From contig JAFGMI010000030.1 in NCBI GenBank assembly GCA_016927595.1, positions 1 through 64,000 of the forward strand: a stretch of 64,000 nucleotides of DNA. Reading direction: 5' to 3'. Both the position numbers and the translations under genes were made by a program. The notes below the pieces were generated by a model. It worked only from the letters and a program-made list of their open reading frames with translations, was not told where the DNA came from and ran no database searches. This document shows, one piece after another, positions 1-64,000 of the stretch; position 1 is the first letter of the stretch; each line of letters starts with the position of its first letter. Origin of the DNA: Melioribacteraceae bacterium. Lineage in GTDB: Bacteria; Bacteroidota; Ignavibacteria; Ignavibacteriales; Melioribacteraceae.

Positions 1-75
1 AATATTATTTGGAATTCATCAGATTGGTCAGGAATTGTCTGAGATAAATTTGATATATAAAAGATAATATAGTAC

Positions 76-211
76 TGGCTACAACACACAATATAGCCAA
101 TAAGGGTTTCAGTGGTATGCGAAGGGTTGTAGTCCGCTTCAACTTTTGTGTAGTTGGACAGGAAACTACTCCGCAATCCCTTACGGCACATACACTCAAC
201 CGTTGTGCCCA
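76..211. repeat. attC-like imperfect palindrome (possible integron cassette recombination site)
   Basis: A 136-bp imperfect inverted repeat. Outer arms TGGCTACAAC (76-85) and GTTGTGCCCA (202-211) are near-complementary. Inner arms GCCaaTAAGGG (96-106) and CCCTTAcGGC (178-187) pair almost fully. This nested-stem, spaced-arm layout with a terminal GTT is what attC sites of integron cassettes look like. However, the terminal GTTGTGC departs from the GTTRRRY consensus and I see no integrase. An ATG with a signal-peptide-like start lies 20 bp beyond the right arm, as expected for a cassette. It could equally be a decayed MITE-like element. Confidence 0.35.
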
Positions 212-231
212 ATAATAAGAAACAGCAAACA

Positions 232-291
232 ATGAAAAAAAACATCATCATACTAAGATTATTCTTCATTTCTATCCCGTCTTATAATTAG
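232..291 (+). pseudogene. Truncated signal-peptide stub (19 codons)
   Basis: ATG at 232 opens a 19-residue frame, MKKNIIILRLFFISIPSYN, with a basic N-terminus and a hydrophobic core, then TAG. It looks like the first part of a secreted protein whose remainder has been lost. Its place just after the attC-like palindrome suggests a broken gene cassette. It is very short, so it may be chance. Confidence 0.25.
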
Positions 292-309
292 AATTTATTG
301 GATTCGATT

Positions 310-516
310 ATGGATTTTATACTCAACGATTATTTACCCAATCGTGTTCTGACCAAAAACCTCTATATACAAAATAGAACTAATAATATTCTACTTTCTG
401 ATGGTAGTTTGTTTTGTGAACTTCTTAAAAAAGATACTGTTTACGAGACTCAACTGTGGAATGAATTGATAACAGCCTTTGATAGCCTAAATAATCAAGA
501 ATGCCTATTCATTTAA
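310..516 (+). CDS. Hypothetical small protein (68 aa), possibly a gene remnant
   Basis: An open frame of 68 codons from ATG 310; a TTG four codons earlier is also possible. I recognise no domain, signal peptide or membrane segment. The composition (many N, L, Y) is compatible with a real AT-rich gene. It ends inside the start of the recombinase remnant and lies in a decayed mobile region, so it may be a fragment of a larger gene or spurious. Function unknown. Confidence 0.25.
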   Translation: MDFILNDYLPNRVLTKNLYIQNRTNNILLSDGSLFCELLKKDTVYETQLWNELITAFDSLNNQECLFI

Positions 517-1423
517 ATAATCTGTTTGAAGTTTTCAGGAATCCATTTTACTACGGAGAATTTGAATTTCCCGGAGGCAGTGGAAACGGGTAAAAGGGAC
601 TTCATGAGCCGATGATAACAAGGAACGAGTTTAACAAAGTTCAGCATCTACTTGGGAAAAAAGGAAGACCTTGTCCTAAGCAACACATCTTTCCATTTAC
701 GGGTATGATTAGATGTGGTGAGTGCGGCATGATGGTAACCGCAGAAATCAAAATTAAAAAGTGTAAGAATGGTAACAGCCATAAATACGTGTATTATCAC
801 TGTAGTAAAAGGGGAACGACAAAATGATATCAGAAACAATTGAGGTAAAAAAGCTCGAGGAGCAGATAATTGATTATCTAAAACAAATTATACTCCCAAA
901 ACAGATTGTTGATTGGGCGGTAAAAATCATTCAGAGTAATGATGAGATAGATAGGGTGACTTATATGCATCAGCTCGACGTTTTAAAGCGAAGTAAATTA
1001 AAGATTCTGAACAGATTGAAATCCTTACTAGATCTTCGTCTGGATAATGAGCTATCAAAGGAAGACTATGAAATTAAAAGAAACGAACTTGATGTTGAAC
1101 TTCGAAGGCTCGATACATCAATTGCGGAACTTGAGGTCCGTTCAGGTTCAAGCTCGACAAGAGCTGAGGAAGCTTTCGTATTCTCTAGCGAGGTGCTTAA
1201 ACGGTTCAGGAATGGAAGTGATATTGACAAAAAGCTGATACTGGCTTCAATCGGTTCGATCCTGAAATTAATTGACAGAAAACTTGATTTAGAGATTAAA
1301 AAACCATTTTCCTTGATTGATGCATCTTCATTGGTCACAGACCTAAATAACGCAAATATGAGCAGGTTCGAATCTGATGATAACCATATAAATAGGGGGA
1401 CAATGGTGATTTGCTATGGTTAA
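495..1423 (+). pseudogene. Large serine recombinase, C-terminal remnant (broken)
   Basis: Three pieces read as the recombinase and zinc-ribbon parts of a large serine recombinase. Piece one (495-590) contains the family-typical NPFYYGEF. A TAA at 591 sits in frame where the family normally has an aromatic residue before KG. Piece two (594-828) continues in the same frame with HEPMITRNEF and a zinc-ribbon CGEC...C pattern (MIRCGECGMM, YYHCSKRG). It stops at 826 and the sequence resumes in another frame (824-1423) with IEVKKLEEQI and a long charged coiled-coil of about 190 residues. The catalytic N-terminal resolvase domain is not visible upstream. One nonsense codon, one frameshift and the missing domain make this a pseudogene. 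It ends 11 bp from the 3' end of a tRNA gene, consistent with an old integration there. Confidence 0.8.
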
Positions 1424-1434
1424 AGGAGAAGATG

Positions 1435-1508
1435 TACCCACGACAGGATTCGAACCTGTGACCTACAGTTTAGGAAACTGTTGCTCTATCCTACTGAGCT
1501 ACGTGGGC
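1435..1508 (-). tRNA. tRNA-Arg (anticodon CCT)
   Basis: Read on the minus strand the 74 nt fold as a standard cloverleaf. The acceptor arms are GCCCACG and CGTGGGT (one G-U pair, discriminator A). There is a D arm with GCTC/GAGC, an anticodon stem ACAGT/ACTGT around the 7-nt loop TTCCTAA, and a T arm ACAGG-TTCGAAT-CCTGT. The anticodon is CCT, reading AGG. CCA is not encoded. Its 3' end faces the recombinase remnant, so it is a likely integration target. Confidence 0.95.
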
Positions 1509-1548
1509 ATAATATAAAAAGAACCTGTCCTACTGTCTGGAAGGCGTA

Positions 1549-1564
1549 TCCGTCTGCAGACGGA
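1549..1564. repeat. 16-bp perfect palindrome TCCGTCTGCAGACGGA
   Basis: A perfect 16-bp palindrome lies 40 bp upstream of the 5' end of the tRNA-Arg and 194 bp before enolase. It has no T-run, so it is not an obvious terminator. It could be an operator, a dispersed-repeat fragment or part of an old element boundary. The rest of the 1509-1757 gap shows no gene and must hold the promoters of the tRNA and enolase. Confidence 0.5.
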
Positions 1565-1703
1565 AGCTGCTTTGCTGATAAATTAAGCTGTGCAAATATA
1601 AATATTAGGTCTGTAAACTGGAAACAGTTTGTAATTCCATTAATCGTAGTATGTTAAATTATTATTATAAAAACCCGATAGTTTACGGTATAATTGAATT
1701 TAG

Positions 1704-3050
<1,347 letters not shown>

Positions 3051-3082
3051 CGGAATTCTGAATATCTCGGTTTTGTCTGAGG

Positions 3083-3110
3083 GCGCCCTTGATGGGGCGC
3101 TTTTTATTTT
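3083..3110 (+). terminator. Rho-independent terminator after eno
   Basis: GCGCCC (3083-3088), loop TTGATG, GGGCGC (3095-3100), followed by TTTTTATTTT. It is 33 bp after the eno stop and 27 bp before the next start. Confidence 0.85.
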
Positions 3111-3136
3111 TTGCAGAAAATATTTTTAGAGGTACT

Positions 3137-4519
3137 ATGCCAGTTCACACTATTCAATCAATAAACAATCTGATCAAAAAATATAAAATAGAAGTAATTG
3201 ATTTAAAATGTATTGATCTTGTTGGCAGATTACATCATATATCGCTACCCGTCAATAACAATGTTATAAAAAAACTGGTTCAGGAAGGCGTTGGCTTCGA
3301 CGGATCAAGTTACGGTTTTCGTAAAGTTGAAAACAGCGATATGATCTTAATACCCGATCTTGATACCGCAGTAATAGATCCTTTCCGCGATGCCCCGACA
3401 CTGAGTTTTTATACTCATATTCATCTGACCGACAGCAAGCGCTCATATTTTAAACAGGATGGGCGGTATCTGTCGAAACAGGTGAGAAAGTTACTCAAAA
3501 AAACTACCGGAGCCGATACTTCCTGGTGGGGACCCGAATTTGAATTTTATATTTTTTCAAATGTCGAGTACGATACCAGAACCTCTGCCTCGTTTTATAA
3601 AGTTGAACATGCCGAAGAATTCTATAAACGAGCTTATCATGCTGCAAATCCTTTCGATATTTACGATGATTTCAGAGACGAAGCCTGTAAGTATTTTAAG
3701 CATTTCGGAATAGATGTTAAATATCACCATCACGAAGCAGGCGAGCGAGGTCAACAGGAGATTGAAACATATTTCAGCGATCTGTTAACAACAGGCGATA
3801 ACATAATTACTGCAAAATATATTCTGTTTAATCTTGCTCAATTGCATGACTTGTTCATCACATTTATGCCGAAACCAATGTATCATCAGGCTGGTAACGG
3901 AATGCATTTCCATTTGTATCTTACGAAGAATGGAAAGAACGCTTTTTATAAGACAGGAGAGTACGGTAACATAAATGAACTGGGACGTTTTTTTATCGGC
4001 GGACTTTTAAAGCATGGTCCTGCTCTTTCAGCTTTCACTAATCCAAGCACAAATTCTTATAAACGGCTTGTACCGGGATTTGAAGCACCAGTAGCTCTAA
4101 CATACGGACAAGGGAACAGAGCTTCGGCGGTAAGAATTCCGAAATATATATCAAATCCTCAGGAAACAAGGTTTGAATACAGACCGCCGGATGCAACTGC
4201 TAATCCTTATCTCTGTCTGACTTCAATGCTTCTTGCTGGAATTGATGGTGTTGTCAATAAAATTGATCCTGTTAAGGAGGGCTTCGGACCGTTTGATAAG
4301 TTTCTTGAAGGCTCTGAAGCCGGTAATGCAGTTAAGTTTTTACCCAGGAATCTGGATGAAGCCCTTGATGCGTTAAAAGAAGATTATGATTTCCTGATGA
4401 GGGATAATATATTTTCCGAAGAGCTGATCGATCAATGGATAAAAACCAAAGGTGAAGAAATTAAGGCAATAGGTACAATGCCTCACCCGTTCGAGTATAA
4501 AATGTATTTTACATTATAA
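3137..4519 (+). CDS. glnA: Glutamine synthetase type I
   Basis: Makes glutamine from glutamate, ammonia and ATP; cytosolic dodecamer in the family. About 460 residues. The beta-grasp domain has GFDGSSYGF. The catalytic domain has WWGPEFEFY, HHHEAGERGQQEIE, GNGMHFHLYL (ATP/metal), NPSTNSYKRLVPGFEAP (glutamate site) and RFEYRPPDATANPYL. In the C-terminal third I do not see the NLYDLPPE-type tyrosine site used for adenylylation in enterobacteria, and that segment looks shortened. Regulation is therefore probably of the GSI-alpha type by feedback. The start at ATG 3137 follows AGAGG; the frame reads back into the eno terminator. It ends at a hairpin shared with the converging kinase gene. Confidence 0.93.
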   Translation: MPVHTIQSINNLIKKYKIEVIDLKCIDLVGRLHHISLPVNNNVIKKLVQEGVGFDGSSYGFRKVENSDMILIPDLDTAVIDPFRDAPTLSFYTHIHLTDSKRSYFKQDGRYLSKQVRKLLKKTTGADTSWWGPEFEFYIFSNVEYDTRTSASFYKVEHAEEFYKRAYHAANPFDIYDDFRDEACKYFKHFGIDVKYHHHEAGERGQQEIETYFSDLLTTGDNIITAKYILFNLAQLHDLFITFMPKPMYHQAGNGMHFHLYLTKNGKNAFYKTGEYGNINELGRFFIGGLLKHGPALSAFTNPSTNSYKRLVPGFEAPVALTYGQGNRASAVRIPKYISNPQETRFEYRPPDATANPYLCLTSMLLAGIDGVVNKIDPVKEGFGPFDKFLEGSEAGNAVKFLPRNLDEALDALKEDYDFLMRDNIFSEELIDQWIKTKGEEIKAIGTMPHPFEYKMYFTL

Positions 4520-4524
4520 ACGAG

Positions 4525-4549
4525 GTCCCTTCTAACATTTTGAAGGGAC
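4525..4549. terminator. Hairpin between converging glnA and sensor kinase
   Basis: GTCCCTTC (4525-4532) and GAAGGGAC (4542-4549) form an 8-bp perfect stem with a 9-nt loop in the 32-bp gap between two converging genes. There is no long T-run on either strand, so termination strength is uncertain. Confidence 0.5.
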
Positions 4550-4551
4550 GT

Positions 4552-6798
4552 CTAATTGAAAGTAACTGTAAATTTCGATCCTGATCCCTTGCTGCTTTTT
4601 ACATCAATCGTTGCGTTATTGATTTCGCAATAATTTCTTACCAGCGCAAGTCCTAGTCCGGTACCCTCAAAACGGCGGGTGTATCCTTTATCCTCCTGCG
4701 AAAAGGGTTCAAATAACTGAGGCAAATATTCATCTGATATGCCTATACCGGAATCCTCTACAGTAACCGAAATTTCCCCTTTTTCATTGATACCAGTATA
4801 AACATTTACGCTTCCGTTACCCGTGTACTTTATTGCGTTGTCAATAAGGTTTACAAATATCTGTGTTACCGAATATTCATCAATCTTGAGTAAGTAATCA
4901 TCTGCGGTATTATTTTTAAAATTTAGTTTTAATCCCTTTACTTTAGCAGACACCTCAAATTCCTGAATTACAGGTTTAATTATTTCCTCAATCAGGTTAA
5001 TGTTTTTAAATTGTGCCTGGTAAGAGTTGGTTTGTACGGAGGACATATTCAGTATGAGGTCAATTGTTCTGATAAGTCTTTTACCGCCAAGATCCATCAT
5101 ATCGAAACTGATACTTAACTCATCGTCTATTTTTCCCTTTAACTCGGATTTCAGCAGATTTGAAAAACTTAATATACTGTTTACCGGTGTTCTGATTTCA
5201 TGAGACATTTGAGCAAGGAATTCGGACTTTAATTTATTTGATTTCTCGGCTTCCTCTTTTGCTCTGATCGTTAAGTTCTCAAAATTCTTTCTTTCCGTAA
5301 TATCATGCTTAATACAAATATAGTGGCTGATTTCCCCGTCGTTGTTTTGAACGGGTGTTATAGACATCTCCTCGTAGTAAATTTCACCATTCTTTCTCTT
5401 ATTCTGGATTTCTCCGAACCACACTTCACCGAATAAAATTGTCCGCCATAGATTGAGATAGAAATCATCATTGTGTGCACCCGATTTGAACAAATTTGTA
5501 TTAGCACCAATTAATTCTGAATGATCGTAACCGCTGATTCTCGATACTGCTTTATTGCACCAGATAATTTTTCCTTTTTTATCGGAGATAAGGATACCGT
5601 TATAAGCCGAATCCATTGCACTTTTCTGAAGATTAATTTGTTCTTCGGCATATTTCTTCTCTGTTGTTTCAGAGCTTAATCCCTGGTATATAAAATCGTC
5701 ACCCTGTTTTTCAATTAAAGTTAATCTGTCATTAAACCATCTCCAACGATGATTAATATCCTTCAACCTGTAATCAACCGAAGTTGATCTGTTTTCGGCA
5801 GCATTTTTTAATGCCAATTCATAATTAGGAAGATCATTCGGGTGAATTAAACTGATCCAGAATTCCCTGTTGCTGTATACCTGGTCAAGTTTATATCCCA
5901 ATACTGAATAAAGCCTGGGTGAGAAATATATGGCTCCGTTTTTTAATGAGTAGGTGTATATTATCTCCGGTGAATTTTCAACTAAGGTACGGTACCTTTT
6001 CTCGTTCTCTTTTATAATATCTTCAACGTTCTTTTTATGTGTCATATCCTGAAAAACAAGTACAACTCCAAGAATATTCCCCTTTTCATCTTTAATAGGG
6101 GCTGCCGAATCCATTATTGGTCGTACAGTTCCATCCTTCGCTATTAACGCAGTATGATTTGCAAGACCAATTTTATTGCCGTCTCTGAGAATTTTGCTGA
6201 CCGGATTTTCAGCAGCATCTCCGCTGATTTCATTTACGATTCTAAAGAAGGAAGTAAGATCTTTCCCGATGGTTTCTCTCATAGAATAACCTGTAAGTTT
6301 TTCCGCCACCGGATTCATAAACGACACTTTACCATTTGTATCGGTTGCGATAACAGCATCACCTATACTGTTAAGAACTGTGCTTAGCCATTCATCCTTT
6401 TCTCTTATCCTTTTCTGCGATTCGTATTTATGCATAGCCATTTCAATCGATATCAATAACTCCTTTTCCTGAAACGGTTTAATAATGTAACCGAATGGCT
6501 CTGTTAATTTCACCCTCTGGAGTGTGTTTTCATCCGTGTATGCAGTCAGGAATACGACCGGAACGTCATTAGTTTCTTTCAGAATTCTTGCTGTCTGAAT
6601 ACCGTCCAGCTCGCCTTTTAACATTATATCCATCAAAACCAGATCGGGCAGTGCTTCATTGATTTTAACTAATGCCACTTCGCCGGAACTTGCAGTTCCA
6701 CAAACCTGATAACCTAAATCCAGCAGTCTGTCGTGAATTTCAAGCGCTACTATGTTCTCATCTTCTACTACAAATATTTTTTTGTTCTTGGAAACCAT
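4552..6798 (-). CDS. Hybrid sensor histidine kinase: receiver, three PAS domains, HisKA, HATPase
   Basis: Cytosolic signalling protein of 748 residues with no membrane segment. Domains in order: a receiver (about 8-122) with acidic pair E12/D13, phospho-acceptor Asp57 in DLVLMDIML and the conserved Lys in IIKPFQEKEL. Then come PAS domains at roughly 135-250, 270-380 and 395-505, the last followed by a PAC-like segment. The HisKA domain has His533 in QMSHEIRTP, and the ATPase has N box LIDNAIKY, G1 DSGIGI and G2 GTGLGL. It lies 86 bp downstream of another kinase in the same direction. A receiver at the N-terminus of a kinase suggests that it accepts phosphate from that upstream kinase and relays it onward. 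It has no DNA-binding output, so the final target is not visible here. Confidence 0.9.
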   Translation of the reverse strand: MVSKNKKIFVVEDENIVALEIHDRLLDLGYQVCGTASSGEVALVKINEALPDLVLMDIMLKGELDGIQTARILKETNDVPVVFLTAYTDENTLQRVKLTEPFGYIIKPFQEKELLISIEMAMHKYESQKRIREKDEWLSTVLNSIGDAVIATDTNGKVSFMNPVAEKLTGYSMRETIGKDLTSFFRIVNEISGDAAENPVSKILRDGNKIGLANHTALIAKDGTVRPIMDSAAPIKDEKGNILGVVLVFQDMTHKKNVEDIIKENEKRYRTLVENSPEIIYTYSLKNGAIYFSPRLYSVLGYKLDQVYSNREFWISLIHPNDLPNYELALKNAAENRSTSVDYRLKDINHRWRWFNDRLTLIEKQGDDFIYQGLSSETTEKKYAEEQINLQKSAMDSAYNGILISDKKGKIIWCNKAVSRISGYDHSELIGANTNLFKSGAHNDDFYLNLWRTILFGEVWFGEIQNKRKNGEIYYEEMSITPVQNNDGEISHYICIKHDITERKNFENLTIRAKEEAEKSNKLKSEFLAQMSHEIRTPVNSILSFSNLLKSELKGKIDDELSISFDMMDLGGKRLIRTIDLILNMSSVQTNSYQAQFKNINLIEEIIKPVIQEFEVSAKVKGLKLNFKNNTADDYLLKIDEYSVTQIFVNLIDNAIKYTGNGSVNVYTGINEKGEISVTVEDSGIGISDEYLPQLFEPFSQEDKGYTRRFEGTGLGLALVRNYCEINNATIDVKSSKGSGSKFTVTFN

Positions 6799-6884
6799 AT
6801 TTCACCAGCATTTACAGAAACGGAATTTTCCTTTTTATTATCGATACTTATTTTGTGATTTAAAGTATATAACCAAAGCTCTTT

Positions 6885-8891
6885 TCAATTCTTTACTCTT
6901 ATCTTAAAAAATGTACCATTTTCATTTTCTATGGTCAGATCTGCATCAAGCTGATCAATTAAGTTCTGAACGAGCTGCAAGCCCAGTGATTTAGTTTCTT
7001 TTATATTCAGATCCTTCGGCAGTCCGATACCATTATCGCCGATCTCAATCTCAAGCTGATTATCAAATGTTCTTAAAATGATGTAAACATTCATTTCAGT
7101 TTCTGCTTTAAAAGAATCGGGGAAGGCATATTTAAAGGAATTTGAAAGCAGTTCGTTTATTATTAGTCCGAGAGGTATTGCAGTTTCGACCGACACGAAA
7201 ACCTGTTTGAGATCATAAATTATTTTTATGTTTTTCGACGAGGTTTTATACGAATTTGAGACGAATACACCAAGATTTCGTATGTATTCCGAAAAATTGA
7301 CCGATGACAGATCATCTGAATTATAAAGTTTTTCATGCACCAAAGCCATCGACTTAACCCTGTTCTGACTGTCGGCAAAAATTGCAAGTGATTCGGGATC
7401 ATCAATTTTACGTGACTGCAGGTAAAGTAAGCTCGAAATTATCTGAAGATTATTTTTAACTCTGTGGTGTATTTCTTTAAGCAGAACAACTTTTTCTTTT
7501 AATGAATCCTGCAGATTTTTTGCATGTTCCGATAATTGCTCTTCGAGCCTTGACTGAGCAATTGCGATGGCAAGCTGCGATCCTATTTCAATTATTATCG
7601 AAATTTCGTCTTCACTGAATGAATTCGGTTCATTGCGCGCAATAATAAATTCGCCGAGAATTTCATTCTGAATTTTCATGGGAAATGTTGTATATGACTT
7701 TAAACCAATATCATACATTTTCTTCTCAAGAAAGGTAAGGCTGAGTTCCTTATCCAGGTTTTTCTTGTATATTAAATTTAATCCGTTGAATTTATCAATG
7801 TCCTGTACGGAATCGATTGAAATTTCCTCTGATATGCTTGTTAATTCGTCACTTATTTTTGTCATTGAATGAATTGAAGCCGTATAACTTTCGTTATCGT
7901 ACATCATTATACTTATTTTATCGAAGTTCAGCAATTTCGCATTGAGAGTTTTGAAGGTGTCGAAAATAATTTCCTTGGTTGATTTGGCTGAAATTATATT
8001 TCTGTAAATCTCCTGAAGCGCTTCAAGCCTTAGAGTATATTTGTTAAGTGAATTCTGCGTCTTAATTCTTTCCTTTACCTCTTTCATCAGTGCAGCATTT
8101 GTTTCGGCAAGTTCGGCAGTTCTCTCTTTTACGCGTTGTTCAAGTCTTGTTCTTGAATCGTTCAATGCAACTGTCATTTTATTTACCGAATTCGATAAGC
8201 TTTCAAGTTCATCGCCGGTTTTAATGCCGGATGTTACGCTTAAATTCCCCTCTGAAATTCTTTTAACGATATCATTCAGAAGCGTTATAGGTTTGGTGAA
8301 TCTGGTTGCGAAAAACAGTGATGTTATAAATCCGATAATTGTAAGAACTGCAGCTAAGAAAACTGTTCGGATAGTGATAGTATTTTTAGCTTCATAGTAA
8401 CTGTCGAGAGAGAGACCTACATGTATCCAGCCCCAATCGATGCCGGAATAAACAAAATTGTGCGAATAATTAAATACTTCCCGGTTAACAAGGCTTGAAA
8501 ATACAATCTGAGGATCGCTCGATTTATCGGGGAGCCAGAATTTATCGGTTAAATTATCAATTTCCCAGTTGTCCTTTTTAAACAGTATTGCGAAGCCGTC
8601 CCGCTTTACTATAACTATATATAAAATCGATTTGCTTCTTTCGATCAGATTAAGCTGAAAGTCTATTATATCATGATAATCTTCAATCATTAAAGAAGGT
8701 GCATTGGAATTTATAATCGACGATACCAAATCATTGGCTTCGGTTTTCATTCTATTTAAAATCACTTCATCCTGATAAGGCAGACTGAAAACGACAAACA
8801 GTATTATTGTGACAATGATCAGAATCCATGCAAAGATTGCTGTTTTAAATGCGATACTTTTCGACAGTATTGTGATTCTTTCTCTGTTCAT
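6885..8891 (-). CDS. Membrane sensor histidine kinase: periplasmic sensor, HAMP, GAF, HisKA_2
   Basis: 668 residues. A membrane segment at about 13-33 is followed by a periplasmic sensor domain of about 140 residues. A second membrane segment at about 178-200 leads into a HAMP domain and a coiled coil. A GAF-like domain lies at roughly 300-455, then a HisKA_2 phospho-acceptor box EIHHRVKNNLQ (His475/His476), then an ATPase domain with N box INELLSNSFKYAF and DNGIGLP. HisKA_2 kinases usually feed stand-alone receivers, which fits the REC-bearing kinase next downstream. It starts only 8 bp after a PhnD-like binding protein gene. The inference is that the two periplasmic binding proteins present a ligand to this sensor. 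Confidence 0.88.
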   Translation of the reverse strand: MNRERITILSKSIAFKTAIFAWILIIVTIILFVVFSLPYQDEVILNRMKTEANDLVSSIINSNAPSLMIEDYHDIIDFQLNLIERSKSILYIVIVKRDGFAILFKKDNWEIDNLTDKFWLPDKSSDPQIVFSSLVNREVFNYSHNFVYSGIDWGWIHVGLSLDSYYEAKNTITIRTVFLAAVLTIIGFITSLFFATRFTKPITLLNDIVKRISEGNLSVTSGIKTGDELESLSNSVNKMTVALNDSRTRLEQRVKERTAELAETNAALMKEVKERIKTQNSLNKYTLRLEALQEIYRNIISAKSTKEIIFDTFKTLNAKLLNFDKISIMMYDNESYTASIHSMTKISDELTSISEEISIDSVQDIDKFNGLNLIYKKNLDKELSLTFLEKKMYDIGLKSYTTFPMKIQNEILGEFIIARNEPNSFSEDEISIIIEIGSQLAIAIAQSRLEEQLSEHAKNLQDSLKEKVVLLKEIHHRVKNNLQIISSLLYLQSRKIDDPESLAIFADSQNRVKSMALVHEKLYNSDDLSSVNFSEYIRNLGVFVSNSYKTSSKNIKIIYDLKQVFVSVETAIPLGLIINELLSNSFKYAFPDSFKAETEMNVYIILRTFDNQLEIEIGDNGIGLPKDLNIKETKSLGLQLVQNLIDQLDADLTIENENGTFFKIRVKN

Positions 8892-8899
8892 TGTTGACT

Positions 8900-9853
8900 T
8901 TATTGTTTACGGAAAAACTTTTTATACTTTCTGTATAGTAACTCTGAAGCTTTAAGCGACTCGTTGTTTACCGAATACATTCTGCCGATTTTAAATAAAT
9001 TTAGAATTTGTTTTCCTTCTTCATCCTCATGTAAACGTACTGCAGCTTCCATTACATTCTTCATCACTGATTCATTGTTGTATTTGCTGACTGCAAATAT
9101 CTTTGTTACAAGCTCGTCAGAGCGCAGGAGCACAGTAATATTATTGGAAATCTGCGGGTTTAACTCTTTTAAAATTTTAAATGAATTCTCGGAAATAAGC
9201 GCGCAGTCTGTTTTTTTGAAAAATAATTCGTAAACAGCTTTTGATTCCGTATCCTGCATGATTATCTTATTGAAGAAATCGTCCGAATTAATTTTTTCAC
9301 TTTTATATAGTTCAGTATCAAGCCAAATTTTTATCCAATCCGAGTAACCCTGCTTTGAAATAGATATGGTTTTCTGCTTCAACTGTTTTAAGTCATTGAT
9401 GCCGGTCTGTTTATTGATCAATAAGACGTAATGGACAAAAGGACTTTCATTCGATCCTCCGGCAAGAAACGGTTCAAAATCATTTATTTGTCCCAGGTTA
9501 AAGTAATTATTTGTAAACATGCCCAGACTGTTAATTTCGTTCCGGGCAATTGCTTCATCCACTTCGTGCAAATTGTTAAATATTATATGCTTGAAATTAA
9601 TTAGCGGTCCCTTCATTTTTCTTATAAACGAATCTGTAAGCACCTTCATCGATACTTCAGCATCATTCATATTCACATCGGAGAATAACCCTGAAAGCAA
9701 TGCCATTTTAAGGGTATCGTTTTGTCCTGATAATATTGAAGGGGAGAGTAGCAGAAAAAATATTAATATCAGGCTATGTATCCTATGAGAGCAATTACTC
9801 CGCAACATAAGGGCAGAGTCTTGCTCAGAATATTTTCTTTTTAATTGAAGCAT
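8900..9853 (-). CDS. PhnD-like periplasmic binding protein, paralogue 2
   Basis: 317 residues with an N-terminal hydrophobic segment (about 28-44) ending near SGQ, so probably exported. The body resembles the PhnD/SsuA-type type-2 periplasmic binding fold: KMALLSGLFSDVN near the start and a central MQDTESKAVYELFFKKTDCALI, where a family of this kind tests whether the bound peptide is a gene product of a phosphonate-type transporter. No ABC permease or ATPase is nearby. It shares NPQIS, the D(T/S)ESK motif and a C-terminal GKQIL-F segment with the gene just upstream, so the two are tandem paralogues. The role is inferred as a ligand receptor for the sensor kinase 8 bp downstream. Ligand unknown. 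Confidence 0.65.
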   Translation of the reverse strand: MLQLKRKYSEQDSALMLRSNCSHRIHSLILIFFLLLSPSILSGQNDTLKMALLSGLFSDVNMNDAEVSMKVLTDSFIRKMKGPLINFKHIIFNNLHEVDEAIARNEINSLGMFTNNYFNLGQINDFEPFLAGGSNESPFVHYVLLINKQTGINDLKQLKQKTISISKQGYSDWIKIWLDTELYKSEKINSDDFFNKIIMQDTESKAVYELFFKKTDCALISENSFKILKELNPQISNNITVLLRSDELVTKIFAVSKYNNESVMKNVMEAAVRLHEDEEGKQILNLFKIGRMYSVNNESLKASELLYRKYKKFFRKQ

Positions 9854-9859
9854 ACTTAA

Positions 9860-10750
9860 CTAATTCTCAGTTTTATTATATATTTTTTGAATACTGTTCA
9901 TCATATTTTTATCGAATCTTAATACGCTTTTCTGTTTAAAAATTCTCAAAATCTGTTTGCCGGATTCTGTTTCGTTCATTTTTTTTACACCATCTATGAA
10001 AATATCTCTTTCCTTACTCGTAAATTTATTAGTAAGACACATTATACTATGTAACAGCGGTTCAGATTCAGCTAAAATATGAAGACGTGAACTAATCTGT
10101 GGATTCAGTTCGCAGGCGGTATCAAAAACTTTTTTTCTGACGATGCATGCATCTGTTTTACCGAAGAAGCTTGAGTGAATAATCTTTGATTCGGAATCTT
10201 CCCTTATGATCTCGGAAAAGTAATCATTAATGCTTTCACCGGTTTTATTTTTAATATAATAATCAAGCCAGTATTCTCCTATTACGCCGAATCCGTCATG
10301 TGTGCTGGATAATCTGGTATTCTTTAATTCAGCCGATGAGCCGACTTTTTTATTCGTTACGAGACAGTAGATATCCATATCCGCTTCACTTGCGATGAAC
10401 AGAGGTTCGAGTTGAACTTTATTTTTCATTCTCAAATAATCTATTGAGAGGAATACCATCATGTAAGTATTCGACTCATCATAATTACGATTATACAGAT
10501 CCGAAGTACTTATTAATCTTATTCGCGGTTTATAATTTAGATCGGATGATTTAAACAGATCTGAAAGCCATAATTCAAATGATGCCTGGAAATCCCTGCT
10601 TTTGGAATCAGGGAAAAGATTGTCGAGAAACAGAAAATTAATTTCCTTTGGGTTCTCTTTAGCGGAAAAATTACCGGCATACAGATTACCAAAAATTATT
10701 AAGTATAACAAAACTGATGTGAAATATTTCTTATTCTTCAATACCGGCAT
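9860..10750 (-). CDS. PhnD-like periplasmic binding protein, paralogue 1
   Basis: 296 residues with a signal peptide (basic start, hydrophobic core about 10-24, NLYAG). It shares an IREDSESK...FFGKTDACIV segment, CELNPQIS and ESGKQILRIF with the following gene, so a local duplication is clear. The family is the PhnD-like group of substrate-binding proteins. The start overlaps the end of the TolC-like gene by 20 bp and the stop is 6 bp from the paralogue, so translation is probably coupled. No transporter partner is encoded nearby, which argues for sensing instead of uptake. Confidence 0.65.
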   Translation of the reverse strand: MPVLKNKKYFTSVLLYLIIFGNLYAGNFSAKENPKEINFLFLDNLFPDSKSRDFQASFELWLSDLFKSSDLNYKPRIRLISTSDLYNRNYDESNTYMMVFLSIDYLRMKNKVQLEPLFIASEADMDIYCLVTNKKVGSSAELKNTRLSSTHDGFGVIGEYWLDYYIKNKTGESINDYFSEIIREDSESKIIHSSFFGKTDACIVRKKVFDTACELNPQISSRLHILAESEPLLHSIMCLTNKFTSKERDIFIDGVKKMNETESGKQILRIFKQKSVLRFDKNMMNSIQKIYNKTEN

Positions 10751-12134
10751 AGGACGTTCCCAACGTTTTTTCCAGTCTTGCCATCAGTTCATTCCGTTCA
10801 TACAGACTGTACTCGTAGCTGGCTCTGGCAAAAGATTCTATAAATTGTGATTGAATAAACTCTTCAATAGGTGCAAGATCATTCTGATATGCTCTCTCAC
10901 TCAGCTCTCTGTTTTCAATTGCAATATCACGAGCTTTGCGTGAATGAAGAATTTTTTGCATTGCGATATCCATTTTATCATGGATTTCCTTGACCTGAAG
11001 CATCAGTGCGTCTCTATAGTATTTCTCCTGAAGTTCAATTTTCTGTATTTCAAATTCAGCCTCTTGTATTCTGTTCGATGTCAGGAAACCGTTGAATATC
11101 GGCATCCTTAATCCGATGCCTGCAATCCATAAATTATTATTCTCCTTTGTAGCTAGACCATACTGGTACGAATTGTCCATTCGCTGATATTTAGCAAACA
11201 GTCCGATTGACGGATAGTATTCGCTCCTTGCTTCATCAGCCCTAGATCCGTATATCAGTCTCGCATGATGGAGTTTGTTGATAAGCGGATTGCTCCTGAA
11301 CGCCTCATTAACTAATTCATGAAAAGTTGCTGATAATGAATCTTCTCTCTGTGTAGGCGCTACATCAATTTCATCGCTTAAATCAACACCGGTTAAAAAT
11401 TTTAATCCGTTAAATGCAATTTCTTTATTGGCTCTTATTTCACTGACCATTGCCTGAAGCGTTTCGAGAAACATTTTATTTTTTAAATAATCTATCTTGT
11501 TTACACTTTCGGAACCGGATAGATACAAATTTTCGGTTATTCTTAATGTCGCTCGCATTCTTTCGATGGTTTGAGATGCGATATTACCAAGTTCTTTTGT
11601 GAGCAGACAGGCGTAGAAAACTTTTTTTGTGTTATATATCAATTCATTTTCCGAATTCCGTGCAGAGTATTTTGCAACCATCACATTGTTTTCAGCCTGC
11701 TCGATGACAGAAGATATTTTTCCGCCGGTAAAAAGCGGATACAAAATATCTATCGATGTCATTAAGTTGGTCTTGTCTGCAAGTTTTATTTCCTGGGCTG
11801 GAACATCTATCGGTGGCATGTTAAAATTCAGCATTCCTAAATTTATCTCAGGTACCTGAAATTTCATTGCAGGCTGAACAAAGTTAAGATATTCATCTTG
11901 TGTGGAGAGAACCGAATTCAATTCCACTGAAGGGTAGTTGGCTGATTGCGCCTGTCTTAACTGTGCCTGCGAAATAACCATATCCTTCGCCGATATTTTA
12001 AGCGAGATGTTATTTTCAATCGCAGATTTCAAACATTCTTCAAGCGTATAAACTCTGATCGTCTTCTCCTGAGCGAAAAGAGAAATGGTGATGAGAATAA
12101 TTGATAACACTTTTATTCTGTTATTATTTATCAT
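10731..12134 (-). CDS. TolC-family outer membrane efflux protein
   Basis: Outer membrane channel of the OEP family, about 467 residues. A signal peptide is followed by YTLEECLKSAIENN, the usual first helix of TolC-like proteins. Two long alpha-helical hairpins rich in E, N, A and Q follow, and NRIQEAEFEIQ lies before the second. I choose ATG 12134 because AAGGGG sits 8 bp before it; an upstream ATG at 12197 is less likely. No inner-membrane pump or periplasmic adaptor is adjacent. Instead it overlaps the first of two PhnD-like binding proteins, which is odd for an efflux operon. It may work with a pump elsewhere, or have been recruited to a sensing unit. Confidence 0.85.
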   Translation of the reverse strand: MINNNRIKVLSIILITISLFAQEKTIRVYTLEECLKSAIENNISLKISAKDMVISQAQLRQAQSANYPSVELNSVLSTQDEYLNFVQPAMKFQVPEINLGMLNFNMPPIDVPAQEIKLADKTNLMTSIDILYPLFTGGKISSVIEQAENNVMVAKYSARNSENELIYNTKKVFYACLLTKELGNIASQTIERMRATLRITENLYLSGSESVNKIDYLKNKMFLETLQAMVSEIRANKEIAFNGLKFLTGVDLSDEIDVAPTQREDSLSATFHELVNEAFRSNPLINKLHHARLIYGSRADEARSEYYPSIGLFAKYQRMDNSYQYGLATKENNNLWIAGIGLRMPIFNGFLTSNRIQEAEFEIQKIELQEKYYRDALMLQVKEIHDKMDIAMQKILHSRKARDIAIENRELSERAYQNDLAPIEEFIQSQFIESFARASYEYSLYERNELMARLEKTLGTSYAGIEE

Positions 12135-12205
12135 CACTACCCCTTGATTAATCAGAATTATTATCGAAAAAATTAAAGATTTATTTAATTTAATCAAATC
12201 TGCAG

Positions 12206-12733
12206 TTACTTTTTTGCACTAAAATATTGTGTGTAGATGTTTTGATATGACAAATAATCTGATTCACTGAAGCAAACCAGATAGATAAGTTTTAAGGTTG
12301 AATTAGTTTTTAAAAACTTTATGATAGTTGTAAGTGCAATTTGTGAAGCTGATTCAAAGGGGAATCCGTATACACCTGTGCTGATAGAAGGAAAAGCAAT
12401 GGTGTACAATCCATGACTTACAGCAAGCTCTAGACTGTTTTTGTAACAATCAGCAAGCAGCTTTTTTTCGTTATTACCGCCTCCATGCCATACCGGTCCT
12501 ACTGTATGAATAACAAATTTTGCCGGCAGATTATATGCACTTGTTATCTTTGCCTTTCCCGTTCCGCATCCTCCCAGTTTCCTGCATTCATTTAGTAGTC
12601 CGGGACCGGCTGCTCTGTGTATTGCGCCGTCAACACCGCCGCCTCCAAGCAATGTGTTATTTGCAGCATTTACTACTGCGTCTACTTTCAGCTTGGTTAT
12701 ATCACCTTTAACTATTTTTACAACATCGAGCAT
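12206..12733 (-). CDS. Macrodomain protein, probable O-acetyl-ADP-ribose deacetylase
   Basis: 175 residues from ATG 12733; a TTG at 12802 overlapping the upstream stop is possible, but its extra 23 residues do not belong to the family. It is a single macrodomain: [28 protein letters not shown] (the ADP-ribose loop), [10 protein letters not shown] and [12 protein letters not shown]. This pattern belongs to the YmdB/MacroD-like group, which removes acetyl or ADP-ribosyl groups from ADP-ribose esters. It lies 49 bp after a cupin gene in a minus-strand run. It could also serve in ADP-ribosylation reversal. Confidence 0.88.
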
Positions 12734-12782
12734 CGGTTTAATTTTTGAATTTATGCAAGTAAAATTTTGTTCAATGATTATA

Positions 12783-13283
12783 TCAGGAAGTAAGTCTGTC
12801 AATCAGTATTTTGTGCTGGGGATAATCTTCGATAAGTTTTGATTTGTCCGCCAGCTCAAAGTCTTCGAAATCAAAACCCGGTATTACGGTGCATCCAACC
12901 AAAGAGTATGAATTTTTGTTACTTAACTCAGCAGCGAACCAGGTTAGAGCAGGTATAACTATCTGCGGTTTTTCCGAGTCCACAAGATTTTTGCCAAGCT
13001 TTAACAATTTATAACTGCCGTTTTCATCAAGCGTATGGATATGAACAGAACATCCGTCAATATGATGCCATATTTCTTCGGAAAGGAGTCTGTGAAAATT
13101 ACTTTTATTTTTCTCACGCAAAAGGTAGTAAATTCCGGTACCGAGTGAACGTTCGGCTGTATGAATCTGAGCGAGAGAATCCGATTTTATTTTATTTTTG
13201 GACCGGTAATATTCTTTGTAATACCCGCCTTCGGGATGAGGGGACATGTTTAAAAGCTCAATATAGTAATCGGCATTACTCAT
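12783..13283 (-). CDS. Cupin protein of the DUF985 (cupin_5) family
   Basis: 166 residues with the family order: [13 protein letters not shown] near the N-terminus, [27 protein letters not shown], then a [12 protein letters not shown] segment and the [18 protein letters not shown] tail. The family is a small beta-barrel; members are sometimes annotated as sugar or nucleotide binding, but no reaction is established that I would assert. Its start overlaps the esterase stop by 8 bp, so the two are probably translationally coupled. Confidence 0.85.
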
Positions 13284-14064
13284 CGTTTATGCTGAATAAA
13301 AACGAGAGCGGAATATGAACTCTCTTTGCCCATGAAGATTCGTTATGCTTACCATTCTCATCAAAATAGCACTTAAAGTTTTTTTTATCATAACCTATGT
13401 TTTTAATTATTCTGCACATCTGTTTCGTATCTGTAAGTAATTCTTTCTCGTGTAAACCGCAGTCGATGTACAATCTGCTTTTTTCTCTGGGTTTATGGTC
13501 AGTAATTTTGGTAAAAATCTTCCTATCGTCAACCCAGAATGAACTTGACATGCAGGCTGCTTTACCGAAAACGGAAGGGTAGTTAATAAACAATTGGAAA
13601 GAAAACAGACCGCCCATTGACGAACCCATTGTAGCTGTATCATATGATCCTGTAAGAGTTCTGTATTGTTCATCTATATAATTTTTCAGTTCATAGATTA
13701 AAAAGTGCGAATAACTTTTACCCTTTGATGTATCCAGATTATATTCGTCAATCCGGTTTCTGGTATTGTAAATTGCTACGACAATTACTTCGCGGATAAG
13801 ATTACTTACAATCAAACGTCTAAAAGTCTCGTCTACTTTCCAATCGAAACCGGTAAAGGATGTTTTGGGATTAAATACATTCTGACCATCATGGATGTAT
13901 AACACAGGGTATGGCTTCATGCAACTTTTATAAGAGGGTGGCAACAATACTATAATATCGCGTTCATTCTTTGTATAGATGCTGTAGAAATCGGGTATAT
14001 GGTCGTAATCGCCGATTATATCGTCATTCTCAGGAGAAGAATTTATTTTTAATTGTGCCTGCAT
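13276..14064 (-). CDS. Alpha/beta hydrolase, esterase D/Fes-like family
   Basis: 262 residues, no signal peptide, so probably cytosolic. It has the putative-esterase fold: PVLYIHDGQNVF, a nucleophile elbow GSSMGG with Ser149, the acid in YIDCGLHEKE and a histidine in GKHNESSW. Family members hydrolyse trilactone siderophores, S-formylglutathione or other esters; the sequence does not fix the substrate. No iron-uptake genes are nearby. It sits between a TerB-like gene (18 bp upstream) and the cupin gene. Confidence 0.8.
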   Translation of the reverse strand: MQAQLKINSSPENDDIIGDYDHIPDFYSIYTKNERDIIVLLPPSYKSCMKPYPVLYIHDGQNVFNPKTSFTGFDWKVDETFRRLIVSNLIREVIVVAIYNTRNRIDEYNLDTSKGKSYSHFLIYELKNYIDEQYRTLTGSYDTATMGSSMGGLFSFQLFINYPSVFGKAACMSSSFWVDDRKIFTKITDHKPREKSRLYIDCGLHEKELLTDTKQMCRIIKNIGYDKKNFKCYFDENGKHNESSWAKRVHIPLSFLFSINDE

Positions 14065-14082
14065 CTGCCATCAAAAAAACAG

Positions 14083-14499
14083 TTAAATATATTTCCTGAC
14101 ATTAAGTAAAAAATCTGCAGTACTATGTTCGTCATTATTCAGAATTTGTTTAATAGTATTGCCGAACCAGATATCATCAATTTCATTTACTTTTAAAATG
14201 TTCGTTAAATATTCAAGCTCCTCGGGGTTGAGTTCATTATCGGATACGGCAAGCCTCAGACCGTCAATAATAAAACTTTTCGCGAACTCTTTATTAGAAA
14301 ACCTGGGAACATCATCAATCAGATATTCATTATCCAGTAATTCTTTTATAGCGGTAAGACAAAATTTTTGTTCAAATCCCAGTACTTTTCCGATATCAAT
14401 AAGTATTTTTTTCTCGGCTTCAGTAATTTTCCTATCCTTTCTCATAAGAATCAGCATGCTTTTGAAGTACTTGCTTTTTTCCTGTACAGGTAATGTCAA
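14083..14499 (-). CDS. TerB-like helical protein
   Basis: 138 residues, all-helical by composition, with two similar halves: KITEAEKKILIDIGKVLGF and DNELNPEELEYLTNILKVN. Acidic residues after each helix resemble the TerB tellurite-resistance fold. No other ter genes are present, so tellurite resistance is not implied. It is the first gene of the long minus-strand run and is divergent from 14740. Confidence 0.5.
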   Translation of the reverse strand: MTLPVQEKSKYFKSMLILMRKDRKITEAEKKILIDIGKVLGFEQKFCLTAIKELLDNEYLIDDVPRFSNKEFAKSFIIDGLRLAVSDNELNPEELEYLTNILKVNEIDDIWFGNTIKQILNNDEHSTADFLLNVRKYI

Positions 14500-14739
14500 A
14501 ACTATACTCCGTATCTAATTTAATTTTCTAAATATAAAAAAAAAATATCCAAACGCTCATTATTAATAAATGAAATTCATTGTTTTCTTTACAGGATTCA
14601 AATCAGATGATTCAAACTGAGAACCTTCTTTTTTTGAAACAACAATTTATCACGAAAGAGGGGCGAACAATGCAAAAAAAGTCATTTAACGTGGCACTTA
14701 ATTTGAGATAAGGGGGCAGTTAAATAAAATTGTGCCTAA

Positions 14740-15204
14740 ATGGAACTAATACCTGTAATCATTAAAATTTTAATAGTCAGTAGCGGATTGTTTCTCGTTG
14801 TACTTGTTCTTTCCTTTTTAACCTCAAAAATATCCAGGTACAAAAAAGAAAACGATTATACCGAAATCGTAAAACAAAGAAAATCCGCATACTCACGCGA
14901 GCAGCGGGAATACCTGGCAAAATACAGATCGTTCTCCGAAAACGGAGAATTAAGAATTCACGAGCCACATAATTCATTTGACCTGCAAAGACCAATTGTA
15001 AAGGAAATACATGTAAGAAGAAAAGGGGATGGAAATTTCCGTTACTATGATACCGGTGAATTCATGAAAACAATGAACAGGTCGGGCGTTTATAAAAAAC
15101 AAAGATATTCCGTTCTTAATGACACAATTTCTGCAGATCAAAGGAATATGCCTAACAGGGAATTAAGAATATTTTATCCAATAGATTTTCAAAGGTCGGC
15201 ATAG
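14740..15204 (+). CDS. Membrane-anchored hypothetical protein
   Basis: 154 residues. One strong membrane segment at about 6-27, then a positively charged cytosolic tail rich in K, R, Y and E with no domain I recognise. Its stop is 2 bp before a TPR gene, so the two are probably one operon and the TPR protein a partner. The 240-bp gap upstream separates it from the divergent TerB-like gene and must carry both promoters. Confidence 0.6.
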   Translation: MELIPVIIKILIVSSGLFLVVLVLSFLTSKISRYKKENDYTEIVKQRKSAYSREQREYLAKYRSFSENGELRIHEPHNSFDLQRPIVKEIHVRRKGDGNFRYYDTGEFMKTMNRSGVYKKQRYSVLNDTISADQRNMPNRELRIFYPIDFQRSA

Positions 15205-15206
15205 AG

Positions 15207-15683
15207 ATGGATAACAAAGCTTTATCAAAAATTTATTTAAGGCGGGCATTTGAACTTCAGATTGAAGGGAAACTGCTGGATGCGGAAATTAATTTTAAAT
15301 TGTCTCTCGAATATAATCCTACATCCGAGGCACATACTTATCTGGGATGGATATATAGTCTAAACGGAAATTTCGAGAAAGCTATTGAAGAATGTTTCTC
15401 TGCAATTGAAATAGACAGAGAATTCGGAAATCCTTACAACGATATCGGTAATTACCTTATTGAACTGGGGCGGGAAGACGAAGCAATAGAATGGTTCAGA
15501 AAAGCTCTGAGCGTAAACCGATATGAACCCAAACACTATGCATATTATAACCTTGGACGTGTTTACAGAATGCAGGGCAAGTGGGATGAAGCTCTTAATA
15601 TGTTCAGGAGGGCGATTGAATTCAGACCCGATTATTTTTTAGCAAGAAAGGCTTACTATAAAATGATAACCTTAAAAAACTGA
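15207..15683 (+). CDS. Tetratricopeptide repeat protein
   Basis: 158 residues made almost wholly of four TPR units. Consensus positions are visible in AHTYLGWIYSLNGNFEKAIE, PYNDIGNYLIELGREDEAIE and YYNLGRVYRMQGKWDEALN. No signal peptide or membrane segment. Likely a cytosolic adaptor. It starts 2 bp after the membrane-anchored gene, suggesting a joint role that the sequence does not reveal. Confidence 0.8.
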   Translation: MDNKALSKIYLRRAFELQIEGKLLDAEINFKLSLEYNPTSEAHTYLGWIYSLNGNFEKAIEECFSAIEIDREFGNPYNDIGNYLIELGREDEAIEWFRKALSVNRYEPKHYAYYNLGRVYRMQGKWDEALNMFRRAIEFRPDYFLARKAYYKMITLKN

Positions 15684-15756
15684 ACCTGTCCTTTAATTAG
15701 TTCCAACTATTCATTACTTTCACATCTGTTTTTATCATTTTTCTCCGGAGGATATT

Positions 15757-16446
15757 TTGTCCCCAGCTATTAAGGAACTCGAAGCACACTTACAGAACTC
15801 TCAGGCAGATTTATGGAGAGTATTCAGAATAATGGCTGAGTTTGTTGAAGGTTTTGAAAAGATGGCAACCATCAAACCCAGTATTGCTGTATTCGGCTCA
15901 GCCCGTACATCGCCTGATGATCAATATTACAAACTGACGGTTGATGTGGCAAAAGAGCTTGTAAATAAAGGTTACGGTGTTATTACCGGCGGCGGACCGG
16001 GTATTATGGAAGCCGCGAACAAGGGCGCCAGAGAAGCGGGGGGAAGTTCGGCAGGAGTGAATATTGAACTCCCGTTTGAACAGGATTCAAATCAATATAT
16101 CGACAGGGATAAACTTTTAACGTTTCGTTACTTTTTTGTACGAAAGGTTATGTTCTTTAAGTATGCACAGGGATATGTATTAATGCCCGGAGGATTCGGT
16201 ACAGCAGATGAATGTTTTGAAGTGCTTACTCTTATTCAAACAGGAAAGACTACCAGATTTCCGGTTGTACTAATGGGAACAGATTTCTGGGCAGGTTTGC
16301 TGGACTGGATTAAAAACATTCAGTTAAGGAATAAGTATATAAATAAGGAAGATCTGGACTTATTTTCCATAACTGATGATCCGGTACAGGCTGCAGAAAT
16401 AATAAGTAACTTTCACAAGGGGAAAACTCATACACCTAATTTTTAA
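15757..16446 (+). CDS. LOG-family nucleotide 5'-monophosphate phosphoribohydrolase
   Basis: 229 residues. LOG proteins hydrolyse purine nucleotide or cytokinin-nucleotide N-glycosidic bonds to give the base and ribose 5-phosphate. The signature PGGFGTADE is preceded by VITGGGPGIMEAANKGA, and the family arginine is in the FRYFFVRKVMF helix. The start is TTG 15757, supported by a strong CCGGAGG eight bases upstream; no nearby ATG has an equal site. It ends 8 bp before a convergent terminator. Confidence 0.88.
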   Translation: MSPAIKELEAHLQNSQADLWRVFRIMAEFVEGFEKMATIKPSIAVFGSARTSPDDQYYKLTVDVAKELVNKGYGVITGGGPGIMEAANKGAREAGGSSAGVNIELPFEQDSNQYIDRDKLLTFRYFFVRKVMFFKYAQGYVLMPGGFGTADECFEVLTLIQTGKTTRFPVVLMGTDFWAGLLDWIKNIQLRNKYINKEDLDLFSITDDPVQAAEIISNFHKGKTHTPNF

Positions 16447-16454
16447 TTTTAGAT

Positions 16455-16480
16455 AAGGGGCGTTGTACACGCCCCTTCTT
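16455..16480. terminator. Bidirectional terminator between converging genes
   Basis: Perfect 9-bp stem AAGGGGCGT (16455-16463) and ACGCCCCTT (16469-16477) with loop TGTAC, followed by CTTTT on the plus strand. It serves the LOG gene and the converging Rossmann-fold gene that ends at 16488. Confidence 0.8.
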
Positions 16481-16487
16481 TTAACTT

Positions 16488-18188
16488 TTACGCTTTGCCT
16501 CTTTTTCCTCTCTCTTCGTGTATAAAGATCCAGCTAACAACTTTGCCGATATCGATATTTTCAAAATTATTCCAGTACCTTTTGGTTCGCACGTGCAGAG
16601 AGCTGGTATCATTCGGTTGAATATCCTCAGCTTCTTCCACTATTGCATTAAGTCTGTTTTTCCATCTTTCAATATTTTCCAGCCTGAGATCAACCCAGCC
16701 GTCATGTGCCCATAAATTTATTTTATCTTCAGTAACATCAAGTTCATTCTCACCTCTGTATGGAGGGATTTTTATCTGATTGCCTCTTAATATTGATTTA
16801 CCGTCGGGAAGCAGTATAGGTATGCCTATCGATATTATCTCACTTCTTAGTTTGGAATCGTTCATTAAAAGATTTACTATCATTTGCTGCAGTTTTGAAG
16901 TTTCTTCACTTAATATCTGCTTCATTGTCAGGCTGACTTTCTTTAATAAATTTATTTCATGAAGAAGTTTTGATAATCTTGGAGGTCCCAACAGTTCAAA
17001 AGCCACACTATCAACACCGTGCTGTTTCTCGAGTTCGGATAATTTTTCAACCGCAAAATGCTGCAGGAAACCGGCCCGGTATGTCGGTTCAAGTGTAGCG
17101 TTGTCAAGCGCATTTATTATATCATGACCGGTATTTCCGCCTTTAATTTCAAAAATGGCATCCTCCGCAATTTCTTCGGGAGTAACGTACTCCATTTGAC
17201 CCTGAGCTGTAATAGCTTCAAATTCACCTCTCGAAAATGTGCCGTTTTCACCCGTATCAATAAATACTGATTTTAACTTGTCACCTGTGGGTTTGAACTC
17301 TTTGTCGAGATTAATCTTAAGTTTTTCGCCCAGCGGTATCGCATCAGACATATCGATATTCAGCAGGTTGATGGATTTTCCCGCTTTTTTAACTTCACCG
17401 AAGGCGATTCCTTTCCAGGCAATCGCTGCGGTAGGTTTAATTTCCTTTGTTATTGCTGCTTCGGGCGTGCGACCCATCAAAAACAAAAGCAGTGTATGTG
17501 CACCTGCCACGCATGTCTTGCTGAGAAGTACTCGTGACGGTTTTTCTTCGCTGTGAGTGTAAGGTATATTTAATCCCATTCCCCCGGTACCGCTTGTCCC
17601 GATTTTAACATAAATCTGCGTGCCGGCTGCATTCATGGAAGCGTATAAAATCTGTATATGACGAATTATCTGCGGGATATATTGCGTACAAACCATTTTT
17701 TCTGCTTCAGTTATCAACGCTTCAGGTGAAGGATTTTTTTCAATTGTGTTTTTAATATTCCGGTATGTGGTGTATACATCCTGATAGGCTATGCCCGTGG
17801 CAGAATTGATACTATCTACAATAATATCGGGCATATACTCTGTGAGAAGCTTATATATTGCAGAGTTCTTCAGTATTTCATCATTAAGTTCATCCATTGT
17901 GTCCGACATTAACACCTTTCTCATATCAGGGTTGTCAAGTATATCAAGTCTGTTTAAATTTTTGAATGCGTCTCTGACAAAGATGTTTCCCCACCAGGGA
18001 ATAAAGTATCCTTCCGGAAGATCAGGGTAATTTTTTTTAAGTTGTGCGACATACCCTTTGGCTTCTTCTTCTCTCAAAGATGTGACAATAATTCTTTTGG
18101 GTTTTTCAGGTATCAGTTTACGTGTAACCGCATTTCCCACCAATCCCCAGGCTCCCAGTACCAGCACTGTTTTGTTTTTAATATCCAT
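16488..18188 (-). CDS. Large NAD(P)-binding Rossmann-fold protein of unknown function
   Basis: 566 residues. The N-terminus VLVLGAWGLVGNAVTRKL is a dinucleotide-binding G-x-x-G-x-x-G loop. The region near residue 130 (PDIIVDSINSATGIAYQ) and a glycine-rich GTSGTGGMGLN near 200 are compatible with an extended SDR or saccharopine-dehydrogenase-like fold. The C-terminal half is helical and matches nothing I know. No signal peptide. It stands alone on the minus strand, so context gives no pathway. The reaction is unknown. Confidence 0.6.
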   Translation of the reverse strand: MDIKNKTVLVLGAWGLVGNAVTRKLIPEKPKRIIVTSLREEEAKGYVAQLKKNYPDLPEGYFIPWWGNIFVRDAFKNLNRLDILDNPDMRKVLMSDTMDELNDEILKNSAIYKLLTEYMPDIIVDSINSATGIAYQDVYTTYRNIKNTIEKNPSPEALITEAEKMVCTQYIPQIIRHIQILYASMNAAGTQIYVKIGTSGTGGMGLNIPYTHSEEKPSRVLLSKTCVAGAHTLLLFLMGRTPEAAITKEIKPTAAIAWKGIAFGEVKKAGKSINLLNIDMSDAIPLGEKLKINLDKEFKPTGDKLKSVFIDTGENGTFSRGEFEAITAQGQMEYVTPEEIAEDAIFEIKGGNTGHDIINALDNATLEPTYRAGFLQHFAVEKLSELEKQHGVDSVAFELLGPPRLSKLLHEINLLKKVSLTMKQILSEETSKLQQMIVNLLMNDSKLRSEIISIGIPILLPDGKSILRGNQIKIPPYRGENELDVTEDKINLWAHDGWVDLRLENIERWKNRLNAIVEEAEDIQPNDTSSLHVRTKRYWNNFENIDIGKVVSWIFIHEERGKRGKA

Positions 18189-18376
18189 AAATACTCCGGA
18201 CGATTTAATTTTTATACATATACCAAATTAAATTATACCTCAGTGCATGGCAAGGAAAAAGGATAAATCCCTGATGAAAGATATTTTTGTATTTTAACAC
18301 AAAGTTAAATTGATAAAAAAGAGGGGCTTTACTATGTTTACTGGTCAATTAAAATTTTTTGATAACCGGTTGTAAA

Positions 18377-18850
18377 ATGAAAATTTGTGATATTCTAAAA
18401 CGTGAAAATATAATTACCGATTTAACTACTGAAAACAAAACAAGTGTTATAAATAAAATGATTGATGAATTTCAAGGGGATGAAAGGATAAATAACCTTG
18501 AAATAGTGAGAGAATCTGTACTTGAGCGTGAAAAGATAATGTCTACCGGAGTTGGGAACGGATTTGCTATTCCTCATGCCAAAACTGCAGGTGTCAACGG
18601 AATGATTGCCGGGTTTTGCAGACTCGATAATCCCATTGATTTTGAATCTCTCGATGGTAAACCCGTTAATCTTGTTCTGTTACTTGTCGGTGAAGAGAAT
18701 AAGGTGGGCGACCATATAAAAATGCTGAGCAGAATTTCTCGTCTGATGAATAAAGAAGGATTTAAGAACAGACTTGAGACAGCTCAATCTGTCGATGAAA
18801 TTTATTCAGTATTTGAAGAAGAAGAGAAAAATTTTCTCGAGATTTCCTAA
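18377..18850 (+). CDS. PTS EIIA domain protein (PtsN/fructose type)
   Basis: 157 residues forming a single EIIA domain of the mannitol/fructose/Ntr class. The phosphorylatable His67 lies in GNGFAIPHAKT. LDNPIDFESLDGKPVNLVLLL and LSRISRLM are family segments. ATG 18377 is preferred over a TTG at 18359, which adds six residues not typical of the family. No EIIB, EIIC, HPr or EI lies nearby, so a regulatory PtsN-like role is more likely than sugar uptake. It is 17 bp upstream of hisS and probably co-transcribed. Confidence 0.85.
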   Translation: MKICDILKRENIITDLTTENKTSVINKMIDEFQGDERINNLEIVRESVLEREKIMSTGVGNGFAIPHAKTAGVNGMIAGFCRLDNPIDFESLDGKPVNLVLLLVGEENKVGDHIKMLSRISRLMNKEGFKNRLETAQSVDEIYSVFEEEEKNFLEIS

Positions 18851-18867
18851 TAATTGAGATGCCTTGA

Positions 18868-20127
18868 ATGATTAAAACAATTGCCGGTACGAAAGACACC
18901 TTACCATTTGAAATTTCCAAATGGCAGTACTTTGAAAACTTCGTTGAAGAAGTCATGTCGAGGTTTAACTATAAGGAAATAAGAACACCGGTTTTCGAAG
19001 AGACATCGCTGTTTGCAAGGGGAATTGGAGAAAGCACCGATATTGTGAGCAAGGAAATGTATACTTTTCTCGATAGAAGCCAGACAAGTATTACGTTAAG
19101 ACCTGAAATGACTGCTTCGGTTATGCGTTCTGTCCTTGAACATTCGCTCGATAAACAACAGCAGCTCAATAAATTATATTATATTTCTTCGATGTTTCGT
19201 CAGGAAAGACCACAGGCAGGTAGGTTAAGGCAATTTAATCAATTCGGGGCTGAAGCTATAGGGCTCGAAGATCCATTGCTGGATGCGGAAATGATTATAA
19301 TAGCTTACGATATACTGAAAGGTCTGGGGCTTAATAGTCTTGAGGTAAAAATTAATTCTTTAGGAGTGCCTTCTTCGAGGGAAAATTATAAGAAATTGCT
19401 TAGAATGTATCTTGACGATAAAAAAGGAGGACTTTCGGAAGAAAGCAAGAAACGTCTGGATTCAAACATATTGAGAATTTTTGATTCAAAAATTGAATCG
19501 GACCAGAAAATTATGGAAAATGCGCCCCTGCTTCTGGAGCATCTAGACGATGGAAGTCTCGAAAAATTCGAAACCGTAAAATCGTATCTTCTCAAAGCCG
19601 GAGTACCTTTTGAAATAGATCCGCGACTTGTACGCGGGCTGGATTATTATACTCACACAACTTTCGAGATTATCAGCAGGAATGTTGGTTCTCAAAGCGC
19701 ACTTTGCGGAGGCGGACGCTACGATCTGCTGGCTTCTGAAATTGGAGACAGGTTAATACCTGCGGTTGGTTTTGCTGCCGGTATGGAAAGAATTCTACTC
19801 GCTTGCGAGAATGAAAACTGCCTCGTAATTCCTGAGGATGAAGTAGGTGTCTATATTGTCAGGTTGAATAATGATTTGTATAACGAAACATATAATTTTG
19901 CGCTTCAACTTAGACGCAATTCTGTAAAAGCAGAACTGGATTACTCGCGGAAAAGTGTAAAGGCTCAGATGAGGGAAGCAAATAAAATAAATGCCCGTAA
20001 GACTATTCTATTCGGCGGCGATGAATACACAAATAATGAAATTGTAATTAAAGATATGAAGAGCGGTGTTCAGGAAAAAATTGGACTTTCGGATATAGAA
20101 AAAATTATTTCAATTATTGAGGATTAA
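18868..20127 (+). CDS. hisS: Histidyl-tRNA synthetase
   Basis: Class II aminoacyl-tRNA synthetase charging tRNA-His. 419 residues, normal length. The N-terminus has IAGTKDTLPFE. Motif 2 is FRQERPQAGRLRQFNQFG and the histidine signature is RGLDYYTHTTFEI. Motif 3 is VGFAAGMERI, and the anticodon-binding domain begins near residue 325. It shares a short operon with PtsN upstream and a hypothetical and rlmB downstream. Confidence 0.96.
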   Translation: MIKTIAGTKDTLPFEISKWQYFENFVEEVMSRFNYKEIRTPVFEETSLFARGIGESTDIVSKEMYTFLDRSQTSITLRPEMTASVMRSVLEHSLDKQQQLNKLYYISSMFRQERPQAGRLRQFNQFGAEAIGLEDPLLDAEMIIIAYDILKGLGLNSLEVKINSLGVPSSRENYKKLLRMYLDDKKGGLSEESKKRLDSNILRIFDSKIESDQKIMENAPLLLEHLDDGSLEKFETVKSYLLKAGVPFEIDPRLVRGLDYYTHTTFEIISRNVGSQSALCGGGRYDLLASEIGDRLIPAVGFAAGMERILLACENENCLVIPEDEVGVYIVRLNNDLYNETYNFALQLRRNSVKAELDYSRKSVKAQMREANKINARKTILFGGDEYTNNEIVIKDMKSGVQEKIGLSDIEKIISIIED

Positions 20128-20129
20128 TT

Positions 20130-20642
20130 ATGCCATTAAAAAATCCTGATGAAATACCGAAAATTCCTAAGACCCGGAAAAAAAAGGCGGGTGCTGCAAT
20201 TGAAGCAATACCTGAAAAAAAACCAGATAAACTGGAATATAAATGCCGCGCTTTTTTCAGGTACGATAAAGCCTTACGGGAACAAAAATTTGTTTTCAGG
20301 ATTGAGACAATTGCTGAATTTACCAGCTTCGCATATGAAATTGCTGTGGACGATTTGAGGGAGAAAAGAGAGTTCTTTTTTGTGCTGATGGGATTAAAAG
20401 CTAAACCCAATATCATTCCACTGGTTCAAAGTGCATATACTGATCTTGAATACAAGGATCTTGTAGGCGAGTACAAAGTAAATGTGGTAAAGCAGGACGG
20501 CGCAATAAATTCTGCTGTTTTCAAATTCAATCTTTTCAGCAAAGAGATAATTCTGGTCGATCAATTCATACCAAAGAAAAAAAATAACCGCCTGTTCTGT
20601 GAGTTCGGTACAGCCGAAGAATTATATGCATTCTCTCCTTGA
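20130..20642 (+). CDS. Conserved-looking hypothetical protein (170 aa)
   Basis: Starts 2 bp after hisS. A lysine/proline-rich N-terminal tail (about 1-35) precedes a mixed alpha/beta body with KCRAFFRYDKALREQKF and FVLMGLKAKPNI. No catalytic motif, signal peptide or membrane segment is visible. Its position between hisS and rlmB suggests a housekeeping context, possibly RNA related given the basic tail, but this is weak. Function unknown. Confidence 0.6.
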   Translation: MPLKNPDEIPKIPKTRKKKAGAAIEAIPEKKPDKLEYKCRAFFRYDKALREQKFVFRIETIAEFTSFAYEIAVDDLREKREFFFVLMGLKAKPNIIPLVQSAYTDLEYKDLVGEYKVNVVKQDGAINSAVFKFNLFSKEIILVDQFIPKKKNNRLFCEFGTAEELYAFSP

Positions 20643-20653
20643 TTTCCGCTGAG

Positions 20654-21415
20654 ATGCTGGTGAATAATATTAAAAATATTGTAGTTGGCAGAAAACCTTT
20701 GCTCGAAGCAATCAAATCCGGCGTTGAATTGGAACGCATTTACATTGCTGAGGGGATCCACGGCGGAATAATAACGGAAATTTATAAGGAAGCCCGCAAA
20801 AGGAAGATAAGAATTAATGAAGTGCCGTCTCAAAAGATTTCGAAATTTACACGATACGAAAATACACAGGGAGTTATAGGATTAAAAAGTATATTCGGTT
20901 ATTCGTCTTTTGAAGATATTATGCAAATTGTGAAACAAAAATCTAAGGATAATGATTATTATCCTCTTATACTGATTCTGGAACAAATTCAGGATACCCA
21001 TAATCTGGGGGCAATACTCAGAACTGCTGAAGCAGCCGGAGTTGACGGCGTTATAATTACCATACATAATTCTGCACCTGTGAATGAAACAGTACAAAAG
21101 ACTTCAGCAGGTGCGGTCTCGTACCTTAAAATATGTCAGTCCCACAATATTGCAAATACTATTGATTTGTTGAAACAGGAAGGTTTCTGGATACTTGGCT
21201 CATCACTGGAAAATGCGCAGGAGATGTCTGGTATTGACTGCAAATTACCATTAGCCCTGATTATCGGAAATGAAGAAAAAGGATTGCGAAAACTTACCGC
21301 GGATAAATGCGATTTTCTTGCTAAAATACCTATGAAAGGTAAAATCCAGTCTTTAAATGTCTCTGTTGCCACAGGAATATTGCTTTATAAAATTGTTGAA
21401 AGCAGACTTAAATAA
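20654..21415 (+). CDS. rlmB: 23S rRNA (guanosine-2'-O)-methyltransferase RlmB-like (SPOUT)
   Basis: About 253 residues. N-terminal substrate-binding domain (VVGRKPLLEAIKSG), then a SPOUT methyltransferase domain with motif 1 LEQIQDTHNLGAILRTAEA, motif 2 LALIIGNEEKGL and motif 3 IQSLNVSVATGILLY, which form the SAM knot. The family methylates G2251 of 23S rRNA or related sites; the exact target is not certain from sequence. ATG 20654 is preferred over a TTG at 20639 that overlaps the preceding stop, but neither has a clear ribosome binding site. Confidence 0.88.
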   Translation: MLVNNIKNIVVGRKPLLEAIKSGVELERIYIAEGIHGGIITEIYKEARKRKIRINEVPSQKISKFTRYENTQGVIGLKSIFGYSSFEDIMQIVKQKSKDNDYYPLILILEQIQDTHNLGAILRTAEAAGVDGVIITIHNSAPVNETVQKTSAGAVSYLKICQSHNIANTIDLLKQEGFWILGSSLENAQEMSGIDCKLPLALIIGNEEKGLRKLTADKCDFLAKIPMKGKIQSLNVSVATGILLYKIVESRLK

Positions 21416-21491
21416 TATTCAAATAACGCAAACAGGGAACAATCTGAGCTAATTTATGGTTCTTTATAATAAAAAGACACAATATGCTTTA

Positions 21492-21526
21492 TCAATCTTG
21501 ACTATTTTTTCCAGATTGAATATGTT
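21492..21526 (+). promoter_or_regulatory. Putative suf operon promoter with overlapping inverted repeat
   Basis: TTGACT (21498-21503), a 17-bp spacer and TATGTT (21521-21526) make a good sigma-70-like promoter 25 bp before sufB. It overlaps an inverted repeat TCAATCT (21492-21498)/AGATTGA (21513-21519), which could be an operator. The TTGACTAtttt core is also reminiscent of one half of an IscR/Rrf2-type site. Confidence 0.4.
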
Positions 21527-21551
21527 TTGAACCAAAAAAAAGGATTATTTA

Positions 21552-22997
21552 ATGAGTGAAGATATGAAAGTGGTTGAGGATCTGACTCAATCAGAATATA
21601 AATGGGGATTTGTAACAGATATTGATGCTGACGAGGCGCCGAAAGGATTAAACGAAGATATAATTCGTTTTATTTCAGCCAAAAAGAATGAACCGGAATG
21701 GATGACAGAATGGCGTTTAAAGGCATACAGGCACTGGTTAAAAATGGTAGAACCATCCTGGCACAATGTAAAATATCCCAAAGTAAATTTTCAGGATATA
21801 AAATATTATTCAGCGCCAAAAAGGAAGCCGCAGCTTGAAAGCCTTGATGAAGTTGATCCCGAATTGTTGAAAACTTTTGAAAAGCTGGGAATTCCGCTTG
21901 AAGAACAAAAACGTTTAGCCGGTGTTGCCGTGGACGCAGTGTTTGATTCGGTTTCAGTGGCGACGACTTTCAAAGAAACATTAGCCGAAAAAGGGATCAT
22001 ATTCTGTTCTATATCTGAAGCAATCAGAAATCATCCTGACCTGGTTAAAAAATATCTTGGTTCTGTAGTTCCATACACAGATAATTTTTACGCAGCATTG
22101 AATTCGGCGGTTTTTAGTGACGGCTCATTTGTTTATATACCCAATGGTGTCCGATGTCCTATGGAGCTTTCAACCTACTTCCGCATAAATGCTATGGATA
22201 CAGGACAATTTGAGAGAACACTTATCATTGCTGAAGATAACAGCTACGTCAGTTATCTTGAAGGCTGTACGGCACCTATGCGCGATGAAAATCAGCTCCA
22301 TGCAGCTGTAGTTGAACTGGTTGCTCTCGATAATGCTGAAATTAAGTATTCAACCGTTCAAAACTGGTATCCTGGAGATAAGAACGGCAAAGGCGGTATT
22401 TATAACTTTGTAACTAAAAGAGGCGCCTGCCGCGGTAAAAGTTCAAAAATATCCTGGACTCAGGTTGAAACCGGCTCGGCAATTACATGGAAATATCCAA
22501 GTTGTATTCTGCAGGGCGATAACTCGGTCGGTGAGTTTTATTCAGTTGCGGTTACTAATAATTTTCAGCAGGCTGACACGGGTACTAAAATGGTTCATAT
22601 CGGCAAGAACACCAGGAGTACGATTGTATCGAAAGGTATTTCAGCAGGAAGGAGTAATAATTCGTACCGTGGTCTTGTTAAAGTACTAAAAGGTGCGGAT
22701 GGTGCTCGGAATTTCTCACAATGTGATTCAATGCTCATGGGGGATAAATGCGGCGCTCATACCTTTCCTTACATAGAAGTTGATAATGACTCTGCAATGG
22801 TCGAGCATGAAGCTACTACTTCTAAAGTTGGTGAAGATCAGATTTTTTATCTGAACCAGAGAGGAATTTCGACCGAAGATGCGGTTAATTTGATAGTTAA
22901 TGGATTTTGTAAGGAAGTTTTCAACGAATTGCCGATGGAATTCGCAGTTGAAGCGCAGAAGCTGCTTGCGATCAGTCTTGAAGGCAGCGTAGGTTAA
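21552..22997 (+). CDS. sufB: Fe-S cluster scaffold protein SufB
   Basis: 481 residues. Part of the SufBCD scaffold that assembles Fe-S clusters in the cytosol. Family segments are clear: [61 protein letters not shown] and the C-terminal [20 protein letters not shown] with [17 protein letters not shown]. First gene of a six-gene operon, 37 bp ahead of sufC. Confidence 0.96.
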
Positions 22998-23034
22998 TAT
23001 AAATTTTTCAAAATGAAAATTACAGGAAATAAAA

Positions 23035-23799
23035 ATGATAAAGATTAAAGACTTAAAAGCGGAAATTGAAGGAAAGCAAATATTAAACGGTTTGAACCTG
23101 GAAGTAAATCCGGGTGAAGTCCACGCTATAATGGGTCCTAACGGATCCGGGAAAAGTACACTGGCAAATGTGCTTGCTGGTAATGAGGGATATGAAGTTA
23201 CCGGCGGTAATGTTACCTTTTTCGGGAAGGACCTGTTGGAAATGGCACCTGAAGATCGCGCAAGGGAAGGATTATTTCTTGCATTTCAGTACCCTATTGA
23301 AATTCCCGGTGTATCTAATTCAACGTTTTTAAAAACCGCAATAAATGAAATAAGAAAATATAAAGGCGAACCTGAAATAACAGCTAAAGAATTTTTACAG
23401 TTAATGAGAGAGAAATCCGAAATACTTGGAATGACGGATTCTTTAATAAACAGGTCGGTGAACACAGGATTTTCCGGCGGGGAGAAAAAAAGAAATGAAA
23501 TCTTTCAGCTTCTGATGATGAATCCTAAACTCGCTTTACTCGATGAAACCGATTCCGGACTGGATATTGATGCTTTAAAAATAGTATCGAAAGGTGTTAA
23601 TGAATTCAGATCTAATGACAATGCTGTAATCGTGGTTACACATTATCAGAGACTACTTAACTACATTGTTCCGGATTTTGTTCACGTACTTTATAAAGGT
23701 AGAATTATTAAATCCGGCACTAAAGAACTGGCACTTGAACTCGAAGAGAAAGGTTATGACTGGGTGACAAATGGTGAACTTCAGGAAACAGCTGTTTAA
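23035..23799 (+). CDS. sufC: Fe-S assembly ATPase SufC
   Basis: 254 residues, ABC-type ATPase that powers SufB/SufD rearrangement. Walker A GPNGSGKST, Q loop FLAFQYPIEIPG, ABC signature SGGEKKRNE, Walker B LALLDETDSGLD and the H loop VVTHYQ are all present. RBS-spaced start at ATG 23035. 14 bp before sufD. Confidence 0.96.
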   Translation: MIKIKDLKAEIEGKQILNGLNLEVNPGEVHAIMGPNGSGKSTLANVLAGNEGYEVTGGNVTFFGKDLLEMAPEDRAREGLFLAFQYPIEIPGVSNSTFLKTAINEIRKYKGEPEITAKEFLQLMREKSEILGMTDSLINRSVNTGFSGGEKKRNEIFQLLMMNPKLALLDETDSGLDIDALKIVSKGVNEFRSNDNAVIVVTHYQRLLNYIVPDFVHVLYKGRIIKSGTKELALELEEKGYDWVTNGELQETAV

Positions 23800-23813
23800 A
23801 GGAGAAAGAAAAA

Positions 23814-25151
23814 ATGGCAATCAATAAGGAATTTGAATCAGCAAAAAACTGGTATATAAATAATTACAAGGAATTTTCAGCAGGATTAAACGGTTTATCT
23901 AAATCATTTTTTACACCTTTACGCGAAAATGCAATTAAAGACCTTGGTAAGCTGGGGTTTCCTACAACAAAAAATGAAGAATGGAGATACACCAATATAA
24001 GTCCGTTACTAAAAAATAATTTCATTCCCGCCGCCGCTTCCAGGGAAATTTCGTTACATTTTGAAGATATTAAAAACAAGCTTTTTACAGGTTTTGAACA
24101 CCACCTCCTGGTTTTTATTAACGGAATATTCAGTGAAGAACTATCATCGGTATCAAACATACCCTCAGGTGTTATAGTGGACAGTTTCGGCAAATTGCTC
24201 AGGAACAATCCCGAAGTGATCGAAAAGTATATTGACAATTTTAATAATGTTCAGACTGCTTTTGATGCTCTTAACACCGCATATACAACTGACGGATTAG
24301 TAGTAATAGTCCCCGACGGCAAGGTAATTGATAAACCTGTTCAGGCGCTTTACCTGAATGGAGATGATGAAAATAACGTTCTGATTTCCCCGAGGAATTT
24401 AGTGATAGTTGGCAAAAATTCGCATGCTTCTGTTGTTACGGTCTACGAACCAGGCGCGGAACAGAAATATTTTACAAATATTACAACCAATATTTTTGTA
24501 GATGAGAACGGAAATCTCGACTTGTATAAGATACAGAACGAATCGGAGGATTCATATCATATTGAAAAAGTAGATGCGGTTCAGAATAAGCAGAGCGTCT
24601 TCAGTCATTATAATATCTTATTCGGAGGCGGACTGGTAAGAAATGACATAAACACCGCTATGAACGATGAGTTTATCGAGACTAATTATTATGGATTATA
24701 CCTGGGAAACAACAAGCAGCATATCGATAATCATACATTTGTAGATCATGCCATGCCGAATTGTGTGAGCAATGAGTTGTATAAAGGTATTCTTGACGAC
24801 AAAGCGCATGGGGTTTTTAACGGTAAGATAATGGTACGGAAAGATGCTCAGAAAACCAACGCCTATCAATCAAACAAAACAGTGCTGTTATCCAAAGAAG
24901 CAACTATCGATACCAAACCTCAACTGGAAATTTTCGCGGATGATGTAAAGTGTTCTCATGGAGCAACAATAGGTCATTTGGATGACGAAGCTTATTTTTA
25001 TATTCGTTCAAGAGGTATACCTGCGGAACTTGCAAAATCTATTTTAATAAGAGCTTTTGCAAATGATGTTGTGGAGAAAATAAAAATAGATGGTCTAAAG
25101 GAACAAATAAATCACTTAATTTTCGAACATCTTCACAGAATTGAAATTTAA
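23814..25151 (+). CDS. sufD: Fe-S assembly protein SufD
   Basis: 445 residues. Paralogue of SufB and its partner in the scaffold. NEEWRYTNI near residue 50 and the C-terminal DDVKCSHGATIGHLDDEAYFYIRSRG are typical. AAGGAG sits 9 bp ahead of the start. Its stop overlaps the start of sufS (ATGA), indicating translational coupling. Confidence 0.95.
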   Translation: MAINKEFESAKNWYINNYKEFSAGLNGLSKSFFTPLRENAIKDLGKLGFPTTKNEEWRYTNISPLLKNNFIPAAASREISLHFEDIKNKLFTGFEHHLLVFINGIFSEELSSVSNIPSGVIVDSFGKLLRNNPEVIEKYIDNFNNVQTAFDALNTAYTTDGLVVIVPDGKVIDKPVQALYLNGDDENNVLISPRNLVIVGKNSHASVVTVYEPGAEQKYFTNITTNIFVDENGNLDLYKIQNESEDSYHIEKVDAVQNKQSVFSHYNILFGGGLVRNDINTAMNDEFIETNYYGLYLGNNKQHIDNHTFVDHAMPNCVSNELYKGILDDKAHGVFNGKIMVRKDAQKTNAYQSNKTVLLSKEATIDTKPQLEIFADDVKCSHGATIGHLDDEAYFYIRSRGIPAELAKSILIRAFANDVVEKIKIDGLKEQINHLIFEHLHRIEI

Positions 25152-26425
25152 TGCAGAATGAATCTGAAACGGTAGTCAAGTCCAGAACTCCGTTAAAATA
25201 TCGGGAATTCAACATCGATCAGATCCGTGATGATTTTCCGATATTGAAGAGAACTGTAAACGGAAAACAACTTGTATATTTAGACAACGCAGCCACGACT
25301 CAGAAACCGCAGTCGGTAATTGATGCAACAACACATTATTATACTTTCGAAAACGCCAATATTCACAGGGGTTTACATTTCCTGAGCGAAGTTGCTACCG
25401 AATCGTATGAGCAGGCAAGATTAAAAGTGAAAGAGTATATAAATGCTATGAGCGCTTCGGAGATAATATTTGTCCGTGGTGCTACTGAAGCAATTAATCT
25501 GCTTGCAAATACTATGTGCCGTGCAGGAATTATTGGCGAAGGCGATGAAATAATAATTACCGAAATGGAGCATCATGCTAATATTGTTCCCTGGCAATTG
25601 ATGTGCGAGCGGAATAAGGCAAAACTTAAAGTTGTACCTATTGATGATAACGGTGATATAATAGTCGGGGAATATGATAAATTAATTAACGATAAAACAA
25701 AACTTGTTTCAATAGTACATATATCCAATGCACTCGGAACAATTAACCCGGTAAAAGAAATAATCAAAACCGCTCACAGCAGAGGTGTGCCTGTGATTAT
25801 AGATGGCTCACAGGCAGTTCAGCATCAGGCTGTAGATGTTCAGGAACTTGATTGCGACTTCTATGTTTTCTCTGGACATAAGATGTATGGACCCACCGGA
25901 ATAGGTATACTTTACGGTAAAACAAAAATGCTCGAAAACCTTCCGCCATACCAGGGCGGCGGAGATATGATACGCAAAGTAACATTCGAAAAAACCACAT
26001 TTGATGATCTCCCTAACAAGTTTGAAGCAGGTACACCGAATATTGCCGGGGGAATCGGACTTGGCGTTGCTGTCGATTACTTGAAATCATTCAATATGAG
26101 TAACATCATCAAACACGAAGAAGAATTACTGAATTACGCAACTGAAAAATTACTGCAGATTGAGGGATTAAGAATTATCGGGAATGCAAAAAAGAAATCC
26201 TCCGTTGTATCTTTTGTAATTGATGGTATTCATCCATATGATATCGGAACTATAATTGATACCGATGGTATTGCGATTCGCACAGGACATCATTGCACGC
26301 AGCCCATCATGCAGAGATATAATTTACCCGCAACTGCGAGAGCATCGTTCGCTTTGTACAATACACTGGAAGAAGTCGATAAGCTGGTCGTTGGGATTAA
26401 AAAAGTTATTTCAATGTTTAAATAA
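25151..26425 (+). CDS. sufS: Cysteine desulfurase SufS
   Basis: 424 residues, PLP enzyme that takes sulfur from cysteine for Fe-S assembly. VYLDNAATTQKP at the N-terminus, HHANIVPWQ, the PLP lysine in VFSGHKMYGPTGIG and the sulfur-carrying cysteine in RTGHHCTQPIMQRY. It has an N-terminal extension of about 20 residues. No sufE or sufU gene is in the operon, so the sulfur acceptor is elsewhere or is the bacilliredoxin two genes down (inference). Confidence 0.95.
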   Translation: MQNESETVVKSRTPLKYREFNIDQIRDDFPILKRTVNGKQLVYLDNAATTQKPQSVIDATTHYYTFENANIHRGLHFLSEVATESYEQARLKVKEYINAMSASEIIFVRGATEAINLLANTMCRAGIIGEGDEIIITEMEHHANIVPWQLMCERNKAKLKVVPIDDNGDIIVGEYDKLINDKTKLVSIVHISNALGTINPVKEIIKTAHSRGVPVIIDGSQAVQHQAVDVQELDCDFYVFSGHKMYGPTGIGILYGKTKMLENLPPYQGGGDMIRKVTFEKTTFDDLPNKFEAGTPNIAGGIGLGVAVDYLKSFNMSNIIKHEEELLNYATEKLLQIEGLRIIGNAKKKSSVVSFVIDGIHPYDIGTIIDTDGIAIRTGHHCTQPIMQRYNLPATARASFALYNTLEEVDKLVVGIKKVISMFK

Positions 26426-26435
26426 AAATATTTTT

Positions 26436-26747
26436 ATGGATAAAGGTAAACTTGAGCAGCAAATTATAAGTACATTAAAAACCGTTTTTGATCCTGAAAT
26501 TCCTGTGGATATTTGGGAATTAGGATTGATATATGAGATTAAGATTAGTGATGATTACGATGTATATATAAAAATGACACTCACATCGCCAGCCTGTCCC
26601 GTAGCAGGAAGCCTGCCGGGAGAAGTACAAGGAAAAGTTGAGGGAATAAAAGAGGTCAACGATGTAATTATTGATCTTGTGTGGGATCCTCCATGGGATA
26701 AAGATATGATGACCGAAGAAGCAAAATTGGAATTAGGTTTTTTATAA
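26436..26747 (+). CDS. MIP18/DUF59-family Fe-S assembly protein (SufT-like)
   Basis: 103 residues from ATG 26436, 10 bp after sufS. Single MIP18 domain: VFDPEIPVDIWELGLIY, then LTSPACPVAG with the conserved cysteine, and LVWDPPWDKDMM with EEAKLELG at the end. Members act in Fe-S cluster maturation or carrier loading. The frame extends to 26256 inside sufS but that start would not fit the family. Confidence 0.93.
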   Translation: MDKGKLEQQIISTLKTVFDPEIPVDIWELGLIYEIKISDDYDVYIKMTLTSPACPVAGSLPGEVQGKVEGIKEVNDVIIDLVWDPPWDKDMMTEEAKLELGFL

Positions 26748-26771
26748 TCAATTATTCGAAAGGAATCACAA

Positions 26772-27308
26772 ATGTTTAATATACAATCACGTCCACCGAT
26801 TTATGATCCTGAAGCAGTTCAACCGATGAGGGATGAATTAGTATTCTGCGGCTTCGAAGAATTATCGACACCCGAAAAGGTTGATGAAGTTTTATCTGCT
26901 GAAAGTAACGAAACCATCCTGGTTATGATTAATTCTGTCTGCGGATGCGCCGCAGGAAGTGCCAGACCGGGTGTAACGAAAGCTCTTCAGCACAATAAAA
27001 TACCCGATAGATTTGTAACGGTATTCGCCGGACAAGACAGGGATGCCGTAGACCATTTGAGGAATAATTACCTGGGGAAATTCCCTCCTTCATCACCGTC
27101 GGTTGCTTTAGTTAAAAACGGCGAAGTACTTTATATGCTTCACAGGCATAATATTGAAGGTAAATATCCTGATCAAATAGCAGAGGAACTCACAAAGGTT
27201 TTTGATGAAACTTCCCAAAGACAGGGTCCTTCGATTCCCAAAGAGCAGTACGAAAAACTGGAACACGCAGTCGCATGCGGCTCTAAAATTCCATTAAATG
27301 AAAACTGA
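26772..27308 (+). CDS. Bacilliredoxin family protein (BrxA/BrxB, YphP/YqiW)
   Basis: 178 residues. It matches the bacilliredoxin family: YDPEAVQPMRDEL near the start, the CGC redox motif (Cys57-Gly-Cys59) in INSVCGCAAGSARPG, AGQDRDAV and FPPSSPSVALVKNG. In Firmicutes these proteins remove bacillithiol from mixed disulfides or act as disulfide isomerases. Location as the last gene of the suf operon suggests a thiol or sulfur-transfer role beside SufS. It is followed by a strong terminator. Confidence 0.9.
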   Translation: MFNIQSRPPIYDPEAVQPMRDELVFCGFEELSTPEKVDEVLSAESNETILVMINSVCGCAAGSARPGVTKALQHNKIPDRFVTVFAGQDRDAVDHLRNNYLGKFPPSSPSVALVKNGEVLYMLHRHNIEGKYPDQIAEELTKVFDETSQRQGPSIPKEQYEKLEHAVACGSKIPLNEN

Positions 27309-27318
27309 TAATGAAGAG

Positions 27319-27360
27319 AGGATTAAGAGCATCGCAATTGCTCTTAATCCTTTATTTAAT
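27319..27360 (+). terminator. Rho-independent terminator of the suf operon
   Basis: Perfect 12-bp stem AGGATTAAGAGC (27319-27330) and GCTCTTAATCCT (27340-27351) with a 9-nt loop, then TTATTTAATT. It lies 10 bp after the bacilliredoxin stop and separates the operon from the Rrf2 gene. Confidence 0.8.
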
Positions 27361-27381
27361 TAATAAAAAAGAAATTCTGAA

Positions 27382-27861
27382 ATGAAGTTCAGTGCACAGG
27401 AGGAATACGGTATCAGATGTCTGATAAGAATCGGAAAATTCTACGACAAAGGAATTGCACCGACTATTCCGCAGATTAGCAGTGAAGAAAAATTGTCTCA
27501 GCACAATGTTGCGAAGATACTTCGTGTACTAAGGCTTGGCGGTATACTGGAAAGCGAAAGAGGGCATAACGGCGGTTACACACTTTCAAGACCACCTGAA
27601 GAGATAAGGATCGGAAATGTGCTTTCGGTACTGGGTGGCAGACTGTTCGACGATGAATTCTGCACACACCATGCAGGCTCTGTATCAATATGCACACATA
27701 CTGTTGATTGTTCTGTAAGATCGCTTTGGAAAATTATTCAGAGCGCAGTAGATGATGTAATTGAACAACTGACATTACGTGATCTTCTGGGTAAAGAAGA
27801 GGAACTATTTTTTAAGCTAAATAACTCTATTTCCGGTTATAGTTCAGCCGCCTCAAAATGA
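27382..27861 (+). CDS. Rrf2-family transcriptional regulator (IscR/SufR-like)
   Basis: 159 residues. Winged-helix N-terminus KFSAQEEYGIRCLIRI, the recognition region LSQHNVAKILRVLRLGGILES and wing RGHNGGYTLSRP. Three cysteines at 94, 104 and 110 correspond to the cluster-ligating set of IscR-type members, so it is probably an Fe-S sensor. It sits right after the suf terminator and is the natural candidate for control of the operon. A long C-terminal extension after residue 120 is acidic and helical. Confidence 0.9.
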   Translation: MKFSAQEEYGIRCLIRIGKFYDKGIAPTIPQISSEEKLSQHNVAKILRVLRLGGILESERGHNGGYTLSRPPEEIRIGNVLSVLGGRLFDDEFCTHHAGSVSICTHTVDCSVRSLWKIIQSAVDDVIEQLTLRDLLGKEEELFFKLNNSISGYSSAASK

Positions 27862-27869
27862 TTGTATGA

Positions 27870-30710
27870 TCAGTCTGAAACTTCATCTACCAGGTAGACT
27901 ATAGATTTATAATTTATACCGCTGTGTTCCGATAATCCGATTTCACAAGTACGACTGTTGGAATAACCTTCACGGCAATTCTCCGGCAACTGATCTTTAA
28001 GATTTCGCAGAGCTGATTTATTAAGTTCCGGATAAGTAAAACCGCGGTCGCCTGCAAAACCACAGCATCCGACATCTTTCGGTATAATTACATTTTCAGC
28101 GCATGCCTCAGCAACTGTTTTAAATTTGTTTTCCAAACCCATTTTAGTTGAGCTGCAGGTCACATGGAGTGATATTGTTCTGTTACTTTTTGAAATCTTA
28201 AGCCTTTCAAGCAGGTAATCATGAATGAATTCGACCTGTTCGAAAATCTGTGCTCCTTTATATGTTGAATTTTGTGAATTTATAAATTCCTTTATTCTGT
28301 ATAGGCAGGGACTCATATCAAAAAGTACCGGGTATTTCCAATTATCGGAAGCTGCTTGAAGCGCCGACAATAATTCTTCTGCCTTTTTCTTCCCTTGTTT
28401 TTTATAACCTTTACTGTCGAATGCCATACCGCAGCAGAGATTGTTAACATTGTCAGGGTAAATTATCTGATAACCTGCCTTGTGCAGCAGATTTACTGTT
28501 ACTTCAGGAACTGATTTAGTTGTTTCATAATCTGAAGCCGTTCCCATTGTTCTCGTTATACAGCTTGGGAAATAGACTACCTTGCTGTTGCTTTCGGGAG
28601 AAATTACAGACAAATATTTTGTGCCTGCGCCTCTCGGAATAAGTTTGTTGTATTTTGGTACCTTGTTAAAACTTACCTTCGTCAGAATTCCCGAGGCAGT
28701 ACAGATAATCCTTTCTCCCAAAAGTTTCACCGTAAAATTAACGGCATTTAAAAAATTCCTAATTGCTGATGTTGCAGAATTCATGTTTTCCGATAACACT
28801 TCTGCGATAGAATCTGCAGTAGGTGAAACTGCCTCAGCTCTGAGTTCCTTAATTAATTTGCCCGTATCAATTTCTACGGGGCAACTTAATGCACACAAAC
28901 CGTCAGTTGCACAGGTCTGGTTACCGTAATAGTTAAAATCTTTCACAAGTTCATTAAGTTCATCAAAGCTGCCGGATATAGATCTTAGTCTTTGTATCTC
29001 ACGCCAAACAACTATTCTCTGCCGCGGGGTTATCGTTAAATCTTTCGAGGGACAGTTCACTTCGCAAAAACCGCACTCGATACATTTATCGATAATTTCA
29101 TTTGCAACAGGCATCGGTTTAAGATTTTTAATATGAATCTGCGGGTCTTCATTCAACACAACACCCGGATTCAGTATATTCTGCGGGTCAAAAAAGGATT
29201 TAATTTTTTTCATTAATTCATAAGCTTCTTCGCCCCATTCCTTTACCACAAACGGAGCCATGTTTCTGCCTGTTCCGTGTTCCGCTTTCAGTGCACCATC
29301 ATATTTATCAACAACAAGATTAACAACCTCATTCATAAATGAATTATAACGTTTTACTTCGGACTCCGTATTAAAATCCTGACCGAACACAAAATGAAGA
29401 TTACCCTCGAGTGAATGCCCGAAAATTATAGCTTCGTTATAATGGTACTTTTTAAAAAGACTCTGCAGATCCAACGCTGCATCAGCCAATTTATCCACAC
29501 TAAAACAAACGTCTTCTATAATCACCGTCGTTCCGGCTTTGCGCATTGCTCCTACAGAGGGGAACAAGCCTTTTCTGATTTTCCATAATTGTTCATACTC
29601 CCATTTTACTGATGTAAATTCAGGAGGCATCTCAAATTCGAAATTATCTATTGATTCGAGTACGATTTTGATGTTGGACTTTAACTCAGTTTCATTATTT
29701 GCAGATGTTTCAATTAACAATGCGGTTGCTGTTGCTGATAGAGAGCTTAAGAATCCCGGCATACCCGGTTTGTTCTCAACCGAGCGCAGTGCGGCTCTGT
29801 CCATTATTTCGACAGCATCTACCGGACACTTTTTAAGAGGGGGAATTGCCGAACACGCATCTTTAATGCTCTTGAATAATATTAATGCGGAAGCTTTATA
29901 GGGCTCGTCCGCCACTGTATAATAAGTTACTTCTGAAATAAAACCGAGTGTTCCTTCAGAACCTATCATCAGATGTTGAATAATATCGATTGGGTCCTCA
30001 AAATCTACCAGCGAATTAATGCTATAACCGGTAGTATTTTTCATCTTATATTTTGACCTGATCCTGTCCGATAATATTTTATTGCTCTTTAAAGAAGCCG
30101 ACAGGTTTAAAATATCCTCAATCAGTTTTCCATTATTGGCTTTAAATTCACTTACGCTTTCAGTTGAAGCGGTATCGAGAAGAGTTCCATCACTGAATAT
30201 AATACGCATGCTCTTTAAAGTATTATAACTGTTCTGTGCAGTTCCGCAGCACATTCCGCTTGCGTTATTAGCTGCAATACCACCTATCATTGCTGAATTA
30301 ATTGAAGCTGGATCAGGACCGATTTTAAGATTGTAAGGTCTCAGTTCCAGGTTAGCACGGGAACCTATTACACCTGGCTGCAAAGAGATTGATGATAAAT
30401 CATCACTGATTTTTAATTCTTTCCATCCGGTACCGAGCATCACAAGCACTGAATCTGTTACGGATTGTCCGGATAGACTAGTTCCAGCGGCTCTGAAGGT
30501 TAAGGGGATATCAAGCTTGCGTGCTGACTTAATTATACGGACGACTTCCGTTTCGTTTTCAACTTTAATGACGAGTTTCGGTATAAGTCTGTATAAACTT
30601 GCATCTGTTCCGAATGCTAATAGTCGAAGCCTGTCGGTTATCAGGCGGTTGTCCGGAACGAATTTTTTAACCGAGGCTAAAAAATTCTCAAAATTATTTT
30701 CAGGCATCAA
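27870..30710 (-). CDS. FAD- and Fe-S-dependent oxidoreductase, D-lactate dehydrogenase-like
   Basis: 946 residues. An FAD-binding PCMH domain (about 40-220; FRAAGTSLSGQSVTDSVLVM and the GGIAANNASGMCCG loop) and an FAD-oxidase C-terminal domain (to about 520) with FGHSLEGNLHF and KAEHGTGRN. Then two 4Fe-4S motifs, CIECGFCEVNCP and CATDGLCALSCP, and cysteine-rich CCG regions (NLCCGMAF, VGCCGFAGDRG). This is the large single-chain D-lactate or 2-hydroxyacid dehydrogenase/GlpC-like type; electrons go to the quinone pool in the family. The substrate is not fixed by the sequence. It is co-directional with and 14 bp downstream of pepP, and converges with the Rrf2 gene. Confidence 0.85.
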   Translation of the reverse strand: MMPENNFENFLASVKKFVPDNRLITDRLRLLAFGTDASLYRLIPKLVIKVENETEVVRIIKSARKLDIPLTFRAAGTSLSGQSVTDSVLVMLGTGWKELKISDDLSSISLQPGVIGSRANLELRPYNLKIGPDPASINSAMIGGIAANNASGMCCGTAQNSYNTLKSMRIIFSDGTLLDTASTESVSEFKANNGKLIEDILNLSASLKSNKILSDRIRSKYKMKNTTGYSINSLVDFEDPIDIIQHLMIGSEGTLGFISEVTYYTVADEPYKASALILFKSIKDACSAIPPLKKCPVDAVEIMDRAALRSVENKPGMPGFLSSLSATATALLIETSANNETELKSNIKIVLESIDNFEFEMPPEFTSVKWEYEQLWKIRKGLFPSVGAMRKAGTTVIIEDVCFSVDKLADAALDLQSLFKKYHYNEAIIFGHSLEGNLHFVFGQDFNTESEVKRYNSFMNEVVNLVVDKYDGALKAEHGTGRNMAPFVVKEWGEEAYELMKKIKSFFDPQNILNPGVVLNEDPQIHIKNLKPMPVANEIIDKCIECGFCEVNCPSKDLTITPRQRIVVWREIQRLRSISGSFDELNELVKDFNYYGNQTCATDGLCALSCPVEIDTGKLIKELRAEAVSPTADSIAEVLSENMNSATSAIRNFLNAVNFTVKLLGERIICTASGILTKVSFNKVPKYNKLIPRGAGTKYLSVISPESNSKVVYFPSCITRTMGTASDYETTKSVPEVTVNLLHKAGYQIIYPDNVNNLCCGMAFDSKGYKKQGKKKAEELLSALQAASDNWKYPVLFDMSPCLYRIKEFINSQNSTYKGAQIFEQVEFIHDYLLERLKISKSNRTISLHVTCSSTKMGLENKFKTVAEACAENVIIPKDVGCCGFAGDRGFTYPELNKSALRNLKDQLPENCREGYSNSRTCEIGLSEHSGINYKSIVYLVDEVSD

Positions 30711-30723
30711 TATTTATTTGTTT

Positions 30724-32112
30724 TTATGCGTTACAAGCTTCTTCAACTTCCGCAACAGTTTTCGGAATATGTCTGCCAAGCACTCTGTGACCGTTATCGG
30801 TAACTAAAACGTCATCCTCAATTCTTACCCCTCCGAAATCCAGGTACTCTTCTATTTTATCGTAGTTGATAAAATCCGAATGCTTGTTTTCATCTTTCCA
30901 GTTTTTAATCAGTTGTGGAATAAAGTAGCATCCTGGTTCTACGGTCAAAGTATGACCAGGTTGCATGACCTTGGCAAATCTGAGATAAGCCAGCCCGAAT
31001 TGCCCGCTCCGTTGTGTATTTTCGTCGTAGCCTACAAAATTTTCTCCCAATCCTTCCATATCATGTACATCAAGTCCGAGCATGTGTCCGAGTCCATGCG
31101 GAAAAAACAATGCATGAGCACCGTTTGAAACTGCATCTTCAGCATTGCCTTTCATTAATCCGATGTCTTTCAGACCTTCCGCAATTATTTGTGCTGCTTT
31201 TATATGACAATCGCGGAAAGAAATTCCCGGTTTAACCATTTCGATTGCCGAGGTTTCCGCTCTGAGAACGGTTTCATAAATTAATTTCTGTTTATCTGAA
31301 AACTTCCCGTTTACAGGGAAAGTTCTTGTAATATCGGAACAATAATGAAGATCCGATTCGGCACCAGAATCAAGTATTACAATGTCTCCGTCATTCATCA
31401 TATTTTTGTGGAACGGATTGTGCAGAGTTTCTCCGTGAACCGAAAATATTACCGGGAATGAAATTCCGTTTCCCATTGCGATTGCCATTCCCTCGATCGG
31501 TCCCTGAACTTCCTTCTCAATCAGTCCGGGTCGTGTGTGTCTCATGGCGAGCAAATTCATATTAAGGCTTATATCCAGTGCCTTCTCCATTTCAGCAATT
31601 TCTTCATCGCTTTTAATTGACCTTTGTGAGACAACGGCTTTTATTAAATCAATCGAAGAACTTTCTTTAATTTTCGAATGATGAATTCCAAGCCATCCTT
31701 CAAAGTTGATTATAAGATCATGCTTAAATTGCGGGAGAAAATGAATGATTCGTTTTTCTGATTTTGCTTTCTGCAGTACTTTTTCAAGATCTTTGAATGG
31801 GAAAGTTTTTTCCACCCCCGAATTCTTTGCTTTTACCGAAAGCGGATCATCCGGTCCCATCCAAACAACATCATCAAGTTCTCTATCGTTTCCAAAGAGC
31901 ATATCGTTATCATTATCAATATCTATTATTCCAGCCAGACCGGGGAAATCAAGTCCGAAGTAGTAAAGGAAGCTGCTGTCCTGCCTGAATGGATATACTT
32001 CGGAAGGATAATTTCTTGGTGATTCATTATTCCCCGGGAAAAATATAAGTCCCGATCCAATAAGATTTTTTAGTTCTTTTCTTCGTTCAAAATAGGTTGA
32101 AGAATTAAACAT
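30724..32112 (-). CDS. pepP: Xaa-Pro aminopeptidase (M24B)
   Basis: 462 residues. Creatinase-like N-terminal domain, then the pita-bread metallopeptidase domain. The five metal ligands can be seen: two Asp in ILDSGAESDLHYCSDITR, a His in HGLGHMLGLDVHD, Glu in LTVEPGCYF and Glu in GGVRIEDDVLVTD. It removes an N-terminal residue before proline; cytosolic. Its promoter would lie in the 351-bp gap upstream. Confidence 0.93.
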   Translation of the reverse strand: MFNSSTYFERRKELKNLIGSGLIFFPGNNESPRNYPSEVYPFRQDSSFLYYFGLDFPGLAGIIDIDNDNDMLFGNDRELDDVVWMGPDDPLSVKAKNSGVEKTFPFKDLEKVLQKAKSEKRIIHFLPQFKHDLIINFEGWLGIHHSKIKESSSIDLIKAVVSQRSIKSDEEIAEMEKALDISLNMNLLAMRHTRPGLIEKEVQGPIEGMAIAMGNGISFPVIFSVHGETLHNPFHKNMMNDGDIVILDSGAESDLHYCSDITRTFPVNGKFSDKQKLIYETVLRAETSAIEMVKPGISFRDCHIKAAQIIAEGLKDIGLMKGNAEDAVSNGAHALFFPHGLGHMLGLDVHDMEGLGENFVGYDENTQRSGQFGLAYLRFAKVMQPGHTLTVEPGCYFIPQLIKNWKDENKHSDFINYDKIEEYLDFGGVRIEDDVLVTDNGHRVLGRHIPKTVAEVEEACNA

Positions 32113-32387
32113 AACTTACTCCCGATGATTGGTATTAATATGCTATACTAAAATAGTAAATTATCAGCAAACAGACGTCATAACATTAACCGGAAATCAT
32201 AAATTCTATATCTGTTTGAATTAAAGATGGCAGGATATTTCATCATATATCTGTCAGTTATTCCAACATTCTAAAACAATTCTTTTCATGTCCGGCTTTA
32301 ATTTTTTTCGCTAACAGCATCCGCATGTATTCGATAAAACTTAATCCGTGAAATCCAGAATCAGTTGTTAATAACCTAATATTGAAT
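32113..32387. other. Intergenic gap between pepP and the ccm terminator
   Basis: About 275 bp, AT-rich, with stop codons in all frames at short spacing. It should carry the pepP promoter. I see no small gene or RNA in it. Confidence 0.4.
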
Positions 32388-32423
32388 TTTAAAAAAAGCC
32401 TATTGCTATATTACAATAGGCTT
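32388..32423 (-). terminator. Terminator of the ccm operon (minus strand)
   Basis: Stem AAGCCTATTG (32396-32405) and CAATAGGCTT (32414-32423), 8-nt loop; on the minus strand it is followed by an unbroken T-run (AAAAAAA on the plus strand at 32391-32397). It lies 41 bp after the ccmF stop. Confidence 0.85.
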
Positions 32424-32463
32424 CTGAATAATTTGGCGGGAGAAGTTAAAGAGAAAGTGATAG

Positions 32464-34911
32464 TTATTGCCTCGATTCTTTTGTTCTTCTGATAACGGAA
32501 ATCATGAAACCGGCTGTCATTACCGCTACTCCAAGCCACACAAGATTTATAAAAGGCTTGACACTAACGTCAATTGTCAGGGATTCATAGGATTGGATGG
32601 GGGTTGTGTTATGATTGTCTTCTTTACCTGAAATTGAGGAAAGTATAAGAGTAACACTCCCGCCTGCATCTAGGTTTTCCATGTCAACTTTCAAATCAGC
32701 CGCCTTAAGTTCAGCATGTTCATAAGATCGCTTACCGTTACCGGAAATCATCCTCGGTTCAACTTCTTCGGTTTTGCCATCGAATGCCACGCTTATTTTT
32801 GCTCCGATAAAAAATTCCTTTCCTGACTGCATTGCTTCCATCGCATCACTCGGGAAATTGAAAGCTGTAAATGTTACTTTTTTGCCTTCAAATTCGTATG
32901 ATTCACCTTTTCTTAGAACTATCTGAGTTCCTTCTCCCGAATGGTTATGAGTATTTTGACTTCCTTCATCATACGAGAGCGGAGAGATATAAAAGTCTTT
33001 TGTAAGCAGTTTTAATACATCGGGTTCGCGCATCAGACTATTGTTGAATTCTGCAACGTACATTACAGGCGATACTGTAGTTGAGCTGTTGTCTTTCTCA
33101 ACCTCAATGTTGAAGGCATATTTACCGTCTTCCGTAGGAGTATATCCTTCGAAAGTTAAATTATAACCGAGAACGTTTTTAGGCTGACCTTTTACAAGTT
33201 GAACCTGCTTGTCCTGTGTAAATCCCCCGGTTGATATAACTCCCATAAAGAACAGAGCTATTCCGGCATGTGCTACATACGCTCCGAGATGTAAAGTTTT
33301 TTTCCTAAAAATTCTTAACAGGATTTCCAGATTTACGAACAATGCAAATGCACTTGCGAAAGTAAGTAGAATAAGCATAATGTTGTAAACACTTCCGAGC
33401 AGTACAATTGCAATAGTTGCCGCAACGGACAAGATTAATGAATTTCGCGAATTCTTAAATATGTCGCCCTTATCATTGACTCTCCATTTGATGATGAGAC
33501 TGAATCCGTTAATCAGACCGATAATTATTGCAATAGGCAGATTCAATTCATTATAGAATGATAAGTCAACGCTGTTGCCGAAAATGGGAGCCGATGTTCC
33601 GGCAATAATTATAATTGCCGAAGCGAGCAGTGCAACCGAACCTGTAAAAAGCGCAAGCTCACGGGAGATAAGATTGTCTTCCGATGTAAATGTTTTTTCC
33701 AGGTATTTCCACCTGTATGCGATGGCACCGAATCCCAATATAATAAACGTACCAATGAACAGTACCAGCATAAGGTAGACGAGCATTCCGGGGTCTACGA
33801 AAGAATGAACTGAAGCATCACCCAAAATACCGCTTCGCGTAAGGAAAGTACTGTAAATCACAAGTATGTATGTTAATATTGCCAGAATAAGATTTGTTTT
33901 GACGTATCTTCCGGCGCCTATATTATCCTGGGTTTTTTTCTGTATCAGCATAGTATGAATTGAAGCAACACCAACAATCCATGGTACGAGACTGGAATTT
34001 TCAACGGGATCCCAGCCCCAGTATCCGCCCCAGCCGAGTACTCCGTATGCCCAATAACCACCCAGCATAATTGCAAGACCTAAAATCATCATTGCAGCGG
34101 ATATCCAGGGCAGTGATTGTTTAACCCATTCTTTGTAGTCGTTCTTCATGAGTGCGGAAAAGGCGAACGCAAATGGTACTGTCGACATTGCAAAACCAAT
34201 AAAGAGCATGGGGGGATGAATTTGCATCCAGAAATTTTGGAGTAATGGATTTAGTCCTTTCCCTTCAATCAGAAATTGATTGAATGCAATTCCGTTTGAA
34301 TTAAGAGCGGCTACTAAATCGTTATTAATTAGAACAAAAGTCTGATTGGAACCCGGATCAGTAAATATAAAATTCTGAAGAAAAGGGATTGCATTCAATA
34401 ATTGACCATTTGCACCCAGACGTATATACTGAGCGCTGAATTTGGCTGCATCAACATATTGAGGATCGGTCCAGATGTATGTGAAAGGGCTTTTTAAGCC
34501 TGGTGCGACCATCAGAAGCAAAAATCCTAAAGCCAGAGTAAATATCATCATTACCCGCTGTTCGAGATCGCCTCGGCGGGAAGTATATTCAAGCAGTATT
34601 AATCCGACAATAACAGAGAACAGAATCCATAAAAGGAAACTGCCTTCCTGTCCGGCATAGAAAGTAGACATCAGCAATCCCGTTGGAAGGTCGCTGCTGC
34701 TGTAATTGAAAACATACTTGAATTGGTACTGATGTGTAAGGATTGCATTAAGTAATAAAGCGGATGCAGCTATTACACTTATCGATGTAGTATGAAATCC
34801 GATTCTTGCCAGTTTAAGTGTATTGGTATAACCTTTATTTGTAAGGTAATACATTATAATCGTAAAAACGCTTGCCATTAAGGCAAGTGTCAGTAGAATA
34901 TTGCCTATCAT
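32464..34911 (-). CDS. ccmF: Cytochrome c heme lyase subunit CcmF
   Basis: 815 residues, longer than the enterobacterial protein of about 650. Polytopic inner-membrane protein with the tryptophan-rich heme-handling loop WGGYWGWDPVENSSLVPW (about 275-300) and heme-ligand histidines in its neighbourhood. The C-terminal 200 residues form a soluble domain before a last membrane segment, and this part explains much of the extra length. It inserts heme from holo-CcmE into apocytochromes in the periplasm. Last of the ccmC-D-E-F set; the start follows ccmE by 21 bp. Confidence 0.93.
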   Translation of the reverse strand: MIGNILLTLALMASVFTIIMYYLTNKGYTNTLKLARIGFHTTSISVIAASALLLNAILTHQYQFKYVFNYSSSDLPTGLLMSTFYAGQEGSFLLWILFSVIVGLILLEYTSRRGDLEQRVMMIFTLALGFLLLMVAPGLKSPFTYIWTDPQYVDAAKFSAQYIRLGANGQLLNAIPFLQNFIFTDPGSNQTFVLINNDLVAALNSNGIAFNQFLIEGKGLNPLLQNFWMQIHPPMLFIGFAMSTVPFAFAFSALMKNDYKEWVKQSLPWISAAMMILGLAIMLGGYWAYGVLGWGGYWGWDPVENSSLVPWIVGVASIHTMLIQKKTQDNIGAGRYVKTNLILAILTYILVIYSTFLTRSGILGDASVHSFVDPGMLVYLMLVLFIGTFIILGFGAIAYRWKYLEKTFTSEDNLISRELALFTGSVALLASAIIIIAGTSAPIFGNSVDLSFYNELNLPIAIIIGLINGFSLIIKWRVNDKGDIFKNSRNSLILSVAATIAIVLLGSVYNIMLILLTFASAFALFVNLEILLRIFRKKTLHLGAYVAHAGIALFFMGVISTGGFTQDKQVQLVKGQPKNVLGYNLTFEGYTPTEDGKYAFNIEVEKDNSSTTVSPVMYVAEFNNSLMREPDVLKLLTKDFYISPLSYDEGSQNTHNHSGEGTQIVLRKGESYEFEGKKVTFTAFNFPSDAMEAMQSGKEFFIGAKISVAFDGKTEEVEPRMISGNGKRSYEHAELKAADLKVDMENLDAGGSVTLILSSISGKEDNHNTTPIQSYESLTIDVSVKPFINLVWLGVAVMTAGFMISVIRRTKESRQ

Positions 34912-34932
34912 TCTGATACTCCTTTCGGGAAG

Positions 34933-35325
34933 TTAAGATTTAGCCTGCTGTTGTTCGAACTCCGATTCGTACTTCGAAGGACATTTAGTAAGGATGTCCG
35001 AGGCTTGAAACACCCCGTTCTGATATTTCCCGGTAACAACAACACTTGTTGAAGATTCGAAGTTGTTCGGCATAACTCCGCTGTAAATAACTTTGATTTC
35101 GTTGCCGTTGAAGTCTTCCATATAAAATGAGAACAGGTTTCTTTCACTGTCAATATGGTAACTTTTTTCTTTTACCCAGGCACCGGTGGCTTTAATAGTT
35201 TTGCCTGAAACTTTAATTTTTGAAAAGTCTTCTTCATAGCCCACGCTGGTTTGAGTAAATAAGAATGCCATTATTCCCAGAAAGACCACGATTATGAAGC
35301 CGCCGAATATATATTTGTTTTTCAT
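34933..35325 (-). CDS. ccmE: Heme chaperone CcmE, CxxxY variant
   Basis: 130 residues. One N-terminal membrane anchor (about 6-24) and an OB-fold beta-barrel. The heme-binding motif near the C-terminus is CPSKY (Cys115 to Tyr119). In most proteobacteria the covalent heme ligand is histidine in HxxxY; a CxxxY form is known from archaea and some sulfate reducers in the variant called System I*. The gene sits 3 bp after a short ccmD. I see no ccmA, ccmB, ccmG or ccmH within the window. Confidence 0.92.
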   Translation of the reverse strand: MKNKYIFGGFIIVVFLGIMAFLFTQTSVGYEEDFSKIKVSGKTIKATGAWVKEKSYHIDSERNLFSFYMEDFNGNEIKVIYSGVMPNNFESSTSVVVTGKYQNGVFQASDILTKCPSKYESEFEQQQAKS

Positions 35326-35328
35326 GAT

Positions 35329-35475
35329 TTACTTCGCCTTTAATTCTTCTTCAATTGATTTTAATCTTTTATCGGTGTTGTTAAGAAAAATGAATATCCC
35401 GATCCATACAATAAGCACAATTGTCAATACAATATATATAGAATTGTTTTCGAGAAACGTAAATAATCCTTCCAA
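35329..35475 (-). CDS. ccmD: CcmD-like small membrane protein
   Basis: 48 residues from TTG 35475. One membrane helix (about 13-31) follows a short N-terminus and precedes a charged tail, KRLKSIEEELKAK, as expected of CcmD. The start is supported by GAGG six bases upstream and by exact fit between ccmC and ccmE. CcmD holds the CcmABC-CcmE complex together. It is short enough to be missed by automatic annotation. Confidence 0.8.
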   Translation of the reverse strand: MEGLFTFLENNSIYIVLTIVLIVWIGIFIFLNNTDKRLKSIEEELKAK

Positions 35476-35483
35476 AACTTACC

Positions 35484-36206
35484 TCAGATTAACTGTTTAT
35501 TAACTTTATCTTTTATAATAAGCGATTTATAGTTGATAGTCCATAACCAGTAATATAATATAGTAAATGCTGTCAAAGATAAATAAAAAACAATCTGCAT
35601 ATTACTGTTCATCTTAAAATCCACAACCGGTCCGAGATTATCATCATTCGCTGATCCGGGATGCAGACCTGTCATAATTCGTGGCATTATAAATATAAAA
35701 AATGGGACCGTTAAAAAAGCAATGATAGAATAAACCGCCGATAATTTAGCTCTTTTCTCCTCGTTTTCTACGGCAGAACGGAGTGCGAAGAGAGAGCCGT
35801 ATATGAGAAGGAGTATAAATATACTGGTTTCACGCGGATCCCAGTGCCAAAAAGCACCCCAGGTAAACTTTGCCCAGACTGAACCGGTTACCGTTGCAAG
35901 AATACTGAAAACAAATCCCAGCTGCAAAGCTGCATTCGATTTTGCATCATCGTCCAGATTCTGACTTTTCAGATACTTTATACCGTAAACCATTGCCATC
36001 AGAAATGCCAGGGATGCCAGCCATGCAGTTGGCACATGAAAAAAAATAATTTTTGCAAGCTGCCCGAGCCCGGGAATAAATGGGAAATGATACCAGCTTT
36101 CCGGTTTATCTACGATAGGAAACGAAATTCCTGCCACAATTACAAAAGTCATTAAAACAAAAAGAACAATTTTCATCGGAAAATATTTCATACACCGTTC
36201 TTTCAT
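35484..36206 (-). CDS. ccmC: Heme exporter protein CcmC
   Basis: About 240 residues with six membrane segments. The tryptophan-rich motif WGAFWHWDPRETS is exact, and the two external heme-ligand histidines lie in FFHVPTAWL and GLHPGS. It loads heme onto CcmE. Several in-frame ATGs compete (36227, 36206, 36191); I choose 36206 as a compromise. First ccm gene of the run, 70-110 bp after the octaheme cytochrome hairpin. Confidence 0.93.
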   Translation of the reverse strand: MKERCMKYFPMKIVLFVLMTFVIVAGISFPIVDKPESWYHFPFIPGLGQLAKIIFFHVPTAWLASLAFLMAMVYGIKYLKSQNLDDDAKSNAALQLGFVFSILATVTGSVWAKFTWGAFWHWDPRETSIFILLLIYGSLFALRSAVENEEKRAKLSAVYSIIAFLTVPFFIFIMPRIMTGLHPGSANDDNLGPVVDFKMNSNMQIVFYLSLTAFTILYYWLWTINYKSLIIKDKVNKQLI

Positions 36207-36273
36207 ATGGTAAAATATTACCGACAAAAATAAAAAAATTGAATATAAAAGAGAAGATAATTAAGAAGATAAA

Positions 36274-36304
36274 CGGAATGACCTTAGTCCGGAAGATCAT
36301 TCCG
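36274..36304 (-). terminator. Hairpin after the octaheme cytochrome gene
   Basis: CGGAATGA (36274-36281) and TCATTCCG (36297-36304) form a perfect 8-bp stem, extended by further pairs, and T-rich sequence follows on the minus strand. It may attenuate transcription from the cytochrome gene into ccm. Confidence 0.6.
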
Positions 36305-36313
36305 CAATTTAAT

Positions 36314-37762
36314 TCATTTTTTAGCGTTTAGCAGGTTTTTCATTTTTTGCAAATTATGAGAAGCCTGAAACCACCCGTTTTTGAACCCCGCGTAATCCGG
36401 ACCCATCATTGCAGTTGCATACCTGATCGAATTAGCATAAAATAACCATTGGTGCTGCCAGTAGAATTCTATATTCTCATCGAACGGATTTGAAGGATCG
36501 GCAATGCCCTTTTCCCAGGCTTGCTGCATCATTTTTGTGGCGGTAAAGACCATCTGATCTGCCATGCTGTTCACTTCGTCAATTTTCTTCAGCTGTTTCT
36601 CCGTCCAGTTTGATCCATGGCACGACCGGCATACATTAAACATTTTTTCCTTTCTTGCAGATTGTTCCGTTTTATCTATTAAAAATTCAGTTGCCTGCAC
36701 ATTCACAAAATTGGTTGGCAGCGGAAGTCCGTCGGAATTTTTAATTTCGTATGTGCGCGGTGATTTAGGCTGCGGATGTGAGTAAATCAATCCGAAAATT
36801 CTAACCCACAATCTTGAACCGAAATCATGAGTTCGTTCAGCAATTATGTTTTCATCATTATCTACAAGCAATGAGTTATGACAAGTAGCACAGGTAGGTG
36901 CCGTTATGTCTTTGCTCATATTCCAAGGAACATTCGAAAAATTCATATCCATGTGTTTGCTCGAGAATATATTTCCGTGTTTGCTCTCTTTATAAACATT
37001 ATAAGCCGGGACATCGGGTTCGAGATGGCATTGTGCGCATGTATATGGTTTACGCGCTGTCTCAATCGAGAAAGAATGGCGCGGGTGGCATGATGTGCAT
37101 GCGCCGAAACTTCCGTCGGGATTAATTCTTCCCACACCCTGATTAGGCCAGTTTGTTAGGTTCGGGACATCAATTTCACCAAGATCTGTTTTAATAGTTT
37201 TCATACCTTCTACATCTACAACGGTTCCATGGCAGGCAAAACAGGATTCACCAGAGCTCATTTCATTACTGCCGTGATAATAGATTTCTCCTTCGTCAAA
37301 ATCTTTCGGAGAAGTAATTGTCTTAACAAGCATGGAGTAAACAGGATTTTTTTTAAGAATGTCATGAGCATATGCCTTTTTCGAATTGCCGTACTCATTT
37401 GTTTCCACAGGATGACAAGTGCTGCAGTCGTTAGGGCTAACAACAACATTAATCGTGTAACCGAAATGATCGAAAGCATCTTTATGGCTATCAGTGTTTA
37501 GTGAATGACATTCATAGCATCCGACTGCAACTTCTGTTGGTATTATACCATTGATATCGGTGATGGAAATTCTTCTTTCCAGTTCACCCCTGTTTATAGC
37601 AAGCTTTAAAGATGAATTTGAATGAAGACTACTCTTCCAGTCCGATACAATACCCGGAGTAACTGCAATATGGCAATCAAGGCATTCACTTGTTTCGGTA
37701 CTAATTTTCTGAGCGCATAGGAAACTGCTCATTATTAAAAATAAAAAAGCTGTTTTTCTCAT
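36314..37762 (-). CDS. Octaheme c-type cytochrome, hydroxylamine oxidoreductase-like
   Basis: 482 residues from ATG 37762, which has AAGGGGG 9 bp upstream; signal peptide MRKTAFLFLIMSSFLCAQ. Eight CxxCH motifs: CLDCH, CYECH, CSTCH, CFACH, CTSCH, CAQCH, CATCH and CRSCH. The heme spacing and the C-terminal helix region with QHQWLFYANSIRYATAMMG resemble the HAO/octaheme family that oxidises hydroxylamine or reduces nitrite/hydroxylamine. I cannot place the HAO crosslinking tyrosine, so direction of catalysis is open. It lies directly upstream of ccmC-F, fitting a shared need for heme attachment. Periplasmic. Confidence 0.78.
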   Translation of the reverse strand: MRKTAFLFLIMSSFLCAQKISTETSECLDCHIAVTPGIVSDWKSSLHSNSSLKLAINRGELERRISITDINGIIPTEVAVGCYECHSLNTDSHKDAFDHFGYTINVVVSPNDCSTCHPVETNEYGNSKKAYAHDILKKNPVYSMLVKTITSPKDFDEGEIYYHGSNEMSSGESCFACHGTVVDVEGMKTIKTDLGEIDVPNLTNWPNQGVGRINPDGSFGACTSCHPRHSFSIETARKPYTCAQCHLEPDVPAYNVYKESKHGNIFSSKHMDMNFSNVPWNMSKDITAPTCATCHNSLLVDNDENIIAERTHDFGSRLWVRIFGLIYSHPQPKSPRTYEIKNSDGLPLPTNFVNVQATEFLIDKTEQSARKEKMFNVCRSCHGSNWTEKQLKKIDEVNSMADQMVFTATKMMQQAWEKGIADPSNPFDENIEFYWQHQWLFYANSIRYATAMMGPDYAGFKNGWFQASHNLQKMKNLLNAKK

Positions 37763-37959
37763 GAATGACCCCCTTTGTATAAAAGGATTCTTATATCTAA
37801 AAATAAAACTATAATCCACTTAAAGCAAATTTTCAATTTTATAATTAAATGCATGTGTGAATGTAAATTTCAGAAGGAGGTATAAAATAGGAGAAACATA
37901 TACAATTTTATGACGTCTAATAAATCGGTAAATTAATAAAGCTGTAAGATAAAATTTAA

Positions 37960-39063
37960 TTGGTGATTAAATTGTCAGAGCCCAATCCGATAAAGAGAAT
38001 ATTCGATTTGTACACGAGCGATCTGAAATTTGATGAGATTGAAAGATTAGTCAAAAGAGAATCAGCGGAAGTGTACGAATTTTATAAAAACCAGATACCG
38101 AAAGTTGACACGAACAAGAATAAATTTACCAGGACTTTAATCTTTATAAGGAGTTTATTCAACGCATTTCTTTTAAAGATGACAGCCCCGCGAAGAATTT
38201 TTTATATTGTGGCTTTACTTCTGTTCTTTATCGGATATATAAATAATATTGGCAGTTATCTAATATTTTCATTTCTGATTATAAATATTCTGCTGGCATT
38301 CGAGCTAGCCGATAAACTAACCGTTAAAGATGAACTGAGCTTAGCAAGGAAAATTCAGAACAATCTTATGCCTCAGAATCCACCTGATGTAAACGGCTTT
38401 GAAATAGCTTCTTTCTATGAATCAGCCGATGAAGTAGGCGGGGATTATTTTGATTTTCTCAAAGAAAGCGAAAAATCAAACGAGCAATATATAGTTATAG
38501 GTGATATTTCTGGGAAGGGAATGGCTGCAGCGCTTTATATGGTCAGAGTTCAAGCCATCATCCAGTATCTGATTAAAAATTTCAATGATTTGAAAGACAT
38601 AATAATTAATCTTAAAGATTACTTTTCGCAGAATCTGAGAAGGGAATACTTTCTGACGATTCAGATACTAAAAATATACGAGAATAAGCAAGTTGATGTT
38701 ATAAGTGCGGGGCATAATCCCGTACTTATTTACAGATCCGGGTCTAAAACATTTATAGAGGTTAATCCTAAAGGCATAGGGATTGGTCTGAATGATAAAG
38801 GATTATTCGAGCAGACTATAGCAGTTGAATCGTATCAGCCCTCCGAGAATGATGTAATAATTATGTATACGGATGGAATTACAGAAACGATGAATACAGA
38901 AAAAGTTCAGTTTGGTATCGATAGATTAAAGAAGATTATTTTAGATAATAGTGAAAAACCGGCAAACGAAATTAAACAGGTTATTCACAAATATCTTACT
39001 TACTATAGAGGTAATCTGATTGCCGAGGATGACAGTACACTTATTGTAATAAAGGTTGTCTGA
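37960..39063 (+). CDS. SpoIIE/RsbU-type PP2C serine phosphatase, membrane-bound
   Basis: About 367 residues. Two membrane segments (about 79-95 and 100-118) divide a short N-terminal region from a cytosolic PP2C domain with the SpoIIE family signatures DEVGGDYFDF, GDISGKGMAAAL, SAGHNPVL, YTDGITETMN and EDDSTLIVI. Such enzymes dephosphorylate anti-anti-sigma factors and so release sigma factors or other partners. Start codons TTG 37960, GTG 37963 or TTG 37972 all precede the same domain. An RsbW-like kinase lies 1.6 kb away on the other strand, suggesting a partner-switch pair, but no STAS protein is visible. Confidence 0.88.
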   Translation: MVIKLSEPNPIKRIFDLYTSDLKFDEIERLVKRESAEVYEFYKNQIPKVDTNKNKFTRTLIFIRSLFNAFLLKMTAPRRIFYIVALLLFFIGYINNIGSYLIFSFLIINILLAFELADKLTVKDELSLARKIQNNLMPQNPPDVNGFEIASFYESADEVGGDYFDFLKESEKSNEQYIVIGDISGKGMAAALYMVRVQAIIQYLIKNFNDLKDIIINLKDYFSQNLRREYFLTIQILKIYENKQVDVISAGHNPVLIYRSGSKTFIEVNPKGIGIGLNDKGLFEQTIAVESYQPSENDVIIMYTDGITETMNTEKVQFGIDRLKKIILDNSEKPANEIKQVIHKYLTYYRGNLIAEDDSTLIVIKVV

Positions 39064-39068
39064 TCTCG

Positions 39069-40616
39069 CTAAATCTGATCCACAATAATAAACTCCTCAG
39101 CATCAGGTCTTATTCCATCGTACATTCTTCTCAACGAGTTATAAGCAACCTCACTCCCTCTGTGCGATGCGCTTCTGTACAATCTTGCAGCCGTTGCTTT
39201 ATCTTTCTTAACGAAAATACCGTTTTCATAGCAGTATGCCAAAGCAGTCTGTGCCAATACAGAACCCTGAGCGGTCGCATCAAGTAAAGTACGCAATGCT
39301 TTTTTATATTCATCCTCATTTCTGTTATCCAAGAGGATCATGAATGCGATTCTTATACGTGCTTCCGAACTTCCGAGAGCCGACGCCTTTTGCCAGTATT
39401 CCAACGCTCTATCCCGGTTCTTTTCGACAAGTGTCCCGTTGTAATAGCATAATCCTTTTTCGATTATTGCATTAATATGATTTTGTTCAGCAGCCTTTTC
39501 AAGTAATTCAAGAGCCTGTTCATTTGTTAACTGATAATCGATTCCGAGTGCAGTTAATCCCGCCCATACATACATTGCTGCAGGAATATTACTGTTCACT
39601 TCTCTCTGCAATTGATTATAAAACTCCTCGGTTTTAGCAATCTTTAAAATATTCTGTAGTGCCTTTATCGATCCTAGTCTGTATGCTTTAATAAACGATT
39701 CCACTGCTTTCGTAATATTTTCGTCAAAAGAAACGCCCTGTTCGTAGTCCTTACCTACAATCAATAATCCTTCCGGACTTCCCTGTTCGGCTGCGAACTT
39801 AACGAGCGATTGACCGGATGAATCCTGCAATTGTGTTGCAGGTATTTCATTCACTCCCAGGTTTTCTTTCAGCTTGTTAAAATCCTGATTATAAATTTTA
39901 CTTAAATCAGTTTTACCCGAGTCGAGCGTTTTTTCAAATTCAAAAAAATCAAGTTCATATTCAGGATTGAACAAAGCGGAACTGCCAATTACCGATGAAT
40001 CAGCCTGATATTGCTTATTACCTTGCTGCCCGTCCGAAGCTGAATTTGTCACTACCAAACCACTTTCTTCCATCTGCTTTTTAGCTTTTAACGCCGGTTC
40101 AAAATTTGCTGATGCGGCTTTGTTAAACCAGTTATAGGCTTCATTATAATTCCTGTTAACAACAAGATTATCAGTAAAAAATACACCATAAAAAAATTGT
40201 GCCTCAGGCATACCGTTTTCGGCTGCAAATTTTACATTCGAAAAAGCTTCAAACGGATTCCATTCAACACCTATTCCGTTTTCGAGCATTATCGAGTAGT
40301 TATATTTTGCAGCGGTTAAATTCTTGTCGGATGCCATTTTTATCCAACGGATAGCTTTAGCCGTGTCTTTGCTGAAACCCTTTCCGAGCAGATATCTTAA
40401 TCCAAGTTCATGCTGTGCAAGTGGATCACCGTCTGAAGCATATTTCTGGATCAGGTAAGCCGTCATTAAAGGATAGGATGGTGCCTTCGCTTTTATGAGC
40501 GGATAAATACTTTTAGACCGGTTTGATTTGACAGCCTGACTTATGGTGGAATCCTGCCCGATTGTAATTTCTGCAGTAAAAAGAAATAATATAAATGCAA
40601 CTAATAATTTCATCAA
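39069..40616 (-). CDS. Sel1-repeat protein, secreted
   Basis: 515 residues with an N-terminal signal peptide ending near TIGQ. It carries many Sel1 repeats, including AQHELGLRYLLGKGFSKDT, AQFFYGVFFTDN, INAIIEKGLCYYNGT, ARIRIAFMILL and AQTALAYCYENG. Sel1 proteins are solenoid scaffolds for protein complexes. Its stop is 6 bp from the stop of the phosphatase gene on the other strand. It lies between that gene and the RsbW-like kinase, which may be a functional group. Confidence 0.85.
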   Translation of the reverse strand: MMKLLVAFILFLFTAEITIGQDSTISQAVKSNRSKSIYPLIKAKAPSYPLMTAYLIQKYASDGDPLAQHELGLRYLLGKGFSKDTAKAIRWIKMASDKNLTAAKYNYSIMLENGIGVEWNPFEAFSNVKFAAENGMPEAQFFYGVFFTDNLVVNRNYNEAYNWFNKAASANFEPALKAKKQMEESGLVVTNSASDGQQGNKQYQADSSVIGSSALFNPEYELDFFEFEKTLDSGKTDLSKIYNQDFNKLKENLGVNEIPATQLQDSSGQSLVKFAAEQGSPEGLLIVGKDYEQGVSFDENITKAVESFIKAYRLGSIKALQNILKIAKTEEFYNQLQREVNSNIPAAMYVWAGLTALGIDYQLTNEQALELLEKAAEQNHINAIIEKGLCYYNGTLVEKNRDRALEYWQKASALGSSEARIRIAFMILLDNRNEDEYKKALRTLLDATAQGSVLAQTALAYCYENGIFVKKDKATAARLYRSASHRGSEVAYNSLRRMYDGIRPDAEEFIIVDQI

Positions 40617-40692
40617 CCTATTAATTCGTAAATTGAAAAAAGACGTATGATGTTAGACAACGCAAATTCAAAAATGTTTAATCGGACCGGAT

Positions 40693-41109
40693 TTAATTCA
40701 GATTTTTATACATTGTAAAAATATTCTGACCGTTTACTGATTGGTACTCAGTCTTGTCCATTAACTGGTCGATGATGTACAACCCCATTCCGCCTTCAGG
40801 TAAATTCTCGATATCATCAGGGTCAAATTCAAGTTTCGGGCGGTCTGTATTATTTCTTTTTAATCCATTTTCTATAATTTTAATAATTATTCTTTCCCGG
40901 ATGATCTCAAACTCAATTTGAATTGTATGATTCGGATCTTCTTTATACGAGTGCTTCACAACATTATTAAGAGCTTCAACGAGACATAGTTCAATCTCAC
41001 CCTTGATTTTATCTTTAATTGTTCCGTAGACATTCATTAAACGCAGTCTGTTTATCAGATCGGTTACTTTTGAATATCTGCTCTTAATTGTGAAATTGAA
41101 TTTGTTCAC
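40693..41109 (-). CDS. RsbW-like serine kinase / anti-sigma factor (HATPase_c_2)
   Basis: 138 residues, single ATPase domain without a His-kinase dimerisation domain: N box LVEALNNVVKHSY, ENGLK near the first G box and GGMGLYIIDQLMD in the second. The usual role is to phosphorylate an anti-anti-sigma STAS protein and to hold a sigma factor. Probably the counterpart of the SpoIIE-type phosphatase at 37960. No sigma factor gene is near. Confidence 0.82.
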   Translation of the reverse strand: MNKFNFTIKSRYSKVTDLINRLRLMNVYGTIKDKIKGEIELCLVEALNNVVKHSYKEDPNHTIQIEFEIIRERIIIKIIENGLKRNNTDRPKLEFDPDDIENLPEGGMGLYIIDQLMDKTEYQSVNGQNIFTMYKNLN

Positions 41110-41164
41110 TTACCTGGCTTTCAAAGTATTAATCCCATATACAGTTTTTATCTAAATGAAAATA

Positions 41165-41209
41165 ATAAAAAAGAGAAGACGACTCACCTAAATTCTTAAG
41201 TGAGTCATC
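41165..41209 (-). terminator. Terminator of the VPS10 gene (minus strand)
   Basis: GACGACTCAC (41178-41187) and GTGAGTCATC (41200-41209) pair over 10 bp with one G-T; on the minus strand a T-rich tail (TTCTCTTTTTTATT) follows. 7 bp after the VPS10 gene stop. Confidence 0.8.
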
Positions 41210-41215
41210 CTGATT

Positions 41216-44200
41216 TTAGTTGAAATCCGGTATTCTGCCCGGCGTCCAGGGAGCATTAATTGCGTTTAACTCCTTTTCAATTACACTTATCCGGCTCTCA
41301 TAAATCTGCTTTAAATCTTGCAGTATTTCAGGAAGTTCCTCTGACAAAACTTCATAAGCTGTTTTTTGTGCCTGGGTCGGATTTGAACTTGAGCTCCATG
41401 CTGCTGAAAACAGGTGACTGATTCTCCAATTCAGCGGTACCTGAGCAGGCGGAACTTCTTCCAGACTTGCTCTTGCGGGTTGGCCATTAAATTTGAACAG
41501 TATATCGTCTATTTCTTTTGATACGTTGTTAATATTTTTAATTAATTCAAAACTGCTTCCTGTACTGTTATTAGCAGCCTGCTTCAGATGTTCTGTTCGT
41601 GCTGCCAAATCTTTCGCAAATTCCCTTGCACCGATAACTTTTTTTGCCAGATCAACCGACTTCTTATGAAAATCTACTAGTGCGATTCTGTCATCAGCTG
41701 GAAGAGTTGTATTATTCAATACAACAGTATTAAATTCCACAGGACCAGCAATCAATTTCTCTTCCTCCCGTGCAACAATAGACAAGGAAACGTAATATTT
41801 CCCAGGGTATGCTAAAACGCTGCTTCTTTGCTCCGAAGTAGGATCGAACTTATTGTTCTTCAGATTGACTGGGTTATAAGTGTCGAATCGTAAATCCCAG
41901 GCAACTTTGTTAATACCTTTTTTAGCAGCGGTATTTATCCTTTTAACTTCATTGCCGGAGTCATCCTTTATTGAAAACATCAAATAGGGAGGTATTTCTT
42001 CCTGTTCCTTTTTTAACTCTTCATAAGAAGGCTGGTTAATCGGCTCACCTTGTTTGAATAATTCTTTCTCCTTTTTTCGTCTGATTGATTTCAAAGTCGG
42101 AGGAACATCTTTTATCCAGTATGTAAAAACAGCACCGAACTCCGGATTAGGCGCTTTAAAATATGTTGCTCCTTGTCCGTATTTTCCGCCTTTCATATGG
42201 AACATTCGCGCGTCTTTAATCTTAAATATATGTGCATCCTTTTCAAATATTTCTTCATTTATTTCTCTCAGTGCGGAATAATCGTCGAGGACGTAAAATC
42301 CTCTGCCAAATGTAGCAACCACAAGATCTTTTTCACGTTCCTGAATAACGAGATCCGGTACTTTTACTTTTGGAATGCCTGAATTCAACTGTATCCATTT
42401 ATCTCCGCCGTTCAGGCTGAAAAATACTCCCCACTCCGTTCCGACGAAAAGTAATTCGGGATTAACAGGATCTTCGATTATCGTATTTACAGCACCGTCG
42501 ACGGGCAGATTACCCGAAATCGATTCCCATGATCTTCCTTTGTCAGTACTCTTTAGAACGTATGGTTTGAAATCATCTCTCTGATGATTGTTAAATGTTG
42601 CATAAATTAGATTCTCATCGAAACGTGAATTCAATATATCACTTACGGGAGTAAATTCAGGAACTCCCGGAAAGTTGTCTATTCGTGTCCATGTTTTGGA
42701 ATCTTCAGTTCGCTGTATTATTCCGTCGTCGGTTCCCGCGAACAAAAGATTTTCTTTAAGTGGCGATTCTGAAAGTGAAGTAATAAGATTATACTGGGAA
42801 GTACTTACATCTTTAGCAACTGCGTCGTAACTCCAAAATTTATTCATAACCTTGAACGAGTTACGATCGGTTTGAGTGGTCAGATCATTGCTTATAACTT
42901 CCCAGTGCTCGCCTCTGTCATCACTTCTGAAAACTCTCTCAGCAGCTATATATAATCTTGATGGTGAATGAGGACTAAGAATAAACGGAGTATCCCAGTA
43001 CCATCTGTATGTTTTTTCTCCTTTAGCCGGTTCGGGTCTTATTTTATAAACCTCTCCGCTTCTCTTATCGTACCTTATAATATTTCCATACTGCCATTCG
43101 GAATAAATAATATTAGGATCAGTTGGATCGATAGCCTGAAAAAATCCGTCTCCGCCAACAGTACTAAACCAGTCGCTGTTTACAATCCCGTCGGAGCTAA
43201 TTGTTTGAGAAGGACCGCCCATACTCTGATTATCCTGAGTTCCGCCGAAAATATTATAGAATGGAAGATCATTATCTACATTAACCCTGTAAAACTGAGT
43301 AACCGGCAGGTTCGGTTTATACTCCCAGTTTTTACCGCTGTCGAAAGTTTCATAAACACCTCCGTCTCCACCGATTAACAAATGTCTTGTATCTTCAGGA
43401 TTGATCCAGAGTGCGTGGTCGTCGACATGTCTGTTACTGCTGCCGAGCCGCTGCCAGGTTTTGCCGGCATCTACCGTAAAATGCGTGTATGTTTCAACCG
43501 AATAGACTTTATTAACATCCTTGGGATCGCAATAAATTTCGTTATAATACTGACCGCTTGAATTATGATCGCTCATTTTTTCCCAGGAAGCACCACGGTT
43601 AGTGGATCTAAAGAATCCGCTTTTGTCTTCCGCAGCCTCTACGATTAAATAAAGCACATCGGGATTAACCGGTGAAATATCTATTCCCATTCCTCCAATA
43701 TCCACATTGGGGAGTCCCGCCATTATTTTATTCCAGTTTGCGCCAGCATTAGTTGATTTATAAACAGCGGACTCGGGACCGCCTCCGATTTTAGTATATG
43801 GATGACGTCTTCGCTGTTCAGAGGTTGCATAGAGAATGTCGGGATTTCTGGGATCAAATATTATATTGTTTACTCCCGTATCCTCGCTTATTTCAAGAAT
43901 TTTTTGCCATGTATTTCCACCGTCAACAGTTTTGTAGAGACCCCGGTCGCCGCCCGGTCCCCAGGCAGAGCCTTCTGCCGCTACATAAACGACATCGGAG
44001 TTACGCGGATCAATTATTATCGCTCCGATTTGTCTGGAATCCTTCAAGCCCATATTCTTCCAGGTTTTGCCGCCGTCAGTCGATTTATAAACACCGTTAC
44101 CATACCCCAGTGCACGCTGATGATTATTTTCACCGCTCCCTACCCAGACAACATGTTGATTATTAGGATCCAGTTCAACGCATCCAAGTGAGTAGGGAAG

Positions 44201-44467
44201 TGTATCGGCAATTGCTTCCCAGGTTATTCCGGCATTATCAGTTTTCCAAAGATGACCACTAGCTGTAGCAACGTAATATTCGCTGTGATTAATCGGGTTA
44301 ACAGCAAAATCGGCAATTCGTCCTGATGTCCATGCCGGACCGATACTTCTGAATTTGAGACCTGAAAATGTTGATGCGGTTAATGGATCCTTTTTTTCAT
44401 TCTGTGCTATAACAGATGTTGAAATAAAAAAGATAGTAATAATTGTTAACAACTTATTAAAATGCAT
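41216..44467 (-). CDS. Large secreted sortilin/VPS10-type beta-propeller protein
   Basis: 1,083 residues. ATG 44467 follows GAGGGG, and a signal peptide ends near SVIAQ. At least eight BNR/Asp-box-like repeats occur in the N-terminal 700 residues (for example KSTDGGKTWKN, KTVDGGNTWQK, KSTNAGANWNK), forming a sortilin/VPS10 propeller of the 'glycosyl hydrolase'-annotated family. The C-terminal part (from about 820) has FlgD/Fn3-like segments such as INKVAWDLRFDTYNP. Exported; probably an outer-membrane-associated or secreted enzyme. Function is not established and no catalytic residues can be assigned here. Confidence 0.85.
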   Translation of the reverse strand: MHFNKLLTIITIFFISTSVIAQNEKKDPLTASTFSGLKFRSIGPAWTSGRIADFAVNPINHSEYYVATASGHLWKTDNAGITWEAIADTLPYSLGCVELDPNNQHVVWVGSGENNHQRALGYGNGVYKSTDGGKTWKNMGLKDSRQIGAIIIDPRNSDVVYVAAEGSAWGPGGDRGLYKTVDGGNTWQKILEISEDTGVNNIIFDPRNPDILYATSEQRRRHPYTKIGGGPESAVYKSTNAGANWNKIMAGLPNVDIGGMGIDISPVNPDVLYLIVEAAEDKSGFFRSTNRGASWEKMSDHNSSGQYYNEIYCDPKDVNKVYSVETYTHFTVDAGKTWQRLGSSNRHVDDHALWINPEDTRHLLIGGDGGVYETFDSGKNWEYKPNLPVTQFYRVNVDNDLPFYNIFGGTQDNQSMGGPSQTISSDGIVNSDWFSTVGGDGFFQAIDPTDPNIIYSEWQYGNIIRYDKRSGEVYKIRPEPAKGEKTYRWYWDTPFILSPHSPSRLYIAAERVFRSDDRGEHWEVISNDLTTQTDRNSFKVMNKFWSYDAVAKDVSTSQYNLITSLSESPLKENLLFAGTDDGIIQRTEDSKTWTRIDNFPGVPEFTPVSDILNSRFDENLIYATFNNHQRDDFKPYVLKSTDKGRSWESISGNLPVDGAVNTIIEDPVNPELLFVGTEWGVFFSLNGGDKWIQLNSGIPKVKVPDLVIQEREKDLVVATFGRGFYVLDDYSALREINEEIFEKDAHIFKIKDARMFHMKGGKYGQGATYFKAPNPEFGAVFTYWIKDVPPTLKSIRRKKEKELFKQGEPINQPSYEELKKEQEEIPPYLMFSIKDDSGNEVKRINTAAKKGINKVAWDLRFDTYNPVNLKNNKFDPTSEQRSSVLAYPGKYYVSLSIVAREEEKLIAGPVEFNTVVLNNTTLPADDRIALVDFHKKSVDLAKKVIGAREFAKDLAARTEHLKQAANNSTGSSFELIKNINNVSKEIDDILFKFNGQPARASLEEVPPAQVPLNWRISHLFSAAWSSSSNPTQAQKTAYEVLSEELPEILQDLKQIYESRISVIEKELNAINAPWTPGRIPDFN

Positions 44468-44668
44468 TTTGCCCCTCATATCAAATTGTTATGGATTACC
44501 AGGTGAAATGTACTTGTTGCATATGCCTTGAATTGTATCAAATGAATGTCATTAAAATACATATTCTGTGAGTAATTATGCCAATATAATATTGGTGATT
44601 TTGTCCAAAATTTGTTACAATTAATCTCTGATGAAATGAATTAAACAATTATGGGTTGCAGGCAGACT

Positions 44669-45211
44669 ATGACCAGGATGAAAATCAGCGCAATTATAAA
44701 GTCTTTTGTTTTAATTTACTTGTGCCTGGTTGTATACTCGAATGTAAACATCGAACTGCAGTTGTTTAATGATTGCGGGCAGATTAGTTATAACAGAATC
44801 AGTGAATCAAGAAAAGAACTTGAGAAGAAGTATGGAGCTGAGTCTATATCCGACAGATCAAAATTGCATGACAGAGAATATCAGAGCAAAATTCTGGGCA
44901 GAAATATCATAATTGATACATCAATAATAAAGATTGATTATTCAAACAACCATAATTACATCGATGTAGAACTGGAAAGAACAGCGAAAGGTTCTGTATA
45001 CGGCAGACTATTGGTCGATAATGAATTAATGGAACTGATTAATTCATTTAATTTCAGAGAAGCACTGATGGTTGCACAGATCGACAGAATCCAGTCAGAA
45101 AGCGCATCCTATATAGTATATAGTGAAGAGAAAAAGTTTGTGTCCTCATTCGGTAACGACGTTATGCTTTCGGGAATATGCATTGATGCGGTTGAAATAC
45201 CGGCTTTTTGA
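44669..45211 (+). CDS. Hypothetical exported protein (about 180 aa)
   Basis: An N-terminal hydrophobic segment (about 6-25) with a short basic head suggests a signal peptide or anchor. The body has no family I recognise. ATG 44669 follows an AGG with six-base spacing; ATG 44651 and ATG 44678 are alternatives. It is not convincingly part of the two-component operon 120 bp downstream. Confidence 0.5.
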   Translation: MTRMKISAIIKSFVLIYLCLVVYSNVNIELQLFNDCGQISYNRISESRKELEKKYGAESISDRSKLHDREYQSKILGRNIIIDTSIIKIDYSNNHNYIDVELERTAKGSVYGRLLVDNELMELINSFNFREALMVAQIDRIQSESASYIVYSEEKKFVSSFGNDVMLSGICIDAVEIPAF

Positions 45212-45257
45212 ACCAGGCTAACTAAAATTCCACGTGACAATTTTTTACAATTAATTA

Positions 45258-45269
45258 CGTTCGGGAACG
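45258..45269. promoter_or_regulatory. Small palindrome CGTTC-GG-GAACG before the kinase operon
   Basis: Perfect 5-bp arms around GG, 62 bp upstream of the histidine kinase start, in an otherwise AT-rich gap. A possible operator for the operon's response regulator; nothing else supports it. Confidence 0.2.
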
Positions 45270-45331
45270 AATTTAAATCCTATTTAATGCTATTTTTGAA
45301 TAGTAAAATACATACATAAAATTAATCATAA

Positions 45332-46927
45332 ATGCGAAATCCGCTGCGTCAAATAATACTCATTCTTTCCGGGATGGTACTTTTACCAGTGCTTTTCTTT
45401 ACACTTTACGAAGTTTTAACATTAAACAGCAACGAAAAACTTATTGAGAGTATTTACGAAAGCCAGCTGCAGTCGGTTATTTATTCTGTAAACCAATATT
45501 CACAGGATTACGTTACAAACTGGTCGTCGTCGATAAATTCAATTATTTATAATTCCAAGAATGATGAAGAAAAAATGCGGGAACAGATGGGAAAGTTTAT
45601 TTTGGAAAATCCATCTGTTATAAGAATTTTTTTGTGCGACAGTTCGTTGTATAATAATGTCGTTTTCGAAAATAGGGGAAGTGTTTTTACAATCGGAAAA
45701 GATAATGAAGAAATTAAAAGACTACTTCAAAATAACCGCATGAAAATAAAACGACTGTTCGGATATCAAAAATCGGGATATAACAAGATAGAAACGTTAA
45801 ATGAAAAAGGAGACGACAGCTGCTCGGTTTTAATCTTTATTTCATCAGAGGAATTCGGACAGAAAAATATCGTGGGGATAGTTATTAATCCTTCGGGATT
45901 TATAGAAAGTGTTTTGGCACCGAAAATACAGGAGATATCGCGCGATGATATTATTATTACCTGTTATAAGACTGAGGATAATTCCATAATATATTCCAAC
46001 ATATCCATCGGACTTGAAGATTTTCAGTGGACGGGGGCATTATGGCTGTTGCAGGGATATAATCTAGCTATATCATTAAAAGGACGTACAATCGAGGGAC
46101 TTGTAAAACAGAGATCTGTAACCAACTTGATAATGATATTTATTGTAGCAATAATACTGGTATTAGGAGTTCTTCTCGTTTACAGAAGCACAAAAAGAGA
46201 AATAGAATTTGCTCAGCTGAAATCCGACTTTGTTTCTAATGTATCACATGAACTAAGAACTCCTCTTGCTCTTATAAGTATGTTCGCCGAAACACTGGAG
46301 ATGAACAGGATTACGAGTGAGAAGAAAAGACAGGATTATTACAGAATTATCAGTCAGGAAACTGCCAGGCTGAACCGCATAGTAAACACGATTCTTAATT
46401 TTTCTAAAATGGAAGCAGGTAAAAGAGAATACCGTTTTGAATCTGTTGATCTTAACGACATTGTTAGCGGTGTTATGGGTACATACAGCTTTCATCTGAA
46501 GAACAAAGGTTTTACTTCCAGCATCGGACTTTACGATGGTAAACTCAGTATTGAGGCGGATCGAGAAGCTCTGTCTGAGGCATTTATTAATTTACTCGAT
46601 AATGCAGTCAAATACAGCGCCGATAAAAAAGAAATCAGTATCAGAACCGGAGTTTCCAGCGGGAATGTTTTTTTGTCGGTAAAAGATTCCGGCATCGGAA
46701 TAAGTGAGAATGACCGGCATAAAATATTCGATAAATTTTTCAGAGTAACCAACGGGCTGGTTCATAATACAAAGGGAACCGGCATGGGTCTGTCAATTGT
46801 AAAGCATATTGTAGAAGCTCATCACGGCAGAATCAAACTCGAAAGTGAATTGAACACCGGAAGTATTTTTACGATTGAACTGCCCTTAAAAGTAATATCT
46901 AATGAAGATGAGGTTGAAAATGTCTAA
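45332..46927 (+). CDS. Membrane sensor histidine kinase
   Basis: 531 residues. Membrane segments at about 7-27 and 262-285 bracket a periplasmic sensor domain of some 230 residues that I cannot assign to a family. The cytosolic part has HisKA with His306 in SNVSHELRTPL, and an ATPase with N box FINLLDNAVKYSA, DSGIGIS and GTGMGLSIV. No HAMP or PAS is evident. Its last 8 bp overlap the start of the OmpR-type regulator. Confidence 0.92.
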   Translation: MRNPLRQIILILSGMVLLPVLFFTLYEVLTLNSNEKLIESIYESQLQSVIYSVNQYSQDYVTNWSSSINSIIYNSKNDEEKMREQMGKFILENPSVIRIFLCDSSLYNNVVFENRGSVFTIGKDNEEIKRLLQNNRMKIKRLFGYQKSGYNKIETLNEKGDDSCSVLIFISSEEFGQKNIVGIVINPSGFIESVLAPKIQEISRDDIIITCYKTEDNSIIYSNISIGLEDFQWTGALWLLQGYNLAISLKGRTIEGLVKQRSVTNLIMIFIVAIILVLGVLLVYRSTKREIEFAQLKSDFVSNVSHELRTPLALISMFAETLEMNRITSEKKRQDYYRIISQETARLNRIVNTILNFSKMEAGKREYRFESVDLNDIVSGVMGTYSFHLKNKGFTSSIGLYDGKLSIEADREALSEAFINLLDNAVKYSADKKEISIRTGVSSGNVFLSVKDSGIGISENDRHKIFDKFFRVTNGLVHNTKGTGMGLSIVKHIVEAHHGRIKLESELNTGSIFTIELPLKVISNEDEVENV

Positions 46928-47603
46928 AATATTAATTGTTGAGGATGAAGACTCTATGAGAATGGGTTTGACCGATAATCTTGAGTTCGAGGGGTATGAG
47001 GTTGTTTCAGTTGATAACGGAAAGGGCGGTCTGGAGAAAATAAAAACAGAATTATTCGATCTTGTACTGCTTGATGTAATGCTGCCTAATAAATCTGGAT
47101 TTGATGTATGCAAAGAAGCAAGAAAACTCGGGATTGAAACGCCGATAATTTTGTTGACCGCAAAAGGAGAGGAGATTGATAAAGTACTAGGATTCGAATT
47201 CGGGGCAGATGATTATATCACCAAGCCGTTCAGCCTTAGAGAACTTCTTGCAAGAATTAAAGCGGTGCTCAGGAGAAGCGAGCAGCAATCGGCTAAAGCT
47301 GAATCTGTTGCAGATATAGGAAGACTCCACGTTGATTTTAAAACTTATAATGCCTCGGAAAACAACAACTCTGTTCAACTGACGCACAAAGAGTTTGATA
47401 TATTAAAATATCTTTTTGACAACCGGAATGAAACTGTAAGCAGGGAAGATTTGTTGCGCGAAGTATGGAAACAGGATGTTTATGTTACTTCGAGAACAAT
47501 CGATAATTTTATTCTAAAATTACGTCAGAAAATTGAGGATGATCCGAATCATCCCAGAATTATTATCACTGTGCACGGTATCGGCTATAAATTAATCTGG
47601 TAG
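46920..47603 (+). CDS. OmpR-family response regulator
   Basis: 227 residues. Receiver with DED and phospho-acceptor Asp52 in LVLLDVMLPNKSG, then a winged-helix DNA-binding domain with THKEFDILKYLFDN and SREDLLREVW...RTIDNFILKLRQKI. Start at ATG 46920 overlaps the kinase stop; the frame's earlier ATG at 46902 adds only a few residues. Partner of the kinase just upstream. Confidence 0.95.
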   Translation: MSKILIVEDEDSMRMGLTDNLEFEGYEVVSVDNGKGGLEKIKTELFDLVLLDVMLPNKSGFDVCKEARKLGIETPIILLTAKGEEIDKVLGFEFGADDYITKPFSLRELLARIKAVLRRSEQQSAKAESVADIGRLHVDFKTYNASENNNSVQLTHKEFDILKYLFDNRNETVSREDLLREVWKQDVYVTSRTIDNFILKLRQKIEDDPNHPRIIITVHGIGYKLIW

Positions 47604-47605
47604 TT

Positions 47606-48394
47606 ATGGAATTTGTTGTTGTTTCAATTGTAGCAATTGTTGTATCCGGTCTCACTTTTTTTTCAGGTTTTGGACTAGGCACACTTCTTATGCCTGCTTT
47701 TGCGCTTTTTTTCCCTGTTGAAGCAGCTGTCGCAGCAACTGCAATTGTACATCTGGCTAACAATTTGTTTAAAGTCGGTCTTATAGGAAAACATGCGGAT
47801 TTTAAGGTCGTAATTAGATTTGCAATACCGGCATCAATTGCAGCAGCATTAGGCGCTTACGTTTTATCGTTTATTTCTGATCTCAACTATCTTATGAGCT
47901 ATCAGATCGGAGGAAAAGAATATTTCATTACCCCCGTTAAATTAATTATTGCTCTATTGATGATAGTTTTTGCTCTGATTGAACTCATACCTCAGTTTAG
48001 TAACATTCAGATAAAGGATAAATATATTCCGCTCGGTGGTGTGCTTTCGGGATTTTTCGGCGGAATATCGGGTCATCAGGGGGCGCTTAGAACTGCATTT
48101 TTAGTCAGAACCGGACTGGAAAAGAACGCATTGATCGGTACCATGGTTACATCGGCAGTAGTTGTCGATATCTCAAGACTTATTGTATATGGTATTACAT
48201 TCTTCTCAAAAGATATTGCTGTAATGGAACAGCAAGGCATATTTAATGTTATTCTTGTAGGAATTGCAGCTGCATTTATCGGTGCATTTATTGGAAGAAA
48301 ACTACTTGATAAAGTAACATTACAAGGAATTCAGATTACCGTTGCTATAATGCTCCTTATTCTTTCGATCGGTCTGGCTTCCGGAATAATATAA
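47606..48394 (+). CDS. TauE/SafE-family membrane transporter
   Basis: 262 residues, very hydrophobic, about eight membrane helices, with the family's GLGTLLMPAFALFFPVEAAVAATA and a second internal repeat around FGGISGHQGALRTAFL. Members export sulfite, sulfoacetate or related anions. It begins 2 bp after the response regulator, so it is probably the regulated output of that two-component system. Confidence 0.85.
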   Translation: MEFVVVSIVAIVVSGLTFFSGFGLGTLLMPAFALFFPVEAAVAATAIVHLANNLFKVGLIGKHADFKVVIRFAIPASIAAALGAYVLSFISDLNYLMSYQIGGKEYFITPVKLIIALLMIVFALIELIPQFSNIQIKDKYIPLGGVLSGFFGGISGHQGALRTAFLVRTGLEKNALIGTMVTSAVVVDISRLIVYGITFFSKDIAVMEQQGIFNVILVGIAAAFIGAFIGRKLLDKVTLQGIQITVAIMLLILSIGLASGII

Positions 48395-48540
48395 TGTGAA
48401 AATACAGCAAATTAAACATTACTGTCCTGTCTAATGAACACCTCCTATTTTCATTCGTCAAATCATACATAATTAAGAAGATTTACTCTGGCATCTAAGT
48501 TGACGTAATCATAAATACATTTTAAAAATGAGGGGTGGAG

Positions 48541-49179
48541 ATGAAATTAAAGATTGTTTTGGGATTTTTACTTATCCCTTTTATCTTGAGTGCTCAGTGG
48601 AATTCTGCTTCCGTTAAACTTGGTCATTTTAATCCGGGAGCCACAGATGGCGGATTTATAGTAGGGTACGAAGGGGGGAAATTCGTTGATAGGAACCTTA
48701 GTATCGGCTGGAGTATTGACTGGTTTAACAAAAATTATGTCGACAAATCTCTTGTCCGGGAATTTGATTATTATTTCGGTCCCTCCGGCAGAATTAACGA
48801 ACTGCGTGCAGAGACAAATCTCCATAGTATACCGATCATGTTTACAATGTCAGGTTATTTCCCCATGACCCCACGCGTCAGCGCGTATGTTACGGGCGGC
48901 GTTGGAGCGGAAATTCTTCTTGTTTTTTACAATAATTTCCAGAATCCGCAAGATGACGAATTCCAGGGCGCTTTCGATTTCAGCTGGCGCGCAGGCATCG
49001 GGATGCTTTATGAGCTTGGTCACAGATCGGACATATTCGGCGAAATAACATATCATGCATCGGAACCCAGCTGGACTTATGAGGTACAAGACAGTGATTT
49101 AGAAATTAAAAGAACATTTGAACGAGTCTTCAATATGAGCGGTGTAATGGCAAGAGTGGGATTAAGGTTTTACTGGTAA
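48541..49179 (+). CDS. Small outer-membrane beta-barrel protein
   Basis: 212 residues. Signal peptide ends near LSAQW. The rest alternates polar and hydrophobic residues with aromatic-rich strand ends and finishes MARVGLRFYW, typical of an outer-membrane barrel terminus. ATG 48541 has AGGGG eight bases upstream. Function unknown. It ends ahead of a strong bidirectional hairpin. Confidence 0.7.
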   Translation: MKLKIVLGFLLIPFILSAQWNSASVKLGHFNPGATDGGFIVGYEGGKFVDRNLSIGWSIDWFNKNYVDKSLVREFDYYFGPSGRINELRAETNLHSIPIMFTMSGYFPMTPRVSAYVTGGVGAEILLVFYNNFQNPQDDEFQGAFDFSWRAGIGMLYELGHRSDIFGEITYHASEPSWTYEVQDSDLEIKRTFERVFNMSGVMARVGLRFYW

Positions 49180-49240
49180 TTTTCGATAATCTGTTATACA
49201 TAACTTCGACATGCAACGCAGCATGGTGAATGGCGGTTAA

Positions 49241-49262
49241 AGGCGGGTGTGGTGACCCGCCT
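49241..49262. terminator. Bidirectional terminator between converging genes
   Basis: AGGCGGGT (49241-49248), loop GTGGTG, ACCCGCCT (49255-49262), then TTTTC. It separates the barrel gene from the converging glycosidase gene ending at 49266. Confidence 0.85.
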
Positions 49263-49265
49263 TTT

Positions 49266-51092
49266 CTATTCTATTGTAAATATATTGATACCCGGATTAA
49301 TTGTTCTTCTGAAAATATTATCATTCCAGATTATATTAAGCTCGAACTCCTTTTTTGAACTTACTTCAAACGAAAGATATTCATCATCAGGCATACAAAT
49401 AAGGTCAATATAGTGTTTGCCAAAGGGGAGATTCGAAACACCATGCCTATCAGTCCTGTTGATATGCCATATTATCATGTCCTTATCCGCCCGCAGTGTC
49501 AAGCCAATTATATTTTCGATCAGCATGGCGATAGGTCCCAGTCCAGACCATCCTACAAAATCCTGTCGTGAATAGAATGTATTGTCCCAGCGTGTTGCGG
49601 GTTCCATTAATTCGGGTGAATAGCATTCCCATATAGTCTTATAACCGTCATTATACCTCTCTTCAAATGCAATCTTATCTTTATCGGGGATAAAGTTTTC
49701 AAATACTCGGGATATATTCGAAATATGATTATGGGCAATGCTGTGTGCAAGCTGGTAGTCGCCGTAATTTTCCAGACCTTTCACCACCATATAATTTGTC
49801 GGAGCCCATACGCCTCCACGCCAGTAATGCCCTCTCTTGCTGTAGTTAGGATCGGAAGATGATAAAGCCGGCAATACATGGTTGCGCCAATATTCCTGTG
49901 GATTAATCAGATATTCGCGAAGAGATAAAAACTGCTCTGGTGATGCCGTTTCGGATAGTAGCGTCCAGTAGGATCCTATGTGCGTGGTTGTGGAAAGACT
50001 TCCATCCTCTTTCAAATCCCTGTAATAGCCCGAAGTGCTGTCCCAGCATAGTGTACTCATTATTTTATTAAGATCATTATACTTTTGTTGAAAAAGTTTT
50101 TGAGTTTTAGTATTACCGTTTATTCCGGCAATTTCTGAAATTGATTTTGCTGCAAGAGCCTGCTGTGCTGACAGATCAATCCAGCCGGCTTTACCGACGC
50201 CTTCGCGCGGTATATTATCCATACCGCTGCCAAGATTTGTGGTATAATATAAGCCGCCGCCGATTCTAGTGCGGCAATTTTTTTCGATCCACTTATAGTA
50301 TTTAACCAGAACCGGAAGCACATCATCAAATCTTGAGGTATCGGCAGTCATGTAATAATATTTTAATTCAAGCCAGGCAAATAAAGGTGGATTAATCATA
50401 GGATCGGTATCCGAAGGCTCCTGTACAATTGTTCCGTCTTTCTCGTGGTAAACTCGTTGTATATAACCGTCAGGTCTCTGTTTTTTATAAAAATTGTCCA
50501 ATGATTCTATTGTGGGAAATGACTTCCTCCCGTACAATGCGAAGGCTACAATAAAATTTGTATCCCATTGATAAATAAGATCATTAAATCCTTCATCCAA
50601 ATACCTCTTAACAAATCCGTTTTCAGGTGTGCTGTTTTTCAATTTATTCCACGCCATTTCCCAGGCGGCGTAGTAAAGTTGAACCCATTCGGGATTAGCT
50701 TCGAGAACAGGTTTGGGAAGGGTAGCACGGTATAACTTTTTTTTGTTTTTTGCCCTCTTCGGTGTCGGCGGGTTTCCTGCCTTTAAAATTGAATTGAATC
50801 CATTCCCACCGTCATTAATCTTCCATTGATTTCTGGGATCCGAAATCCATTTACCATTATCGATGAATTTATAATAGTAATATCCGGCTGGCAGGTTAAT
50901 TTTTATTGACCATGTTCCATTGTCGTAACTGCTTAAACGATGTTTTGTACTGTTCCAGTTATTAAAGCTCCCGGCTATAAATACGGTATGACTTGAATCA
51001 GCCTTGAATGTAAATTTAACGGTTACACTGTCAGCTGATGCAAAGACTGAAACCGCAGACAGTAATAGATATAAAGGGAAAATTTTAAGCAT
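49266..51092 (-). CDS. Secreted CBM48-linked glycoside hydrolase (MGH1/GH63-like)
   Basis: 608 residues from ATG 51092. A signal peptide is followed by a glycogen-binding-like CBM48 module (about 22-105; SFNNWN and GYYYYKFIDNGKW). The main domain (about 115-605) is an alpha/alpha toroid with GGGLYYTTNLGSGMDN, GGVWAPTNYMVVKGL and RWDNTFYSRQDFVGWSGLGP, which matches trehalase/MGH1-type glycosidases of GH37/GH63. Exported to the periplasm, where it could cleave alpha-glucans, trehalose or related disaccharides; the substrate is unassigned. Confidence 0.75.
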   Translation of the reverse strand: MLKIFPLYLLLSAVSVFASADSVTVKFTFKADSSHTVFIAGSFNNWNSTKHRLSSYDNGTWSIKINLPAGYYYYKFIDNGKWISDPRNQWKINDGGNGFNSILKAGNPPTPKRAKNKKKLYRATLPKPVLEANPEWVQLYYAAWEMAWNKLKNSTPENGFVKRYLDEGFNDLIYQWDTNFIVAFALYGRKSFPTIESLDNFYKKQRPDGYIQRVYHEKDGTIVQEPSDTDPMINPPLFAWLELKYYYMTADTSRFDDVLPVLVKYYKWIEKNCRTRIGGGLYYTTNLGSGMDNIPREGVGKAGWIDLSAQQALAAKSISEIAGINGNTKTQKLFQQKYNDLNKIMSTLCWDSTSGYYRDLKEDGSLSTTTHIGSYWTLLSETASPEQFLSLREYLINPQEYWRNHVLPALSSSDPNYSKRGHYWRGGVWAPTNYMVVKGLENYGDYQLAHSIAHNHISNISRVFENFIPDKDKIAFEERYNDGYKTIWECYSPELMEPATRWDNTFYSRQDFVGWSGLGPIAMLIENIIGLTLRADKDMIIWHINRTDRHGVSNLPFGKHYIDLICMPDDEYLSFEVSSKKEFELNIIWNDNIFRRTINPGINIFTIE

Positions 51093-51628
51093 CAATTCTT
51101 TTATAGGCAATTTATAATTAATAATAAATTTAAATAAAGTTTATAAATTAAATCTTATCCCAGAGCAAATGAATGAAAATCCAGAGAGAAAAATCAATCA
51201 TATCCTGTTTAATCTGAACCTGCATAATAAGTATGTTTTATTTTTGGTAAATCCTTTTTCCAATAATAAATACTTTCTATTAATTAAATTGCCTTCAGAA
51301 TTATCGTTGTAACATCGTAAGGATATCATTAATGTTTCCCCTTACATTCCGTCTGCTCATCGTTCATAATCCGATAACTTAATTAAGAATCTTTTTTCCT
51401 GTATTTGTACAAAATTTAGACCGTATTTTCTTTCTCTTCATCTGAATACAGGTAAATTGATAGGTTATATCCGACAACCTTCTTTTAAATGTATGTTCTC
51501 AGATCCGGATTGATATCAACGGTCAACGTACCCCTATAATAACTTTAATGTATTTATTTTAGAAAAAGTTGAATGAGTTTTTCATTTTCAGCTCATCCCT
51601 TTTTATTTATATTTATATCATAATTAAA
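51093..51628. other. Intergenic gap of about 530 bp
   Basis: AT-rich, no open frame of interest on either strand and no clear hairpin. It should hold the divergent promoters of the glycosidase and the barrel gene. I see no RNA gene in it. Confidence 0.4.
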
Positions 51629-52192
51629 ATGCATTTCATGACAATTATTATCAAGAAAATAAACCTTCTCGTAATGCTGTTGATTATCAGCGGCACAATA
51701 AACGCACAATTTTCGAAGTTTAATTTCGGTGGATATATCGGATTCGGAAATATCTCCGGCAACTCACCTGCACAGACTTCTGTTGCCGGTTCTTTCTCGT
51801 TCGGATTGAATCATATTTGGATGGGGGATGCAGATTTGAGATTAAATTATCTCTTTGCAAAAAAAGCGACTTATTTCCTGCCGGAAAATACTAAAGGAAG
51901 ATATTATCCTGAACTTCAGGCTTTTTCGTTTAAAGCAGTTATAGAACAGGAGTTAAACCGGCAGATATTTGTTGAAGAAGGGCTGGGTCTGGTTGCAATT
52001 AATGATAAAACTTTCAGCGATATAAATGAGTGGGGTTACGGAGTAGCTGCATCTGTTATGCTGGGCTGGGATTTAAGAAGTGTTGATAAAACGGGAATAA
52101 AGCTGGGTGTAAGCGGAGAAACCGCATTAACTTTTACCTCGGTCACTGCGAGTTATTTTTTTGTAACCGCACAAATACTCTACTACTTATAG
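51629..52192 (+). CDS. Small outer-membrane beta-barrel protein
   Basis: 187 residues from ATG 51629; an alternative is ATG 51638. Signal peptide ends near SGTINAQF. Aromatic and glycine-rich amphipathic strands such as FNFGGYIGFGNISG follow, with a terminal FVTAQILYYL. Function unknown. It converges with the aromatic-biosynthesis gene and leaves an 8-bp gap. Confidence 0.65.
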   Translation: MHFMTIIIKKINLLVMLLIISGTINAQFSKFNFGGYIGFGNISGNSPAQTSVAGSFSFGLNHIWMGDADLRLNYLFAKKATYFLPENTKGRYYPELQAFSFKAVIEQELNRQIFVEEGLGLVAINDKTFSDINEWGYGVAASVMLGWDLRSVDKTGIKLGVSGETALTFTSVTASYFFVTAQILYYL

Positions 52193-52200
52193 TACTGCAA

Positions 52201-54231
52201 TTATAACTTTTGTAAATCCTTCATCAGTTGTTCGAATTGATCAAAATATAATGCCTGAGGACCATCGCTTAATGCTTTCTCGGGTTCAGGATGAAATTCG
52301 ATCATAATTCCATGTGCACCGACAATCTTTGCTGCTTTTGCCATCGGCGGAACTTTATCTCTTTCACCCAGTGCGTGCGACGGATCAACAATTATGGGTA
52401 AATGGGTCAACTCTTTAAGTACAGGAACTGCGCTGAGGTCCAGCGTATTTCTGGTAGCGGTTTCGAAAGTCCGTATACCGCGTTCGCATAGAATAACCTG
52501 TCTGTTGCCATGCGATAAAATATATTCTGCAGCATTTAATAACTCATCAAGGGACGACATCATACCACGTTTGAGCAGCACAGGTCTGTGAATTTTACCA
52601 ACCTCTTTCAGCAGTGAAAAATTCTGCATGTTTCGTGCACCAACCTGCAGCAAATCCGCATGTTTCGCTACCTCCTTAACCTGATCGGTTGATAAGACTT
52701 CGGTTATAATCGGCAGTCCGTAATGCATACCGGCTCTTTTCATCAGTTCCAATCCTTCGTATCCCAGACCCTGAAAACTGTAGGGTGATGTCCGCGGTTT
52801 GAAGCATCCTCCACGGAGGATATGAGCGCCGTGTTCCCTTGCTTCCGCAGCGCAAGACATAATTTGATTTTCAGATTCAATTGAACATGGACCTGCCATT
52901 ACAATAAAGTTATCGCCGCCGATTTCAATATCTCTGACTTTAATAATTGTATCTTCCGGTTTATAATCTCTGCTGGCAAGTTTATAACTTGCAGTTTTCT
53001 TTTTCCCGGATTTTTCTTCTTTTGCTTTCTCTGAATGGACTTTCTTTTTTACAACATCTTCGGAAACTGCAAATGTGTCCAGTTTAGTTCTATGAAGCTC
53101 TCTCGAGGGATAACTGCCGAGAATCTTAAAAAACCTCGTATATTTTCCTAGTTCGTCCATAACGTGCTGTACAGTTTCGTCCTTGGTACTGCCTTCAAAA
53201 TCCAGGTAGAACATCTCCTCCCAGGGATTGCCAATAATTGGGCGCGACTCAAGTTTTGTGAGATTAACATTATGTTTTCTAAAAATATTGAGCGCCTCAA
53301 CAAGAGAACCGGCTACATGTGCCGTTGCCATAACCAGCGAAGTTTTTGAGGCTATACGTTCATCAACTTCAATTGGTTTTCTGGCTGCTACCAGAAATCT
53401 CGTAAAATTTTCCGTCTGATTCGCTATATTCTGACGCAGGATTTTCACTCCGAAAAGATTTGCAGCTTCCTCGCTGGCAATTGCCGCGTACTCGGGATTA
53501 CCTTCTTCTTTTACTTTCTGTACAGACATTGCAGTGTCGGCAAAGTATTCGATTGTAACATCGGGAAGAGTTTCCAGAAACTTACTGCATTGAGCCGCTG
53601 CCTGATAATGTGCGTATATCTTTTTAATTTTTCTGATCGGGATATCATTGATAGCAGCAAGACAGTGTTTAACCTGAAAAGTTTCTTCGCCAACAATCGA
53701 TAATGTTGTATGAAGAAGCAGGTCATATACTTCATTAATACCCCCCGATGTGGTATTCTCTATTGGGAGCAGTGCAAAATCGGCTTCGCCGTTTTCAACA
53801 GCTCGTACAACTTCTTCAAACCTTTTTTTCTTTATGAATTCCAGCTCCTTATCCGCATATGCAAAAAACTTTTGCGAAGCTAGATAACTATATGCGCCTT
53901 CAATTCCCTGTATAGCCACCAGTATTGTATCAGATTCTTTCCCTTGCTTCTTTGTCAGATCCTGGATATGATTTAATTGAATTCTGACAGAATCCTCAAT
54001 AATTTCGTAGAAAACCTTTGTAAGAAAATGAGCATCAATACCTTTTGCTTTGCCTAATTTAATTAGCCTCTGCAGAAGTTCGGTTTCTCTTTTCTGATCA
54101 CGGATCGGCTTATCGCCCTGATCTTTGGCAATAATTATTTCTTTACTGAGTTTTCTTCTTTCTGCTAAAAGCTCAATTATTTCTTCATCTACCTTATTTA
54201 TGCTTTTCCTTAAAGCTTCTAACCCGTTCAT
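52201..54231 (-). CDS. Four-domain fusion: chorismate mutase, prephenate dehydratase, ACT, DAHP synthase
   Basis: 676 residues. Residues 1-90 are an AroQ chorismate mutase (LRKSINKVDEEIIELLAERRK). About 105-285 are a prephenate dehydratase with the NFTRFLV motif. An ACT domain follows (about 295-375) with ESRPIIGNPWEEMFYLDF. A lysine-rich linker (about 385-425) leads to a class I beta-type DAHP synthase (about 430-676) with AGPCSIES, GGCFKPRTSPYSF, LKRGM and DPSHALGER. One chain therefore covers the first step of the shikimate pathway and the two steps to phenylpyruvate. The ACT domain lets phenylalanine feedback act on the same protein. DAHPS-chorismate mutase fusions are known; all four together is unusual. 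Confidence 0.92.
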   Translation of the reverse strand: MNGLEALRKSINKVDEEIIELLAERRKLSKEIIIAKDQGDKPIRDQKRETELLQRLIKLGKAKGIDAHFLTKVFYEIIEDSVRIQLNHIQDLTKKQGKESDTILVAIQGIEGAYSYLASQKFFAYADKELEFIKKKRFEEVVRAVENGEADFALLPIENTTSGGINEVYDLLLHTTLSIVGEETFQVKHCLAAINDIPIRKIKKIYAHYQAAAQCSKFLETLPDVTIEYFADTAMSVQKVKEEGNPEYAAIASEEAANLFGVKILRQNIANQTENFTRFLVAARKPIEVDERIASKTSLVMATAHVAGSLVEALNIFRKHNVNLTKLESRPIIGNPWEEMFYLDFEGSTKDETVQHVMDELGKYTRFFKILGSYPSRELHRTKLDTFAVSEDVVKKKVHSEKAKEEKSGKKKTASYKLASRDYKPEDTIIKVRDIEIGGDNFIVMAGPCSIESENQIMSCAAEAREHGAHILRGGCFKPRTSPYSFQGLGYEGLELMKRAGMHYGLPIITEVLSTDQVKEVAKHADLLQVGARNMQNFSLLKEVGKIHRPVLLKRGMMSSLDELLNAAEYILSHGNRQVILCERGIRTFETATRNTLDLSAVPVLKELTHLPIIVDPSHALGERDKVPPMAKAAKIVGAHGIMIEFHPEPEKALSDGPQALYFDQFEQLMKDLQKL

Positions 54232-54435
54232 TTTATGCTGTTGATTATTATTGGATATATAGCTCGTAAAAGTACGAAATAATTAATTTGGAAAAAATCT
54301 GTTAGAGTCCAAATTGAATAAAATCAAAAAAAGATGAATGGGTTTGCATAAATAGTAAAAAAATGTTTGAAGTTTAATACGCATCAAATTATTTTAAATA
54401 TTAAACAACAACCCATAACTTTTCAGGGGGCGGAA

Positions 54436-55032
54436 ATGAATTTAAGGATTATGCTTGCAGTAATATTTTTAATTACAACTTCTTTGGCTCAGGAGAAAGA
54501 GTTCGAACTGTTGAAAGCTGATGAAGATGAAATTAAAAGAGCCGAATCTCTTGGCGAGGTAGTAGCAGAAAAACTTACCGGTAAATTAAAATCTGAATTA
54601 ATGTTTGCTATTAAAAACGGCGGTCCGGTTAATGCCGTTAATGTATGCAGAAATACCGCGCCTGAACTCACATCGGAACTAACCGGATTCGATGAAAGCA
54701 TTGTGGAAGTAAAACGTACTACCAGAAAATACAGAAATCAGGCAAACGCTCCGTCCGAATTAGAGGAGTTAGCTTTGGATTATTTCGAGAAAGCCGGTAA
54801 GAATGCTGCTGAATTTATGGTGCAGAAGTATTCGAAAAACGGTGTGAATTTTATTGATTATTATAAACCCCTCAGAATCGGAGGTTTATGTAAAACTTGT
54901 CATGGTAAAACCGAGGAAATAAATCCCGAACTGCTGGAAGTAATCCGTAAAAATTATCCTGACGATAAAGCGACAGGATATGAAACCGGTGATTTTAGGG
55001 GAGTAATAAAAGTAACATTGACAAATAAGTAG
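54436..55032 (+). CDS. Tll0287-like (DUF3365) mono-heme sensor-type protein
   Basis: 198 residues. ATG 54436 follows CAGGGGG; signal peptide MNLRIMLAVIFLITTSLAQ. The family domain carries VCRNTAPELTSEL and YYKPLRIGGLCKTCHGKTEEI, with one CxxCH for a c-type heme. Related domains are sensors in kinases; here the domain stands alone in the periplasm. It lies 50 bp from a thioredoxin-fold gene. Confidence 0.85.
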   Translation: MNLRIMLAVIFLITTSLAQEKEFELLKADEDEIKRAESLGEVVAEKLTGKLKSELMFAIKNGGPVNAVNVCRNTAPELTSELTGFDESIVEVKRTTRKYRNQANAPSELEELALDYFEKAGKNAAEFMVQKYSKNGVNFIDYYKPLRIGGLCKTCHGKTEEINPELLEVIRKNYPDDKATGYETGDFRGVIKVTLTNK

Positions 55033-55081
55033 TTAAACTTTCTCGGATAAGTTGTTGTTGATTATTTAAAAAGGAAATAAC

Positions 55082-55639
55082 ATGGCAAATACTCCATCAA
55101 ATATGATTCCGCTGGGAACCGTAGCTCCCGACTTCAGATTGTTTGATACAGTAAGCGGGACTGAAAAATCACTCTCAGAAATTCAGGCAGAATCGGCAAC
55201 TGTAATAATGTTTCTCTGCAATCATTGCCCCTTTGTAAAACATATTACTAGGGGATTGGTTAAAATTGTGGAAGAATATGCTTCGGAAAAAATTTCATTT
55301 GCAGGAATAAGTTCAAACGACGTTGTTAACTACCCTGAAGATTCACCTGAAAAAATGAGAACGACAGCCGAAAAGGTAGGTTACTCTTTTCCTTATTTGT
55401 ATGACGAGACGCAGGAAGTCGCAAAAGCATATGATGCAGCCTGTACACCTGATTTTTATGTGTTCGACAATAATTTAAAGCTGGTATACAGGGGACAAAT
55501 GGACGATTCTCGTCCCGGCAACGGAGTAGAAGTAACAGGGAAGGATTTACGGAACGCTCTTGATTGTATACTAAATGGTGAAGAAATTAATCCTGATCAG
55601 AAACCGAGTATGGGCTGTAATATTAAATGGAAAAAGTAA
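55082..55639 (+). CDS. Thioredoxin-fold redox protein (AhpC/TSA-like)
   Basis: 185 residues. VAPDFRLFDTVSG is the peroxiredoxin-type start, and CNHCPFVKHI gives a CxxC active site near residue 42. Later features of the family include YDAACTPDFYVFDNNLKLVY and MGCNIKWK at the end. No signal peptide, so probably cytosolic thiol-peroxidase or reductase. It is likely co-transcribed with the mono-heme gene. Confidence 0.85.
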   Translation: MANTPSNMIPLGTVAPDFRLFDTVSGTEKSLSEIQAESATVIMFLCNHCPFVKHITRGLVKIVEEYASEKISFAGISSNDVVNYPEDSPEKMRTTAEKVGYSFPYLYDETQEVAKAYDAACTPDFYVFDNNLKLVYRGQMDDSRPGNGVEVTGKDLRNALDCILNGEEINPDQKPSMGCNIKWKK

Positions 55640-55821
55640 AGTGTGATTGGGGAATAGTAAAGGGAATTCAACTAGTACTTTGGAATTCTTTTCGAACCCG
55701 ACTCTTAAACAGAAAATGTATAAAGTAAAATATTTTCAAGTATAAATTCAGCTGACTTACGCTTTAAAATAGTCTTCATAAAAGTAATCAGGAGAGATAG
55801 AATTTTTTCTGCATGTAATAA

Positions 55822-55999
55822 ACACTGCGAATCCATAAGTTTAACTCGACTGCAGATGTAACGACGCGGTTTAACAACTGGTCATTGGGTTTACTGGTTA
55901 AGAACTTCATCCTCAAAATACAAAGAAATTGACCCGAACATTCAAACAACGCCTGGAATAGAATATGTTTTTACCCTATTCTTTCCGTACGATATTTAA
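55822..55999 (+). pseudogene. Decayed C-terminal fragment, possibly of a beta-barrel protein
   Basis: One frame reads TTRFNNWSLGLLVKNFILK (55861-55917). A second frame, offset by one, continues from 55919 as YKEIDPNIQTTPGIEYVFTL and ends FFPYDI with a TAA at 55997. The two halves would join smoothly with a 1-bp frameshift. Sequence like PGIEYVFTLFFPYDI resembles the end of an outer-membrane barrel. No intact upstream part is visible. Confidence 0.35.
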
Positions 56000-56095
56000 T
56001 AATATTCTCTATCAGAACAGGATAATAACCAGGCACTATACATAGCATTTTCGGCATAAAAGGATTAAATGTTTAAGAATGGTAATAGAAAATCC

Positions 56096-56124
56096 AATAT
56101 TGTTTGCTACTAGCAAACGATATT
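56096..56124. promoter_or_regulatory. 29-bp inverted repeat upstream of the respiratory operon
   Basis: AATAT-T-GTTTGC, loop TACTA, GCAAAC-G-ATATT. The arms pair over 11 of 12 positions and the remaining one is a T-G pair. No T-run follows, so it is not a terminator. It is 159 bp before the hybA-like start. A dimeric regulator could bind here. Confidence 0.45.
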
Positions 56125-56282
56125 AATTCCTTTAAATTGATTTGAGGTATCTTATTTATTACTTTTAATAGGACAAATGAATCTTATGTTCTTATAATGA
56201 GATAATCCAATACACTTAGATTAATTAAGTTAAGTTTGTTAAAAAAAATAACAGCCTTACCTATTCACTTTATGGAGGAAGA

Positions 56283-57185
56283 ATGGGTTCCATTAAAAGA
56301 AGAGATTTTATTAAAACCGTTACAGCTGTAGGTTGTACTGCTGCAGGTTTGAGTGCAGTAACACCTAAAAAACTCAATGCAACGCCTGAAAATATTTTAT
56401 CGAAAGACCGTTACGGGGTATTAGTTGATACAACCGTTTGCATTGGCTGCAGAAGATGCGAATGGGCTTGTAAAAAAGCCCATGGAATTGAAGCTGGTTC
56501 AATCGATGATTATGACGACAAATCGGTATTTCAGGAAGAAAGACGACCTGCTCATGATTCGTATACAGTTGTTAACAGTTACGATGTTCCAAATGCCGAA
56601 CCGGTTACAGTTAAAGTACAGTGCATGCACTGTGATCAGCCTGCATGTGTTTCTGCCTGCATCGTGGGTGCTTTTAGCAAGAAAGAAAACGGCGCCGTAA
56701 TATGGGACGAAAGCAAATGCATTGGGTGCAGGTATTGTCTGGTGGCATGTCCATTCCAGGTTCCTACATTTGATTACCACAAGGCTATTGAACCTGAAAT
56801 AAGAAAATGTGATTTCTGTTACGAAAGGACTTCAAAAGGTCAATTACCTGCCTGCGTGGAAATTTGTCCTGTTGAAGCATTGACGTACGGTAAAAGGTCG
56901 GATCTGCTGCAGATAGCGCATGATCGGATACACAGAAATCCCGACAGGTACATCGATCACATACTCGGCGAAACGGAAGTAGGCGGAACTTCATGGATGT
57001 ATCTGTCTAAAACAGAATTTAGTAATTATAATTTCCCCAAACTCGGTAACAGTCCTGCACCAGGCGTTTCCGAATCCATACAGCACGGAATATTCGCATA
57101 CTTCGTACCACCGATTGCATTGTATGCTTTGCTCGGAGGCATAATGTACTTAACAAAAGAAAAATCAACTGAGGAGGAGAAATAA
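56283..57185 (+). CDS. HybA-like Fe-S protein, Tat-exported and membrane-anchored
   Basis: 300 residues. Twin-arginine signal KRRDFIKT at the N-terminus, then four 4Fe-4S cluster sets: CIGCRRCEWACKK, CMHCDQPACVSAC, CIGCRYCLVACPF and the CDFC...CVEICP set. A C-terminal membrane helix (about 268-290) anchors it, as in HybA. It transfers electrons between a periplasmic partner and the membrane subunit encoded next. First gene of the operon, 2 bp before it. No hydrogenase or molybdopterin subunit is adjacent. Confidence 0.92.
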   Translation: MGSIKRRDFIKTVTAVGCTAAGLSAVTPKKLNATPENILSKDRYGVLVDTTVCIGCRRCEWACKKAHGIEAGSIDDYDDKSVFQEERRPAHDSYTVVNSYDVPNAEPVTVKVQCMHCDQPACVSACIVGAFSKKENGAVIWDESKCIGCRYCLVACPFQVPTFDYHKAIEPEIRKCDFCYERTSKGQLPACVEICPVEALTYGKRSDLLQIAHDRIHRNPDRYIDHILGETEVGGTSWMYLSKTEFSNYNFPKLGNSPAPGVSESIQHGIFAYFVPPIALYALLGGIMYLTKEKSTEEEK

Positions 57186-57186
57186 T

Positions 57187-58425
57187 ATGGAACATTCATT
57201 CGTACCTTCTCAGATGACAAAAAAGTATTTCACACCCTGGGTAACTGTAATTTTCATTATAGCATTAATTGGTTTAGCCATTCTTATGCTGAGGTTAGTA
57301 TTCGGATTGGGTTTTATTACAAATCTCGATAACCAGCACCCCTGGGGTATATGGATCGCAATTGATGTTGCAGCTGGTGTAGCTTTGGCGGCGGGAGGTT
57401 TTACAACAGCAGCGCTTGGGCACATCATGCACAAAGACAAATATGAAGTTCTCGTCAGACCGGCACTGTTAACAGCCATGCTGGGCTATACATTTGTAGC
57501 TTTAGGCGTATGCGTAGACCTGGGAAGATATTATTCAGTCTGGCATCCGCTTATTTACTGGAATGGTAATTCAGTTCTGTTTGAAGTCGGTATATGTGTA
57601 ATGTTCTACCTTACCGTTTTATATATAGAGTTTCTGCCTATCGTCGCAAAAAAGTTCATTGGTAATGTTAACCTTCCGGGCATTCTTTCAGGTCTCAGCA
57701 AACCGGTCGACAAATTTCTGAGGATTCTTTACAAGGCGCTCGACAAGACAATGTTTATATTTATTATTATGGGAGTGGTTTTGTCATGCCTTCATCAATC
57801 ATCGCTTGGTACTTTGATGGTGATAGCGGGTCCCAAAATGCACCCGCTTTGGCAGACTCCGGTACTTCCGCTGCTGTTCCTTATATCAGCTATTGCAGTT
57901 GGTTTTCCGATGGTTATAATGGAATCGACTATTGCATCAAAATCGTTCGGACTAAAACCCGAAACAGACCTGCTCGGTGATTTGGGTAAAATGGTCGGAC
58001 CTCTGCTCGGAGTTTATCTTGCATTTAAAGTTGGTGATATGTTTATTAGGGAAACATTTGTTTATTTAACCGAACTAACAACGGAAAGTGTAATGTTCTC
58101 AATAGAATTGATATTCGGTGTAGTTGTTCCCTTGAGAATGTTTTTAACAAAGTCGGTTCTTAAATCGCCAACAGGATTATTTATTGCATCTATGCTGGTG
58201 ATTTTCGGAGTTCTATTAAACAGAATTAATAATTTTTTAGTTGCCTATACACCGCCGTATGAAAAAGTAACGTACTTCCCTTCATTTGGTGAAATAGCTG
58301 TTACTGTCGGTTTTATTTGCCTGGAGATACTGCTGTACAGATTGTTCGTTACTTATTTCCCTGTAATAAGTGTACCTGTTGAAAAAAGTCTTCAGGATTC
58401 CAAATATTCATTGAAGAGGGCATAG
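57187..58425 (+). CDS. HybB/NrfD-like quinone-interacting membrane subunit
   Basis: 412 residues, about ten membrane helices. Family segments include NQHPWGIWIAIDVAAGVALAAGG, VSCLHQSSLGTLM and the C-terminal LLYRLFVTYFPV. Such proteins exchange electrons with menaquinone without carrying a redox cofactor. It is encoded between the HybA-like protein and the 13-heme cytochrome, 3 bp before the latter. Together they make a conduit between quinone and the periplasm. Confidence 0.9.
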   Translation: MEHSFVPSQMTKKYFTPWVTVIFIIALIGLAILMLRLVFGLGFITNLDNQHPWGIWIAIDVAAGVALAAGGFTTAALGHIMHKDKYEVLVRPALLTAMLGYTFVALGVCVDLGRYYSVWHPLIYWNGNSVLFEVGICVMFYLTVLYIEFLPIVAKKFIGNVNLPGILSGLSKPVDKFLRILYKALDKTMFIFIIMGVVLSCLHQSSLGTLMVIAGPKMHPLWQTPVLPLLFLISAIAVGFPMVIMESTIASKSFGLKPETDLLGDLGKMVGPLLGVYLAFKVGDMFIRETFVYLTELTTESVMFSIELIFGVVVPLRMFLTKSVLKSPTGLFIASMLVIFGVLLNRINNFLVAYTPPYEKVTYFPSFGEIAVTVGFICLEILLYRLFVTYFPVISVPVEKSLQDSKYSLKRA

Positions 58426-58428
58426 GCT

Positions 58429-59547
58429 ATGAAAATAAAAATCATATCAGTTATTATACTGCTTTTATTATTTGTGAACGTATTTCATGCGCAGTCCGAT
58501 CATAAAAATTTCGATTTTAATTGCAGCCTGTGCCATGAATGTGAAAATCCCACCAAAATTGATCCGTGCCTGAAAAGTTGCCCGAGACACGAGATAATAA
58601 CCGTGCATCACACTGCACAGCAGGGTCCCAAAGAAATTATTCTGAATAAATTCGAGGGAATTGAAGATATTTTTGAACCGGTTAATTTTTCTCACAGAGC
58701 ACATTCGGAAATGTCTTCAATGGCTGGCGGCTGTGAGATGTGCCATCATTATAATCCTCCCGGCAGTATCAAAAAATGTTCGGACTGCCACGAAACTAAC
58801 AGAATGAGAACAGATTTGAGTAAGCCTGATCTTAAAGGTGCTTTTCACAGGCAATGCATCGATTGTCATAGTATCTGGGACAACGATGTTAAATGTGCCG
58901 ACTGCCATGCTGAGAATGCCACCGAGGGCGCGCAATCTGCAACAAAAGAAAGTTATGCCGAATCCTACCATCAGCCTGTTGTGGAACCGGGAAGAATAGT
59001 ATACGAGACAGAAGAGATGGACGGAGTTGTAACATTTTATCATAATGATCATGTAAACGTATTCGGACTTCAGTGCAACAGTTGCCATAAATCAGAAAGT
59101 TGTGCAAGATGTCATATGGAGAATAATGTGCTGGCTGATGCAAACAGGGATCTGGAAGAAAAGCATGCAGTTTGCAGCAGTTGTCATGACGTGGATAATG
59201 ATTGTGAAAGTTGTCATAAAGAAAAGATAGTTGAAGGATTCAACCATGCCAGATCAACCGGTTTCAACTTAAATGAGTATCATGGATCGGTTGAATGTGA
59301 GGATTGTCATAAGGCAGGAAAAGGATTTAAAGGTTTAAAAAGTGAGTGCAGCAGTTGCCATAAGGACTGGAACAGCAGTAATTTTGATCATTCAGTAACC
59401 GGTTTAATGCTTGACGAAATACATATTGAAAATGACTGTGCTGACTGCCATACCGAAGGAGTATATACATCGCAGAACTGTGAGAATTGTCATGATCCGG
59501 ATATTAAGTATCCCGATAGTAAGCCAGGCACTTTGAAAAAAAGGTAA
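58429..59547 (+). CDS. Periplasmic multiheme cytochrome c with 13 CxxCH motifs
   Basis: 372 residues with signal peptide ending near FHAQ. The CxxCH motifs are CSLCH, CEMCH, CSDCH, CIDCH, CADCH, CNSCH, CARCH, CSSCH, CESCH, CEDCH, CSSCH, CADCH and CENCH. A C-x3-C-PRH stretch near residue 51 lacks the standard motif. The class III-like motif spacing and many extra histidines fit a periplasmic electron wire such as those of SRB or Geobacter-type complexes. It follows the HybB-like gene directly. A partner that finally accepts or donates the electrons is not encoded here. Confidence 0.92.
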   Translation: MKIKIISVIILLLLFVNVFHAQSDHKNFDFNCSLCHECENPTKIDPCLKSCPRHEIITVHHTAQQGPKEIILNKFEGIEDIFEPVNFSHRAHSEMSSMAGGCEMCHHYNPPGSIKKCSDCHETNRMRTDLSKPDLKGAFHRQCIDCHSIWDNDVKCADCHAENATEGAQSATKESYAESYHQPVVEPGRIVYETEEMDGVVTFYHNDHVNVFGLQCNSCHKSESCARCHMENNVLADANRDLEEKHAVCSSCHDVDNDCESCHKEKIVEGFNHARSTGFNLNEYHGSVECEDCHKAGKGFKGLKSECSSCHKDWNSSNFDHSVTGLMLDEIHIENDCADCHTEGVYTSQNCENCHDPDIKYPDSKPGTLKKR

Positions 59548-59556
59548 ATTTAATAA

Positions 59557-61434
59557 ATGAAAGTTTTTAAGAGTCTGGGTATAAAATTAATAATAGCGAT
59601 CAGCGTTACAGTCGTTGTAATAATGGGAGTATATGCGGTATTCAATGTAACATCGCAGAACGATGTTCTTATCGAAGAGGTAAAACGCCATGCAAATCAG
59701 TTAAGCGAAACGATCAAGAACAGTACCAAAGACGATATGCTTGTTAACCGGCGGGACAGAATTTTGAAGATGATAAATCAGATTGCCGAGGAACCAAGCA
59801 TTAAGCGGATAAGAATCTTAAATAAATTGGGGGATATAGTATATTCGAACGATTATTCCGAGATAGGCACAAAATTTCAGGAATCGGCTGAGATTTGTAT
59901 CGTCTGTCATGCACAGGAAGAGCCGCTGAAAGAAATCGAATATAGTGACAGGTTCAGGATATATCAGGAGACACCGGACTCCTCCAGGATTCTTGGAATA
60001 ATAAATCCGATTTTCAACGAAAAGAGCTGCTCGGTATCTGATTGTCACGCGCACAATCCGGATAAAATATTTCTCGGTGTACTCGACATATCAGTCGGTC
60101 TGGATAAAATTGACCAGCAGTTGTCATATACCGAATTTCAAATTATCTTCTTAACAATAATTTCCATAGTAATATTCGGATTAATAATTTATATATTTCT
60201 GAAAAGATGGGTGTTCAATCCGATAAAAGATTTAATTGTTGCCACCAATAATGTAGCTTCAGGAAATTTAAACTATAAAATCAATTCAAGTTCAATTGAC
60301 GAATTAGGACAACTCTCGACATCTTTCGATAGTATGACACAAAAACTTTCCGAGATGAAGCTGCAGATATTTCAGTCCGAAAAAATGGCATCACTTGGTC
60401 AGCTCGCAGCAGGAGTTGCCCATGAGATTAATAATCCGCTTACCGGAGTATTGACTTACAGCAGTTATCTGCTTAAACGTGCAAAGGATAATCCCGAACT
60501 TCAGAATGATCTGAATGTTATTGTGAGGGAAACAAAGCGAAGCAGGGATATTGTAAAACAGCTTCTGGACTTCTCCCGGCAGTCGTTACCCAAAAAGATT
60601 AAGACTAACATTAATCAGATCATTGAAAGGGTAATATCGATGGTCAACAATCAGCTGAAAGTCAAAAAGATTAATCTTAAAATGCAGTTAAAAGAAGATT
60701 TGCCGGAAATCACCGTTGACCCTAATCAGATTCAGCAGGTAATACTTAACCTGACAGTTAATGCAATTGATGCATCGAAAAATGAAAATCCCGAAATCAA
60801 ATTCATAACAGATATATCAACACTGCCTGCTTTCGGAAATGTTCAGATTGAAAATGCGCAATGCCCCAATGGGCATAATCTTATTGACGATTCGTATAAA
60901 GTAGACGGGCTGCCCGGAATAAAACTGCTTTGCAGGGATGGTGAGAGAACCGGGTATCTTTTCCTTTCAACAATTTACGGCTCGAAGAATCACCGTTTTG
61001 AACTGAACAAATTTGATTTGTCGACGGTTGAACTCCTGTGCCCGGTATGCAATGTATCGATGTATAATGAAAGCGAAAAGTGCCCTCAGTGCGGATCCAG
61101 CTGCTATGAACTGAAGGTTCCCGGAAAAGGCACTGTGGTAGGCTGCATTAAAAATGAAACAAATTTTCAAAAATGGAAATATATGGACGAAAAGGGTGAG
61201 AGCGATTACATTGTAATTAAAATTCAGGATAACGGCTCCGGGATTCCCACTGAGGTTCTGCATAAAATATTTGATCCGTTCTTCAGTACAAAGGGACAGA
61301 AAGGGACAGGGCTTGGATTATCAGTAGTGTGGGGCATAATCCAGAACCATAAAGGCAGGGTTGAAGTACAAAGCAGGTTGAATGAGGGAACGACATTTAC
61401 AATCAGATTACCAATAAACAATAACGGCTGGTGA
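59557..61434 (+). CDS. Heme-sensing histidine kinase with a zinc-ribbon insert in the ATPase domain
   Basis: 625 residues. Membrane helices at about 8-28 and 195-217 surround a periplasmic domain with a CIVCH motif (114-118) and a C-x4-CH (158-164), so c-type heme is likely. HAMP follows, then HisKA with His289 in GVAHEINNP. The ATPase N box NLTVNAIDAS is at about 400. Instead of the usual 30-40 residues before the G1 box QDNGSGIP (about 558) there are roughly 150, containing CPNGH, a later C, CPVC and CPQC pairs: a zinc-ribbon-like insert. The G2 box GTGLGLSVV is intact. It begins 9 bp after the cytochrome gene and its stop overlaps the next start. It probably senses heme redox state or a small ligand. 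Confidence 0.88.
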   Translation: MKVFKSLGIKLIIAISVTVVVIMGVYAVFNVTSQNDVLIEEVKRHANQLSETIKNSTKDDMLVNRRDRILKMINQIAEEPSIKRIRILNKLGDIVYSNDYSEIGTKFQESAEICIVCHAQEEPLKEIEYSDRFRIYQETPDSSRILGIINPIFNEKSCSVSDCHAHNPDKIFLGVLDISVGLDKIDQQLSYTEFQIIFLTIISIVIFGLIIYIFLKRWVFNPIKDLIVATNNVASGNLNYKINSSSIDELGQLSTSFDSMTQKLSEMKLQIFQSEKMASLGQLAAGVAHEINNPLTGVLTYSSYLLKRAKDNPELQNDLNVIVRETKRSRDIVKQLLDFSRQSLPKKIKTNINQIIERVISMVNNQLKVKKINLKMQLKEDLPEITVDPNQIQQVILNLTVNAIDASKNENPEIKFITDISTLPAFGNVQIENAQCPNGHNLIDDSYKVDGLPGIKLLCRDGERTGYLFLSTIYGSKNHRFELNKFDLSTVELLCPVCNVSMYNESEKCPQCGSSCYELKVPGKGTVVGCIKNETNFQKWKYMDEKGESDYIVIKIQDNGSGIPTEVLHKIFDPFFSTKGQKGTGLGLSVVWGIIQNHKGRVEVQSRLNEGTTFTIRLPINNNGW

Positions 61435-62237
61435 TGGAATCATACGATGTACTTGTGATTGATGACGAGGAAGTTATAATTGACTTTATGCTCAAGATAG
61501 GTGATGCGGAGAAGTATTTTATCGATACCGCATTAACGGGTCAGGAAGGTTTGGATAAGTTAATTAATGGTAAGTATAAACTGGTTATTTGCGATTTAAT
61601 ATTGCCGGATATGGACGGATTTGACATTATATCGAAATCAGTTAAGGAAAATGTAACGACTCCGATAATCGTATCCACGGGTTATTCAACCATTGAAAAT
61701 GCTATTAAGGCAATGAATTCAGGCGCTATTGATTTTTTGCCTAAACCCTTCACATACGACGAAATAGTATGTTGTATTCGTAAAGGTCTGAGGTATTCCA
61801 GCATATTGTACCATCATCATGCTAATCATGAAAAGAATAGGAAAGACGAAATGTCTTTTATCCCCTGTCCTCCTTCCTATTACAGGTTTGGTCTTTCCTC
61901 ATGGGTAAAAATTGAAAGTGATGGAATAGTGATAACAGGATTAACTGATTTAATGCTCCGGACAATAGAAAGTGTTGATGCGGTAAATACATTAGATATA
62001 GAACAGGAAGTATTTCAGGGCAAAGAATATATGTCGATCGATTGTCCGCTTGGTCTTGATCACAAAGTGTTGTCGCCTGTTTCGGGTAAAATTTTGGAAG
62101 TAAACAGAAACATTATTGAAGATTCGAAGCTTGTTGAAAAAGATCCGTTTTTCGATGGCTGGGTTTATAAAATACTTCCAGGCAACCTGACAAATGAAAT
62201 TCAGAATTTAATGTCTTGCAGCACTGATAGAGTTTAA
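61434..62237 (+). CDS. Response regulator with a GcvH-like lipoyl-fold output domain
   Basis: 267 residues from ATG 61434, overlapping the kinase TGA by one base. Receiver at about 4-120 with DDEE and phospho-acceptor Asp54 in LVICDLILPDMDG, and the conserved lysine in LPKPFTYDE. The C-terminal 115 residues match glycine cleavage H protein: YRFGLSSWVKIESDGIVITG, LSPVSGKILEVN and DPFFDGWVYKI. The position of the lipoyl-lysine, six residues before the aromatic/leucine of the SPVSG turn, is glycine, so it cannot be lipoylated there. No DNA-binding domain. Likely a phosphorylation-controlled protein-protein switch. Confidence 0.85.
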   Translation: MESYDVLVIDDEEVIIDFMLKIGDAEKYFIDTALTGQEGLDKLINGKYKLVICDLILPDMDGFDIISKSVKENVTTPIIVSTGYSTIENAIKAMNSGAIDFLPKPFTYDEIVCCIRKGLRYSSILYHHHANHEKNRKDEMSFIPCPPSYYRFGLSSWVKIESDGIVITGLTDLMLRTIESVDAVNTLDIEQEVFQGKEYMSIDCPLGLDHKVLSPVSGKILEVNRNIIEDSKLVEKDPFFDGWVYKILPGNLTNEIQNLMSCSTDRV

Positions 62238-62254
62238 AATTTAAGAAAGTATAA

Positions 62255-63427
62255 ATGGAGAAAATTATGGTATTCTTAGTGATTGTTGTACTCGTTATTT
62301 TATTTATTCTCGCTGACCTTGCAATACGAAGTCTTATTAAGCATTACAGAACTAAACATGAAAGACAGGAAAGAGAAAAAGTATTGCAGGAAAGTCTGAA
62401 ATTTGACTTTACAAGCGAAGCTAAAACCCTTAAAAGGGTTGAGGTAGATAATCCCAAAGCTAAAATACTATGTGTTGACGATGAGGAAATTATACTCGAC
62501 AGCTTCAGAAAGATACTGGTGCTTGACGGATATTCGATAGATACGGTGGAAAATGGGAAAGAAGCATTGGGATTAATTCAACGGTGCCATTACGATTTTG
62601 TTTTTACAGATCTTAAAATGCCGGAAATGTCAGGAGAGGAAGTAACTAAAGGTGTTAAACATATACGCCCTGATATAGATGTGGTCATAATTACAGGATA
62701 TGCTACTGTGGAATCGGCAGTCGAGTGTATGCAATACGGCGCAATGGATTACTTGCAGAAACCATTTACCGAAGAAGAACTCCTTGCGAAGGTAAAAGAG
62801 TTTTTGATTAAACGTAATGAAAATATTAAATCGAGACTTAAACCGGCAGTGCATATAACGCATGTAGCTGATGAGGATGCTTCTGATGAGGATTCCTTTT
62901 CAATCCCCGGTGGCGTATTTATATCAAAGGGACATTCCTGGATAAGCATCGAACAACCCGGTAATGCTAAAGTAGGTCTTGATGATTTCGCTAAAAAAAT
63001 TATCGGAAAGATAGACGGCATAGATTTACCGAATCTCGGTATGGAAGTATACGCAGGGCAAAATCTGTTTAGTGTAAGGCAGGGCAACCGTAAGATTATT
63101 TTTACCGCGCCTATTTCGGGTAAAGTCACTAAAGTTAACAAAGCTCTTCTCGACGATCTTGATAAATTGAATATTACACCCTACTCATCCAACTGGATTT
63201 GCGAGATCGACTCGGAAAAGCTGGATGCAGAGCTGAATAATTTGAAGATCGGGAAAGCAGCGGTTAATTATTATAAAAACGAACTTGACGATTTGAAGTA
63301 CATGTTGAAAGAGCTGCATCAGGGAGATGATAAAGAGGTCAAAAGAAAAGAATATGTTGATATTCTTCCCCATTTAAATGATAACGAGTTCGATAAGTTT
63401 ATTGAGAAGTTTTTCAGCAAGACCTAA
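62255..63427 (+). CDS. Membrane-anchored response regulator with a GcvH-like domain
   Basis: 390 residues. N-terminal membrane helix (about 4-26), a basic coil, a receiver (about 70-190) with DDEE and Asp119 in FVFTDLKMPEMSG, then a GcvH-like domain (about 228-330): FISKGHSWISIEQPGNAKVG, FTAPISGKVTKVN and SSNWICEID. Again glycine replaces the lipoyl-lysine. The last 60 residues are a charged helical tail. It is the second GcvH-type regulator in tandem; the membrane anchor may keep it near the HybB-like complex. 18 bp after the first. Confidence 0.85.
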   Translation: MEKIMVFLVIVVLVILFILADLAIRSLIKHYRTKHERQEREKVLQESLKFDFTSEAKTLKRVEVDNPKAKILCVDDEEIILDSFRKILVLDGYSIDTVENGKEALGLIQRCHYDFVFTDLKMPEMSGEEVTKGVKHIRPDIDVVIITGYATVESAVECMQYGAMDYLQKPFTEEELLAKVKEFLIKRNENIKSRLKPAVHITHVADEDASDEDSFSIPGGVFISKGHSWISIEQPGNAKVGLDDFAKKIIGKIDGIDLPNLGMEVYAGQNLFSVRQGNRKIIFTAPISGKVTKVNKALLDDLDKLNITPYSSNWICEIDSEKLDAELNNLKIGKAAVNYYKNELDDLKYMLKELHQGDDKEVKRKEYVDILPHLNDNEFDKFIEKFFSKT

Positions 63428-63461
63428 TGCCTTATTGATAGAATAATTATGTTTGTATCGC

Positions 63462-63491
63462 ATACAGGATTCATTAATATGAATCCTGTAT
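63462..63491. terminator. Bidirectional terminator of the respiratory operon
   Basis: ATACAGGATTCAT (63462-63474), loop TAAT, ATGAATCCTGTAT (63479-63491): a perfect 13-bp stem between converging genes, followed by AATTTTAAA. The strongest inverted repeat in this part of the window. Confidence 0.85.
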
Positions 63492-63495
63492 AATT

Positions 63496-64000
63496 TTAAA
63501 GGTCGTTATCGTAGAGTATTACTACATTATCGGTAGCAGGATGACCAACGCATGTAAGGCAGTAACCCTGCTCGAGCTCCTCTTCACTTAAAGCGGTTTG
63601 ATCAATAAGTTTCATCTGCCCGGAAATCAACTTAGCCTTACAAGAGGAACATGAGCCGAATTGACACGAATTAGGAAGCTCCAATCCTGTTGCCAATGCT
63701 TTCTGCAGAATACTTTCATCCGGATTAACAATTATTTTATGTTCATTTCCCTTGAATATAACGGTAACTTCTCTTGGGATTTCTTCTATTTCTTCATCGT
63801 CCTCAATTACAGAAGTGTGATAAATTTCGCGGTGGATTTTACTGCTGCTTAATCCCTTGTCCTTAATTACTTCAATAATTTCTTTCATCATTTCTTCAGG
63901 ACCGCACAAGTAATAATCCACTTTAGCACCAACGGCATCAGGGTGTGTGTTAAGATAGTTTACAGCCATTTCCTTCGATATCCTTCCGGTGGGACCTTCC
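63496..64000 (-). CDS. 2Fe-2S flavin/ferredoxin reductase, C-terminal part (runs off the window)
   Basis: The frame remains open to the window edge, so the start lies beyond base 64000. The visible part shows the end of an NAD-binding reductase domain (YYLCGPEEMM) and a plant-type 2Fe-2S ferredoxin domain with CQFGSCSSCKAKL and a later C in GYCLTCVGHP. This layout is that of PaaE/NqrF-like reductases. It converges with the respiratory operon and may pass electrons to a related enzyme; the neighbouring genes to the right are not seen. Confidence 0.85.
   Translation of the reverse strand, partial: EGPTGRISKEMAVNYLNTHPDAVGAKVDYYLCGPEEMMKEIIEVIKDKGLSSSKIHREIYHTSVIEDDEEIEEIPREVTVIFKGNEHKIIVNPDESILQKALATGLELPNSCQFGSCSSCKAKLISGQMKLIDQTALSEEELEQGYCLTCVGHPATDNVVILYDNDL

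Follow-up and report, generated by a model that had tools for sequence, protein, structure and literature searches.

What is a TolC-family outer-membrane channel doing in an operon of periplasmic binding proteins and sensor kinases? The window, by which we mean the whole 64,000-nucleotide stretch of Melioribacteraceae DNA that was analyzed, carries five minus-strand genes that raise this question. The block opens with the TolC-family gene (10731..12134; PF02321, OEP, 3.7e-38), read from an ATG at 12134, with an alternative TTG start that would extend the reading up to 12197. Two PhnD-fold periplasmic receptors follow: receptor B (9860..10750; PF12974, Phosphonate-bd, 7.4e-10), whose N terminus resembles a signal peptide by eye, and receptor A (8900..9853; PF12974, 2.3e-18; AlphaFold model pLDDT 85.7). 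Kinase 1 (6885..8891) comprises a single-Cache-like periplasmic domain between two transmembrane segments, followed by HAMP, a GAF match below the Pfam cut-off, HisKA_2 (4.1e-30), and HATPase. Kinase 2 (4552..6798), the variable output end of the block, contains a receiver, PAS domains, HisKA, and HATPase by Pfam. The coordinates bear out the 20-bp overlap between TolC and receptor B and the successive gaps of 6, 8, and 86 bp by which the initial annotation had joined these genes, and its statement that ABC-transporter components are missing agrees with our Pfam scan, which found no such genes in the cluster. A macro-domain gene upstream of TolC (12206..12802, minus strand; PF01661, 1.1e-47) probably lies outside the module; it neighbors the block in several Ignavibacteriales, adjoining it in L021 and, judging from N termini, in L066, L069, and L070. 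A defense-system identity was rejected because TolC, both receptors, and kinase 1 gave no PADLOC match at 0.001. Promoter and terminator scans gave chance-level counts (37 versus 38.0 and 7 versus 6.1, respectively).

The same arrangement is found again in Ignavibacteriales, Desulfobacteria, Verrucomicrobia, and the phylum to which G399 belongs: a TolC gene, then one to five PhnD-fold proteins, then a kinase whose periplasmic domain is of one particular type. TolC and the kinase are both present in 33 of the 42 receptor clusters that are readable on both sides, a count that omits clusters with a best receptor below 110 bits (e.g., the XSR-like G902). Two clusters pair receptor and kinase with no TolC nearby, one has TolC and no recognized kinase, and six have neither, all of these lying in genomes that carry a full block elsewhere; L062 is a single locus with TolC and kinase and no receptor between them. 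A kinase lies downstream of the receptors in 38 of 47 clusters readable in that direction. Where TolC is present and at least 1000 bp upstream can be read, it stands 5′ of every receptor in 31 of 35 clusters, and in the remaining four a single receptor precedes it. TolC thus usually heads the block. The initial annotation's view of it as an odd member is not supported; conservation of the neighborhood among relatives is. For comparison we took 14 ordinary PhnD-kinase loci from the same order, all with 3.7 kb or more of sequence upstream of the PhnD gene; none contains a TolC by a profile that recovers 24 of 24 ordinary OEPs. In nine of these loci, the kinase adjacent to PhnD gives a weak match (1.3e-8 to 4e-4) to the module sensor profile with HAMP left out, which suggests that the pairing of receptor and kinase descends from a system of this kind. 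The sample is free of duplicates (L055-L057 and L061, of L021, L018, L020, and L065; L136 and L139 were not entered), and a few of the receptors counted per cluster are gene fragments (G157, G140); the G1489 cluster, four Desulfobacteria matches at 74-79 bits, and 7 of 21 weak genomes lie outside it. When the whole class was searched with the sensor alignment, HAMP matches at 75-116 bits dominated the output; true copies score 387-447 bits. The match of the Geobacter locus L064 covers only query residues 153-241, which are mostly HAMP, and no module receptor was recovered at 1e-6 from its genome, G404; the locus was rejected.

Channel and sensor have diverged together. Pairwise TolC and sensor-domain distances correlate with r=0.89 across 32 loci, a value reached in 0 of 2000 permutations, although coupled divergence of this kind is also expected from shared inheritance. 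In quick trees with SH-aLRT support only, the Verrucomicrobia rows group with the same Desulfobacteria rows for both TolC and the sensor domain, as if the block had moved as a unit; the G761 receptor, on a long branch apart from the other Verrucomicrobia rows in the receptor tree, indicates that this reading is not uniform. The channel, receptors, and sensor domain are kept across loci while the kinase cores differ, the loss of HisKA_2 in other phyla being judged by a score threshold. We read the channel, receptors, and Cache-type kinase as a fixed input to which exchangeable outputs are attached.

The receptors resemble sensors in sequence and have lost the residues that would mark an oxyanion ligand. 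Their nearest solved relative by sequence is the sensor protein ArrX (2.5e-13). This relationship, the lack of transporter genes in the cluster, and the kinase that commonly follows argue for sensing rather than transport, as the initial annotation had proposed. Receptor A falls far below the NCBIfam PhnD cut-off (24.1 versus 261.1 bits) and that of TIGR01098 (32.4 versus 112.05), and receptor B has no NCBIfam match at 0.001. Unlike PhnD uptake proteins, neither has a PhnE permease partner in the cluster, and their own genome lacks a TIGR01097 (PhnE) match at E≤1e-10; such a match occurs in 4 of 11 genomes, above the cut-off in one (G056). Solved folds close to the receptor A model are ArrX, PtxB, BstB, and AioX. 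The VIA-align Z scores for ArrX, PtxB, and BstB are similar (22.5, 23.7, and 22.6), so the fold alone cannot name the ligand type. Seven oxyanion-pocket residues (Tyr88, Cys106, Tyr131, Ser161, Ser163, His192, and Asp210) were compared in 86 receptor rows, a set that leaves out fragmentary receptors and the fused double one of G790: 61 rows match none of the seven, 23 match one, and 2 match two. Tyr88 and Ser161 are retained in 14 of 14 comparison XSR-type rows. A phosphonate or arsenic ligand was rejected because the pocket residues are absent; reading the PhnD-like label as a sign of a phosphonate-type ligand is not supported. BstB of Methylococcus capsulatus (7t1m, PMC10942540), which is described as binding sterols, likewise combines the PhnD fold with no oxyanion-pocket residues and shares N-terminal D and A columns and Tyr120 with the receptors, 74 of 86 of which have Tyr or Phe at that position. 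It aligns with receptor A over 254 residues at 4.4 Å, but the profile match is only 7.5e-5, it falls outside the module rows in the receptor tree, and it is reported to act in transport together with BstA and BstC (PMC10942540). The module receptors also evolve quickly: same-genus copies share 28% identity, and the receptor tree places duplications within operons.

TolC channels are generally known as export ducts, closed at rest, which speaks against a sensory role, and TolC proteins normally serve tripartite exporters. The window protein belongs to the same PF02321 family, with two OEP stretches, but scores below the TIGR01844 (NCBIfam TolC) cut-off (91.3 versus 225.15 bits). It groups with 35 other module TolCs in a single clade (SH-aLRT 100) that excludes 24 other OEPs drawn from nine of the module-bearing genomes. 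The periplasmic tips differ as well. Tip 1 of the module proteins carries a two-residue insertion (S in 29/36, G in 32/36) at a position that is a gap in all 24 other OEPs, and the tip 2 glycine, present in 21 of those 24, is kept in only 2 of 36. These altered tips suggest that the channel docks with something else than the customary adaptor. No adaptor or inner-membrane pump gene lies beside the window TolC by Pfam. Among 37 module TolC loci, 13 lack a same-strand upstream neighbor within 600 bp (two of these sit at a contig end); in the other 24, the neighbor is a receptor at five loci, and Pfam scans covered a further 13. Among the immediate upstream neighbors scanned, an adaptor-type exporter stands beside TolC only in G541, where HlyD and two ABC-2 permeases precede it across a 166-bp gap; the neighbor in G687 is a MatE gene. 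An adjacent transporter partner, which the initial annotation had named as evidence against its reading, is therefore found in one genome, and some module TolCs may be export channels.

The periplasmic part of kinase 1 matches no Pfam family, and its predicted structure (pLDDT 82) is closest to the solved folds of WalK and Cache/PDC sensors. All three aligned copies of the kinase 2 receiver share the residues D13, D57, T85, and K107. In L066, L068, and L070, three of the genus g2 genomes, and also in G157, kinase 1 is followed by a stand-alone receiver homologous to the one that heads kinase 2, which supports in outline the relay between the kinases that the initial annotation had suggested; the fourth g2 genome, L067, has none at this position. 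Kinase 2, which is absent beside kinase 1 in G027, is not a fixed member of the block.

These features lead us to propose, with about an even chance of being right, that the block is a dedicated envelope-spanning sensory system of channel, receptors, and kinase that relays to kinase 2. The outer-membrane channel would admit an extracellular compound, or recognize it and hand it over, and one or more PhnD-fold receptors would bind it in the periplasm. The loaded receptor would dock on the Cache-like domain of kinase 1, which would autophosphorylate in HisKA_2 and transfer its phosphate to the kinase 2 receiver, or in several relatives to the stand-alone receiver. The phosphorylated receiver may then alter the activity of the PAS-HisKA kinase, the block itself encoding no final output. 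A more specific form, to which we give somewhat less than even odds, would make TolC the outer-membrane part of the sensor rather than an export duct, in complex with one to five diversified receptors and the Cache kinase, as a cassette inherited and transferred between phyla that reads a non-oxyanion, possibly hydrophobic, extracellular compound.

Two alternatives keep TolC as an exporter. It might serve a pump encoded elsewhere while the receptors and kinase sense an exported or toxic periplasmic compound and control its export, a reading that draws on the customary role of the family and on the exporter genes of G541. We consider it unlikely, given the rebuilt tips with their missing tip 2 glycine, the 13 loci with no close upstream neighbor, and the single adaptor-type exporter among 13 scanned neighbors. 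TolC might instead, building on the signal export that the initial annotation suggested, send out a self-made signal that the receptors read back in a quorum-type loop; membership in the TolC family fits this, and a single operon would then couple output to sensing. With no synthase or inner-membrane pump recognized by Pfam in the window block, and G541 again the sole case of an adaptor-type exporter among the immediate upstream neighbors scanned, we regard this as highly improbable.

The block might also sense the envelope itself, with no soluble ligand: the PhnD-fold proteins, turned into adaptors, would form a bridge from the TolC tip to the Cache domain of the kinase and signal that the channel has opened or how far away the outer membrane lies. 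Loss of the oxyanion pocket in all 86 receptors, the altered tips, and the several receptor copies per channel would fit such a bridge, but the fast divergence and within-operon duplication of the receptors are better explained by diversifying ligands, and the aromatic residue at the BstB Tyr120 position is widely kept; we find this reading rather improbable. That the genes are neighbors merely by chance or hitch-hiking is barely credible. Macro, cupin_5, glutamine synthetase, and enolase flanks are indeed also syntenic in part of Ignavibacteriales, but as far as the maps show the same block sits among different flanks in Desulfobacteria, Verrucomicrobia, and the phylum of G399, and TolC is missing from all 14 comparison loci.

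The sensory system that we favor has partial precedents. In LuxP/LuxQ and TorT/TorS, a separate periplasmic binding protein reports to its kinase; in the module, too, binding-protein genes are linked to a kinase that has a periplasmic domain. To our knowledge, neither of these known pairs includes an outer-membrane channel gene. The periplasmic domains of LuxQ are described as PDC (Cache-like) (PMC8534201, PMC5908839), and the AioX receptor family as structurally distinct from the LuxP/TorT kind (PMC5908839), a distinction that also separates LuxP and TorT from the PhnD-fold receptors of the module. AioX, ArxX, and ArrX are presented as XSR arsenic sensors (Badilla 2018, PMC5908839), and in both XSR systems and the module a PF12974-type periplasmic protein lies beside a sensor kinase with no ABC partner. 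The module differs in its one to five receptors without the seven pocket residues, in its added TolC gene, and, in the window cluster, in having only a REC-PAS-HisKA protein where a DNA-binding response regulator is missing. Binding-protein-dependent kinases are thus already known through AioX, LuxP, and TorT, whereas our limited search of openly licensed PMC literature turned up no account of a TolC dedicated to such a system, nor of a block combining TolC, PhnD-like, and kinase genes. The block looks like an undescribed envelope-spanning sensing system, not a nutrient pump. If this is true, some bacteria give signals their own outer-membrane route, and multiple receptors on one kinase would be an added way to integrate several ligands. 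Only about ten characterized kinases activated by a solute-binding protein are counted in PMC9602780, and the block would be a well-delimited model of three parts for studying kinase activation by binding proteins.

A separate observation concerns the TolC proteins alone. The idea that their extracellular part is more conserved than the periplasmic barrel was dropped as a general statement because it holds only in Ignavibacteriales: in other phyla it applies to 39/100, 15/100, 0/103, and 0/20 pairs by rising identity band, and in Ignavibacteriales, at 30-40% identity, to 31 of 33.

The five genes that the initial annotation placed in one operon all lie on the minus strand, with matching coordinates, overlaps, and gaps. 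They encode a TolC-like protein (10731–12197, Pfam OEP), two PhnD-fold receptors, B (9860–10750, Phosphonate-bd, 7.4e-10) and A (8900–9853, Phosphonate-bd, 2.3e-18), kinase 1 (6885–8891, HAMP, HisKA_2, and HATPase), and kinase 2 (4552–6798, receiver, PAS, HisKA, and HATPase). The genome (3.85 Mb in 59 contigs, 99.8% complete) carries a third Phosphonate-bd (PF12974) gene on a separate contig (C56, locus L024) and has no PhnE match at 1e-10. This third gene follows a rhodanese-like gene close to the contig end, and no transporter was recognized beside it by eye.

Comparison with relatives shows that the cluster is genuine and conserved as a unit. Named relatives of the window locus come from an Ignavibacteriae MAG, a Melioribacteraceae MAG (order Ignavibacteriales), and a MAG labeled Bacteroidetes. 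Receptor A alone, used as a query, found matches in 5 of 58 genomes including its own; three of the other four (G002, G056, and G027) encode TolC, receptors (two, three, and five, respectively), and kinase 1, which in G027 has no adjoining kinase 2, and the fourth, G046, has a PhnD–kinase pair without TolC. At 1e-8, a profile built from these receptors matched 32 of the 164 genomes searched in the order, and the matches fall into two classes. Eleven genomes give strong, full-length matches (140–360 bits), with TolC directly upstream of the receptors in all 11 and kinase 1 downstream in 10, the contig of G130 ending there. The best match in the remaining 21 is at most 70.5 bits; in the 14 of these whose loci were inspected, a PhnD protein adjoins a kinase and mostly also a receiver protein, and N-terminal sequences place arsenic or molybdoenzyme genes around some and phosphate-transport-like genes around others. 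TolC occurs at none of these 14 loci, as judged by a profile that detects 24 of 24 ordinary outer-membrane efflux proteins (OEPs). A second PhnD–kinase class in the order (loci L076, L080, L081, L082, L083, and L084) has neighbors that, from their N termini, resemble Pit-type phosphate transporters and CYTH/VTC proteins. Its pocket signature is YGSSSQE in four rows, YGFSSQD in one, and YGFSSHD in one (the arsenic type being YCYSTHD), and it is possibly a phosphate or polyphosphate sensor.

With the N-terminal region of kinase 1 as query, a scan of genome contigs turned up relatives in Desulfobacteria, Verrucomicrobiales, and unclassified bacteria. The receptor profile matched 22 of 291 genomes (18 at 180 bits or more) in the class of G400, a Desulfobacterium MAG, 5 of 141 in that of G403, a Verrucomicrobiales MAG, 7 of 82 (one weak) in the phylum of genome G399, 3 of 395 in the window's own phylum, and 1 of 297 in that of a Geobacter MAG; the distribution of the block is therefore patchy but wide. 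Of the 52 receptor clusters whose best match reaches 110 bits, 42 have 1000 bp of readable sequence on either side. TolC and a kinase are both present in 33 of these, so the neighborhood is conserved in relatives; one has TolC only, two a kinase only, and six neither. The genomes of all six (G002, G502, G504, G779 twice, and G431) hold a full block elsewhere, the G431 cluster being an additional receptor farther along the same region. Across 34 clusters with TolC and kinase, receptors number one in 12, two in 14, three in six, four in one, and five in one, a few gene fragments being counted. Orphan module-type receptors with neither partner adjoining (L022, L172, L176, L206, and L207), each in a genome with a full block elsewhere, may feed a kinase in trans.

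The initial annotation called TolC an odd member, a view that its usual place as first gene of the block does not support; it is a dedicated member. All 36 module TolCs score 317–731 bits on a profile made from 12 of their number, versus 26–170 for 24 other OEPs from nine of the same genomes, and the tree sets them apart as a single clade (SH-aLRT 100, stem of 1.46 changes per column). Over 32 loci, pairwise TolC distances track those of the kinase sensor domain (r 0.89; as high in 0 of 2000 permutations). Verrucomicrobia rows group with one set of Desulfobacteria rows in both the TolC tree and the kinase sensor tree, which suggests that the whole block moved between phyla together; the receptor phylogeny gives the same placement for most Verrucomicrobia rows, the exception being the long-branched G761.

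The periplasmic turns of TolC are the docking place of export adaptors. In the first turn, module TolCs carry a two-residue insertion (Ser in 29 and Gly in 32 of 36) where all 24 others have a gap, and the second-turn glycine is present in 2 of 36 versus 21 of 24. A same-strand upstream neighbor lies within 600 bp at 24 of 37 module TolC loci; five of these 24 are receptors, and a Pfam scan covered 13 more. Among those scanned, adaptor-type exporter genes (HlyD, ABC-2, and ABC-2) occur only in G541. A transporter adjacent in relatives, which the initial annotation named as counterevidence, is thereby present in that one genome. G687 has a MatE gene, and G574 has an HlyD gene nearby on the opposite strand. 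On sequence evidence, the module TolC may act as inlet, docking partner, or exporter.

The receptor A AlphaFold model (pLDDT 85.7) resembles two-lobed binding proteins. In sequence, the solved structure closest to the receptors is ArrX (2.5e-13), then PtxB (2.5e-8), with BstB at 7.5e-5; by fold, these three and AioX are all close to receptor A, and Z does not separate them. Badilla and co-workers (PMC5908839) describe an AioX pocket of seven residues, five common to PhnD. Mapped via ArrX, 61 of 86 module receptors retain none, 23 one, and two two of these residues. Receptors of 14 ordinary PhnD–kinase loci of the order, used for comparison, have Tyr88 and Ser161 in 14, His192 and Asp210 in nine, Cys106 and Tyr131 in eight, and Ser163 in six. 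Since these residues are mostly absent from the module receptors, arsenic and phosph(on)ate are unlikely ligands. In the sterol binder BstB, docking is reported to put Tyr120 at the ligand head (PMC10942540); among the 86 module receptors this column holds Tyr 58 times and Phe 16 times, which is no more than a hint of a non-oxyanion ligand. In the receptor tree, a branch with SH-aLRT 94 separates the module receptors, which include operon-specific duplications (e.g., in G027 and G147), from ArrX, the comparison rows, and BstB. Between the window and same-genus G002, identity is 90% for enolase and 84% for glutamine synthetase, 40% for TolC, 35% for the N-terminal and periplasmic part of kinase 1, and 28% for each receptor.

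No Pfam family was found on the periplasmic part of kinase 1, which is conserved in sequence across phyla and whose model (pLDDT 82) is like Cache/PDC sensors and the WalK sensor domain. Without HAMP, its profile gives weak matches (1.3e-8 to 4e-4) to the kinases at nine of the 14 comparison loci. Catalytic cores differ among copies: HisKA_2 is present in all nine Ignavibacteriales copies with a readable core and in G870 and G836, and in the other module kinases it scores below the threshold applied. Downstream of the block are a REC-PAS-HisKA protein (window and G002), a more distant receiver-headed kinase (G056), a stand-alone receiver (G137, G140, G131, and G157), or additional kinases. Because both core and downstream genes vary, the input side is constant and the output exchangeable. 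A receiver-GGDEF-EAL protein follows the block at locus L182 (12550–14445), so output may be cyclic di-GMP in some genomes. The proposed relay, in which kinase 1 would pass phosphate to the receiver head of kinase 2, is supported by the stand-alone receivers, homologs of that head that score 85–107 bits on the kinase 2 profile over its first 126 or fewer residues. The block works most like the binding-protein-dependent kinases LuxPQ, TorTS, and XSR (the AioX/ArxX/ArrX arsenic sensors), but it adds a dedicated TolC, and its receptors fail the XSR pocket test.

Upstream of the block, macro domain, Cupin_5, and esterase genes (12206–14064) run in the same direction; as macro and cupin neighbors recur in several Ignavibacteriales, these genes may make up an older operon joined by the block. 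Elsewhere, the window encodes a multihaem cytochrome with MtrC/MtrF-like matches (36314–37819).
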